From assembly GCA_000310025.1 (NCBI GenBank), contig FN649733.1, positions 1,324,482 through 1,388,481 of the forward strand: a stretch of 64,000 nt of DNA, written 5' to 3'. Made by a program: the position numbers and the translations under genes. Positions 1 to 64,000 of this stretch are shown here, in pieces. Source of the DNA: Ectocarpus siliculosus (Eukaryota; Sar; Phaeophyceae; Ectocarpales; Ectocarpaceae). The notes beneath the pieces were generated by a model. The model worked only from the letters and a program-made list of their open reading frames with translations, had not been told where the DNA came from and searched no databases. Position 1 is the stretch's first letter. Each line of letters starts with the position of its first letter.

Positions 1-412
1 GTTGATATCGGCGGGGTTTGAGCAGGCGAACGCGATGGCGCCCTAAAAAAAAACAAATACACTCTTAACAAGTAGATATACACATTTGAAGGGGGGCACA
101 AGAGATTGTACCCCCCTTTTCTGGTCGCAAAACTTATCGTTTAACGCTTGATATTTCGTTGTTTTCGCTTCATCGTTGGGAAAACACTGTTGGGAAAACC
201 CTGTATTTACACTCGGAAACGGAACCAGTTCAACAAAATACAGCAGAAAGAGACCTTCAATAATCTGCAATTTTTTTCGGTTGGTTCGCCGTGGTTGTCG
301 AGAAATCGGGGATTTTGTACGGTGAAGTGTCCCCCGCAACGATGGTAATAGGTCCATAACTTGTTATTGAGAAGGAACCAACCGCTGTTTAGTGGCTTAT
401 TCGAACGCTGCT

Positions 413-514
413 AGCTAGAGCTTTCCAACGCATATTTGTTTGTCGCCCAAATCGTTTGGGCTGCTAGAGCTTTCCAACGCATATATATTTGTTTGTCGCC
501 CAAATCGTTTGGGC
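413..514. repeat. Two tandem copies of a ~50-base unit ending in a palindrome
   Basis: A unit starting GCTAGAGCTTTCCAACGCAT occurs at 413-461 and again from about 463 to 514. Each copy ends in the perfect inverted repeat GCCCAAA-TCG-TTTGGGC (445-461 and 498-514), a 7-base stem with a 3-base loop. The second copy has a few extra AT bases in the middle. No gene is visible in bases 1-690, so this is the main structure there. Confidence 0.8.
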
Positions 515-689
515 TCCCTCTTTTTTTAATTACCCCGCCCCAAAATGGCGGGACGATCGGTTCCACTGCTGTATGTCCCCATCTCAGCGAAGGTGCGTTT
601 CAGCCTAAAAAACCTGGGGATCTGTGTATACAACAAGTACATGTCCCCGATCCCCCCCAAAATCCCCCCCCGCCCCTCCCCAATCGACG

Positions 690-1150
690 AAGGTGAAACG
701 CTGAAAACGGAAGGTCTAGAGGGGTTCAAGTAGAAGATGTATGTTGCTTGTGCCGAGAGAGAGGAACATAATCTAACCACAAAGAAACCAAGGAAAAGTG
801 TACAGAAGTTGAAAGAAGGAAGGGTTCAAGGAGGAAGGGTTCGTGTACCTTTTTATGGACCAATGGATGCGGGGACAAAGCTGAAGGTCAAATTCAGGAC
901 CGGAGACACATTGGCCTTCGAGAACGTAGACGAAAACTTCGGAAGGTAGACGATGAAGACGACAAGTTCAAGAGTGTGATTGCGACACCGAGTGCGAAGA
1001 CTGGGTTCATGTAATTGCGGAGTGTTCGTTGTACAAGAAGGAGAGGGGAGTGTTCATGACTGAGCTGGGAAAAATGGAAAGAAGGTACACAGGGAGATGC
1101 TTGAGGCATAGAATAGCCAGGAAAAGACAGTAGCCGTACTGGGGCATATT
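690..1150 (+). mobile_element. Decayed 3'-end copy of the LINE family (copy a)
   Basis: This stretch repeats the 3' coding end and tail of the LINE at 1450-5190. Shared landmarks are an acidic GETLKTEG-like stretch, a VACAEREE-like stretch, the words ATGAAGACGACAAGTTCA and GAGTGCGAAGACTGGGTTCATG, and the MTELGKME-like segment. Several in-frame stops and length changes break it. It lies just upstream of the longest LINE copy on the same strand, so it is either an older 5'-truncated insertion or part of a local duplication. Confidence 0.7.
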
Positions 1151-1736
1151 CATTTGTTTGTTTGTTGTTTCATGTTCAGCATGCCCTTGCGTGCAACCCT
1201 GCGTTCCGGCGTCGCGGCCACGCCGACTTTTACGAATTTCACTCGCGATCGACGTTGTCGTTTTCCCCGCAACCCTCCCGTGCCCTTAAGCGTGGATTAG
1301 GGTGCTTCCTGGGGCAGATCAATCGTGCGGCTACCAAGCAAACCAGTATGTGTGTCAGACTACCTTGCGGTGTTGGCATACCATCAACAAAGAAAAGCCA
1401 GCGTAAAGTGCGCGCCTGTATAGACGAACCGAACGCAGAGCCGTAGGGGCATGGATGGGCGTTGACGGGCCGATTGACCGTTGCGACGAGTCAATGGCTC
1501 GCCGGCAGGGTAACAGGGGCGCCCCCCCTACGTTCGCAGCGTTGCGATCAGGGAGGAGGATTAGACTACGTAGTTCAGGACCACGTTATGATCAGGTCTC
1601 GAAGGGGATGGAATGTCTTTTGTACGCCCTCCCGAACGATTACTCAGTGCTTGCAGAGCGCCTTGTAGTGTGGTAGTCCAGTAAACATGCAGACGCAATT
1701 AACAACAAACCGTGGGTAACGCAAGTTTCGTTCATC

Positions 1737-2438
1737 TTGAAAGGAACGGCACAACACTATTGTAGCTACCACTGCGGATGGCAGACGAGGTATCTGGCGG
1801 GTATATTTAAGAAGTACGCGCCACCACTTAACAACTGCTTATTTTGGGCAAGGCTCGGCGTTCACTGGTTACCTCAAACCGAGCCCATGTCCTCAACTTC
1901 CAAGCTCTTATATGGAGCAGGCATCTACCGAAGATGCGGCTCTCGTTCTTATTTCTCCGCCGGTTGCCCCATGCAGAGGACACAGGTCTCCGTCGTGGAT
2001 TTTCAACGTGACGCAAAGAGTACAATTGGGTGTTTAACACCACCAGAAATATTGGGCATCCCCGCCGGACAAATTGGGGAAGATGTCCAGAGGTTCAGTA
2101 GGAAGGGAGAAGTTGTCATGGTGGGCGATTTCAACTCCAGAGTAGGGAAAGCTTCCAGTAGAGGACAGGCGATCGGGCAGCACCGAGAAGACAAAGTGAA
2201 TGGCAACGGAGTGAGGATGCTTGAAATCTTGGGAAGTAACGAGCTGATGGTGTTGAACGGTAGAAGGGATTGCGAAAAGCCGGAGTTCACCAGTCAAAGG
2301 GCAGTTTGCAATGAATACTCGATCCTCGACTACATCCTGGTAGATAGGGGGAGCACACAGATCCCAGAGCTGCACGTAAGTGCGATAGATATAGGTTCGA
2401 CCGACCACTTCCTCATATGGGCAAACATCGACCGATGA
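1737..2438 (+). pseudogene. LINE endonuclease (EEP family) remnant
   Basis: The open frame ends at the stop at 2436-2438. It contains VVMVGDFNSRVG (about 2116-2150), the metal- and substrate-binding GDFN motif of the endonuclease/exonuclease/phosphatase family. It also has SILDYILVD near 2320-2345 and STDHFLIW near 2399-2420, which is the position of the catalytic S/T-D-H motif. This enzyme nicks target DNA to start target-primed reverse transcription. The first half of the domain, including the usual N-terminal catalytic Asn and Glu motifs, is not recognisable in this frame, so the copy is inactive. Confidence 0.8.
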
Positions 2439-2950
2439 AACAGAGGAAAGTGTTCGGTGGAAAGTAGAGCGTTTGGGAGACGAGGGGACACGGGGTGAAT
2501 TCCAGAAGGGACTGGCTGGTAGTGTAGAACTCTTCAGGAAACTGCTAAGAAGCGTTGAAGACGGACAGGTAGACGTACAAGCAGCAGGGGACAGGGGGGT
2601 TGAAGGGTTGAGTCCATAGTGAACACAACGGCAGAGAGAGTAGTGAGAAAGAAGGTGGTACGATGTGGGCTATCGGTTACGTGGTGGGAAGACGAGCTGA
2701 AAGAAGAAATAGGGGAACGTATAGAATTCTTCAAGCAATAACTGAGTGAGGGGTCTGAGGGGGGTTGGGAAACGTACAGGGCCAAGAGAAAACAGGTGAA
2801 GGGACTAGTGAAAAAGAAGAAAAAAAGCATTTGGGACGAAGTAGTGCAGAAGGCCAACGGAGGCCTGGAGGGGAACATCAAGCAGATGTGGGAAGGGATT
2901 AGTGGGACGGTAAAAAAGACCGCGCAGGGGGGGATACAGGGGTAGCAACT

Positions 2951-4037
2951 TTGCGAGGTGTGAACGGTGGACTAGTCAGCAGTGGGAAGGGAAAAAGGGA
3001 AGTTCTAGCAGGACACGACAAGAGACTTGGAGTGCCTTCGGAGAATGAATATTTTGACCAAGTGTTTAAAAACGAGGTAGACACATGGCCCCAGGAAGAA
3101 GAACAAACATCGAAGGCAGATGTTGGGAACGTAGAGCTAGAGGAGGAGTTCACTGAGGACGAGGTTGAGGCGTGTGTGAACAAGCTGCAGTGCCACAAAG
3201 CAGCAGGGGCGGATGGGATAGTCAACGAGTTCATGAAGTTTGGGGGGAAGGGGATGATCCAGCTGATGGTATTGCTGGATAACTGGGTATGGAAAAACGA
3301 GTATGCGCCAAGTAGATGGAGGGAAGGAGAGGTTGTGAACTTGTTTAAGAAAGGAGACAAGACTGACCCAAAAAACTACAGGGGGATCACACTGTTGAAC
3401 ACAGTAGGAAAAGTGTTCTGTAAGCTGCTGAACGACAGGATAGTGGGAGTATTGGAGAAGGAACATAGCATTAGTGAGGGCCAGGTAGGTTTTCCGAAAG
3501 AAGAGGGGGTGAGTAGACCACGCATTAAGGTAGGGAAAATCATCCAAGGTAGAAAGAGGGCGGGAAAGTCGACGTACTGCTTCTTCCTGGACGTAATAAA
3601 GGCATACGATACATGGAGAAATGGGCTGTGGAAACAATTGTCCAAGTACGGGATCAAGGGGAATATGTGGAGAGTGCTGAAGAAGATGACAGAGTGTACG
3701 AAAAGTGATGTAATGCTAGACGGAGAACTGTTCAAATTCTTCGACATTGAACAGGGAGTCCCACAAGGTTGTACGCTGTCCCCAACATTGTTCCAGGTGT
3801 TCATCAACGATCTGTTGAAAGTCGTAGAGGCAGTCCGGAAGGGATTAACATTAATTGGGGGACACGGAAACTTCGGTGTCGGGAATGCTGTTTGCGGATG
3901 ACTTTGTTGGTATGTCGGACACTGCAACTAACGGTAAATCGACGAGGCGAAGAAGTTTACTGATAAATGGAGATTGTCTGCCAACGTTAAGAAGAGTGCC
4001 GTCATGGAATGCAACGAGGAAAGGGAGGAACCAGTAG
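2951..4037 (+). pseudogene. LINE reverse transcriptase remnant
   Basis: Fingers and palm motifs are clear: GADGIVNEFMK (motif 0/1 region), PSRWREGEVVNLFKKGDKTD, NYRGITLLNTVGKVF, FFLDVIKAYD (motif A, aspartate at the catalytic position), and GVPQGCTLSPTLFQVFINDL (motif B). The catalytic pair appears as LFADDF in a different frame near 3885-3905, so a frameshift separates motif B from motif C. This is an LINE-type RT and differs from the Ty3-type RT further along. The copy is broken. Confidence 0.88.
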
Positions 4038-4231
4038 AATATAGATGAAAGTGGGGGATCGAGGAGATTGCAGTAGTGGACCAGTACACATACCTCGGAG
4101 TAGAGATCGCAAAAGACTGCTCGTGGAATGCACACATGTCCCAGGTAGCGGAAAACGGCAAACCACGAGTAAGGAAGCTGCACCCAATACTCACAAACCG
4201 GCACCTCGATACACGCATCTAATGGACGGTT

Positions 4232-5190
4232 TTGAAGAGCGTAATCGTACCGCCGCTAGAGTACGCCGGAGACGTATGGGAAGGAAATAAGAATGTCGTG
4301 AAAGAATTCGAGGCGGCGAAGATAAAGGCAGCGAAAGTCATCCTAGGATGCTCCAAGCGCACAAGTAATGCAGCCGTCAGGGCAGAACTGGGGACCAAAT
4401 CCCTACGGTCGGGAAGAGACGCAAGGAAGCTGGCATGGCAGTATCGCATGTGCGGGATGGGAGAGGAGAGGTTGCCGAAAATAGCTTGGGAGGCGAAGTG
4501 GGCAAACAAAAAGAGGGGCACACAACCCACGGAATGGGTCAAGGTTGTAGAGGACGTACGGAAGGGGTTCGAAATCGACGAAGATGAAACGCTGGAAACG
4601 GAGGGTCTACAGGGGTTCAAGGAGAAGATATCTGTTGCTTGTGCCGAGAGAGAAGAACAGAATCTAACCAAAGAACCCGAGGATAAGGAGGGTCTCGAAG
4701 TGTACGGAATGCTGAAAGAAGGAATAGGGTTCAAGGATTACCTACAAGGACCAAAGGGTGCAGGGACAAGATTTAGGCCAAATTCAGGACCGGGGACATA
4801 GGCCTTCGAGAACGTCGACGAAGACAGACATAGGACGGTAGACGACGAAGACAACAAGTTCAGATGTGATTGCGGCTCCGAGTGCGAAGACGGGATTCAC
4901 GAATGTCAGTTGTACGAAAAGGAGAGGGAAGTGTACATGACTGAGCTGGGAAAAATACAAGGGAGGTACAGGGAGATGTTTGAGGCATGGAATAGAGAGG
5001 ATAAGACGGTAGCTGTACTGGGGAATAGGAAGTGGTTTGAAAAGGCGGGCAGTGATATCGTTAGGATAGATAGACTAGGGAAGACATTTTTGAGCCACCT
5101 TTGGCACAATAGGAAGGAACGATTGGCCATCGGTGATCGGTCCTGTGGGAACAATGCTCCGTCCCCTCGAGGACGGTCTAACCGCTAAGG
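4232..5190 (+). pseudogene. LINE C-terminal region with Cys/His cluster and 3' tail
   Basis: An open frame beginning SVIVPPLEYAGDVW, typical of the thumb and connection region after LINE RTs, runs from 4232 to a stop near 4799. A second piece carries CDCGSECEDGIHECQLY (around 4865-4915), like the zinc-knuckle-like end of many LINE ORF2 proteins. This is followed by MTELGKIQGRYREMFEAW and LSHLWHNRKERLAIGD. These last segments and the following TCGGTGATCGGTCCTGTGGG module recur in the downstream copies and define the repeat unit. Confidence 0.7.
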
Positions 5191-5199
5191 CATGCAAAA

Positions 5200-5570
5200 C
5201 ATAAGAGTACGCCCGCCCCCCCCCGTCCGTTCAAATGAAAATGAGGCCCCGAGTGCGCAGACCGGGTTTATGTAGTTGCGGAAGGTCCGTTGTAAGACAA
5301 GGAGGGAGAAAAGTACACGTCTGAGCTGAGAAAAGTAGAAGGAAGGTACAGGGAGATGATTGAGGCTTATGGAATAACCGAGAGACGGTAGGTAGCTGTA
5401 CAAGGGCTTTGAGGAAGTGGATTGAATAGGCGGGAAGTGGTCTCGATAGGAAAGATAAAAACATTTTTGAACCACCTTTGGCAAAATACGATGGAACGAT
5501 TGGCCATCGGTGATCGGTCCTGCGGGAGCAATGCTCCGACCTCTCGAAGACGCGTGGTCAATGGTTTTAC
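5200..5570 (+). mobile_element. LINE 3'-end fragment (copy c)
   Basis: This is a shorter copy beginning near the Cys/His region (CCGAGTGCGCAGACCGGGTT at 5248) and continuing through the YREMIEAYG-like segment, LNHLWQNTMERLAIGD and the GATCGGTCCTGCGGGAGCAA module. It follows directly on the end of the larger LINE. Many small deletions are present. Confidence 0.65.
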
Positions 5571-5879
5571 GCTAAGGCATGCACAACGTATTACAGCGTC
5601 CCCCTCCGCGGCTACCAGTATTACGTCACGAGGTACCCGCCCCCCTCCCGCGCCGAATCTCAAACCAACTGCTGTTGGGGTCACCCCCCACCATCCTGAG
5701 TGCTTATCTTGCTGCCGCCGTGTTGCGGGGCTCCGTTCTTGTCGGCATGCACATTGGTTGCCACAAGTTCGTAACTGCTACTCCGTGTTCTCACGTGGTG
5801 GCGCGTCCTGTATTGATTGTTCTTCGTCAAAAACAAAGGATTGGGACATGAAGAATCCACATGGCTATTACTGTAGGCG

Positions 5880-6540
5880 TTAATGTTGTAGATGACGCAT
5901 GGAAGAGGGTCGAAAATGACGAAGGTGATACCCTGGAGAGGGGAGGAGGTCTAGAGGGGTTCAAGGAGAAGATAACCGCTGTTGTAGCTTTTGCCGAAAG
6001 AGAAGGACATAATCTAATCAAATAAACCAAGGATAAGGAGGGTCTCGACGTGTACAGAATATTAAAGAAGAAATAGATTTGAGGAGTACCTACATGGATG
6101 GGCCAATGGATTCAGAGACAAAGCTGAATGCCAAACTAAGGACTGGGGATATTGGCCTTTGAGAACGTAGACGAAGATTAAGGAAGGTAGACGATGAAGA
6201 CGACAAATCCAGATGTGAACGCGGCTGGCTCAGAGAACGAAGACCATGTTCATGTACTTGCGGAATGTCCGTTGTACACGAAGAAAGGGAAATATACATG
6301 ACTGAGCTAGCTGGGAAAAAAAGGAAAAGGAAAAGGCACAGAGAGATGTTTGACGAATGTAATAAGCAGGAGAAGACGGAAGCTGTACTGGGGAAAGTGA
6401 TACCGATGGGGAAAAATATTTGAGCCACCTTTTTGGCAAAGTAGGAAGCAACGATTGGCGATCGGTGATCGATCCTGTGGGAACAATGCTCCGTCCTGTC
6501 GAGGACGCGTGGTCAACGGTAACCGATAAGGCTTCCAAAA
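5880..6540 (+). mobile_element. LINE 3'-end fragment (copy d)
   Basis: The copy starts at the GGTGATACCCTGGAGAGGGG segment that matches the acidic GDETLE stretch of the main copy. It keeps the VVAFAEREGHNLIK, MTELAGKKRKR and GSFILLCQ-antisense landmarks and ends with GATCCTGTGGGAACAATGCT and the GGTAACCGATAAGGCTTCC tail. Frame is lost several times. Confidence 0.65.
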
Positions 6541-6559
6541 CATGAGAGAGTATACGCCC

Positions 6560-7412
6560 CCCTTTCGGATCCAACTCCTACGGTCGGAAAGAGGCGTAAG
6601 TAAGCTAAAAAGGCAAGTAGGCCGTATTTTTGTACGATGTGGTAGAGGAGAGGTTGCCGAGAGAAGCCCGAGAGGCGAAGTGACAAGCAAGAAAAATGGA
6701 GGTATCAACACAGGGAGTGGATTGAGGTTGTAGATGGCCGAGGATAAGTTCAAAATCGATGAGGTTGATGGATTGGAAACGAACGTTAGGTCTAAAGAGG
6801 TTCGAGAACAAGAAACAAATCTGCTTCTTTCGCCGAGAGAGAACTCAACATAACAAAAGGATCCAGGATAAGGAGGGTCTAGATGTGTACGGATGTTGAA
6901 GAAGGTATAGATACCTGCATGGTCCAATGGATGCAGGGAGCTAGTCGAAGGTCGAATTTCGGACTGGGGAAAACGGCCTTTGAGAACGTTGACGAAGATT
7001 CAGGAAGAAGGTAGACGATGAAGGCGACAAGTTCAATTGTGAATGCGGCTCCGAGTGCGAAGACCGGGTTCATGTCGTTGCGAAGCGTCCGTGTTGGGCG
7101 ACAAGGACAGAGAAATATACATGACTGAGTTGGACATAAATGCAGAAGGAAAGGCACAGGGGGATGTTTGAGGCATGGAATAGCCAGAAGACGGTAGCTG
7201 TACTGTGGCATAGGAAGTGGGTTGATAAGGCGGGAAGTGATGTCGATATAGGGTAGATCGGCTAGGGAGAATATGTCTTTGCCACGTTTGACAAAGTATT
7301 TCGAAGTGGGAAGGAACGATTGGCATCAGTGATCGGCCCTGTTGGAACACTGATGATGTGCGTCCTCTCGAGGACGTGTGGTCAATGGTCTAACCGCTAA
7401 GGCATGCGAAAC
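6560..7412 (+). mobile_element. LINE 3'-end fragment (copy e)
   Basis: This is the most downstream copy. It starts within the CCTACGGTCGGAAAGAGGCG segment (compare 4402) and runs through the acidic, AEREL, Cys/His, MTELDIN and KERLAS segments to GGTCTAACCGCTAAGGCATG at about 7387-7406. It is same-strand and head-to-tail with copies b-d, leaving only short spacers between them. Confidence 0.65.
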
Positions 7413-8130
7413 ATGAGAGAGAGTACGCCCTCCCCCTCCGCGCGTACAAGCATTTTATCACAAGGTCTTTCCCCCCCCCCCCGGCTCGAATCTGATACTA
7501 ACTTGCTGTTTGGGTTACCCCCAACCTCCTGAGTTATTATCTTGCAGCCGCCGCATTGTTGGGCTCCGTTATTATCCGGTTGTCATGGCCAAGTTCTTAG
7601 ATTTTGGATTGTTTCATGAGGCTCAAGTGGTGGCGCGTTCTGTATACGTCTCACCACGAAAAATGGGGGGACTGTCACCCCAATATAATAGAACGAAAAC
7701 AAACAACACATTTGTTTTTGTGTACGGTCGGCGAGGTTCAAGCGGGATTGTCTGTTGTTTTCATTAATCGGCATGGATTTTGCAAACCGTACATCACCAA
7801 ACAAGGCACACAACATACAAACAAGCCGTAACCTACCCCACGTTAAGCAAGGAAACCGAACGTGCTGCTGCTTGCGTACCACCGGTATTCGTAGAGGAGA
7901 CCGAAACGAAATCAGGAGACAACCTGATACCGTATGCACCGGTAACTCAGATGGAAAGTACATCGATTGTTGTTATTGTCACGCCATCGCCAAACTTTCA
8001 TTCAAACCCATGACATGACCAATCGCTGCATGGAAAGCTGCTACGTACCAACCTACATTGTAGGGCGCCGCACATCGTCTGCGTGTGGGAATATCTACAC
8101 TGGTGCCAATACTTGAGAGGAGTCAAGATA
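7413..8130. other. No gene recognised; tail of repeat debris
   Basis: The first part (7413-7650) resembles 5580-5800: both have a pyrimidine-rich CCCCCTCCGCG block, a GGGGTCACC/GGGTTACCCCC block and a CTTGCAGCCGCCGCATTGTT/CTTGCTGCCGCCGTGTTGC block. It therefore belongs to the 3' flank of the repeated LINE unit. The remainder shows no coding pattern, tRNA or clear promoter. Confidence 0.5.
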
Positions 8131-8398
8131 GCACCGGTCGGGGAGATCGCACCGGGGTGCGTGCACACAACACCGCCATTGCACGACCGCTGTGTGTATT
8201 TAAGTGGGCATCGCCCCGGTCGGAGAGATCGCACCGGGCGGGGTGCTTTGAAAAAGTCAAAGGAATTTCCGCACCGGGGTCGGAGAGATCGCACCGGTCG
8301 GAGAGATTGCACCAGTCGGAGAGATAGCACCGGGGTGCGACCAAAAAGCACGAGGAAACAACATTAAAAAATAACGCACCCGGTGCCATCTCTCCGAC
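8131..8398. repeat. Cluster of an 18-base repeat with an inverted partner
   Basis: The unit GCACCGGTCGGAGAGATC is tandem at 8271-8290, 8291-8308 and 8309-8326 and closes with GCACCGGGGTGCG. Single copies occur at 8131-8148 and about 8213-8230. A reverse-complement copy, GGTGCCATCTCTCCGAC, lies at 8382-8398. The arrangement could fold into a hairpin. There are no evenly spaced unique spacers, so it is not a CRISPR array. Confidence 0.8.
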
Positions 8399-8814
8399 TC
8401 TTTCGGCACCCATGCATGCATCCAGCAGCAGCATAACAACAACGTGTTTCAATCATTGATGTTCTTCTTTGCGTTGCGGGAGCGACGCGGGTGCGTGTGG
8501 GGTGTGCTGCCCTTCATACCCTGTCTGGGTGCAACTATCATGCATTCATTTCAGCTAAAAAAACGTCGCGTCGCCTGAGCTATAACACCGCTCCACTCAG
8601 ACCCGTCTCGGATGGTGGCAATGTATCTCAGAGATGGCTGCGGAACATGCAGCATCGAAGGTTTCGCCCGATGCAAGGATCTCCATTTTGGGAGATTTTT
8701 GGTGACTTAGTCGCGGTGGGTCATGCTGATCAGATCCCTGATGGTGATATCGTGACATCATCGTAATGTAAAACCCTAACCGTCGGGAAAATAGGACTAT
8801 TCGTCCCAGGAAAA
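8399..8814. other. Target-side flank of the LTR element; no gene recognised
   Basis: I see no convincing exon here. The last bases before the LTR are CAGGAAAA. The four A residues at 8811-8814 match the AAAA that follows the far LTR (22242-22245), so they may be a short target-site duplication. Confidence 0.4.
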
Positions 8815-9119
8815 TGTTATGGAGGAACAGAGAAATAAAAGAGGGAAGGGAGCAAGGGAGCAAGCTCGTTGCTCCTAGCTTCGGGTACTCACAGTTCTTG
8901 TTTGATCTCTTGTTTAGCCTTCTTAGACCAGGTCCGCTCAGCGCCCACTCGGAGAGTGAGGGAGCGGGGCTGGGCTTTTGATCTTCCTTCAAGCTACTTC
9001 AATACCCCTCAACGTCGCCAAATATCCATATCAAAAGAAAATTCAAAATATCCAATAAGCGCTCACACAACGTTCATGAAACGCTCGTACAACGCAAATA
9101 CACTAGTTGCTCCATTACA
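8815..9119 (-). repeat. 3' LTR of the Ty3/gypsy element
   Basis: Bases 8815-9119 begin TGTTATGGAGG and end GCTCCATTACA on the plus strand. They match 21941-22241 at roughly 96% identity apart from an 8-base and a 4-base length difference. The element is read on the minus strand, so this is the downstream LTR. Confidence 0.93.
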
Positions 9120-9652
9120 TTAGCCCACCCTGGGAAGTCGTAGATGCAGATACTTTATCGTCAATCTAATACTCAACCTCAAATAAAGATCGAAGATGCG
9201 ACTTTCCAAATCAGACAAAATAAGATAAAATAAAAGCAACTCGGGTCAGAGAAAATATTTCATCCCCGACAAATACTCCAAACCATCCCCACACCACACA
9301 GTGATGACTACTGAGAATCACATCGCCAACGACGGAACCAAATCTGAATCAAAATGGGGTTCGGTCGCGTTGGGCACGCAAAGGTCGGGGTGACTATTGC
9401 AACAATAGAAGAAGCTCACACCACCCAAACACGCGCTAGCGTACCACTGCGTACGATGTAGAACAAAACATAAAAAACATGTAGCGGCCCGTAGGCGGCA
9501 TGATATCAAAGCACAGATCCAGATGGGGCAACAGCCAGCTGTGCCACAACGCCTGGTGTTCGCGACGTAACGCCATCATCCGTGGAGGAGTTGGTCAAAC
9601 CACGAGTACGGTGTTATTGCAAGTACCAAGAATAACAAGGAGCATCCAAAAC

Positions 9653-9805
9653 CGTGGAGTAACTATACTCCGGGAGAGAAAGCTTTCGAGGGCCGGGGGT
9701 GTCCAAAAATCGAACAATGTACTGGCCTGTTACGAAACTACTAATCTGCCCAAGCCACCAAAGTCCATCCAAAGCTTTGTACCAAATGTGGGCTCCGACA
9801 GGCAA
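9653..9805 (-). mobile_element. Tudor/SH3-like module at the end of pol
   Basis: The segment VGAHIWYKALDGLWWLGQI followed by QYIVRFLDTPGP has the aromatic-rich beta pattern of Tudor, Agenet and similar chromatin-reader folds: a W-Y-[KR] strand, a WW-x-G turn and a [VY]VRF strand. It lies about 50 residues after the chromodomain at the C-terminus of the integrase polyprotein. Fold assignment is by pattern only. A generic SH3-like barrel is the alternative. Confidence 0.5.
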
Positions 9806-9961
9806 AACAGAAACAGAGAAGCGAGCCAACCAAATGTCACGCGAAACCAACTCGTACCCAGGAGCAATGAAACGTTCGGCCTGATTCCGAGCAAGTTTTC
9901 GGTCGGCCGAAGCTATCCGAGCATTACGATAAGCTCGGTTTCCTTGTACGCGCTGACTAGC

Positions 9962-10162
9962 GTTACCAGACCAGTAAAGCAGAATGTATTTTCTGTATTC
10001 CTGCAAATCAGACTCCCTTTCCCACGACGGTGTCAAGAAACCAATCCAATGGGTCAGGTACAAGACAGCTACCACACCACCGCGTCCACGTACAATTTGG
10101 TGTCCTGAAATGTTCTCAACATCCAGACGACTAGACTCCGCTAAAATATCATCAGCAGTCAA
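9962..10162 (-). mobile_element. Integrase-linked chromodomain
   Basis: The segment reads ADDILAESSRLDVENISGHQ, then VVAVLYLTHWIGFLTPSWE. This matches a chromodomain: [VI]xxIL near the start, then a Y-L-x-x-W-x-G-[FY]-x-x-x-x-x-S-W-E core. Such domains in chromoviruses direct integration toward marked chromatin. It belongs to the Ty3/gypsy element. Confidence 0.75.
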
Positions 10163-10639
10163 ATTATACGGGGGAGACTTGTTACTATACGAGTGCAAAA
10201 CACATTTCGACAGATTGGCCGGCATATACTTAGGCAGGTCATCCGTGTCGTATGGGTTAGTACACGGTTTGCACCGCAAGACGGAGACACGGTTGCGGGA
10301 TTCTGGTCCCAGCATGTCTGACGGCAGGTCCAGGTAGAGAAGTTTGCGCTCCACAGGTTTTCCATCCGGTGAATCCTCCGCTTTGGCCGGGCCAACAGCA
10401 AGGATTTTATATGGTCCGGTGTAGTTGAGCGAAAGCTTCGCTTTGAGCACCGAATCATCGGTGTGTTTCCGCACACCCTGCCGAATAGTAGCGGCAGAGT
10501 TGTAGACCCAAGCCCAACCACCAACTTCGTATTTCGGGATCTGACGCAGACCGTCCAACAGTGCAGAGTTACGACGTTCGACACGCGACACCGTAATCGC
10601 ATGTTGTTCCCGCACCAACGCGTAAGCTCGTCTCTGGCG

Positions 10640-11410
10640 TTCCACCGCAAGATTGCAGAAAGCGAGCTGGTCTCGATCCAAACTTTGATGGCCACCCACG
10701 CTAGGGTGGTCCAAAACAGAAAGCGGGAGACGGGGCAACCGTCCAATATGCACTTCATTCGGCGCCAAACCTGTGGCGGTGTTTACCGAGTTGTTGTATG
10801 CAAACTCGACATGGGGAAGATGGACGTCCCAATCGTCCTGACGCTCATTGACCACAACAGCAAGCATTTGAGCCATGGTGTGGTTAACACGCTCGGCCCC
10901 ACCGTTAGTTTGGGGGTGGTACGAACTGGTGGTGACTTTCTTGATCTTCATCAGCTCGTAAATAGCCATGGACAACTTGGAACAAAATTGCATAACGTTA
11001 TCCGAAAGAAGAGTCACCGGACAACCTCACAACGTCATGTAGCGGTTGACGAAAATGTTAGCCGTTCCCTTAGCGGTAAATTCCGCCTTGGTAGTGGCAT
11101 ACATATCCGCCCGTCGACTGAAACGGTCCGTAAACAAAAGTATATATGCATTCCCACGGGACGTGACCGGCAATGGCCCAAAAAAATCGACGCTCACTAC
11201 AATACCCGGTCCATTCGGGAGGGGCAGAGTGAGCGTAGGCCAGCGATACGTTTGCCGGGAAGTCTTGCGCGCTTGGCAAATTAAACAACGCCGAAGCCAC
11301 CAACGCACGGACAAATCCATCCCAATCCACCAGAAAAATCGCTCCAACATACGTAAAGTCCGAGCGGTGCCCAGGTGAAAAGACGCGGTGACGTGACATG
11401 CTTGTAGGAC
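10640..11410 (-). mobile_element. Ty3-type integrase region
   Basis: At the upstream end is a zinc-binding HHCC region (HVTASFHLGTART, then CLICQARK). It is followed by the catalytic-core start VVSVDFFGPLPVTSRGNAYI, with an aspartate in the DD35E position, and further on by YHPQTNGGAERVNHTM, which carries the catalytic Glu motif of gypsy integrases. FAYNNSVNTATGLAPNEV is the usual end of the core. The region is part of the broken element. Confidence 0.88.
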
Positions 11411-12479
11411 CCAAGGTCGCAATAGCATAGGCACGTATATGCGCGGAGTCTTCGACGGCGGGAGGCGAGTGATACGCCCGCCCGAACTACCGAGAGGCAG
11501 TGGGACAGAATTTCGCACCAACAATCGCGTGCCATCGTCTGTAATGTGTAGGCATGTTTTAGATGCGAGGGCGACAACATCAGACAACGCCGGCCGTCGC
11601 GCACAGGGCAAGCAATCCCAGAATGTATCCGGCAAAACCACCGGGGATCCCAAAGACGAAAAATGTATAGCCGCTACACACTCACTTTCTGACAGCTGTT
11701 CTCGGGCCCAATCGGCATGCGAGAATGTATGCACACAGTCGCGGAGGTGGGTTTCCTCAGCGGCCGTTGGCGGCACCACGGAAGTCGCAGGGCTAGTACC
11801 TGCGGGCGACAACACTGGCGGCATGGGCGCCGCGGGCGGCGGCGGCGGCTGCAATTCAACCGGCGCCCAAGAAGGCAGCGGGCCAGAAGTAGGGCTACCC
11901 ACGGTTCTCGTAGACCGCGCGGCACGGCTCGACCGGGCCGGGGTTCGAGGAGGTCGCGGCGGTCTGGGCACCACAGCGGCCCGTGGTTGTGTCGGAAAAT
12001 AATTGGGACGGCTATGAGCCATGCCCGAGGCCGAATTCGTTCTCGCCCGGGTACGAGAAGAAATCAGAGGGCCACCCGAAAGCGACAGGGCAGCTGAGGA
12101 GGTTCCGACGGTGGACGAGGGAGCGACGTCTGTCTCCGCAGAAACGGAAGCCGGAGGAGGTCCATCGGGCACAGAACTCTCGGGGGCTGCATCGCAAACG
12201 ACAGCGAAAACACCAGGCGGCGAAAAATTCGACGAATCAACTACGGAGGAGGGCGACAGAGCCGGCAGGACCATTTGTGGCCCAAAACGGCGGAAGTCTC
12301 CAAAGTCATCCTCCGTCAGAGGCGCGTGTGCCAACGCGTCTCGTTGATCGTCAACGTCAAGCCCACCCAAGCCGATGTTCGGCGTCGAACTAGAGTGATA
12401 ACTCTGTCCGCACGCACGAATGAGATACACGCCCGCGGCGTCATCGACTGCGATACTGGTGTCACCGTGTCTATCCGCG

Positions 12480-12931
12480 TCGGTTGCCGGCAAGGGCAAC
12501 CGCGAAAGAAAATCCGCATTGGCGTTGGCAGTGCCTTTGCGGTAGACAAGGGTGTAATTGAACGAGGAAAGGAACTCGAGCCAACGTTGGACGCGGGCGT
12601 TGTGTTCACCCACCTTGACGATGCTCTCCAAAGCCTTGTGATCCGAATAAATCAGAAAGTGCGTAGACCAAAAATAACCGCGTAAGCGTTTAATTGCCCA
12701 CGCGATACTTCCAGCTTCCAAGTCGAGCACTGTCCAATTGCGCTCGGATTCGAGCGTAGCGCGGCTAACGAACAGAATGGGACGGATTGAACCATCGGCC
12801 TGTTCCTGTTCAAGGGCCGCACCAAAACCATCGATACAGGCATCACAGCAAAGCCGGAGAGGGCGGCTGCCATCTGCGACAGCGTCCCAATCCGGGAAAG
12901 CCAAAACCGGAGGTTCTGACAGTTTCGCCAA
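12480..12931 (-). mobile_element. Ty3-type RNase H region
   Basis: LRLCCDACIDGFGAALEQEQ, then ILFVSRATLESERNW, then DLEAGSIAWAIKRLRGYFW, then YSDHKALESI, then GTANANADFLSRLP are the standard landmarks of the gypsy RNase H domain (DAS..G.GA.L.Q, S..L...E.NY, E..A.....R.YL, TDH..L, N..AD.LSR). It removes the RNA strand during reverse transcription. Confidence 0.9.
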
Positions 12932-13279
12932 GAATTATTTGACGGTATCCACCATAGCCGGCGTAAAACAAAACTTCGTGTCCTTACGCAAAAGGTCAGT
13001 GAGTGGTTTCACGCGTATGGCCAAACCCTTGATGAATTTGCGGTAATACGAAAGCCCACCCAGCAAGGAACGCAGCTTTTTGACGTTGTTAGGCAGCGGC
13101 ATTTTTGTGAGGGCTTCGACCTTATCGGCACGAGGACTAACACCCGCAGGGGAGATTGTGTGACCTAACTAAACAAACATCCTCCTTAGCGCCGACGCGA
13201 CTCTTGAAAGGAGAAAGCTTGAGGTTGAACTTGCGCAAACGCTCCAAAAATAGCCGTATGTTGGCGACATGGTGGGATG

Positions 13280-13800
13280 GGGTCGGCGTCAAACACAATC
13301 ACATCGTCCAGGTATGCAAGCACATGGTCTAGACCTTTAACCACTTCGTTGATGACCATGGTGAACCACGACGGTGCCACGGAGCTTCCCTGAGGCATAC
13401 GGAGCCACTCGAAAAGTTGTGTGGGCGTACAAAACGCCGTAAGCTGAACCGTGTCCTCTTCGACGGTGATTTGGTGGAAAGCGGAGTTAAGATCGAAAAT
13501 GGAAAACACCTTGCCCTTGTGCAGGGAATCGATGATGTGGTCAACTCGCGGCTGCGGTTGTTGACCAAGGCTGCACAATTTGTTAAGTTTTTTGTAGTTC
13601 ACGGTCAAACGCAGATTACCGTCCTTTTTAGGCATGACAACCAGAGGGCTCGCCCACGGCGATTGCGAGTGCTGAATAAGACCGGCAGCAAGGTGTTGAT
13701 CGAGAAATGCGTCGACCTTTTTCTCCACCAGAGGGTTGAGCCTATAGGGACGCGAGGCCAACGGTTTCGTGCCCGGGGGCACTACCAAACGAAACTTTTT
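13280..13800 (-). mobile_element. Ty3-type reverse transcriptase region
   Basis: FRLVVPPGTKPLASRPYRLN, SPWASPLVVMPKKDGNLRLT, VFSIFDLNSAFHQI, FEWLRMPQGSSVAPSWF and VLAYLDDVIVF are the classic gypsy RT motifs, with YLDD as the catalytic pair. The remaining RT thumb region lies toward 12.9-13.2 kb. Confidence 0.92.
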
Positions 13801-14577
13801 CACGGAACAGCAACCGAAATCGGACGGTGACCGCGAAAACACATCCGAAAAGTCACACAGCACATCCGCCAGGCTGTCAATGGCTTCCGGGGTCCAACCC
13901 GAGTCATGTAAATCAAGAGTCACATCGTGCAAATGTGCAGGCAAACGTTGCCACAACTCGCGAAAACTCACTCGCTGCGCTTCTGAGAGGCGTTCCAACA
14001 GATCCGGTGGCGGCGGTTTCGGCGGCAGTGAGGCCGCGGAAGAATCCGAGATCTCCGGATCCGCAACCGGGATGTTTGAATGCAAAAAATTCACGCGAGA
14101 CGGCGGTCCATCCGCGGAACGGGCTGGCGGCGGAGGGTCACTCAACCCAACACCCTCGGCCGTCTGCGGTGTAGGATCAATCGACGCAAGCGGAATCTGC
14201 ACAAGTGGGGCAGTCGCCACTCCAAGCACCTCACCTGGCTCCAACTCGGCGCACCCTGTCAATGGGATGTGTTGAGGCCCGTCCGAAACAAACGCGTCCG
14301 ACGCCGAGAGGGCGCCGTGTTTCGGTTATAATATGACAAGATAGTTGCCGGTGAGAGCGGGGGTGCCAGAGTTGCGAACGAGGTTCACCCTCGTCAAAGT
14401 GGGTTTATCGGAAAGGGAGACACCCTTCCTGCCGGCGTACCGCAGGAAGTAAGATGCCCCGGGGGCGGAGGGTCCAGCGACATACGCGGAAGCGCCCGCC
14501 GCAAAATCCGATGACAGAGAAAGTTTCTCCATAATACGTCCACTTGCCGACCGCGTGGGCAAAGTAGTGGACAAACG

Positions 14578-14940
14578 AGAGTTAAAACGCATCCAACTAT
14601 CACGTCCAAGAAGGAGGGCGTGACCCATGGCGGCAGCTGGGACAACATACACCCACACCGCTAACGAAGCGGTGGCACTATCACCATAAAAAAATTGAAC
14701 GGACAGCCGCACGGATGAGGTGGTTTCAAGAGCATTGCCAGAGCCAAAACCACCCCACTGCCGAACGGGCACCGAACGACGACTGTGGACGGATGCAGCT
14801 CCTGACGCCTCCATGGCTTCAAGGAAAGCATCACTAATGAAAGATGAAGGTGAGCCCGAGTCCAAAAGGGCTACACCAGGCGCTGTACACACGGCTCCGG
14901 TACCACTATGAACGCGGACTCGCGTCGTAGAGGTATCGCA
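14578..14940 (-). mobile_element. Retropepsin-like aspartic protease region
   Basis: GVALLDSGSPSSFISDAFLE carries the D-S-G active-site triad in place of the more common D-S/T-G-A. GHALLLGRDSWMRF is the second hydrophobic-hydrophobic-G-x-[DN] flap-base motif. The domain follows the NADAR segment by about 100 Pro/Ala-rich residues. Confidence 0.82.
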
Positions 14941-15231
14941 ATCCACTAAAACATCACCGCTCACCAAATCTGGGCCGTGTTCCGCCAATAGCGGCGGTGG
15001 GGAAGCGGCGGCTTCGCGAAAAGCAGCAGAGGCAATATGCAGCACCTGTTTCGAGTGGTCCGCGGGCGTGTTGGCTGGCACGTCCAGCGGGCCGTGCGCG
15101 TCCTCGGGCGAGGAATCATTGACCGAAGAGTCCTCACCCGGGGGCGCAATTTCGTGGATAGTGGGACACACGGGAGCAGGTTGCCCCGAGTGTTCAGGGC
15201 GCTTTGGCTTATCGGGTTCGACCGGGCGCAC

Positions 15232-15705
15232 ACGCAGAAGCGTGCGCGTCGCAACAAGCGCTTTGCCCAAGAGGTTTTTACCAGTCCACTTGGAGGGCGA
15301 CGCCGCACGCGGATCGGAGGCATCAACACCAATGCCCCACAATCCGTCATAAGGACTGGCCTCTGCTATCTGTCTATCACCCGTAGCCAACAAACGTTCA
15401 CGTGCGTCAGCATTTTGGGCGAATTTCGCATACAAAAGCGAAAAGACAACATCCTCGCGCCGGAGCTCCCATAGAGCATGGTCAAAACCGCGTACCTTGC
15501 GACCAAGGGACTTGTGTTCTCTCGGGTCGGACGTAGCCATGATTTTGGCATAAGCGGCATCATCGCCGAAAATGCGGGCTTTCTCCGCCATCATGAACTG
15601 TTCGCCGCACACGTAGCGAATGCCATGAACCGAGAACTCACAGGGCGTCCAGTTAGACAGAAAGGACGGCGGTTTCCAAAAGAGGAAAACCTCATCGTTA
15701 TAGTA
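15232..15705 (-). mobile_element. NADAR (YbiA/DUF1768-like) domain inside the retroelement
   Basis: About 157 residues match the NADAR family along its whole length. The landmarks in order are EVFLFWKPPSFLSNW (the FLSN motif), IRYVCGEQFMMAEKARIFGD (E..f...KA..f.D), GRKVRGFDHALWELRREDVV, LLYAKFAQNADARERLLATG, EASPYDGLWGIGVD (the D..WGIG motif) and WTGKNLLGKALVATR (W.G.N.LG..L..vR). Known NADAR enzymes cleave N-glycosidic bonds: YbiA acts on riboflavin-pathway intermediates, and other members remove ADP-ribose from guanine in nucleic acid. Its job in the element is unknown. A defence-countering role is inference. The domain sits in one frame with the protease. Confidence 0.9.
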
Positions 15706-16559
15706 TTCCTGACAACCGTCAAAAACAGGGGCCTGCCGCGCGGGTGCGTTTACCTTCCCCGAAGAAATATCATCAAGAGAAATGGCACCGGCAACCGGCA
15801 GGACAATCTGGGTGCCTCCCGAAGGCGGGCCGGATTGTGGGTTACGAGGAGAGGCAGGCAAGAGCGGTGAACCAGCCGCAGAAGCGTGCGAAACCAAGCG
15901 GTCTACGCGGGCGTTGGCGTAGGCCTGTTCATTAAAAGCGGCCTTCATCGCGGGCGCTCGACCAACATGGTCAGCGGCCGCGGGAGGCTCGGGACCGCTA
16001 TTTCGTGACAAAGAACATGAACCTTCCGATTTGGGGAAACCGTTACTTGCGCTCGGCAACGGCGGTGCAGTCAGCACCGTGCGACGTTGGTGCTCCGTAG
16101 AGGAACGTCGCGAGGGGTCCGGAGGGGGCGCGGTGGGTACAAGCGTACTCGAGCCACCGCGGCGGGCCTGCGGTTATCCCGAAGGTTCCTGTGCTCCAGC
16201 GTGGTTGATGAGACCACCCGGAGCCGCCGAACGGTGGGAGAAGCCGGAGCCATGCCTCCGGGGGGCGTAGACATCGGGGCGAGCGTCCGTGAGACACCCG
16301 AAGTCTGGTCGACCCCTCGCCCACACCACAAGACTGTATTCGGCGCCGACGAGTCACGTCGGTCATCCAAAACAGGCTGTGATGAGGCGTGAGGCGACAT
16401 CTGAGAATTAAAAGGTTGGGAAACTAACATAGGCGAGCCCGAAGGCGTCTGTATGATACGAACATCTTGGGAACTAGTCGTACAGCGCACACCCGGTGCT
16501 GTTGACGGCGATGTGTGCAAAAGGCCGTCACCGGCGTGTCAGTTACCCCGCGAGTGCGG

Positions 16560-18640
16560 GGTTCCGGAACTTCGAGTGTACGGAGTTCCAGGTACGGCGG
16601 CGGGCGCCGGGGTCGCGGCGGCGCCTACGGCCGGCGCCGGAGGTGGTGCGTGTGTAGTTGAGCTAAGTTTCCCAGAGCGGCGGCCGTCGCCCTGTGTATG
16701 GCCGCTGCTCTTACCCGGGCCATTTTTATTGTGTACACGCGGGCGGTGCGACTTCATGCGGCTTTGCCAACGTTGAAAAACCTGAACGCTATCAGCATGC
16801 GAAGCAATGGCCGGGTTTAAGAGGCCGGTGTAATTGGTGAAAGCATACGGGCAAGTTTTGAGGCTGTGGCCCGCCTGCCCACAGTTGAGACATTGGCCAG
16901 AAAATCGCCGCAGAGCTTGCGCTCGGTCGGCAGGGGTCAACAGCGGTGTAAACAACGGGGGGTCCATCTTAGTCATACTTGCCACAACGCTGTACACAAA
17001 GCCGTGGTGACCACGCAACGGCCAGCAGTCGTAGTCCTGCTCGAATGGACATGTGTTATCGGACGGCACAGGGTCGATAGCCATCACCCCGGCGGGAAAT
17101 TGTGTTCCCGGCGACCACGCGGACGGCTGCAGCGGCGGCGGCGGTGGCGGCCGCTGCTGCCCCACGGTCGCAGTCATGGCTCGTGTGGGCGCCGATGAAA
17201 ACCCAGAGGTGACAGTGGTAAAATAACGGTCGCCGTTGCAGGCGGGCGAGTGTTTTAGTGCTTCCTCCGACGACAAAGCATCCCAAAGCTCATCCTGATC
17301 ACTAAACACCACGTTGTGGAGAATCTTCTCTTTCAACGGCAAAGACGAGAGAACATTCGGGTACTGCTCCAACAAAGCGTCCCGAAGCGCACGTTGTACC
17401 ATGCGCAGATCCGGCGCGAAAGCCCTATGCGAGGCCAACTCCGACATTGCTAACGCCTTAAACTTCGTAACGAATTTGCTGTACGGCGTGCCGTTGGGCA
17501 CACCAAAATCCTGCAGCTTGTCGATGCCCCGGTTGAAACCTTTCGGTTCCCACTCATCCGCAAGCAGTTTGAGAAGCCGACGGTATGCCGAAGGCCCCGA
17601 CTTGTCCTTCGTCTCCAAGAAACGTTTCACCTGAGAAAACGAAGAATCCACCAATTCGCGGGTTGCGGCATTGGCGCCTTGAGGGTTCGAAATGGCCATG
17701 AGGACACGCTTGTGAAAGGGGGCATACCATCCAGCCACCCATGAGGGCGACTTGATGGTCTGCTTGCCGGAGGGATCGGCGGCCGACAGAATTTCAGCCA
17801 ACACACTTTCGGTCGAACGAGCGAAGGCAGAAAATTCTGCCGGGGGAAGCGGCACTACCGCATACAATTCGTTCACTTTAAGCTTGCCGTATCCTTTGCG
17901 CACGCTGAGGGCGTACACCTCTGCGGCGGCAACGGCGTTTGCATCAAGCTGTGCCTGCGCGGTGCGTGCACCGGCAGACGACAGGGGCAGTGCCCGGTCA
18001 TCAGCGGAATCGCTGGCGGCCGCGTGCACGGCCGGCAGCGGTGGCGTCGCTACCGACACCGCGATAGCCGAGACCGGTGGTTCCTGTGGCAAAACACGTT
18101 GGGAGAGCGTCGGTACCACCCCAGAAACCTGTGTCGTCTCCGTTTTCACAACGGAGGCGGGGGGCGGTACCTCTGTTTTCACAGCGGCAAATGATGTATG
18201 AGATGGCAAAGCGTAGGCTACTGACGGTGGCTCTGACTTTACTAACGGCACGGGCTGTTGTGGCATCACCAGCGGCTGCGGCACCGGCGGCACCAGCGGT
18301 ACCGGCGGCTGCAGCACCGACGGCGGCGGCGCCGGCAGCTGCTGCGGCGCCGGCGGCTGCGGCACCGGCTGCCTCGGCACCGGTGGCGGCGGCACCGACG
18401 ATTGCGGCACCGGCGGCTGCGACACCGGCGGCTGCGGTACCTGCGGCATCGGCACCGGCGGCACCGACGGCTGCGGCACCGGCTGCGGTGACATCTGCAA
18501 CGGCGGTACCGGCGGCGACGGCACCGACAGCGGCGACATCGGCGACGGAAGTCTCGACGACGGCACGTCGAAAGCCGCTACCGACGGCGACGCCGTCGCC
18601 GACGGTTGCCGCTGCTGGGGAAAACTCGACAAAGACATGC
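16560..18640 (-). mobile_element. Gag region with Pro-rich linker, capsid-like domain and zinc knuckle
   Basis: Reading on the minus strand, a disordered N-terminal part is followed by a long run of PxPxVPQPPVPQ-type repeats (about 18250-18500). A helical capsid-like region of about 250 residues follows, with SPSWVAGWYAPFHKRVLMA, SFSQVKRFLETKDKSGPS and YSKFVTKFKALAMSELASH. A single CCHC zinc knuckle, CLNCGQAGHSLKTC, lies near 16850-16900 and is followed by a basic tail. This is the layout of a Ty3/gypsy Gag. The upstream N-terminal part (to about 19226) is Gly/His/Arg-rich. Confidence 0.8.
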
Positions 18641-19403
18641 GATGCAATAGCTGTCGTGCATGTTCTAGCTCAGGCTCGGGGTGGTCAACGATGGGTTGGG
18701 TCGCTTTGACCGACGTTTCAGCGATGTGAGGCGACAAAGAACTGACCGGGGGCATGGCGGCCGCAGCCATTTGGGCAGAAGCGACAGTAATCGGGTCCTG
18801 CGGCATTGTCACGGGCCACTGTTGACCCCCAGAACCCATGAACGGCGGCTGCAACGGGTACGGATTTCCAAACGCATCTACGGCCCACGGCTGCTGGAAA
18901 AACGGCACATTTTGTCCTGCGATACCATACTGTACTTGCCTGCTATTAGTCGGACCATAGTAGGAGAGATGAGCGTGCCCGCCACGGTCAGAAGCCTCCC
19001 CCCCCCCGGCATTCCGGCGGCTATCTCCCCCGTCATTCCGGTGGCTACCCCCGCCGGCACCCGGATGAGCATCCGTGCGTCCGCGGGAGTCATGTCCTCG
19101 CGAACGGCCTGCATCCTGCCTGAGGTATTGCTGTGTATGCAGGCGGTCGTGAGTACGAGAGGAATGGTAGGACCCAGCAGACGCAGAAGTGCCCCACCCG
19201 GAAGGTTCCGAGGGTTGCCCCCCCATTTAAGAGCGGCGACCCCCCGAGCCCGCCGAACCAGACCTCGAACGTGCAGAAGTGTCCACATCCGCTCGTGCGG
19301 AGATGCCCACATCCGCCGCCCGCACACGACGCAGATCAACCACCAGCCGCTCAAGCCGCTGACGTTTCGTGGACGACCAAACGGAGCGGTAAAGCAGACT
19401 TCA

Positions 19404-21170
19404 AACCGTTTCATTACGCCGAGAAGCTAGATCGAACGAGATCTTGTACACTAGCGCAAGGCCAGCATCCTTCGCTTCAGACGTCGCAAAAATGCTGGTG
19501 TTGACGAACTCGATTAATCCGTCAATGTTGAGACCTAGAAGTCTAGTGTGGAGAGAACTAGCCTGGAAATCACCTGCTTCAGAAGACGATGAAGACGAAG
19601 AAGACGAGCTGGACGAAGAGGTGCTCGAAGAGGACGAGCTGGACGAGTTTTTGCGGGGTTTACGCCGTTTCCTGACGCGTCCCACTGGTCCACCGGCCGA
19701 GATGGAAGTGATCTCTGCGGAACTCCGACTGCGAGTCTCCGTGCCTCCCTCTTCAACAGGCATGGTGTTTGTCGCAACCGCAGCAGCATCACTGTCGAAA
19801 CCAGTCGTATCGGCCGTAGCCACAGCAGCAGAGGCTACTGCAGCCGCAGCCGCAGCAGCAGCATTAACAGGCGCAGCATCTACACCAGTTGCAACAGGCG
19901 CGGCAACAAATACAGGATTTGCAACAGCAGACGCATCAGCTACACCTGTCGCAACAGAAGCGGCAACAGGTGCAGCCGCAACAACAGGTGGCGCGGCAGC
20001 TACAGCAGGAGCTGCAGCAGGAGCAGCGGCAGCTGCAACAGGAGCTGCAACGGCAGCAGCGGTAGCTGCAGCAGGAGCAGCGGCAGCTGCAACAAGAGCT
20101 GCAACGGCAGCAGCAGGAGCTGCAGCAGGAGCAGCGGCAGCTGCAACAGGAGCTTCAACAGCGGCAGCAGGGGCAGCGGCGGCAGCAGCAGAAACTGCAA
20201 CGGTAACGTCAGAAAGTTCGGGGAAATTTTCTGCGGCTTGCAAAGGTGCTAACTGCTTTTCGAGATCACGGGCCGTCCCAGAAGCAGATGCCATCCATGC
20301 CGTGTGCTCACACTGTGCTTCCGCGTCTTCTGCCAACAACGCGGTGTACCGCTGAGCCTCCAGCCGTTCCTCTTCTTCCCGTGCTTTGCGCAGACGCTCC
20401 GATCTGGCACGCGCAGCCGCCTCTGCCAAGGCAATTGCTTGTTCCAGACGAGCATGGTGCTCGCGAGCTTTCTGCTGGTCGGTCTCTCTTCGAGACGCAC
20501 GTGCCTCGAGTTCGGCGGTTGAAAGCCGAGGGACAGCCACAGCGGCGGTCTCCTGAGAGACAGCGGCAATCTGACGGGGGATGCCGCCGGAACCAGTACC
20601 CTTACTGGCTCCAGGCGACACCGCGGTACTCTTACTCGGTGTTCCGAATGGACCCCCAGCGGAGAGAGACAAAGTAGGTGTGCCACCACCATCATTCGTC
20701 TCCCTCGGCGCCGGGAGCGTGCCTGCAGCAGGAGAGCTCCCCTGCTCTCCTGCCGTGACCGGGCTGACAGGCGTGTCAGCCTGAAGGTCCTCCTTCAGTT
20801 TCGCCATCGCAGCGGGATCTGCGGTGGTGTCGAGATCAACCGACATGCATGCACCCTGTGTTGCCATGGGTGACACATGTGTGTTGTCCCCAGGGGGGAA
20901 AACAGACGACAGAACAGCAGCAGCGGCATCGTCCGCAATAGGAAAAGAGGACGGCGATACACCATCATCAGCGGGCGAGTTACTGATCGAGTGACTGGTC
21001 GAGACCCAATCGAGGAGAGAGTGCCGGCCCTTGCCATCCAAACTCTTCAAAGCAGCGAGGGCAAAAGGCATGAGCTGATCTTGAAAACACCAAATGCACG
21101 ATGCAGCAGAAACAAAATCTAGAAAGAAAAAATCGTGATACGAATGCGAAGAGCGAAATTTTTCGCCCGA
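19404..21170 (-). mobile_element. Upstream Ala-rich coiled-coil open frame of the retroelement
   Basis: A frame of roughly 590 residues lies between the leader and gag. It has a short hydrophobic start, a disordered Ser/Pro/Thr-rich stretch, and a strongly charged heptad-like stretch (REEEERLEAQR, preceded by ASRRETDQQKAREHHARLEQ) that should form a coiled coil. It then has a long AAAAAPAAA tract (about 19810-20180 on DNA), a Ser run, and the folded-looking end LLGLNIDGLIEFVNTSIFAT. I do not recognise a family. It may be an N-terminal extension of Gag or a separate protein. Confidence 0.55.
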
Positions 21171-21703
21171 CAAAGTGGCCGTGCGCGGCCTTCTCTTCGA
21201 TCGACCGGCCTTGACCGCGGTTCAGCAGACGTAACGCACGGTCCGAAACCGGTGCCGGCAGAATGTCCTCCGGCCACAAATCGGTGGAGACAAGCCCCCG
21301 ATCGAAATGCTCAACAACGGCACCTTTTTCGCGAATTTCTGAGGTCCCTGTGAACGATTGTGCAAACGAGCGCAACCCACTACAACCAGACGGCAGCAGA
21401 TCATGCCAACAAAGCGGCCATTCAGCAGCCTGTCGCCGCCATGCGGGGGGGTAGCCAAGCGCGTGAGAAGCGTAAGGCTTTCCCCCGAAAGCAGGCAGAA
21501 AGGTGTCGTCTTGGGAGCAAAGGGGCATGTCTTTTGTTGTAACATGCACGTCATGCACAAGGTCGAAGCATTCATGGATGGAGAGCAATCCTACGCGAGC
21601 ATGCTTGCCGAGCAAGTGGGGAAAGAAGGGCCACAGCGTCCACCAAGCCGTCCCTTGGTGAACACAAAGCCATGCGAGGGGAAGCCCTCGCGCATGAGGC
21701 CTG

Positions 21704-21776
21704 AACGCCCGTCGCGTACACAACCGGAGCAAACGCCCGTCGCGCACACGACCGGAGCAAACGCCCACCACACGTC
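21704..21776. repeat. 28-base tandem repeat in the element leader
   Basis: The 28-base unit beginning AACGCCCGTCGCG and ending ACCGGAGCA is present at 21704-21731 and 21732-21759, with a partial third copy to about 21776. Just upstream, at about 21671-21696, an inverted repeat (CATGCGAGGG and CCCTCGCGCATG) could form a stem-loop. Both lie in the non-coding leader between the 5' LTR and the first open frame. Confidence 0.7.
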
Positions 21777-21940
21777 AAAACAAAAAGTGCCCCACCGAGT
21801 GAGTCAGAGAGAGCAAAACCGTGCCCTCTCGAAAACCAGGTGTAACTAAAAAAATCGAGAAGACCTAAATGCGAGACGTTCACGCGAACGATGAGCACCG
21901 AAGCGAAGGACCGGTGTCCAAATGCCAGACGACGCCACAA

Positions 21941-22241
21941 TGTTGTGGAGGAACAGATAAATAAAAGAGGGAAGGGAGCAAGCTCGTTGCTCCTGGCTTC
22001 GGGTACTCACAGTTGTTGTTTGATCTCTTGTTTAGCCTTCTTAGACCAGGTCCGCTCAGCGCCCACTCGGAGAGTGAGGGAGCGGGGCTGGGATTTTGAT
22101 CTTCCTTCAAGCTACTTCAATACCCCTCAACGTCGGCAAATATCCATATCCAAAGAAAATTCAAAATATCCAATAGGCGCTTATACAACGTTCATGAAAC
22201 GCTCGTACAATGCAAATACACTATTTAGTTGCTCCATTACA
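21941..22241 (-). repeat. 5' LTR of the Ty3/gypsy element
   Basis: This copy starts TGTTGTGGAGG and ends GCTCCATTACA on the plus strand and pairs with 8815-9119. It would hold the promoter and transcription start of the minus-strand element. The bases just inside it (TGTGGCGTCGTCTGG on the minus strand) occupy the primer-binding site position. I could not match them to a specific tRNA 3' end. Confidence 0.92.
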
Positions 22242-22397
22242 AAAAGTGAACTTTTTGAAGAATATATTCCGAAACCACCCTCTATTAATAACACTGGAAG
22301 TATTGTACTTGAAATTCAACTATTACATCAAGTTTTGAGTCATTCAGTCGTCTCCGATGGCGGTTTGACTCGAAACCAAGTGCGAAGTATTTTTTAG
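22242..22397 (+). other. AT-rich open reading tail abutting the LTR, unknown
   Basis: Directly after the LTR, one plus-strand frame stays open for about 50 codons to a TAG at about 22397. It reads KSELFEEYIPKPPSINNTG and onward and ends NQVRSIF. Codons are A/T-ending and the stretch is visibly more AT-rich than the host exons nearby, so it may come from a different source than the flanking genome. I do not recognise the protein. Confidence 0.35.
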
Positions 22398-22826
22398 GGC
22401 ACAGCGATCACTGCTGCTGTACCACCGCATGCGGGTCTGGCCCCAATATGATAGTCTATACTTCATATAAGCGGACCTAAAAAGCAATCAATAAGCACAG
22501 CAGCAGTGACATGTACCAGACAGAGAGGAGTACGAGTGAGAGTTGAAGAACGTCATATTATTGCCGAACCGTGCTGGCCAAGTCTCGGCATACATTATGT
22601 GTTCGTCCACACGTGAAATGTACCAACCACCAAAAAAGAGGAGTTCAAGGCACATAACACATACATACTTCGCGCATACAAGTTGACGATGGGGGCGGGG
22701 AGTTTGTTTCGTGATATTGAAGTATATTTTATTCGCTGGCCAACCATAGCCGTGCGTATGTATGCATTGCGTGTACGTGCAGAGTATAGTCTACTTTGCA
22801 GAGTCTCGTACAAGAGAGATGGCGAC

Positions 22827-22859
<33 letters not shown>

Positions 22860-23660
22860 GTACACACACACTACTTCGGGCAAACCTTACTTGCTAGTAG
22901 GGGTCGTTGAATCGTTGTGACGTGTACACGTACGTGTAGACTACATATAACAACAACACGGCTAGTACAACAACCACAGCACGGAGAGCAGCGGTACGCA
23001 CTGCGGTAACCTACCCATGCTACAATAATAGTGTACCTACGGTAGAACAACAACTACCGGCTGTGAGCAGAGTACACAGGTAGAGCGACAACCAACCCTG
23101 GCTCGGTGATTTTCAGAGACACCAAAGTACCCGGAAGTACGAACGAACGCGGGTCTGCTTAGTCTTATCTACAAAGGCTTGTACTACGATTGAAGTATGC
23201 CCATGTTGGCGCCGGGGGCATAAAACAAATTTACTGGGAAAGGGGCGAAAACCGGTGATAGGGTTATTACGAGATCTGCGCCGATGAATGAGCTGCGGTG
23301 GAACGGCGGGAGGACGGATGTTTAAATAAAGGCGTTACTTTTTTGTTCAGTTCTTACGGGCGTCCCCTATTTTTGTGACCACGGGCCGAGTCTTTGCTAG
23401 ATTTTGGGATTAGCAACTGACACGAGTTTAATGTGAAGAAAAACAACAACAAAATTCGGAAACCAGTACAACAAGGATTCGTCGGGTCACATACTTACGA
23501 AAAAAAAAAAAAAGTCCATGCAGTGATGAACCGTAACAAGCGGCGCGAAAAAGGAGGAGTTCGCGTGCACCACTCACGTTGTTCGTACTTCGTACTAGCA
23601 TAGATCACCGCGCACCACTCCCTGCGTCGACACCTATCCGACTCCCGGCCGCCCGCCCCC
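22398..23660. other. Upstream region of the TPR gene; short microsatellite
   Basis: No exon is recognised. A (GACA)n microsatellite lies at about 22829-22859. Nested palindromic words such as ACACGTACGTGT lie near 22924. A poly-A run is at about 23500-23514. The final 60 bases before the ATG at 23661 are C-rich and probably 5' untranslated. Confidence 0.5.
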
Positions 23661-26600
23661 ATGTCGACGACCAAGCTGCTGATGGAGGTGGCCGCAGACG
23701 CTCGGGCAAAAGGGAACTTCCCCAAGGTCAGTCCTGAGAGAGCGAACGTCACAGAAGTGCGTGCGTGCGGTAGGCGGCGGCGGCGGCGGCGGCGCGGCGT
23801 GTGAGTTTTTTCAGCAAAGCAGCACCGAAAGTGCGCCGTCGCGAGGGCGAGTGGCTGTCAACGCGCCTCGAGATCTCGATGGCCCGTACCGTTCTTGCTC
23901 TCCGCACCGTGTCGAGCAGAAGGCCATGCCGCGTGGTTCTCTGAAGACACGTCTTGCCGCCATCTTCTCGGTACAACTCAGCGGGATGTGTGTCGGCCGT
24001 TTATTTTCTGCTGGCTGACAAGTAGCAACCACCAGGCAAAGGCAGGTAGAAAAAAGTAGACAGGATCCAGCGGAGCATTTTCATCCTTGTCCGTAGTGCG
24101 GCGAGACATGGGGCGGTGCTGGGTGCTGGTCCCACGTTCGCGCTTTCGTCTGCAGCGTCTGACGTTGAGGTGTATGCGACGCTGATCCAGCGAGCGCATG
24201 GTGGCACTGCGCTGGCGATCCACAGCCTAAAAAGCTGGCTCTTTCCGTCTTGAATCGATGAGTGTTTTTTTCAGCAGCTAGAGTTTTTGGCGGCGTGGTC
24301 GGGCCTTTGCCCCCATCCGCCCGATGATCTTTACCACAATGTTTTCCTTGTCCTCTTCGTCACGCTCCCCCCTGCCTTCCTCTCTACCTTCGAGCTCGTT
24401 CCTTGCACTGCATCGCTTTCTCTGTCCCTGTCGTCGGCGACTGCTGCTGCTGCTGCTGCCCAACCCTCTCCCCATGTTTCATCCCGTTCTCCTGCTCTCC
24501 TATTTTTTCTTGGGCACTGCATCTCTCCGGGGTCCGAATGTCCTGCTGTGTCGTTGTTGGGTGTGCCGCGGTTGACCTCGACGCCTGCCTGCCTGCCCTA
24601 CCCACGTCGTTCCTCTACTCGACAGGCGCAGGAATATCTGCTACGAGTTCTCAGGACCAACCCCAACAACAAGCAGGTAAGCTTCCCCGACGGATAACTG
24701 GTAAAGTTGAACGATATGCATATGAGATTCAATGCCACTAAACTTTTGCCGCATTCCCAACACATCTGCTGAACCATGACCTGCGGCCATCCAGCCGCGA
24801 TGGTACAAATACATGGAAGTTTTCAATTGGAAGTTTTATGTCAGTTTTTTTGTTGCCGTCTCCCTGCTGTGTGATATGGGGGAAAAGGACTCCCTGCCTT
24901 GCATATCGCTTCAGTCATGTCGTGCGATCGTTGACCAACGAAGCGCTTCTCCTCCTCGCACCGTTTTTTCTCTCGCTGCCAGGAACCTTTTTTTCAGTAT
25001 TTTTTATTATTAGTCGCATCTTGTTGGGACGAAGTTGTTCCTCTGACAGAGCCGGCAGTGTTTTTTAGTGTTGAACCGCAAAGAACGATCGCGCGATTCT
25101 GGTTGGAGGGCGCATGCCGAGCGCCAGCCACTCCTCTCTCATACGAATAACTTCATATTTACGCATCCTTCGGGTGTGGCACGTTACCATGTCGACGTGA
25201 GACAGACGTAGATAGGCAACTTGATGTCCTCGTTATTTACCCTCCAATTCTCGAGGGCGCTTCCCGTTGCTTGCCCGCGCACCGATGTTTATCGTTAGAC
25301 AAGCTTTTACCAGAGAGGATGCACAACCATTGGATGCGTTCTGCGTTTTCTTCGCCCCATTTGTTTTTTCGTGCGAGTTTTGGTTGTACAGCAGTAGTAA
25401 GAAAGTTCAACGGCAGTATCGAAGTGCCAATGAACTACTTGTCCCAAAGCGGAGCCTTTGGCTCCTCGGTACCCAGGTATCTACCGAAGTACATTTTTGC
25501 GTTTGAACCCGATACACAAAGGTCCGCGCGAAAGCAAGAGATTGGGCTATTTTATTAGAGACTTCCAAGCAGGTTCATCCGGACCACACTGCCCCCCTGC
25601 CCCCGAGCGGTTTCTGGGTTAGATCCCGATGTGTATCCCGCGGGCCTGGCAGCGATAAATGTAGGGAGCCAACGGCATTCCTTTAGTGGAGGCTGCATGT
25701 ATCCCAGGCGTTAGTTTCACGCACAAAGTTGACACCTTGCCGCACCTGCTGGCACTATTGTTACCACTCGTTCTCTAGGCTCCTGCCTGCTGCTGCTCCC
25801 GCAATGTTGTCGAGGAACTAACCGCGCGGAGAGCGAGAGAAATTCATGAAAACATTTGAAAATCTGCACTTTTGGGGTTTTGTCCTTGCGATAGAGGAGG
25901 GTCTCGGAACACCCATCAAAGTACGTGTACAGCAGACGCAAACACGCATAACAGGCCTTGTTCAGAAAATATATGCATGCATTCAACCAAAAAGACCTCT
26001 CGTTCGAGACAACACCACAGCAGTCCAGTCGAAGCCTTGTTCACTTCCATGCATGAATCCGTCAATGCTGCAACTCGTACTGTGATTGCTGCTTTCAAAC
26101 GTCACGGGTCAGACATGTACTGGCAGGGGAAACCGGAACCTGTCTTGAGACTACAACCATGATACGTGACACAACTTAGCACTTGCACAGGATGCTACAT
26201 GCCCAGCGAGCAGTAGATGTAGCAGCAGTCGCGGGGAAAAAAACTTGAAAAATTGCATGCATATGTGCCTCGGAGGCATACCTCAACGACCACAGGATCC
26301 TATCCGCGTGCTTGGAATTTTTAGCCGAAAGTGCGCTTAAAACTTTCTCAATGTGCACATGCTTTCTCGGTAATTTGTTTTCGCCCCCCGCGTACAAAAC
26401 AAAGCTGCGTTTGTGCAAATCCCTGACTCTAAATTCATGTTGTTGCGTTTGGTTCTGCAAAACGCCATCCCCTTTCTACAGCGCGTTTTTTTTGTGGGGA
26501 GCCTTGCACAGCCTTCATAAAAGAATTAATTTTGCCTCCCCAGGGCAGCGCGGGCAAAAATCGCACGTTTCATGTTCGATCGTTAGTTTTTTCTTCTCAT

Positions 26601-26797
26601 CTACCCTGAGCAACGCTTTTCTGTCACTGGCGAGAACTAAAACCCATTGTTATTACGACGACCCCTCCTCACAGGCGTGGGAAGAGCTTGGCCAGTGCTA
26701 CCTGGAGACGGGGAGCCTGGAGAACTCGCTGGAGGCCTACCGACGAGCGGTAGCACTCACCAAAGGCAGCGATGAAGACAGCGCCTCAGGCAAATGA
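23661..26797 (+). CDS. Small two-repeat TPR protein (3 exons)
   Basis: Three exons, 23661-23726, 24626-24676 and 26675-26797, join in phase 0 at both junctions across GT-AG introns of 899 and 1998 bases. The product is only 79 residues. It begins MSTTKLLMEVAADARAKGNF, runs through AQEYLLRVLRTNPNNKQ, and ends with AWEELGQCYLETGSLENSLE followed by AYRRAVALTKGSDEDSASGK. The W-E-E-L-G-x-x-Y and A-Y-R-R-A-V-A-L pattern is a textbook tetratricopeptide repeat. The first two exons supply the second helix of a preceding repeat and its linker. TPRs mediate protein binding, so it may act as an adaptor. The start codon is the only good one before the first exon, in a C-rich context. A missed upstream exon is possible because one and a half TPRs is short for the family. 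Confidence 0.72.
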
Positions 26798-27509
26798 CCG
26801 GCGTTATTATGTACCGCGAGATGCGGACGGCGGTGTGGCCTGGCCTTTCCTTCCAACCCCGTGCTTGGCGAGCGAGCGAGCGGCTGACGCGGTGACAGCA
26901 GCGACAAGCACGCATGCATGCATAACGACGATTTGTTAGTTTTGAGGTTTCTCTGTTCGTTGTGCCAATATCTTCCGCTTGGAAGACTATCCCACGCAGC
27001 TGCTGCCCCCGCCAGTGTATTTCTGCTGTCAACTATGCAATAGCATCCGTCACCGGCAAATTTTACCGCCGCTGTCTTCTTTTTGTCTCTTGAAAAAAGG
27101 CAAAAAAAATTGGCGCATTCGAAGTGTGCAAAAAATGGAGAACCGACGGAAAAGCAGCCAACCGCAGCTTCCCGGGCAAGGTTCCGTTTTGTACAGCGTG
27201 AGAAATCGGCCGGCTCATGCGGTTGTGTCTCTCCCCCGTTCTCTCTCCCTTTAGTTCCAGGGCGCGTAGCGCGTATTTTCATCAGAAACCGCGTTTGCGA
27301 GCCTAGGGAGGGAGCGACGAGTGGGTTAGTTGTGGGCCTTTTTCATTATCTTCGTATGTGAATTGATTAGGGATCGTGGATAGTGAGTCCCAGCATTCTT
27401 TTCGCTTACCCTATAGGGTGGGGTTTCTTTTTCACTATCCCCTCCCCCCCCCCCCCCCCCCCCCCTTTTTGGGGCGCGGGTCCTTTGGAAAAAAGTTTTT
27501 TTTTTTTTT

Positions 27510-27609
27510 NNNNNNNNNNNNNNNNNNNNNNNNNNNNNNNNNNNNNNNNNNNNNNNNNNNNNNNNNNNNNNNNNNNNNNNNNNNNNNNNNNNNNNNNNNN
27601 NNNNNNNNN
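27510..27609. other. Assembly gap of 100 N
   Basis: Exactly 100 N bases, the conventional placeholder for a gap of unknown size. Long poly-C and poly-T runs flank it. Confidence 0.98.
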
Positions 27610-28000
27610 GCCGCGTTTTTTTTTTTTTTTTTGAAAAAAAGGCAAAAAAAATTGGCCCTTTCGAGGGGGGCAAAAAAGGGAGAACCGAGGGAAAAGCACC
27701 CAACCCCGGCTTCCCGGGCAAGGTTCCTTTTTGTACAGGGGGAAAAATCGCCCGGCTCAGGGGGTTGTTTTTTTCCCCCTTTTTTTCTCCCTTTATTTCC
27801 GGGGGGGGTAGGGGGTTTTTTCTTCAAAAACCGCTTTTGGGACCCTAGGGGGGGAGCGAGGAGGGGTTTATTTGGGGCCCTTTTTCTTTTTTTTTTTATG
27901 TAAATTGATTGGGGTTCGGGGATAGGGATTCCCACCTTTTTTTTCGTTTCCCCTATAGGGGGGGGTTTTTTTTTCATTTTCCCCTCCCCCCCCCCCCCCC
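27610..28000. other. Noisy duplicate of 27088-27460 (probable assembly artefact)
   Basis: From about 27631 the sequence follows 27088 onward almost base for base (TTGAAAAAA.GGCAAAAAAAA, GGAGAACCGA.GGAAAAGCA, GCTTCCCGGGCAAGGTTCC). Many substitutions collapse mixed sequence into homopolymer-like runs, which is typical of low-quality read ends. The left gap edge (27470-27509) likewise resembles 28010-28045. The two contig ends probably overlap and were not merged. Confidence 0.8.
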
Positions 28001-31000
28001 CTCCCCTTCGTGGCGCGCTGTGCGTTTGGGAAAAGGTTTTTTTTTTTGTGTGTATGTGTGTGTGTGCAGGATCGTAGTGGTGGGGTGTGATGTTTTGTCA
28101 GGGAGGAGGAGGACGAGCGTACACGGGTGATTTGAACTGTCGCCCTGACTTCGTGGTAGCGCATCTGCTACTGCTGTTTGGTGGTGAGCATTAGACTTGT
28201 TGTGATTATTTTTCAGCTGGTTAAATTGGCGTTCTCAACGTTCCGGACGTGCCGCCTTCAGTGTGGTGGTGCGGTGGGACTGCGGGCGCAAAGTATTTTA
28301 TTAGTATGAGTGTGACGATTGTGTTGCATGTTGGTCGATTTGATTCTTCGACAATCAGTGTTTGTCGTGTGTGGAACGTGGTACACAATACCCGGGCAAG
28401 GAAGCATCTCTCCGCACCCACAAGTTTGAGTAGAGCGTCCTCTTTCGGCCAACCCGATTGTTTTCCTTCTACTCATAACCGCTTCTGCTGCGTTTGTTGG
28501 GGGAGGGATGGGGCTAGCTAGGTCGCGTGCTACGTGGCGATCGCTCTCTTGCCTTCGATGTGACGTAGCATTACCAGCCCAGACTACCGCGGCCTTGTGG
28601 GTCCGTCTTTGCTGTCGGTGCCGTTAGAAAAGAAATGTTTGTTGTTCTGTGCGCGCGTTGTGCGTTCGTTGTCATGCCCTTGGGATGCGACTGGTACCAC
28701 CGCAGTTGGTGCGTACACCGAGTTACCATACCGTACCATCAAGGTCCATGTTGGTATGATCTTGATAGGACAGTGTGCATCTATGGCCTTGCGATTTAGT
28801 TTGCATAGGTTGTATGGCATCGCATGCTTTAGATGTGTTGCTTGATTAATGTGATGTTTTGTGTCTCATGGTGGAAAATGTCTACGCTCACGGCCCACAG
28901 AATTTATCTCGTTTATAGTCGACAAAATAATCTTGAGCAATTTTGAAGGAGGGTTTATGGCGAGGGCTGAGAGGGGGCGGGGGCGGAGTAACCGCAACAG
29001 TTATTTTTCGGGCGGGGGTTTGCAATTGTGACCCCACGTCGTGTGTTGTGTGACTCTTTCGTTCCCTCTGGTCCACAAAAGAGGAGAGCTAATACTGTTA
29101 CCTTATGCATCGGTTCGTAAGCGGGAGTTTGCACCACAAGACTGACTTTCTCAATTTGGGGTTTGGGTTATTTCGTTGTTTCAAGGGTGCGTTTCCGGTT
29201 GTGTCACCAGTTGTATTGCCATGCGTCTAGGGAACGAAGGAGTCGGGAGGTGAAGAAAACATGTTATGCTTGTCGAAAAACACGGCGTAGCTGCTCTTTG
29301 CCAACGGGTGCGCAAGGAAAGAGGCAACGTGGCAGCATTTTAGATGCGGAAATTCGCCAACAAGGTGACCGTCAATGCGTGGTGTGTTACGTGGCGACAC
29401 TTGCTCCGCGCACGAAGTGCTGAGTTCAAGCAAAGGTGATGCTATGCATTGGGTGCGCAGAGGGCGACGAGCGGAAGAATCTTAGCGCCGCATGCTGCGT
29501 CACCCCCCCCCACCTAAGAGAGCAAGGCACGGTTTGATCAAAACAAGTTTCCCGACAAATGTTTCGTGACCCTAAACTGCTGTGCGAAGTGCAGGTGTGC
29601 ATCAGCTACGCTTCCTTCAACCCACCCTTGTAGTCAAAAACGTAGATGGAAATTTCGAGAACCTACTGCTAGACCCGTCGGGAAATTGGAGAAAAAAAAA
29701 AGGTTTGTGATCATGGCGTGCACCAAAGGCAAACAGATGAACAGTCCAAGGTACGTAGCTCGGCACCGTCTTCCCGACTTCCGCAGAGACAAACGACGGC
29801 AGCTGCCTGCACCTGGTAGTCTGCGGTTTCACGTTTTTGTTTTCTGATGGTGCAGTAGACCCCGGTCAAACGCACCGATGCCACTTGTCCGCAAGAGGGG
29901 CACGTGGGTACGAAGGCGACGCCAGAGGTGAACGATCGCTCGCGAGCGAGCGCGCGAGATTCAAGTAGAGAGAAGTCATGATATGTGCCTCAACAAACAC
30001 AAGCTGCGAGCGTCGGGACGTACTGACGACCGGAAAGTTGGCGGGCACGCCAAAAAAAAACAAAAAAAATCGCAATTGTAGATACCAAAGAAGATCGGAG
30101 GTGCACCCTAAGTCCACCCTCCGCAATGCGACACACGTGTGGTGGAGGAAACACATGCATTGTTAGCACGGCGGGGGAGCGCAACTCGGGGCTTCAAAAG
30201 AACGCCATCTCCTTCATTTCACGTTTGCACGCGATTCTGCAGGGTTCGTTTTCGGAAATGATATGGAAATTATCGACACATCTAGTTGAACAGGGCGAAT
30301 GCACCAGTACGCATCCGCGAAAAAAAGAGCCGGCCACAGCCAGTCACCCACATACATGCGCATATCCATGTACCACACCCAAACAACGCGGCAGCTTCGT
30401 TGAACCGACCCCAGATTAAAAAAGCTTGTCCCCAAAAACGCCAAAAAAACTCAATAACCTCCTGCTCTCCGGGACAAAAGGTGCTTACAGATAAAACTAC
30501 CGCGATGAACAAAGGGGGCACGACTCACCATCTCCGGGGCAAGCTTGAGTCGTTGGGAAATTGTTTCTGCCCTGGCAACGGGGTTCGCAAACATACAGAA
30601 CCGACCGAAGAGCGCTTGGTAGTTCAGAACTCGAGCCTCAAAATTTCCAAATTAAAAGAACTTGGTCATAAGAACAGGTACTCCGTCAAGAAGCCTGCAC
30701 TAGAACCTATATAGTCGCCGTGGGGATAGGTAACCCATGAGACAAGCTAAGAAACAAGCCTCGGCCAAATAGGAGGGTCTCAAGTGCGGGGCTTGGCTGT
30801 GCTAACAGCAGCAGCCACGCACGGCTGACTTGGCGTTTCTCCCAACTCCTCGAAAGTGGTAGCTGTGAAACCGTTGTCTCCCATTCCCATTCGAGACTAT
30901 CCCGATTTCTCGCAAGCCTTCGGAGTAGCTGTGGAACATTTGTCTCCCGTTCCCATCCCGATTGCCTTGGTGAAGTGCGTAAGTGTTGCTCATCGCTTAG

Positions 31001-31045
31001 ACCCACACGCCCTCAGACATCGACACCCCCGGCAGTTGGCTTGGT

Positions 31046-33924
31046 TTAGGGGGGCACGACCGCTTCCAAGAACAAGAGGTTGGGGTCTTCTACCCGGACG
31101 TCGCTGACGTCTCTGTACTTGATTGTCTTTCTTCCCAGCTTCTCGGCGTGATCGAACGCCCTCGCAGCCAACTTCTCCAAGAAAATCTCGCTGGTAGGAT
31201 AGGAAGGGGTGTTTGTGGGTGGAATTACGACAGGGTGGGTCGGAAGGGCATTAGGGATTCGTGGTTCATATCGATACACAATACACTACATATCGTGTCG
31301 TGTCGACACTTGTGTAAAAAAATCGTATCGTTGTGTTTCAGTTTCGTTACGATACGAAAATTGACAAAAATAACCCCACGGAGCCCCCCAAGTTATCCAC
31401 GAATCCTTGAAAATGCATCACTTTTTTGTTGTTTTCATGTATATTATTTAGATTGTTGTCGACGTGTGTACCCTTATTGGGCAGTTGGTCTAACACCAAA
31501 GAAGGCGTACGTGTCAGTTGGACCGCTACCTGATGTTAGAAGGTACTGAGCAGAGACCGGAACGGTTAACAACGTGAAAGAGATCATGTGAGAACCACAA
31601 TCACAACAGCATATGTTGGAGCTTGCATGTGCAATGTGTGACCACTGAGATTAAAACACGGGTCAAACTTTTACCATGATCGAATTCGTTTTGAATCTTT
31701 CGATACCATGGAACACTATTTAGGGATAAACGACGAGTAACGACACAACAACAAATAATGCATGTAGGTAGCACCCACACGCACTTTGGCACTGTCCGAT
31801 CGGTGAGGATAGATGTTGATGCAGATCGTAGGACGTTCACATGGTGGTGCGAGGCTCGACTTTACCTATGGCTTCTTTGACCGGCCGCCTCAGTCACACC
31901 AGGCAGAGCTAAGTCAAGCTGTAGGTTTCATTGGGCTCGTACGTACCACGTCCAGTTATAAACACGCCTAGACTACAGGTGAACAACACGGTCAGCAAGG
32001 AAGAAGGAGCAGATACAAACCGGCCCCCACCCACCGTTGCATTCAAGACTTCTGCGCCGGGCGGAGCCAAAGAGATAATCAGACCTAAAAACGAGTGTGT
32101 GTGTCTGGCTAGTAGCATGGACCGCGCTAACCGGCTGGCCAATGAAAATACGTCAGTCTCAGTGCGGTGTGTGTATTCGTCCCATCTATCCTGGCGCCGT
32201 AACAAAAAAGAACGAAGTAGACAGATCTTGCCTGGTCCTACGAACCGATGGTGCGGGAAGCGCATTTTGCTTGTGATGGAAACCACTTTGCAAGACTTGG
32301 AACATCAAGCCGCCTTCGAAGAGCCGCCTTCGAGTGAGGATACATCGACACCTACCCCAACAGAGATTGCTCGCGAAAAATTCTTGCGTCGTCCAAGACC
32401 GGGGCTGAGAGGGTCTTTCTCACCTGGCTTTGACAACAATGACCAAAGCCTCCTTTGAAATGTTTCGCGTCTCCTCGCCGAGCTTCATGATGCGCTTAAC
32501 CATGCTCGGGGGTAGTCCCACCTGGAACCCGCACACGATGATGGTCCAACACCGAAGACAGGGACGAAAAATGAAGTCAACGAACGAGACGTGCGAGGAA
32601 GGCGAGGTTCGTGTTCGACCGACCCCCTACACCCAATGAAGCCACATTCGGGCTTGCGCTTGGAGGAGGTGCGGTGTCCACTGCTACCCCTTCCGGTCGT
32701 CCCCCGCACGGATTTGTCGCCGGTTTGACGCGAACTTTGCTGATCCTGAGAGCGCCAACGTTCGTGCTTGCCTCCCCCGGCGGGAACTAGTGCTGTCATA
32801 GTGCTTGCTGTCGACAATTGAGACGTGGCTGCCTTCCTCCAGCGCCCGAGTTTCTCGATTCGTACGGTATCTCTTGCTACTGCTGTAACATGCCGTTCTA
32901 AATCTCTTCACGGGGAGGCAACACTTGTGTCTAAGTGGGTCTCAAGTAAGAAGAAGCGCCATTTTCGGTACCCGTAGAGATGGCGTGTTCTTAGGCAGAT
33001 TCTTTTGTTTGGACTATCGACCAGGCGCCTGTCTTCACATGGGGTCACCGTTCCTACTCATGAGGGAGAGACAGGTGCCCTTCACCCTACTCTACCCTCG
33101 CACGGAAACGCTGGCAGCTGATGGTTGAACGGGAACTATCGCAGCAACCACAAAAACGTTGTGTCATACTAAGGAAAATAAAAAAATAAAAAAACGCGGG
33201 ACTGTGAGGCGGCGTGAGGCACATTCTGTGTAGGACCCGTAACATCTGCCCCATGACTCTTTAGAAAGTAGACTTAATCTCACAGAAAGACTACCCGTTC
33301 GAGATATGACCCCAGTCGAAAGAGATGTGCTCAAGTCTTTTCAGTGTGTGGAGGGAAACCGGCCGGCTGTGGCTCTTTCATTTTGTACCACAAATTACCA
33401 CAGTCTACGTGATTTGTCCGCGGGAGCGGGGAGGGTGTTATCTAACAACATACGGGTAAAAGATATGCCGCGGATCATGCTGCTGGGTTGTCAAAGCAGC
33501 GTCAAGCGCGCACCGGTAACGGAGTGTCTCTCGGCCTCTTCGCCGACCGTGGTTGCGACCCCCCCTCCTTTTTCACCGCCCCTGACGCCGCAGAGGCTGA
33601 AGGTGTTCCTGGCTCATCCTTCGTTCCTCCCGCTGTTGGCACCGGATCTTGCCGAGCTTCAGCAGTGTCTGCTGCCGCGGGAACAGCAGTGCCGGTACCA
33701 ACAGCAGTAGTAGAAGCAGTGGCAGATGTGGGAGTGGCGGCGGAAGAGGTTGCCTGCTCCGTATTGGTCGCTGCTGTTGCAGTGGGTGATGGTGTTGCTG
33801 CAGATGGGGGAGCGCTTGTACTGCCGTTGTTGTGCGACGAAGGCTGCTGCTCTACAGGCACCTGCCCTTCTACGCTCAACTGCTGCGTCGGAGGGACTCC
33901 CGGGTCTGGTTCCGACATCTCCAT
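31046..33924 (-). CDS. Histone-fold protein of the POLE4/Dpb3/CHRAC class (3 exons)
   Basis: Minus-strand exons 33514-33924, 32424-32521 and 31046-31190 join to 217 residues (phase 0, then phase 2 giving Ser at the junction). The first 137 residues are disordered and rich in Ala, Thr, Ser and Pro, ending in basic KKEGGSQPRSAKRPRD, a likely nuclear localisation signal. The rest is a CBF/NF-Y-type histone fold: LPPSMVKRIMKLGEET (helix 1), ISKEALVIVVKASEIFLEKL (helix 2) and GRKTIKYRDVSDV (loop 2 and helix 3), with LLFLEAVVPP at the stop. Relatives pair with a POLE3/Dpb4-like partner in DNA polymerase epsilon or in the CHRAC remodelling complex. An NF-YC-like or DRAP1-like role cannot be excluded. 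The last two exons are secure. The link to the long first exon uses a GTGCGC donor and is inferred from phase. Confidence 0.78.
31322..31364. repeat. Short inverted repeat in the intron of the histone-fold gene
   Basis: TCGTATCG and CGATACGA face each other across about 19 bases, in a patch rich in CGATA/TATCG words (31270-31365). It could be a decayed miniature transposon end or simply a hairpin. Confidence 0.4.
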
Positions 33925-34334
33925 GGGAAAATTTTCAGTAAGTCCTTCGATCTTGCCCTCTTCACTGCTGATGTGCCTCTGTCTTGTTGTCGGCCCCTGC
34001 CCAGCCTGTGCGCACTTGCTTGTTGGGGGGGGCACGAGGAACGAAAACGATACACCCCCCCAGCGAAAAAAAAGAAAAGAGGCGGGGAGACATGTACCGG
34101 TTCACGTGAAACGCCCGCGCCGCGGAACTGCTGTGTCCAGACAACGCATGCACACAATCAAAGAATGCACCTACATGCTTGCCTACAGGGGTGGATTAGG
34201 GTCCACGGGTCCACATGATTCTCCTTCTCTGATCAATTGTACACACGCCCGCAAGTATTTCTAACCCTCTGCCTCGCTTGAGCCCGAGACGAGGCTTACA
34301 ACGCGGCCCCGGCCGCTACTGCTGCTGAGAAAGG
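33925..34334. promoter_or_regulatory. Divergent promoter interval between two genes
   Basis: The start codon of the minus-strand histone-fold gene (33924) and that of the plus-strand kinase gene (34335) are head to head, 410 bases apart. Any promoter elements for both genes, and their 5' untranslated regions, must lie here unless untranslated exons exist further away. A C/A-rich stretch is at 34044-34090. No clear TATA box is seen. Confidence 0.55.
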
Positions 34335-39961
<5,627 letters not shown>

Positions 39962-42739
39962 CGGCCAGCCTACGATCGATGTGGCGCGAAACGTCGTTGT
40001 TGTGTGCGAGGAAGCTATGGCCGTAAATCGATGTTCTTTACCTGGGTCCATTTTTTCGTGAGACATCCATGACCGAAGAAGATGGTGCTGTCGATCATCC
40101 GCACACGGACGGGTGGGTGATGGCGGAAAACAGGGTCGGTTGCGAGGTTGGTTGTGTGTCGGGGCGTAAACGGTGGCGATGCTGCGTGGTCTACCGGGGG
40201 GGGAGGGGGCTGGGGTGAGTGCACCACTAACTGCCAGGATCGTCTATGTTGCAAACCTCACACGCTGGAGAGATAGACGATCACAGCCGTGCTTGGATCG
40301 TCGAAAGCAGGGGCGGTCATCAAGGGGACATTGCCATGAAGAGAGGTTGCGCGAAGAGAAGACTTGCTACCAATTACAAGGGAGCCCCCCGCCACCAGTG
40401 TAATGATTACCGATGTGTGTGCGTGTCATTCCATGTATTTTGGACGTCGATGTTAACATGTTTCGGTGTGTTTTTGGACGCACCAGCCGGGGGGGGTTAC
40501 TCAGGAGGAAGATCACACCCTAGATTTATTTGTTTTTCTCCGCACTTTCTCCTTTGGCGGCCTTGAAATTGATCGCCAGAAGCATCCAGTGGTTTTCTCC
40601 CCTCGTAACGACTGTGAACTCGCTTTTTTACTTTCGTGTGTGTGTGCATACACACCAAAAACAATCGTTATTACGGTGAAAAGCGAGGGAGTCTTCTTGG
40701 TGTGACATGAAAAATGCTCTATAGAATGCATTTTGGAAAGCACGCATACTCTTGCACGCAGAGATTGATTGGTTATTGTGTGAATCTCCATCTCGTCTGT
40801 GCTCTCTACATCAGATTGAGTAAACTATTGGAGGCGATGGGTGCCCGTCTTTGCTTACCGCTTTCTTCGTGACAAATCCGTCGTCGTTACGCACCGTCCC
40901 GCACGATGACAACGAAGACAAGAATCTCTTCGAGGATTGATGGCACGCTTGCCTGAGCCAAGCTGCGTTGCCAATATGGTGTCTAGAGGGAGTCTTCCTC
41001 AACAGAAGGTGGGCAGATGGGATCTGCCCCCTTGACGAACCGTGTTCTTGTATGCCAGGTAAGGAAGACGACGACCTCCAGGGGTAACCGGAAGCCGATG
41101 GCTGGCAGCGAGTCGTCTGTCTGCGACCGCTGCAAAGCAACGTTGCCATGTCCACAACGGCATCAACGCCGTTGGTGTTGACCATGTACCGCATCGGGAG
41201 CCATACTTGGCGCTGCTGGCTCGTGATTGCTGGTGATTGTTGACGGCGATCATAGTCTAACCCTCGTCGCGATAAAATATAAAATGAGTGTTCTTTGAAT
41301 ATCCACAGAACTCTGCCTTTATTAACGTGGAAGTTGCCTTGCCTGTAGTCTATCTGTCAATGTCCCTCAAACCTTCAGATCATGATGTGGGAACGGCAAG
41401 GAGGTAGCTCATCTGTTGGCTATTTTCCATCCGCTTGTCTTCCCTCTCTCTGCGTTTCTCCTCTCTCTCTCGCTCTGGGAATCTGAGTCCGCCGCTGCTC
41501 TGTCCGCCAGGTGTTTTCTTGTGCTCGCCGCCTTCCATTTTGCGATGCCCCCATTGGGGGGGGTTGGGTGTCTCAGCTGCTGGTCCCCAGCTGATATCGC
41601 TTGTCGGCGCCTGCTGCGCTCTTTCTCCTCCCATACACACGCGAGAGGTGGAAGGATATTGACTCCAGTACGTGCTTAGAGCTACCGTGGGCAATTTCCC
41701 AAGACTTGTTCTCCCCAATCCACCCTACACCGCCCCGTCTCACACAAGGATCAAGGATATGGAGACTCTGTTGGCCAACAACCATCTTGGGTGAGGAGGC
41801 TGTAGGCTACACTTTTGAGAGCCAGAGAGCATCATGAGAGGATGGTGCGTCCACCGTTAGGCTAGCCATGTTGGTAAACCAAGCCCGAAAGCCAGCTGTC
41901 GCTTGACCTATATGCACAGCTGTAAAAGCCTGCCTGATTATGCGTATGCTGCCCGCTTCCTGAGCGGTTTTCGGGGATTGAAAGCATCATCCTATCCGGG
42001 ACCACTTGGCAAGGCAGCGCACAGCGCGGTGAGGAACATCTGTGTTCTCGAAAGGGCTGGCCCTGCATCCTGCATCCCACCTTAGCTCACTGCTGCTGTT
42101 GTTGTCGTGTTGAGGTCCGAGGGCCGGCTGGATTGCCACCAAAGCTTACACATACGTCCTTTGAACGTGATGGTGCATCTGAGGCTAGCGTTGGGACAAT
42201 CTCTACTTGTTGGCACCACCAACATCCCCTCAACCCGTCGACGCTCCATCCCCCTGTACAGTTGTATGCAGACATACGGTCAGCAGCGGTATACTACAAC
42301 CTTGATCTTGTGTGGACTTGTGGACTTCATCATGCTTTCGAGTGTGGTCGCGAGACTGCTCTTCGTTTTCCCACGCTCTCCTGCGTCTCCCACGCTTGAA
42401 CCATAATTCTCCCGTTATTGGTACAACATCGATCCCATTGGTTGCCCGTCTTCAACAAGCTGATTTGGTTCGCTCGTGGGAATGACGCCGGCTGGGGCGG
42501 AAGACGCTCTGTCGCTGTATATAGTCATTCCCGGGGAGGCAGGGAGGCACCTTCCCTGCTACCTGTTGCAACCTTTTTCTCTGCAAGTTTCACCCTCGGT
42601 CTATCACGTCATTCTACACCCTGATGATAGTTTTCTTGGGTGCTTTGTCGCCCTACTGCTGTATCGGGAAGATCTGGCGCCTCCGTGCCCTACAGGTCGC
42701 CCCCGAATCCTCTTGTTTTACCTCTAGCGCACTCGACAG
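39962..42739. other. Intergenic region upstream of the eIF4E-like gene; no gene recognised
   Basis: Several short open frames are present but none shows domains or a run of phase-consistent exons. A pyrimidine-rich block (41430-41475, CTCTCTC runs) gives meaningless Arg/Glu-rich antisense frames. A 5' untranslated exon of the next gene may lie here. Confidence 0.5.
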
Positions 42740-45700
42740 ATGGGTGACGAAACTCAGGAGTACGCTGACTGCTGTTCGTTGCTGCTGTCTGTTGTATTTA
42801 GTCCCGATGAGGGGCATCTGCACTCGTCCCTAGAGCCACCAGCGGGGGGAGACCACTCCAACAACAACGGCGGCGGCGCTGCCGCCGCCACCGACGGCCT
42901 TGCCGATAGCGCCAGCGGACCGGCGTACGAGTCCCTGTACAACGAGCCGGAGGATCTAACAGGCACCCGCCAGACGCTCATACAGGTTGGTGTCCCGTGG
43001 CTGCTGTAACAAAGCCTGGCGTTGATCGGTTCCCGGCGGCACGTCTATTCGTTCAACGGAGTTTCTGTCGTGTTGTTTCGACTGGCATCGCTCGAGACTT
43101 CGTCGCCCGAGGCCTTCAAGATTTCGCTCCTAAGTGCCTTCCCCGGGCGGAAGGAGCTCTGCTGATGGTATTTTTTTCTCCCTCAAGAACCACAATCGTG
43201 CTACTGATGAAGTGGTATTCGTAACGGTGGTGCGCTGGTTGGTCGCTCGCTTGTGCGCACCTAGATGGTCGACTGGCCCTGATGCTCACCGCCGCCTCGA
43301 TATCTGACACCCACCAATCCTCCCCTTGCTAGCCTCACTACATACCTAGAATGACCCAGAGTTACAACCACACACACAAAGTGCGAAGCAAACATGACGA
43401 CGACAATTGATCTCGCCAGCAAACGGGGATATTCTCAAAGTGGCTGGGGATCCTGGGATACCTCGACATCTCTTCGGTATTCTCCGCGAGGCTAAGTCGC
43501 TTGCCCGGTAGAGAACACGCCTACCACACCCCCGCGCACGTGTAGGCGATAATATACCGCACACCACCTCTATATTTTTTCCCTCGCTTTTTTTTCGCGG
43601 TTGGTGGTGGCAGAACCGGTACTGCTTCTGGTACTACCGGAAGGGTGCGCAGAAGGAGAGCAAGGACCCCAGTGAGGCGTATGAGAGCGGCATCAAGGTT
43701 GTCGACAGCTTCCAGACGGTGGAGCACTTCTGGCGCATCTACAACCATATCCTCCGCGCCGACCAGGTGTGCAGATGATTTTAAGTGTGGCTTTTGTGCG
43801 AGTCTCTGCGGTATATCTGACAGCTGTGAAGCGGTATGTGTATGATACTTTTTGTTCTAACAGCCGTAAAGCAGTATATATTCGAAGATGTGTTTTCTTG
43901 TCTACTATTCCGTTGGTGGCCTGCCTCTGTAAATTATAAGCTCTCGACACGACATTGCCTTTTTCTCTGTGGTTATTCACTCGGGGCAAGTTATAATAAC
44001 ACCAGAGTAGCAGAATACGTCTAAGCGATACACGCTAGCCCTTCCGGCGGTGCCCCGGACGCATGCCACAGCTTACTTCTCTGTTCCCGCTGCGTATGAG
44101 AGATCACCACTGCGTATTGATGGCAGTCTACCAACCTCTTTCGGCTGCCTCCCGCAAGTGTCATGTGCCCTCAAATCTGTCTTTCGTGTTTTGTCTTGTT
44201 TTTGGTGCCTGTTCTTTTTTCCCGCCCTTGCTTGCTTGCTTCCTTGCTTCCTTCCTTCAGGTGCCTAACGCAACCGATGTTCACCTATTCAGGGACGGCA
44301 TCAAGCCCACCTGGGAAGACGCCTCCAATTCGGTGAGGGAACGACGCTTGGTGGCTACAGCGTTTGGCACAGCTGCTCGGTCCAATCGACACCGGGGCAG
44401 CCCGCGAAGCGCGAGAAAATAGATGCTCTCAAAAATTTAGAACGAACTCTAAAAAGCGTGTCAAGTATCGAGATACGATCGAAGAAGCCGGTGCAGTAGA
44501 TTTCCGTGTAACGAGTTGCACTAAGCTGCGCTCTCACTAATCTATGTTGCATCTCTTCAATGCCATCATGGTTGTCTCTGAACGTTTTGTGTTTGTTTGA
44601 AGAGTCCTACCGCCGCGGACCCGACAGATCAGGGGCCACCATTTTCGCAAAGCCCCCCGCCCCTTAATCTTCTCCCATCTCCATTTCTTGATTGGGGGCG
44701 CGTGTTGTCTATCCCAGAGGGGCGGGCAGCTGCTGATACGTCTCAAGAAAGGGCTGGCGAGCCGCGCCTGGGAGAGCCTGGTGCTGGCCATCATCGGGGA
44801 GCAGTTCGACGTCGGCAACGAGATCTGCGGCGCCGTGGTGTCTGTACGGTACAGCGAGGACGTCATATCGGTGTGGAACCGTTCTGCCTCCAACACCGAG
44901 GGCATCGAGAAGATCCGGGACACCGTCAAGCGCCTCCTTCAGATACCGTCCTTCGTGCAGGTGTGTGTGGGGGGGGTACTCATAGTCGTGGCTGCCGTAG
45001 TCGTTAGACCATTTGGAAGGGGGGAGGGGGGGTCGTTGTTGTCGTTGGTGGTGTGATGTCTCCCGGTTGACAGGTTAAACGAAAAGTGTTCTTGTTTTAT
45101 TTTCTTGCTTGCGTAGACTCGTCGCTGTGATTGTTGCTGATGTTGCATTTTCTCGTTGCGGGTGAAACGAAAAGTGTTCCGTTTTGTTGCTCTTCTTGTG
45201 AGAGGGCGAGCGGAAAGGGAGAAGGGTGCACCTAGCCCAAGCAACGCCAGTATCCTGCTCCAGAACCCTCAGGGTTGTCGTTGTCGCCGCGAGTCCTTGA
45301 CTGTGCGGAGAGCAACGACAACGGGTATCACATCATGTTTCGTCGAACAATTATCATCGCGGCAAGGGGGTTGCTGGTCGATCCAAACCCCAGCCCACCG
45401 GTAGCGTCACACAAACTTCTGTCTCGATGTTTTGTGCGACGGGCGAAACGTAGATTTAGAATGCTGCTGTCGAGCCAGTACTTCCGCAGAGCCCATAACC
45501 AAAGGTTGCCGTGGTCGCTTTCTGCGACGTTGAAGATCACCCCCCCCCGTCCCCGCCCCCGTCCCCTCTGAAAATATCTCGTTGTGAACACCACAGGTGG
45601 AGTACAGGCGCCACCAGGACAATCTCGGGGCAGCCAGCGTGAGGGAGGAGAGGGGTGGGGGGGGATTTCCAGCTGCATCGCCGGGTTTCGGCCCCCGAGG

Positions 45701-47394
45701 CGGACCCCCCGGCGGCGCCTGGACACGCCACGGCAGGGGTGGCGGCCCGCGCGGGATGGGTGATCGTGGGGATGACCATCACCACAAGGTGATTGAAACA
45801 TGGGTTAGGTTTCGTGGATTGGATGCGTGTACTTGAGTGGGAGTCGCGGTATTTATGTTTTGCTTGTGTTCTGAGAGCGCAGGTGGTGAACAGATATCTT
45901 GTGGTTCTGATCGGCAGAACGTCTTCCGGTTTTTACGCTGCTGAGATTGGCCTACACGCCTGCTCTCTTCGCTGCAAGTTGCGCTTACTGTGCCATCACA
46001 GGTTTTTTTTGGTATTCTTACGAAGTACGTCATTTCTGAGTCCCGCTCCCCTCCTCCCCGCAGGAGCCCTCTTGAATTTGCCCCCATTGTAGCGGTTCCG
46101 CCTTGTGACACTACACAAAACGACCCCGCGATTTGCACGTTGTCGAGACGCGGAATAGCTCCTTAACGCCCCGCAGCCCTTGCGCTGTGAAGCCTGGCCT
46201 TTCCGTTCGATCCAATCGCGATGGGACAGAACGAGGCACGCAGACAAGAAAAACCTTTTTTACTCCCCGGGCCGTCGAAAGCGCGAGGCAATTCCCACTC
46301 CTCCTGTGAGAATACAAAACTCAAGCCTAACGGAAACAACTCCGCCGCGTTTTTAACCCGCAGGACGGAGAACGCGCCGCACCCGCGGCCGGCGGCGGAA
46401 TGCCTCAGGAAACCTGGGCCAGGGGGCCGCCGGAGGCAAGGGACCGAGACCGCGACGCCGGGGGGTTCCGCGGAGGGGGTGGCGGGGGGGGAATGGGGGG
46501 CTTCCGTCCCCCCCCCGGGAGGTGGGCGGAGCGGCGTGCGGCGGAGGAGGCGGGAGGGGGAGGAGGGGCGGGCAAGGACTACGGTGGGGGAGGGGGGGCG
46601 GGGGATAGGGAGAGGGGAGACGGCGGCGGGAAGGGCTTCGGGCGGGGGGACCGCGTGGATCGCGAAAAGGACTTGGAGAAGTGGGGGAAGGTGTGTGCGC
46701 GAGGTTGTGTTGTGTTGGGGTTTGAAAAAATCTGTTTTAACAAGACGCAAATGTAGGGGAAGGAGGGAGCGGTTCTGCTTCAAAAACAACGGTTGTTATC
46801 TGCGCGTATTTTGTGCTTCCGTATACATTCGCCACCTCGCTGCCGCTGTTTTTAATTTTTTGGAGGCATCGTTACTCGAGCATACGTGCGAGAAAGGCGG
46901 TGTTTATTGTCGCTTCGGCTTTTGTCTTCGTGTCCATGAACACAGGGTTATTCATAGAACACAGGGGTGGTAGTGGAACACGGGGTTGTAACGGCACACA
47001 GGGGTGCTCATGGCTTACAGGGTGTCCCCTTTCGTCTTCTTGGTACAGCACTGAGCCCTGTTTAGTGCCGGTACGTGCCCAGAGATTTAACCGACACTAT
47101 ACCGGACACTGCCACTATTCAAAGTAGAGAAAACATCTTGGCATTTCAGTGTGTGCGAGCCGAAAACAGCGGCACTATACCGGGCACCCGGCACTATACA
47201 AGTCCCAGTAGCGTACCTGGCGCGCTGAGGTTTGGTGGCCCCTCTCCCCTTCTGTGTAGCTTCTTCCCATGCGCACCCCGCTCTCCAGTACCCCGCCTGT
47301 CGTGAGTCAAACAACACGTGCCCGTACGTACAACATGACGAAATAAGACAACCGTAACTGTTAACCGAAACATGGCACACCGTACCGCCCATGG

Positions 47395-47428
<34 letters not shown>

Positions 47429-47696
47429 GGTGCGGAAAGACCCGACCAGCCACCGGGACAGAGACCGGGACAGGGAGCGAGGCGACCCGACGTTCCGTGA
47501 TCGCGCGGAATTCCGGGACAGAGACACCACCGACCGCGACTGGGGAAGGCTGCGTCGCCCGGGCCCGCCTCCGGGCGTTGGAGGTGGTCTCAGGGGGATC
47601 GGCGGGGGGGATGGCGGCGGGGGGGGGGACCACAGGAGGCCCCGTGAGGGCGGGGGGGGGGGGCTCCAACGCCTGGAGCGTCAATCCTCCTTGTGA
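42740..47696 (+). CDS. Class II eIF4E (4EHP-like) cap-binding protein with long Gly/Arg-rich tail (7 exons)
   Basis: Exons 42740-42985, 43614-43766, 44261-44332, 44718-44960, 45597-45788, 46364-46690 and 47430-47696 are all phase 0 and give 499 residues. Residues about 70-245 are an eIF4E fold: RYCFWYYRKG, TVEHFWRIYNHI (Trp122, partner-binding surface), DVHLFRDGIKPTWED (Trp151, Glu152, cap binding), RLKKGLASRAWESLVLAIIG, EQFDVGNEICGAVVSVRY and DVISVWNRSAS. The first cap-stacking position is Tyr105 in EAYESGIK where canonical eIF4E has Trp, the mark of class II/4EHP proteins. These bind mRNA caps weakly and often repress translation. The remaining ~240 residues are RGG-, RD- and Gly-rich and disordered, which is unusual since 4EHP is normally about 240 residues in all. 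The start at 42740 leaves an open N-terminus. Alternatively an acceptor TATTTAG before 42803 would imply a further upstream exon. Confidence 0.87.
46935..47025. repeat. Degenerate ~18-20-base minisatellite in eIF4E-like gene intron 6
   Basis: About five imperfect units built on GAACACAGGGGTG-TAGTG follow each other (TGAACACAGGGTTATTCAT, AGAACACAGGGGTGGTAG, TGGAACACGGGGTTGTAA and so on). A second motif, CACTATACCGGGCAC, recurs three times at 47090-47200. Confidence 0.65.
47393..47429. repeat. (CAA)n microsatellite forming the last intron's 3' end
   Basis: A run of about twelve AAC/CAA triplets ends in CAACAG at 47424-47429, immediately before the final exon of the eIF4E-like gene. The run replaces the usual pyrimidine tract at this splice acceptor. 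Confidence 0.85.
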
Positions 47697-50600
47697 GTGG
47701 TCTTGGGAGTGAAATTGGTTGAGTTAAGGAGGTGAATCTATGGGCGGTGGTGAAGGGAGGAAGAGGGTTTGGCGTACGTGTGCGTAAAGCAGTGCGTTGA
47801 GCGGTGTGATGGCCGTTAGTGCGAGCTGTGTGGTTTGCTCTAATTCTGCTACTAGATCTATGCGTACAATTTGTAGGGCAAGATCTCATGGGCCCATGGC
47901 ATCCGCTGCGGCACTTACGTTCATTAGGTAACTCCACTACCGCGTTGTCTCTTCTCGTGTTCTTCATTATTTCCTTGAGGTGTACCTGAACTATTTAACT
48001 CGTCGTTTTTGCTCCCCTGTCTTCTCCATCAATGTGACCAGTTTATCATTGTCACCAGCTGAATCGATTTTGAAGCACAATAATCGGCGCCCGAGAAATG
48101 CATGGGTGTGGACTCTTTGGGATTTTGTGCGGGTGCTTGAAGGTCGAATGCCACTCTAGAACATCCCTCGCGACCGTCAGCATGAGCGGTGAACCGAAAT
48201 GGACTGTTCGGGTCTGCGCATTTCTAGGCCGTCGGCGGAAACCTTCTCATTTCGTAATCCTGTTGTACAGATTGACACAACGAAGACACAGACGAATACC
48301 ATATATTTTTGCGAGTTTGGAACGGAACCGCCAATGGTCTACCTGGGGTACACATTAATTGAGTATTGGTCGAGTAGGGTATAGACTTCGGTGCATCTTC
48401 TCCACATTCGTGAAGATACGGATTGTCTGCTTGCGAGAGGGCCTACCGGATGCGTGCGCATGCGCCTGTGTATGGGTTAATGGAGTTCGAGGTGTCGGGA
48501 GCCTGGGTTCGACATTTTTTTTTTTCCCGGGAGGTTTGTGAAATTGTTGTGTTGGGAGCCTCGCTCGGCCACTTGGTTTTTTGTTTTCTGTTCGCCCCGT
48601 TAACGGAAACATGAGACACTCACATTGACTTTCTGCGTCGGCGTTTTGGATCGGTGTCCGCACGTTTCGGGTGTCAGGGACGAAGGCAAAGGTCGCGACT
48701 GGGGAAAACTGCGGCACACAACCCCTGCTTCTCCTGACGGGTGAGGAGGCGTAGTGCCCCCTACCCAAGTACGGCATTGGAAAGAATCGCGCCAGTACTG
48801 CTGTTGGATGATTTTTTCAAACGTATTTTTGACCCATGCGCCTTGGTGAAGAAAAAGAGTGTAGTTTGGGCGGTACGGTTAGTGGTAATGGTCTGCCTGT
48901 GCTTCACACACCAAAGAAAATGTCAGTCCCCTATTGGTGTTTCTACATGCCCAAAAGAGAACCCAGTATTTTGTTGAACATTTGTGCACAAAAGGAAGTT
49001 AATTTTTTCTTGTGTTGATGTAGGGTTTGCGAGCCTTGATTGTGCCGTAACCCAACTATCCCCGCCCCCCTCTCGCTGCCGTGTAATGTGACAACCCAGC
49101 GATAAGAGATGAGGGCCTAGATTACACACGGTGGCCTCCTCGCCCTCGTGTTGAATGCGCCGCCGCCGCCGCCCCGCGGGCTCATGAGCTACTAGCAGCG
49201 ACGGAGACACGATGTGGGATGGAGAGTGTGATTCGTCGCCTCCCTCTTTGCCTCATGTCTCATGGCAGGACACTTAAATATGCTATGTACTCATAGACTA
49301 CATGATTGTAGCGTGTGTATCTCTTGTGGGAAAAATTCGTGGAAATTTACTCACGGAAAGAGTCACAGGATTTACGCGTATTTTATAGTGCAGTAGCGCT
49401 CGTTGGAAGGGGTGTCTGTATGTGCAATCAGAGGCAGGTAGGGGGGGGGGGAGGGGGGGCAACATGCACGCGCGGGACCGAAAACGATTACTTGGTGCTC
49501 GTGGGATTGGCTGCGCAAGGTGCAGGGTTCCGGTCTGGCAAATTGCGGCGAGTTTGGCGCTGACCTTGCGGAGTATTTCCAGCAGTTTCTTCCTGTGTTT
49601 ATGCCTCTCGCTGCTGTCGCGCGTTGAAAACATGGGAACCTATCGCAGTCCAAATCGCGTGTTTGTCCATTTGGGAAGAAAGTTGTGCACTTGTGGAGAG
49701 TACTGTACTGTCCAGGAGGGGGGTAGCGTGTGCTCTGCATGTGTTTGAACGTTTCAAGATATAGTAGTGATCGTCTTTCGCTTAATAAGGAGAGCGTGGA
49801 CGACTGGTTGCTGCCGCTCATTGCGGAGTAACGTTTGTTGAGGAGTCTTGCCGGTACAGCAGTAGTGCAGGCGCCCGGTTTTGGAAGCAGTTTAGTGACT
49901 GTGTGCATTGTGTGCAGCGTATCCGTTGGGCTCGGGGGGCTGTAGTGATTTGGTATGTTCTCTCTTGACCTTGATGGTGTAGACACTTCTTACCAGCTCT
50001 TGAAGGTCGTTTTGGTTGTATTCTGCCGAGGTGTGACATACCCCAAAAGGTTAAGATAACCATGAGCGAGCATGATTTTCCTCTCATGTTACAATAGAAC
50101 CAGTTCAAGAGAGCGTGGCATGACATTCAGCGCAGGCACTCATGTGACCGCCCCATTCCAATGTAGTTGTGTTTCTTTCGATTGTGCTGACCGTCCATGA
50201 CATGCCGCCCATAACCGATGTTGTTGTTGTCGTTCCGACGGTCGGTAACGCAATCCTGCCGGACTCTTTTATCAATGGATGAAAATGAATCCGCTCTGTT
50301 TTATTTTCTGTACGAAGAAATTGCATCTCCTCAAATGACGAACTTGCCACCACTTTAGACTAGTCTCAGAACCTGGGTAAGAAAGCCAGGACTCTTTCTG
50401 TTTGGTACCTGGAAACAAATTGTACACTCCACACCAACTCCTCTTCCATGATTGATGAAACAATGGAAACAAGACTCCGAGAGTCTCAACCAACAAAGGC
50501 AGTTAATTGGTGGCGCGTTCTGTAGGCATACATACAGGCCGTATTGCCAGGGATACCAGCGCATCAGCGCAACTCACACCTCGCTGCAGTAGTACCAGAA

Positions 50601-52015
50601 GTCCTCTGCGGGCAGCGCTCTATGTTTAGACTATTATAGTCGTTTTACGTTGTGTGCGTACATGTAGTTTCTCATGCCCTCCCCGCCGGATAGTAAAGCT
50701 CGATTAGTCCATCACGAATATGATGCCAAACTGAAGAGATGTGTTTTCGGAAAGCCATCGATAAAGCGGTCCCAACACCGCCATTGTCGGTCCCGTCACA
50801 TGTCTCTGCAGAATAAATCATGGCCCAAGGGTATCTTTTCAAACGGTTCCAGAATTTGGTTCTAAATACACCGGTCAGACCCGCTCGGCGAAAGCGGCGG
50901 CGCAAACTCTCCCCGACTCCGTTGCTCCCGCGGTCGAGTCCTGCTTCCTGAGAATGGTGGCAGGGCTGCTTCCGCGTTTTCTGTGCGGGCACCTGACACC
51001 GCTGAGTTACGTGCACCCCATGTTTGCACCACAGAGCACGCGCCTACTGCGCGGTTTGCATGCACGTGGTGTGGGGCGCCCGCTGTGCTCCAAGGCATCC
51101 GGTTCCGAGACGCAAGGGTGAGTTCCGCCGCGTAGATGATGATAGACGCTGTCCGCGCGACTGCTACTGCTGGAGTGCTGTTGTTGTTGTCAATTGTGAC
51201 TCATTGCAAGTCCGGATTCATTCGTTTTCTGCGCATGTAGTCTCACCCGATTTGAGACGTTCGCTAGCGTGGTGTTGCCGCTATGCTGTCTGTTGTGACA
51301 CATCCTTGCGCCTACAGGCAGATCAACGTGTCGCTGTGGGACATGAAACATGAGCAACCGCCTTTGCACCAAGTACTCTTATGGTTGTAGACCGACGCTT
51401 TCTTCGACCCTGGCCAAGAACGAAGTTTTCCATGGATGTGATTTAGCCGTAGCGCCATATGGCACAGCCGCGCTCGTAGAAAATCGGAGTATCTATCAAT
51501 GTAGGTGCATCCACTTAAAGTACCGTTGACAGCACTGGCGTGATCGCCGCACAGCGGTACATGTGAAGATACAATACGGCCAGAGGGTTAGCGCTTGCGT
51601 GTGTGGTGGTGTGTGCGCGTTACTTGTACCTGCGCGCTTTCGTTAGGAAAGTAGACCGAGGTTTCCACAAAGTTTTACGAGCTGTGCACCTCCGGCCTCC
51701 CAAGCACGCACAAACCCCGTGCGGACACCAGCACCGCCACACCCAATGCGACGGTAGCCCATCTTCGAAACCGGAGTTGTAGCGGTATCTCCTACCGCAA
51801 TGATGCAAGAGTTGATGTGTTGTTAGCTCGACAGGTCTTGATACAACATGCGTAAGACACCTTGATTGTGATCCAGCTTGTTTCTCTGGAAGCAAGAGAT
51901 GCGTCCAGAGTACATTACTACTTGCAGCCAAGGCTCTCTCACGTACCTACCCCCCGCCGCCCACGCCCGCGCGCCCCTTCCCTGGTCACCCCCTCCAGCC
52001 TTTTATCCTTGCTAG
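47697..52015. other. Intergenic region; no gene recognised apart from possible 5' exons of the phosphatase
   Basis: The stretch has only short open frames without domain signal, including one antisense frame of about 200 residues at 49372-49986 that I reject. A poly-G run is at 49440-49458. The histidine acid phosphatase gene needs at least one upstream exon, which should lie between about 50.6 and 51.9 kb, but I could not fix it. Confidence 0.45.
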
Positions 52016-55000
52016 TTTTCCATCGGCATGGGGACAGGTCGCCTCTGCGTGGACACACGCCAGACGAGGAGCTAGCTTTGCCGACAGCAGCAGCACCAGC
52101 AGCACCAGGAAACACTCGCGGCGGCAGCGCCGTCGGTAAGGGCGGAGAGCAACAAAAGGCTGTTGTTGCAGCAGTCCTGCTGGGTGAAGCCCCGCGACAA
52201 ACACGGCAAAGCCTCTCCCTGTAATCAAAGCCCCTTGGCCGAGGCATCACACACAGATTGACGCTTGCGAGTTTGAATCCTGTGTAGTTACGAGTTGACT
52301 AAACAGTAGCAAACCCGCTGTGAGCAAGTATCAGGACCTTTGTTTGGCTGCAGAAACGCAGCGCGTCGACGTCATGCCTGTTGATATAAACAGGACTGTT
52401 TTTTTCTTTCCACGTGACAGGTACAGGAGACGGCGGGGGTTCGGAGAAACCCGGGCGGGTAGCAGCGCCGGTGAGATCGGCAGAGAATTTTTGGAGGGGG
52501 CAGCTGGTGCCGCCAGAGGTGGTCCGGAGACTCGACGAGCTGTACCCGGTCAAGCGTTCGCCCGGGGAGGCAGTTCCGCCTGATAAGGCGCGTTTATTGT
52601 GGTTGTTGTTGTTGTTATTGTTGTTGTTGTTGTCGTTGTCGTCATCGCTGTTGTTGTGGTGCTGTTGCGGCCAGCTTTGTTGTTGTTCTGTGAAACGTTG
52701 ACCTTCGGGAAACGGTGTTGGGTCGTTGTTGCCTGAGTTTCTTCTCCTGCTGCCGCTGCCGCTGTTGTTGTTGCTGCTGCTGTTGCTGCTTTTGCTGTTG
52801 CGGGCGTCGTTGTTTTGCTTGTCTTTGTTCTTCAAGTATGGGATAGTTCACGTGTTGATCGACGGTCATCGCTCACCTTTTGCTGTTCACTGCTACTACT
52901 GTGGCATGTTTGGTGTGTGTGCTTCGGTGGAGAAAACAGGAGTCCGCACCGTTCGGCTGCCTGACGTCTCTGGGGCTGCAGCAGCTTCAAGATAGGGGAG
53001 AGCAGTTCAGGCAACGTTACTCTTGTGACGACATTGACAACGCAAAGTGAGAGATCTGGTACAGCGGAAAAAGGAAAACACCATGCCTGCTGCTGATGCT
53101 GCAATCACCCCAACAACTACTACTACCGCTACAGCACCAGTCACCACCGCACCACAGTTCCTTGGTATAGCAGATGTTGAAACGAACCACTCATATCTAC
53201 ACACCTTTTTTCCGGGAAAAAGTCTTGGATACACGCCTGAAAGTCACGGCATACATTCCAGTCGTCCAAGTGAAGACACATACTCCCGCCTGTAAGTCAA
53301 CGAACCGCAAGGGGCAGCGCTAATTACAAAGGTTACAACGCTGGGGTTAATTCCGAGGTCCAACAGCTCTAAGGACCCCGGTTGTTTTTTTGCTATGATG
53401 TACAGAATATCTTGTAGCATGGTGGATATGTTGTACGCCTTAACAGCGTGGCAAACGGGGGACGTATGATTACTATTTATTGTACCAGAAGAAGAAATCA
53501 TCTCCCCAGCCGTGCCTTCCATTTCCAGGTTGGAAGTGTTCTCGACCAACTACCGCCGGACGCAGCTGTCGGCGCAAGGCTTTCTGGACGGGCTTCTAAG
53601 GGCGGGCGGGAGGGGCGGCGTACCCGTGGTGGTTAGGCCTAGAGCGGACGACTTTCTCAATCAGTGGGAGAGCCGAGGGCATGAAATGTACGAGGTGTGT
53701 GAAACCGCGATGGGGGGGGCGTTCGCAGGCTGGAAGGGCGGGCGGGAAAGCGTGGCAGAGTGTCCCCATGTGTGTCACCGTGCCTGCACCGCACGGGATG
53801 AGGGCTTGCAGACCGGGGTACCCTGCTGTGGTGTTTCGATAATTGATTCGTCAACACTTCGGACCTTTCGGGGTCTAGTGTCCCCTCCTGCGCAGGACTT
53901 TGTTCTTGATCTCGACCCGAATTTTCCCGGCACGTTCTTCGCGTCAGGTGTACACCAAAGGACCTGCACCTTGCCGACCGGTTCGCACCCCTTTCGTTCT
54001 AGTATTTTTCTCTGTTGCCGCCTTGGTTTATTTTCTCCGGCACACTGGTGATTCGACTGCGGAAAAACCCGCATCTCGCGTGAAAAACCCGCGTCCCGCG
54101 TGAAAATTCCTTCCTTCACTTCAAACCTCATAGCGCATGATGGTGGTCGAGTCCGAGCCTGATTTCCGGGTGACGGAGGAGACCGTTGGAGGACCGTTGA
54201 AGAGACGGCTTCACGCGCTCGACCCTGCGCTCTTCCCGCTGCCTCAAGGAGGGAGATTTCGGTGAGGGGGTCGGAGGCTGGAACGAGGGGAGGGGGGCGG
54301 GGGGGGGGGGGAAAAAAAAAGAGGTGACGGGTGAGGTGAAGGGTCGGGCAAGGTTTGAGTGAGAGGACGTGGAGCGTGAGATTGGGGGATGGGCGTATTT
54401 ATTCCCGCACCATGAGTTCCCTTCTTACCTTCATGTCTTCCACCCCCCCTATTCCGGAATGTCGATCGCTACCCTAGGAACAATTGATGGAAGATATCGA
54501 CACACAACGGGAGAGAGAATTTTACACAGCAAGGGGTTGTCAACACACTTTGTATCTTATCTAGGTATGGATGTGGTCAACGACCTAACGACTTAACCCA
54601 AGCAACAACCCAACAACTGCATTCCTCATGCTCCCTCCCCCACTCCCCATTGTCCTCTGCTTGCCTGAAAGTTGGATGATGGCTGCGGACTACTTTATGA
54701 GCGCCCGCGCTCGTGGACTGCGCGTCGCCCCCGAGCTGGATGCCCTCGGAACGGCCACGATAAGGCATCTCGTCTGGCGCTTCAGCCGGTTTTACGGGGA
54801 CGACGAGATGATGCGGACCATGGTCGGGTGAGGAAAGAAGGCATGCGTTTGCCTGTAGTTTTTGTTCTTTTGTCGCGACAAAAGCTGCCGAGAAATGTGT
54901 TCAATGGCGGCTTCAGATGTGTGTAAGATGGCTTCGATGATACGGCAACGTTTGTAGCTCGGATGCTTCGATCGTTTGTTTGCCGGAGGGGTGCCTGGCG

Positions 55001-55962
55001 GCCTGAGTATGGCGTTAGTTGGTTGGTGGGGGCCATGTGCGTCCAGGACTGGCAATCGCAAACGTTGCGTATACGCGATACACAGCAGAGACCCATTACG
55101 CTCGATAGCAGATAGATGCCGTCCGACGAACCACTTCCCTCCCATGCGTGTGATGTCCGTCAGGGTCAAGAACCATTCATGAAAATAGTCACGTCCCGCG
55201 TACACCGCTGCTGCAAGTGTGATACTCTCAAGGCTGAAACAACTGTCGACGACACTTTCTGCTCGCCTCGACGTAGTCCTTTGCTCGCGCACATCATTGA
55301 GTGCGCGGCGGGGAGCGATGTTGCCGGTCCCGCTACAGGTTCTAGGAACGTTCCGGGGGCCGATGCGAGTGGCGGGTCATTGTCGCGCGTGGTATCCTCC
55401 AGCTGCCATGACGTCACAATCCTGGCCCTCCTTTACGCGATGGAGGCGGATCTCCTCGTAAGTGAAGCGAGCGTTCTCGAACGTTTATCTGCTACATGAA
55501 CCACTTGTTTCCGTGTTTATGTGTCTTGCTTTCGCTGTCATCGAGCGTATTCATCTGCTAGCGGATTCAAACTCCGCGATTTTGGCCACGGCAGCAACCA
55601 GACGCACCCTCAAATAGCTACTCGTTTAATTTCTCGTTGCAACTCTCGCATCGATGCACGTAGCATACTTTAACCACCCGTTCGCTCGATTTCTTTTGCA
55701 GGAAGATCGAGACTACTGGCCGCCCTACGGCTCCACGATAGCGTTCGAGGTTTCCAGTACAGGAGGCGTGTCGGGGCCGGGGAGAGGGCCCCGTGGAGGA
55801 CGCGGCGAGGACAAGGGGGGCGGAGGGGATCTCGTTTTGAAGATTTCGGTCGACGGGGAGCCGTTGCGATCACGCCTGTTTGCCGGGAAAGGGGGCGACG
55901 GTATCATCCCTCTGTCGGATTTCCACACGGCTGTACGAAGTTTTCTACCGACAGCTGTGTGA
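52016..55962 (+). CDS. Histidine acid phosphatase family protein (8 exons seen, 5' end missing)
   Basis: Exons are 52016-52135, 52421-52587 (end uncertain), 52940-53046, 53529-53694, 54134-54261, 54672-54827, 55277-55457 and 55702-55962, with matching phases. Exon 1 carries the catalytic FHRHGDRSPLRGH (RHGxRxP, His nucleophile). Exon 3 has the family's GCLTSLGLQQLQDRGEQFRQ region ending RYS. Exon 4 gives VFSTNYRRTQLSAQGFLDGL, the usual [RS]STxxxRTxxSAxxFLxGL stretch. Exon 7 has SSCHDVTILALLYAM with the HD proton donor. Exon 8 begins EDRDYWPPYGSTIAFEV, the WPPYxSxIxFE signature. These enzymes hydrolyse phosphomonoesters, for example acid phosphatase or lysophosphatidic acid phosphatase substrates. 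The substrate here is unknown. The first seen exon needs one base from an upstream exon (phase 1) that I could not locate, so signal peptide and start are unknown. Confidence 0.87.
52595..52680. repeat. (TTG)n-rich low-complexity tract in phosphatase intron
   Basis: Interrupted TTG/GTTGTT triplets follow directly on the second recognised exon. They read as poly-Leu if translated and are best taken as intron. A related (CTG/TTG) tract lies at 52745-52800. Confidence 0.7.
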
Positions 55963-58680
55963 AAGTCTTTGTCCAGGGCATGTTTACAGTAAGAATCGTG
56001 AGTCAAAGCAATTAGTAGCGGTAGCAGTAGTTGGGTCCAGTCTTGAAAGCATCGGAGAATTTCTAGGAGGGAGGAGAGCAGGAGCCCCCTCCAAACGGAA
56101 GCCGTTGTTAGGACTACAGCGAATGTATGATCCGTCTCGTAGTCCAATTTTCCGAACCGCAAAGGACTGGTGTGGCGTGCGTATTCGTTGCGGGTGTTGT
56201 AGAAAGAAAGGCGGGTAGAACATGCCCGGCCGGTGCTTTCGCGGGCGACGCGAGGGTGCTCAAGTTGGGATGAGGCGTGCCATGAATGCAAGGCGAACCG
56301 AGGGACCAAATGGGATCCGAACCACCGTGCACATACATTGCGGGGGCGCGCAAGGAAAAGTTCATGCATGCGGAGAACCCAAAATACGAAGTCCCTGCCC
56401 CGAAAATTGTAGAGAGAGGCGGGTTCCGAGCTGGCTGAGCGATGGGCAAGGGGAACCCCTCCCACCCTCAGACCCGATCACACCGCGACACCATCCCAAC
56501 GTACACTGTTCAGCAGATGGACGGAGCGTGGCCTCTCAGACCTACCCACCTGTCTGTCTTGTCTGTGTTGGTGGGGTCTCGCCATCAAGTCTTCGACTTC
56601 GCACACAATTGATTGCAACAGGCCAGAATGACAGCACAACATCAAACAAGCACCGCAAGTTATATATGCAAAAGAGACGCCCGTCTATGGTCCACCGCAT
56701 TCATCTCCACGCTTCACGCGCGAGTGCTGCTCATTTGTCTGGCTGCTTTAGCGTATCGTGGAAAAAATCCTGCACCAAATGATTCTGTCCACGTAGCGTG
56801 TGGCCTGAACACGTGAAAGTAATTCCAAATTTTCAAAGAGAGAAAGAAAGACAAAAAGAGGGTCGCATTTGAAACGTTTTTCGGCCTGGGGATCGACTGG
56901 TTAGTCTCTGGTGGCAACAAATGCTATTTCAACGAGCATACATACACGGGGTCAACACAGCGGGGCTATCGACCAACTCTACTCGGCGCCTCGTCCCAAA
57001 CGTTTCCCGAGTGTTCGTGACGACCTCAAGGTTTTTCTGTTGCTTTACAGCAGAAGGAAGACGTTATCTCTTGTCCACTTAAACCCCTTTGGGTCTAGGC
57101 TGGACTGTCAGATTTTTTTTTTTGCGCCAAAAAAAAAAATGAGAGCGAGAGCGAGCGGGAGAGAGAGAAGTGCAGAGAAAGACACCAGTGTACTTCTGCA
57201 CACGCAACAGCTATCTCCACCTGTAGGCCATGAGAGAAGCCGGCGACACGGTGGTGGCCACAGACAGGGTCGTAGAAGGGTTGGTGGGTGGTCGCGCTGC
57301 GGTCAGTAGGGCAGGTTAGCTGTGTAGCCTTTGAAATGATCAGTCGTCTAGCTGCCTCAACTAGTCTATTTTCGGTATATTGTAAATGATCAGTCCAGAG
57401 AGGGCAAAATGATCAGTGAAGACCCATAGCTGGTATTTGTACTTCTGTACTTCTCTGTTCTCTGTCCCCCCCCGAAATGTGCCCTGCCAACTCTCTAGAG
57501 CTCCTGTGTTTGTCAAACAACAAGCACATCCACCAGCACACACCTGTACCTCGTGGTTTCCTAGGTTCGGGCGAGGGTGGTATGTGTGGCGCTACGAGTG
57601 TGGATGTGTTGCTGATATGTTTTACTCGTCTACAGCAGTAGTAGTAGTGTTGTTGTAGCGTTCGTTGTAGCTGTTGACACAATGACTGCTGGATCTTGGG
57701 AACGATTTTCAAATTGTTGGGAACCACGATATCCTCGATATCTGGGCTTCGGCAGGGACTGCAATACCCCTCCCTTTGGCTGTCCTCTGCTCTTTGCAGC
57801 AGTGGCTTCCTACGTTCGGGCGAGTGTATGTGTGGTGCTGCGAAAGAACACATATGTATGTATGTATGTACTGCTGTACGCACACACGCGTTTATTGACA
57901 TGTGCATACATTGAGAGATTCATTATTTGGCATTGATTGGCCCCATTCCCATTCCCGAGACCTTGATATTACCCGCTGTCACTGAAGTCTCTTCATTGGT
58001 CAGCCGGTTAGCGCCGGTGCTAATAATCTAGACACACCTACCTATGGACTTGCCAATACACGGCGCGAAGGGCTGCAGGGCGGCAACTCCACGACTTGCC
58101 ACTACACCAGCATTTGCAAATGATCAATCAATGATCAGTGAGAACGCCTGAAGACTCAAAAGTTAACGAAAAATAGCGATCAACTCAAGCGGTGGGTATA
58201 AATACACACAAACAGTTTACTGGATACACGGGTTACAGGCGTTGTTCAAGAGCAGCTCGTTCCTTTTCCGAAACGGCTCTGGGTGCGAAGGCAAAAACAT
58301 GTACAGCTGCCGTCGCAGACAGCAACAAGAGACCGCATAGACCGCACGCACAGCAGTCTGGATGACACGACAACGACAAAGAGAGCAACCCCAGCGAGTT
58401 GGGCAGGAGACCCCACAACGTCGGTTCAGTGCCCTTTCAGCGGAGCCGGGAGTGAATGGATACGGATAGATATACAGCGCGAATGTGACGCCTCGGCAGG
58501 TGCCGCCGTTTCAGCCAGCGGTGTGAAAATCGATTTCTCATCACGACCTCACCGCGCTTGGCGTCAGGCTGTCGTGACGGTCTTACTTGCGCTATAGTCG
58601 TTCCAGTCTGCCGGTGAGAAAACGTAAATGGTGTAAATGCACAATCGTACACAATTGACGGCTACAGGTAAAAAATACTC
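55963..58680. other. Convergent 3' intergenic region; no gene recognised
   Basis: The plus-strand phosphatase and the minus-strand magnesium channel gene end toward each other here. The word AAATGATCAGT or a close variant recurs at about 57336, 57385, 57406 and 58130. A stretch TTCGGGCGAG...GTATGTGTGG.GCT.CGA is present near 57565 and again near 57815. A (TATG)n run is at 57855-57868. No exon is supported. Confidence 0.5.
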
Positions 58681-61600
58681 CTACAAGAGGCTCAACCGCC
58701 GACACAAGACCACCGTGCCGGCGATGGACAGCATGATGCAGCCGTAGATGCCGCCGGTCACCTGCCAGAACGTTTGCGGCTTCTCTTCCCAGCCGCTGAG
58801 AAGGTTCATGCCAAACACACCTGCGACAAGACACGGTTGTTGTTGTTATTGATATTGTTGGTGGTGGTGGTGGTGGTGGTGTAGTTGGTTATGTTAGGCC
58901 GGTCCAGTAGATGGTACCATGCATAAAGATAACAAGGAAAAATATGCATAGAAACCAGAAACTCTCTCTGGCATCAAAAACTTACGGAAGCGCGAGCCAT
59001 CGCACGACATCGACCGCCAAAACGCCTCTTTGGAAGGTTCTTAGGGCAGGTCGTTGTCCACTCGGCGGTTCAGCGACTTCAAAACGTTTGACGAGCGAGG
59101 CCCGATTGTTGAAATAACCAAACAACCCCAACAACCAACAAAAGCTACAAGTAGCTCACCGGTGACGAGAGCCCCGAGGGCAACGGTAAAGCCGCTGATG
59201 CTGAGGAGCAGCTCGAAGCGCAGGATGTTGTTCCGCAACACGTCCAGCTCGATCTCCACGATTTCTGCCACGAATGGACACGGACGATTCAGGTGCAACG
59301 GAGGAGGGGGAATAACGAGACGCCGGCACCAAAGGGGGGAATAATGAGACGCCGGCACCAAGGGGGAACAACGAGACGCCGGCACCAAGGGTTTGTTAGG
59401 CGCATTGCTTGCTCGCGCACAAACGCACAAGGCTACCGTGTGGTTTCGCGACGACTTGTACGATTGTACGTACGCGCGAACGATCAGTCACACACACAAT
59501 CCCGGGTTGGTTTTCTGCAAACCCTTCTCGAAAGTGAGACGCTCGAATGGCCTTCAAGGCAACGAGAGAAGGGGAGAAGACATTCATAGTCCGAAACGAG
59601 AAAGAACGCCTCCCGCATACCAGTGTTGCTATGTTGAAGACTACGACGACGTTACGTTACAACAGTTTTCGAGCTACGACTGTCACACACGCTACCCCGA
59701 GTCTCATGAACCCGCGCTCACCTTCACAGGCCTACAATACCGCATCCTTGTCCGCACCATCGCCACAACTTACGGGAGACGAAGTCATGCAGTCTTTCGT
59801 TAGTCGCCCAATGGAAATTAAGTGACGCCGCGGAAAAAAAACGCACCTCCCGGGTCAGCTTTGCTCGTGAAAGCGCTTGAGACTTACCCAGAAAACAGAG
59901 TGCACGGCAGAGCAGATTACCGCTGCGGCTTCCACCACCCCAACGGCATGGGCACATATCTTGTCTTATGCGTCACCAACGTTGTACATGTCTGCTGATC
60001 TCGACGATGTTTGGGGGTAAAAGCAAGATACGTTTCGGAAACAATCACGAAACGGCTTACCTTCCGTGTTACGAACTTCGTTTTGGAGTTCAATGACGTC
60101 TGATGCCAAGAGTTCCACCTGCATTATCGACAAAATGGGAAAAGACCGACACATTAAGCATCGATAACGAAGGAGGGTTCTCGAACCAATGAAGCCAGCA
60201 GAACACTCAACACACTTTGGCCCACCTGTACTGCCGTGCCTGAAAGCTTGCCCACACATGGCACACCGTCTCACTGTCTGCACCTCTCACGCACACACGT
60301 CGATCCCGTTTTCCCAGCTGCTATCTTGCAGCTCCGTGGCGTGCGCTTTCGCTTTGGTTCGTGACGTTGTCGTGACACCTGGGACCGTTCTAACCTCTAC
60401 CGGCTACCTCGATACGGTATTCCGAAAATATCCTCCCGCCAAGAGACGAGTCCCACGGTCAAGGAATCGATAACCGCCCACAGGGCATCATCGAAAAATA
60501 ACACGAGTCGCCCCTTCCACTTCCCTCTCCCGGGCCTACCACGTGAAGATGGTTATGGTAGGCTTTGGATGGCTAGCTTTGGACTGGGGCCCGCTGCCTG
60601 CAAGAGGAGGTCTCCGAAGAGCATCTCAGCGTCAACACTAGGGCTGCGGCCAGGGTCAACGTGTATCCAAAGGACAAACGTACGCTTGTGTAGAATAAAT
60701 CTATCTCGTAGCGCTGCCTCTGCAAAAGCGATTTCCTCGAATAGCGTAGATATCAATCTCCTCGTGTTGCCCACAGCTTGGGCAAAAGAGGCTAGACGGT
60801 CACCTGCAGGAGGTAGTTCTCGAAGAGCATCTCGATCTCCTGGTGCTGGTGCAAGTCTCTGGCGGTGGACTTGCACTCGTTGTCGGTCAGGTACATGAGA
60901 GCCATGTCCTCGTCGTTCATCAACACCTCGTTCATGCACTTGCACACCTGTCGTTTCCAGGTGATGCCCGTCAGTGTTTGTGTGAGAGGGGGGGCGGGGG
61001 GGGGGGGGGGGGCCCCCCTTTTTTCCAAAACCAAAAAAAAAGGAGCCCTTCTTCTTCTAAAAATCAACCCTTCCAAAACCCCTTATTCAAAATTTCCTTT
61101 TTACCCAAAAATTTTAAATCCCAAAAAAAATCTCAAACTCCAATTTCTTTTTTTTTCTCCTTCTTTCCCCCTTTAATTACACCCAAAATTTTTTCCCCNN
61201 NNNNNNNNNNNNNNNNNNNNNNNNNNNNNNNNNNNNNNNNNNNNNNNNNNNNNNNNNNNNNNNNNNNNNNNNNNNNNNNNNNNNNNNNNNNNNNNNNNCA
61301 AGGTTTAGCCTTAGAAGTGGGTTGAAAGAAGAATTTTGGGGGGGGGGGGGGGGGCACGCCTTGTTTCGAGATGCAACAAGAGAGCGGCGTCTTCATCGTA
61401 AAATCAACACTTCCATAACGGCATGGTCAAGACTTCCTGTTGTACCGAGGATCTTGAATCGCGAAGAGGGGGGGGGACTGCAAGTTCTTCGGTGGTCTGC
61501 GGTCTTCGCCCATGCATGTACACCTAAATTGTTTCACCTGGTCTGTCTGCGGCAGTTTGTTGTATACCATGGTGTGCAGTTCAACACAAGAACCAGAACG

Positions 61601-64000
61601 TTAACCCTGCTTGCATCAACTCGGGACACCACAAACACAGAGCACCCGCAAAGATCAACAACAGCAGCAGCAACAGCACGAACAGCAGCAACGGCAACAA
61701 CAACAACGACAGCAGCAGCAGCAGCAGCAGCAGCAAAAATAGCACATTTATCGGGGCAATGCTTGCGGCGTGCCCCTCACTCATTATCTCCCATCCCTCA
61801 CCGTCACGAGGGTCTCCTTCAGCTCGTCGAGCTCGTTCTTCAGGGGCAGCAATCGGTGCAGCGACTTTATCAGCGAGTTCTTCGAAGTCTTGAAGGAATC
61901 CAGCACCTTGAGGCCGAGAAGGGGTAGCGGTAGAGCAGGGCAGGGACCTTAGTAGAACACCTTCGCATCGGTTCTGTTCATGGTCAAGGGTAGGATCTAG
62001 GGTGTGGGGCAGGGTTGGTTTTGGGGTTGTTGTAGCTGCAGCCGTCCCTTCCTTCCTATTGGTGAAATGCACAAGAAATTGGCGTCCAAATGCGCCAAGC
62101 CACAAGGTTCCATCGTTTCTTTCTGCCACACCCACAAAACAAAGTGTCGCGCGTGAGAAGTTAACAGCATTAGTTCTGAACGTATGCCCGATGATGTCGA
62201 CAAACACTACTTTGTCCACCTACAGTAGTAGCGCTCTGAGAGCAAAAGCGTCCGTACTGTCGCACAGTGTGATGGGGCGAAAAAGCCGGCTCTACCAGCA
62301 AAGGCGGGCGCATGGAAAAACGTTGAAGCCTATATAAATGGCCATCAAGGCGACGGCGCCGTAGCACACAAGGCCGAAAAAAACAAAAAAACAGCAACAA
62401 ACCTTAGCCTTCGTGAGTCTCGGTAGAGGGAAAACTTGAGGTTGGTAAATATGAATACGATAGTACAAGAGCGAAATCGCCATGGTAACCCTGAGACGGA
62501 AAAACTCACCGTTCTTAACCTGGGCTCGACGTTCCGAGCGCTCTCCAGGAGGTCTTTGCACACGTGCTTGAGGCAGCATTCCATCACCGTCTGTTCGAAA
62601 GGGACCGCCCTTATCCCCAGCCTTATCTGAATAAAGGAAACACATGGATAGAAACGAAAACACAGGCAAATGTCGCTTAGCTTTGCTCCGCTGAGAGAAC
62701 CGACGCGCTTTTTGATTGGTTATCGGTCAGCGTGACCGATCCGAGTAAAATAAACAGACAGGCACACACCCGCCGGATGCGATATGCAATCAATCTTACT
62801 CGGCCAGTCGGATCGCGTGGTCTAGTAAACACCGTTAAGAAGCGAAGCGCCACAAGGCAAATAATCGCAAGGAAAACTGTGTTTCGACTTCTGTCCCGGT
62901 AATGATGGCGCTGTTTCATTGGCTAGTCGGGTAGCGCCGCTGATGCTAGAGTAACAAGACGACACAGCATTCATATCACGCGTAAGACTGCAGGCAATCG
63001 TTGTATTTCTGTGGTGTCGGACAGAAAATGACGAGCACAGGCGCACGCGGAAAATGCCAAATGAAAGATATAAGACCCCAGTTAGCGGACTGTGGAACAC
63101 AATCACGGTACCCGCATCTGTTCAAGCAGTTGGTTTTGCCCAAACAAACACGAGGTACTGCTGTACGGTAGATACTACCAATATTGTTCTTAGCTCTCAC
63201 GGGGATCGTGATGTACCTCAAGTGTACCAAAACCACGTCTAAGTACACGCATATGCATACATGTGTGAAAGAAATATCACCTGCCCAGATAACAGACAGT
63301 AGTAGCTTTTCGCCTTCTTGGCTGCATGGTTGAGCTTTTCCAAGATCATTAGCGTTAATGCTGTTGGTGTTTTCCGCCATGCATGAAGATCTCAAGTTGC
63401 CAAGCGGTTGACCACTTTCGGTACCTCTTCCTGACTGTACTACCAGTGTTTTTCGCCAGGCGTGAAATGCCTCAGAATACAAATAGACCAATCTTTGTAC
63501 CCCTTTTCGCCTATAATCCTCGCGTTGCTCGCTGTACCTTTTCTTGGACGGCAGGGACGATCGAAAGCACGTCAGGCTTGGTCGGAAATAGCAGCACCTC
63601 GTTAGACAAGATTACAGCCTGCGTCAAATCAAAAGCCACAAAATATCGACAGGCGGGGAGGGGGTCAGTACGACGTCATTGCATTTTATCGCTGGGGAAG
63701 CTTTAAGTACCTTCACGTGTGCGCAAGTAAACCCACCGTTTTGTACAGCACCGTGAGCAAACCGTTGGCAAACCCTACCACACGAGCGCTGGTCGTGCGT
63801 CACCCTACATACATACCTCTATCGAGCCACAATAGGAGCGAGAGGTAGGAGCAGTCAAGGCAGTTATCAAAGAGGACGAAGGCATGGACGGAACTACGCC
63901 ACGACGCACGAGAGCACACTGCCGAAGCTCGATGGGAGCTTCGTAAATCGACTCTGCCGCGAGCGAGTCACATAGGATGCTCAACAACCACGAGCAAGGC
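58681..64000 (-). CDS. MRS2/CorA-type magnesium channel (8 exons seen, 5' end beyond window)
   Basis: Minus-strand exons in reading order are 63817-64000 (partial, least certain), 63538-63618, 62510-62626, 61802-61906, 60804-60947, 60061-60118, 59160-59264 and 58681-58820. All phases fit. Landmarks follow MRS2: AVILSNEVLLFPTKPD; IRAVPFEQTVMECCLKHV (compare LPFEfraLE); LPLKNELDELKETLVTVCKC, then MNDEDMALMYLT (compare DDxDMAxxYLT); IEMLFENYLLQ; NTEEIVEIELDVLRNNILRF (compare DTEdxixIxLDxxRN); a first membrane helix ending TGVFGMNLLSG with the GMN pore motif (58804-58812); and a second helix, GGIYGCIMLSIAGTVVL, ending RRLSLL. GMN channels conduct Mg2+ across mitochondrial, plastid or other membranes. 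The N-terminal targeting region is outside the window. The exon at 63817 is proposed from an open frame and a GTATGT donor only. Confidence 0.87.
58858..58881. repeat. (GGT)n microsatellite in channel gene intron
   Basis: About eight GGT triplets lie in the last intron of the magnesium channel gene. Confidence 0.85.
59306..59390. repeat. Three-copy 28-base minisatellite in channel gene intron
   Basis: The unit GGGGGAATAACGAGACGCCG followed by GCACCAAA repeats three times with one or two changes per copy (59306, about 59334, about 59362). It lies in the intron at 59265-60060. Confidence 0.88.
61036..61198. other. Noisy duplicate of 61374-61530 (probable assembly artefact)
   Basis: The left gap edge reads like a degraded version of the right side. 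AATCAACCCTTCCAAAACCCC at 61061 corresponds to AATCAACACTTCCATAACGGC at 61401, and TTACACCCAAAATTTTTTCC at 61177 corresponds to TGTACACCTAAATTGTTTCACC at 61517. Mixed bases have become A, C or T runs, as in low-quality trace ends. The intron is therefore probably shorter than shown. Confidence 0.75.
61199..61298. other. Assembly gap of 100 N
   Basis: Exactly 100 N bases in an intron of the magnesium channel gene. A poly-G run (60988-61012) precedes it and another (61336-61353) follows. Confidence 0.98.
61655..61737. repeat. (CAG)n/(CAA)n microsatellite in channel gene intron
   Basis: Interrupted CAA and CAG triplets end in about nine CAG copies. The tract lies in the intron between exons 61802-61906 and 60804-60947 and gives spurious Leu- or Gln-rich frames. 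Confidence 0.85.

What the first reader, a model, noticed from the sequence alone, without database searches (positions are those of the whole stretch)
15232..15705. NADAR N-glycosidase domain carried inside a Ty3/gypsy retroelement
A full-length NADAR (YbiA/DUF1768) domain, with the FLSN, E..f...KA, D..WGIG and W.G.N.LG motifs all present, lies in one frame with the aspartic protease and downstream of gag. NADAR proteins hydrolyse N-glycosidic bonds, and some reverse ADP-ribosylation of guanine in nucleic acids. I do not recall LTR retroelements being described with such a domain. It suggests capture of an enzyme that could repair or remove ADP-ribose marks placed on element nucleic acid by host defence. 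That role is inference; the domain identity is read directly from sequence.
Basis: partly seen in the sequence, partly recalled or inferred. Interest (0 to 1): 0.92.

Follow-up and report, generated by a model that had tools for sequence, protein, structure and literature searches.

The report
NADAR enzyme inside Gypsy retrotransposon Pol
A jumping gene of the Ty3/Gypsy kind carries, just ahead of its protease, a bacterial-type enzyme domain whose relatives strip ADP-ribose from guanine; this combination was published for brown algae in 2025, and what the enzyme does for the element is still untested.

Summary
A full NADAR domain (PF08719, E=4e-47, 160.9 bits against a cut-off of 35.1) lies at 15232-15681, minus strand. 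It shares one 615-codon frame with a retropepsin, downstream of a zinc-knuckle gag and upstream of RT/RNase H/integrase. Paired LTRs (21941-22241, 8815-9119) enclose it all. It is a YbiA-type NADAR: 9 of 11 ADP-ribose contacts of the solved oomycete enzyme are identical, including E43, K50 and E125. The predicted fold matches that structure (8bau, E=5e-13).

It is not new in kind. [quoted passage not shown] Whether the window is Ectocarpus, or the same family, could not be tested.

Best mechanism: made as part of Pol and packaged with RT, the domain removes ADP-ribose from guanines of the element's RNA or cDNA so that copying can proceed. Shown are only the domain, its active-site residues and its place in Pol; the role is inferred from tested relatives. 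This copy's pol is interrupted.

The parts
21941..22241 (-). 5' LTR, 301 bp, TGTAATGG...CAACA
8815..9119 (-). 3' LTR, 305 bp, TGTAATGG...TAACA; 11 mismatches in 297 aligned positions to the 5' LTR
22242..22245 (.). TTTT flank outside the 5' LTR, candidate 4-bp target-site duplication (low complexity, so weak)
8811..8814 (.). TTTT flank outside the 3' LTR, partner of the candidate target-site duplication
19401..21221 (-). 606-codon open frame between 5' LTR and gag, Ala/Pro- and Ser/Glu-rich, no Pfam family above cut-off; role unknown, may not be a gene
16539..19226 (-). gag open frame, 895 aa, zinc knuckle C-X2-C-X4-H-X4-C at 16851-16892; no Pfam hit
14326..16173 (-). start of Pol: 615-codon open frame with NADAR and retropepsin; by its coordinates in the -1 frame relative to gag, opening 365 bases after the gag stop
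15232..15681 (-). NADAR (YbiA-type) domain, PF08719, E=4e-47
14593..14868 (-). retropepsin core: DSG at 14842-14868, LLLGRD at 14593-14616; profile hits below cut-off
13288..13632 (-). reverse transcriptase (RVT_1 E=1.1e-22; YLDD at 13303-13314)
12560..12868 (-). RNase H (RT_RNaseH E=4e-28)
11261..11434 (-). integrase H2C2 zinc domain (E=1.7e-14); catalytic-core motifs, by eye, continue to about 10874 (rve_3 E=0.015, below cut-off)
9971..10120 (-). chromodomain-like segment at the Pol C-terminus (PF00385 E=0.073, below cut-off; Swi6 2rso E=0.31 on overlapping residues)

Best explanation
It is a degraded copy of a NADAR-carrying Ty3/Gypsy LTR retrotransposon of the kind published for Ectocarpus; I hold that part at about 0.95. 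Likely working: the domain is translated as the first folded part of Pol, reaches the virus-like particle with protease, RT and integrase, and hydrolyses the N-glycosidic bond between ADP-ribose and guanine in the element's RNA or cDNA. That would take away a bulky adduct that would block reverse transcription. It would be a template-cleaning enzyme, as dUTPase is in some retroviral polyproteins (recalled) and as the m6A demethylase is proposed to be in orchid Gypsy elements (PMC9289625). Shown: domain, fold prediction, active-site residues, place in Pol. Inferred: activity, expression, packaging, substrate, benefit. The confidence given is for the mechanism.
For: PF08719 E=4e-47 in the protease frame between gag and RT. 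9 of 11 ADP-ribose contacts of the oomycete NADAR 8bau are identical, against 33 of 106 other aligned positions (Fisher p=0.0016); the mechanistic residues E43, K50 and E125 are E191, K198 and E271 here. The model has 149 residues at pLDDT 90 or more and matches 8bau (E=5e-13) and YbiA 2b3w (E=3.5e-8). Against 38 bacterial and phage NADARs the window keeps 22 of 23 columns that are at least 90% conserved, as those enzymes do, but 49 of 111 other columns. All NADARs tested in PMC11125620 (DNA) and PMC11833690 (RNA) removed ADP-ribose from guanosine (passages). A PARP is reported in Ectocarpus siliculosus (PMC4245714, passage). RNA-virus polyproteins also hold NADAR-like folds (e.g. Ingleside virus, E=3.4e-5, rmsd 3.0; PMC9503650, passages).
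Against: No activity, expression, packaging or substrate was or could be tested here. How the Pol frame is translated is unclear in this copy: it opens 365 bases after the gag stop, in another frame, without overlap. I met no guanine-specific ADP-ribosyltransferase acting on retroelements in what I read, and the same PARP survey says that earlier work had found none in brown algae (PMC4245714, passage). NCBIfam names the domain a riboflavin-intermediate N-glycosidase, above cut-off. Two contacts differ (Y84 to F, D86 to H), though F stands there in 85 of the 87 relatives and D86 is variable. E. coli YbiA, of the same subfamily, was weaker on ADP-ribosylated RNA than the antitoxin NADAR (PMC11833690, passage) and did not rescue cells from DarT1 (PMC11125620, figure legend).
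Confidence: 0.4

Rival explanations
1. The NADAR acts on small NAD-derived molecules (ADP-ribose derivatives or cyclic ADP-ribose signals) and so disarms a host alarm, rather than cleaning nucleic acid.
For: PMC9503650 (passages) argues this for phage Macro and NADAR proteins.
Against: A domain fixed in Pol would be made in small amounts and held in particles, which suits a template-bound task better than clearing a diffusible signal (inference). The same paper reads the polyprotein-embedded NADARs of eukaryotic RNA viruses as acting mainly on macromolecules.
Confidence: 0.15
2. The domain keeps the ADP-ribose or nucleic-acid binding of a NADAR but works mainly as a structural or targeting module of Pol, for instance by binding ADP-ribosylated chromatin or RNA.
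For: The published sister lineages carry chromatin readers (PMC12477816, section 5), and this Pol has a chromodomain-like tail.
Against: All three mechanistic residues are kept; a pure binder would be free to lose E271.
Confidence: 0.15
3. It is an N-glycosidase of riboflavin-pathway intermediates or another metabolic clean-up enzyme, with no link to ADP-ribose.
For: NCBIfam TIGR02464 at 137.9 bits, cut-off 73.7.
Against: No clear gain for a retroelement; the residues kept are those that hold ADP-ribose in the oomycete crystal.
Confidence: 0.1
4. The domain is a passenger: a chance capture that does nothing for the element.
For: This copy is broken in pol, and its intact NADAR frame says nothing: at the LTR divergence only about 9 substitutions and 0.3 stops are expected in 471 bases.
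Against: Conserved columns are kept as in bacterial enzymes although the domain is at most about 55% identical to any relative found, and PMC12477816 says that the families of one lineage all carry a highly conserved NADAR.
Confidence: 0.12

Closest known systems
NADAR-bearing Gypsy lineage of Ectocarpus sp. 7 (e.g. Gypsy-12_Ec32), PMC12477816
   Same: [quoted passage not shown] blastp of its NADAR almost only bacterial outside Ectocarpus.
Tx1 LINE ORF1 proteins with NADAR, Crassostrea gigas (reported in PMC12477816)
   Same: NADAR domain carried by a retrotransposon.
   Different: Non-LTR element, domain in ORF1, described as divergent.
Phytophthora nicotianae NADAR (8bau) and E. coli YbiA (2b3w)
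   Same: Fold and active site; YbiA-type glutamate.
   Different: Not part of a retroelement; the window domain is closer to Myxococcota and Planctomycetota NADARs (55% at best) than to either (42 of 117 and 34 of 109 aligned positions identical).
m6A RNA demethylase (AlkB) domain in orchid Ty3/Gypsy elements, PMC9289625
   Same: A captured eraser of a nucleic-acid modification in a Gypsy element; activity shown in vitro there.
   Different: Different enzyme and mark; in an additional open reading frame, not at the N-terminus of Pol.
NADAR domains in RNA-virus polyproteins (nidoviruses and others), PMC9503650
   Same: NADAR embedded in a polyprotein with the polymerase.
   Different: RNA viruses, not LTR elements.

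Membership tests
NADAR superfamily, YbiA subfamily | Significant match to PF08719 over the whole domain | tested here: met
   E=4e-47, profile 2-163 of 163
NADAR superfamily, YbiA subfamily | E43 and K50 (oomycete numbering), largely conserved over the superfamily per PMC11543638 | tested here: met
   E191 and K198; the numbering offset of 2 to the PDB chain reproduces all 13 residues checked there
NADAR superfamily, YbiA subfamily | Glutamate, not Asp or His, at the position of E125 | tested here: met
   E271; E also in 87 of 87 relatives of that alignment
NADAR superfamily, YbiA subfamily | YbiA fold | tested here: met
   Predicted model only; Foldseek 8bau E=5.3e-13, 2b3w E=3.5e-8
NADAR superfamily, YbiA subfamily | Hydrolysis of ADP-ribose from guanine | not testable with these tools
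   needs purified protein
NADAR anti-phage protein (NCBIfam NF053876) | Score over the family's cut-off | tested here: not met
   32.1 bits against 240
Ty3/Gypsy (Metaviridae) | Paired LTRs with short flanking duplication | tested here: met
   301/305 bp, TG..CA, TTTT flanks; the TTTT is low complexity
Ty3/Gypsy (Metaviridae) | Order protease, RT, RNase H, integrase | tested here: met
   RVT_1, RT_RNaseH, Integrase_H2C2 above cut-off in that order; protease by motif and weak profiles
Ty3/Gypsy (Metaviridae) | RT groups with Ty3/Gypsy in a tree | not tested
[quoted passage not shown]
Ectocarpus NADAR-Gypsy lineage | C-terminal chromodomain | tested here: inconclusive
   PF00385 E=0.073 and Swi6 E=0.31 on overlapping residues; single-sequence model mean pLDDT 32.5
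Ectocarpus NADAR-Gypsy lineage | Sequence identity to a published family | not testable with these tools
   supplement look-ups capped at 0; no genome held for the window

The most novel reading that the evidence does not exclude
The Pol-borne NADAR is an active de-ADP-ribosylase packaged with the reverse transcriptase that cleans guanine adducts off the element's own RNA or cDNA. That would imply that the host (or toxins of its microbes) marks retroelement nucleic acid with ADP-ribose, an unknown layer of genome defence and counter-defence.
Probability: 0.25. Interest if true: 0.85.

Novelty: already known. Interest (0 to 1): 0.38.

Why it matters
NADAR-bearing retroelements are in print, but in the papers I opened nobody has tested the enzyme of one. 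If it works on element nucleic acid it would stand beside the orchid RNA demethylase as a captured eraser of a nucleic-acid mark in Gypsy elements, and would point to ADP-ribosylation of nucleic acid as a weapon against retroelements. The active-site residues are complete, so published in vitro assays could be applied directly.

Tried and rejected
Chance match or chance insertion in one copy: rejected (E=4e-47; one frame with the protease; GC3 of NADAR 0.58 against 0.553 for the protease part and 0.658 for gag; published families).

Intact frame in this copy as evidence of selection: rejected as uninformative (about 9 substitutions and 0.3 stops expected since insertion).

First count of conserved columns (41 of 42, against 37 of 111 others): set aside, because 80 of its 87 loci were picked by peptides of the window's NADAR and 7 by peptides of the whole frame. 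Without the pattern columns it is 22 of 23 against 28 of 86. The set was used instead: 38 of 43 loci, 5 dropped as shorter than 125 aa or scoring 60 bits or less. Of the 43, 7 were picked from tblastn lists, 8 came by HMM from six genomes first reached through peptide matches, and 28 came by HMM from a phylum scan in which 27 of 188 genomes had a hit (30 of its 33 matches became loci, 2 of them already held). So the set is less biased, not unbiased.

Donor lineage: in the first tree (88 rows) the window falls with Myxococcota and Planctomycetota at 99/82 on the longest end branch, 1.47. In the wider tree (87 rows) its end branch is 0.81, fourth longest and not flagged; the same kind of group has 49/95 (18 rows) and 23/35 (14 rows), and the smallest well-supported set holds 33 rows. 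No eukaryotic NADAR was in either tree. Left open.

Copies elsewhere: RT frame 0 of 11 and integrase frame 0 of 1 candidate stretches in viral contigs. Whole NADAR-protease frame: 7 of 13 candidate stretches in viral contigs, all matching only within residues 156-316; 677 of 50,697 phage records and 72 of 72,556 plasmids, none covering 80% of it. NADAR domain alone: 107 of 135 candidate stretches in genome contigs, best 80 kept; at DNA level 2 phage records over 23% of it. dN/dS could not be done for want of copies. The structure job on the Pol C-terminus (one sequence) failed: mean pLDDT 32.5. Host: no tRNA, no Rfam family at gathering score; not identified.

Full report
What is there. On the minus strand, paired LTRs at 22241-21941 and 9119-8815 (11 mismatches in 297 aligned positions, Jukes-Cantor 0.038, TTTT outside both) enclose about 13.4 kb. 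In transcription order the interior holds: a 606-codon open frame of unknown role (21221-19401); gag with a zinc knuckle (19226-16539); a 615-codon frame with NADAR and retropepsin (16173-14326); RT (14325-13186); RNase H and integrase (12934-11027); and a last frame with the end of the integrase and a chromodomain-like segment (11026-9614). The NADAR domain is at 15681-15232.

The domain. Pfam PF08719 hits at E=4e-47 over profile positions 2-163 of 163. TIGR02464 hits at 137.9 bits, above its cut-off of 73.7; the NADAR anti-phage family NF053876 is far below its own (32.1 against 240). By sequence, the only PDB chains at E<=0.01 are 8bau (E=1e-19) and YbiA 2b3w (E=6e-6). The predicted structure has 149 residues at pLDDT 90 or more, in its NADAR part, and finds the same two structures first (TM by target 0.76 and 0.77, rmsd 3.1 and 3.3). 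The protease part of that model is under 50 and says nothing.

Active site. PMC11543638 (section 12 read, and passages) lists the ADP-ribose contacts of the oomycete enzyme. Aligned to it, the window keeps E43, K50, K75, R79, W89, R93, E125, D130 and W133 and changes Y84 to F and D86 to H: 9 of 11, against 33 of 106 other positions (p=0.0016). The glutamate at E125 places it in the YbiA subfamily by the published criterion. That paper also reports that replacing the E43 equivalent by alanine had only a minor effect in vitro, so not every kept residue is essential.

Constraint. Against 38 bacterial and phage NADARs (of 43 gathered; 5 short or weak ones dropped) the window keeps 22 of 23 columns that are at least 90% conserved, but 49 of 111 others. 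In a leave-one-out comparison the other rows keep 79 to 100%, the window 96%. So the domain looks like a working enzyme rather than a decaying passenger. This speaks of the family before this insertion. This copy's own intact frame is uninformative, and its pol is interrupted by an in-frame stop between protease and RT, an early end of the RT frame, and a stop inside the integrase. The Pol frame opens 365 bases after the gag stop, in another frame and without overlap, so how Pol was made is not clear from this copy.

Origin. The best 14 hits in the prokaryote collection (51-55% identity) are Myxococcota or 'delta proteobacteria' and Planctomycetota. A first tree of 88 rows joins the window to 14 such rows at 99/82, on the longest end branch (1.47). 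In a wider tree of 87 rows that kind of grouping has 49/95 and the window's own place 23/35. A bacterial-type donor is likely; which one is open, and eukaryotic NADARs were not sampled. GC3 of the domain does not stand out. PMC7922944 (section 5 and passages read) reports a stress-induced Ectocarpus protein with DUF1768 whose closest relatives are two other Ectocarpus proteins and then more than 100 prokaryotes. Whether these are donor genes, siblings or retroelement pieces could not be tested without their sequences.

Published before. PMC12477816 (abstract, outline, passages and all of section 5 read; [quoted passage not shown] It is the only paper I found that joins NADAR with a retroelement. 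The searches were: NADAR+retrotransposon (20 of 104 listed, the rest not seen), NADAR or ADP-ribosylated guan (30 of 3,020 listed), YbiA+Ectocarpus (both listed), two or more of NADAR domain, transposable element, brown algae, Gypsy (20 of 1,895 listed), DUF1768+transpos (both listed), three or more of NADAR, LINE, oyster, ORF1 (8 of 75 listed) and NADAR+ADP-ribosylation+retroelement (both listed). I opened eight papers; the other listed titles were not opened.

How it most likely works. All NADARs tested in PMC11125620 (DNA) and PMC11833690 (RNA) took ADP-ribose off guanosine, and those tested did not act on phosphate ends (passages). The oomycete enzyme also does so (PMC11543638). A PARP is reported in Ectocarpus siliculosus, against earlier reports of none in brown algae (PMC4245714, two passages). 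A NADAR at the head of Pol would, if packaged, come in the dose of RT, beside the RNA and growing cDNA. I therefore think removal of guanine adducts from the element's own nucleic acid the most likely use (0.4). Next come action on small ADP-ribose signals (0.15), a binding or targeting role (0.15), a passenger (0.12) and riboflavin-type clean-up (0.1). Against it: no assay, no known mark on a retroelement, and E. coli YbiA is weaker on RNA than the antitoxin NADAR. The nearest working analogy is the RNA demethylase of orchid Gypsy elements (PMC9289625; passages), active in vitro.

Verdict. Observation right, identity right, novelty claim overtaken by print. What remains of interest is an unassayed enzyme with its active-site residues in place, in a retroelement. 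That the host is a brown alga is inference from the shared architecture; no call shows it.

Noticed in passing
19401-21221 (-): 606-codon open frame between the 5' LTR and gag, Ala/Pro-rich with a Ser/Glu-rich tail; no Pfam family above cut-off. An extra ORF, a long gag leader, or no gene.
   Followed up: partly
9614-9970 (-): After the chromodomain-like segment, Pol ends with GAHIWYKALDGLWWLGQISSF..YIVRFLDTPGP, which by eye resembles a Tudor-type reader; no Pfam hit for 9614-10000 and no usable model.
   Followed up: partly
1677-4801 (+): A LINE-like element: endonuclease (E=0.0009, below cut-off) and reverse transcriptase (RVT_1 E=5e-19).
   Followed up: partly
36577-37473 (+): Exon-like pieces of a protein kinase (Pkinase E=3e-17; second piece E=0.002, below cut-off), and a TPR-like piece at 26249-26797 (E=4e-5, below cut-off): probably host genes with introns.
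   Followed up: no
PMC7922944, Esi0017_0056 (not in the window): A stress-induced Ectocarpus protein that raised salt and heat tolerance in Arabidopsis is a DUF1768/NADAR protein whose closest relatives are two other Ectocarpus proteins; it may be related to, or derived from, these retroelements. Not tested.
   Followed up: no
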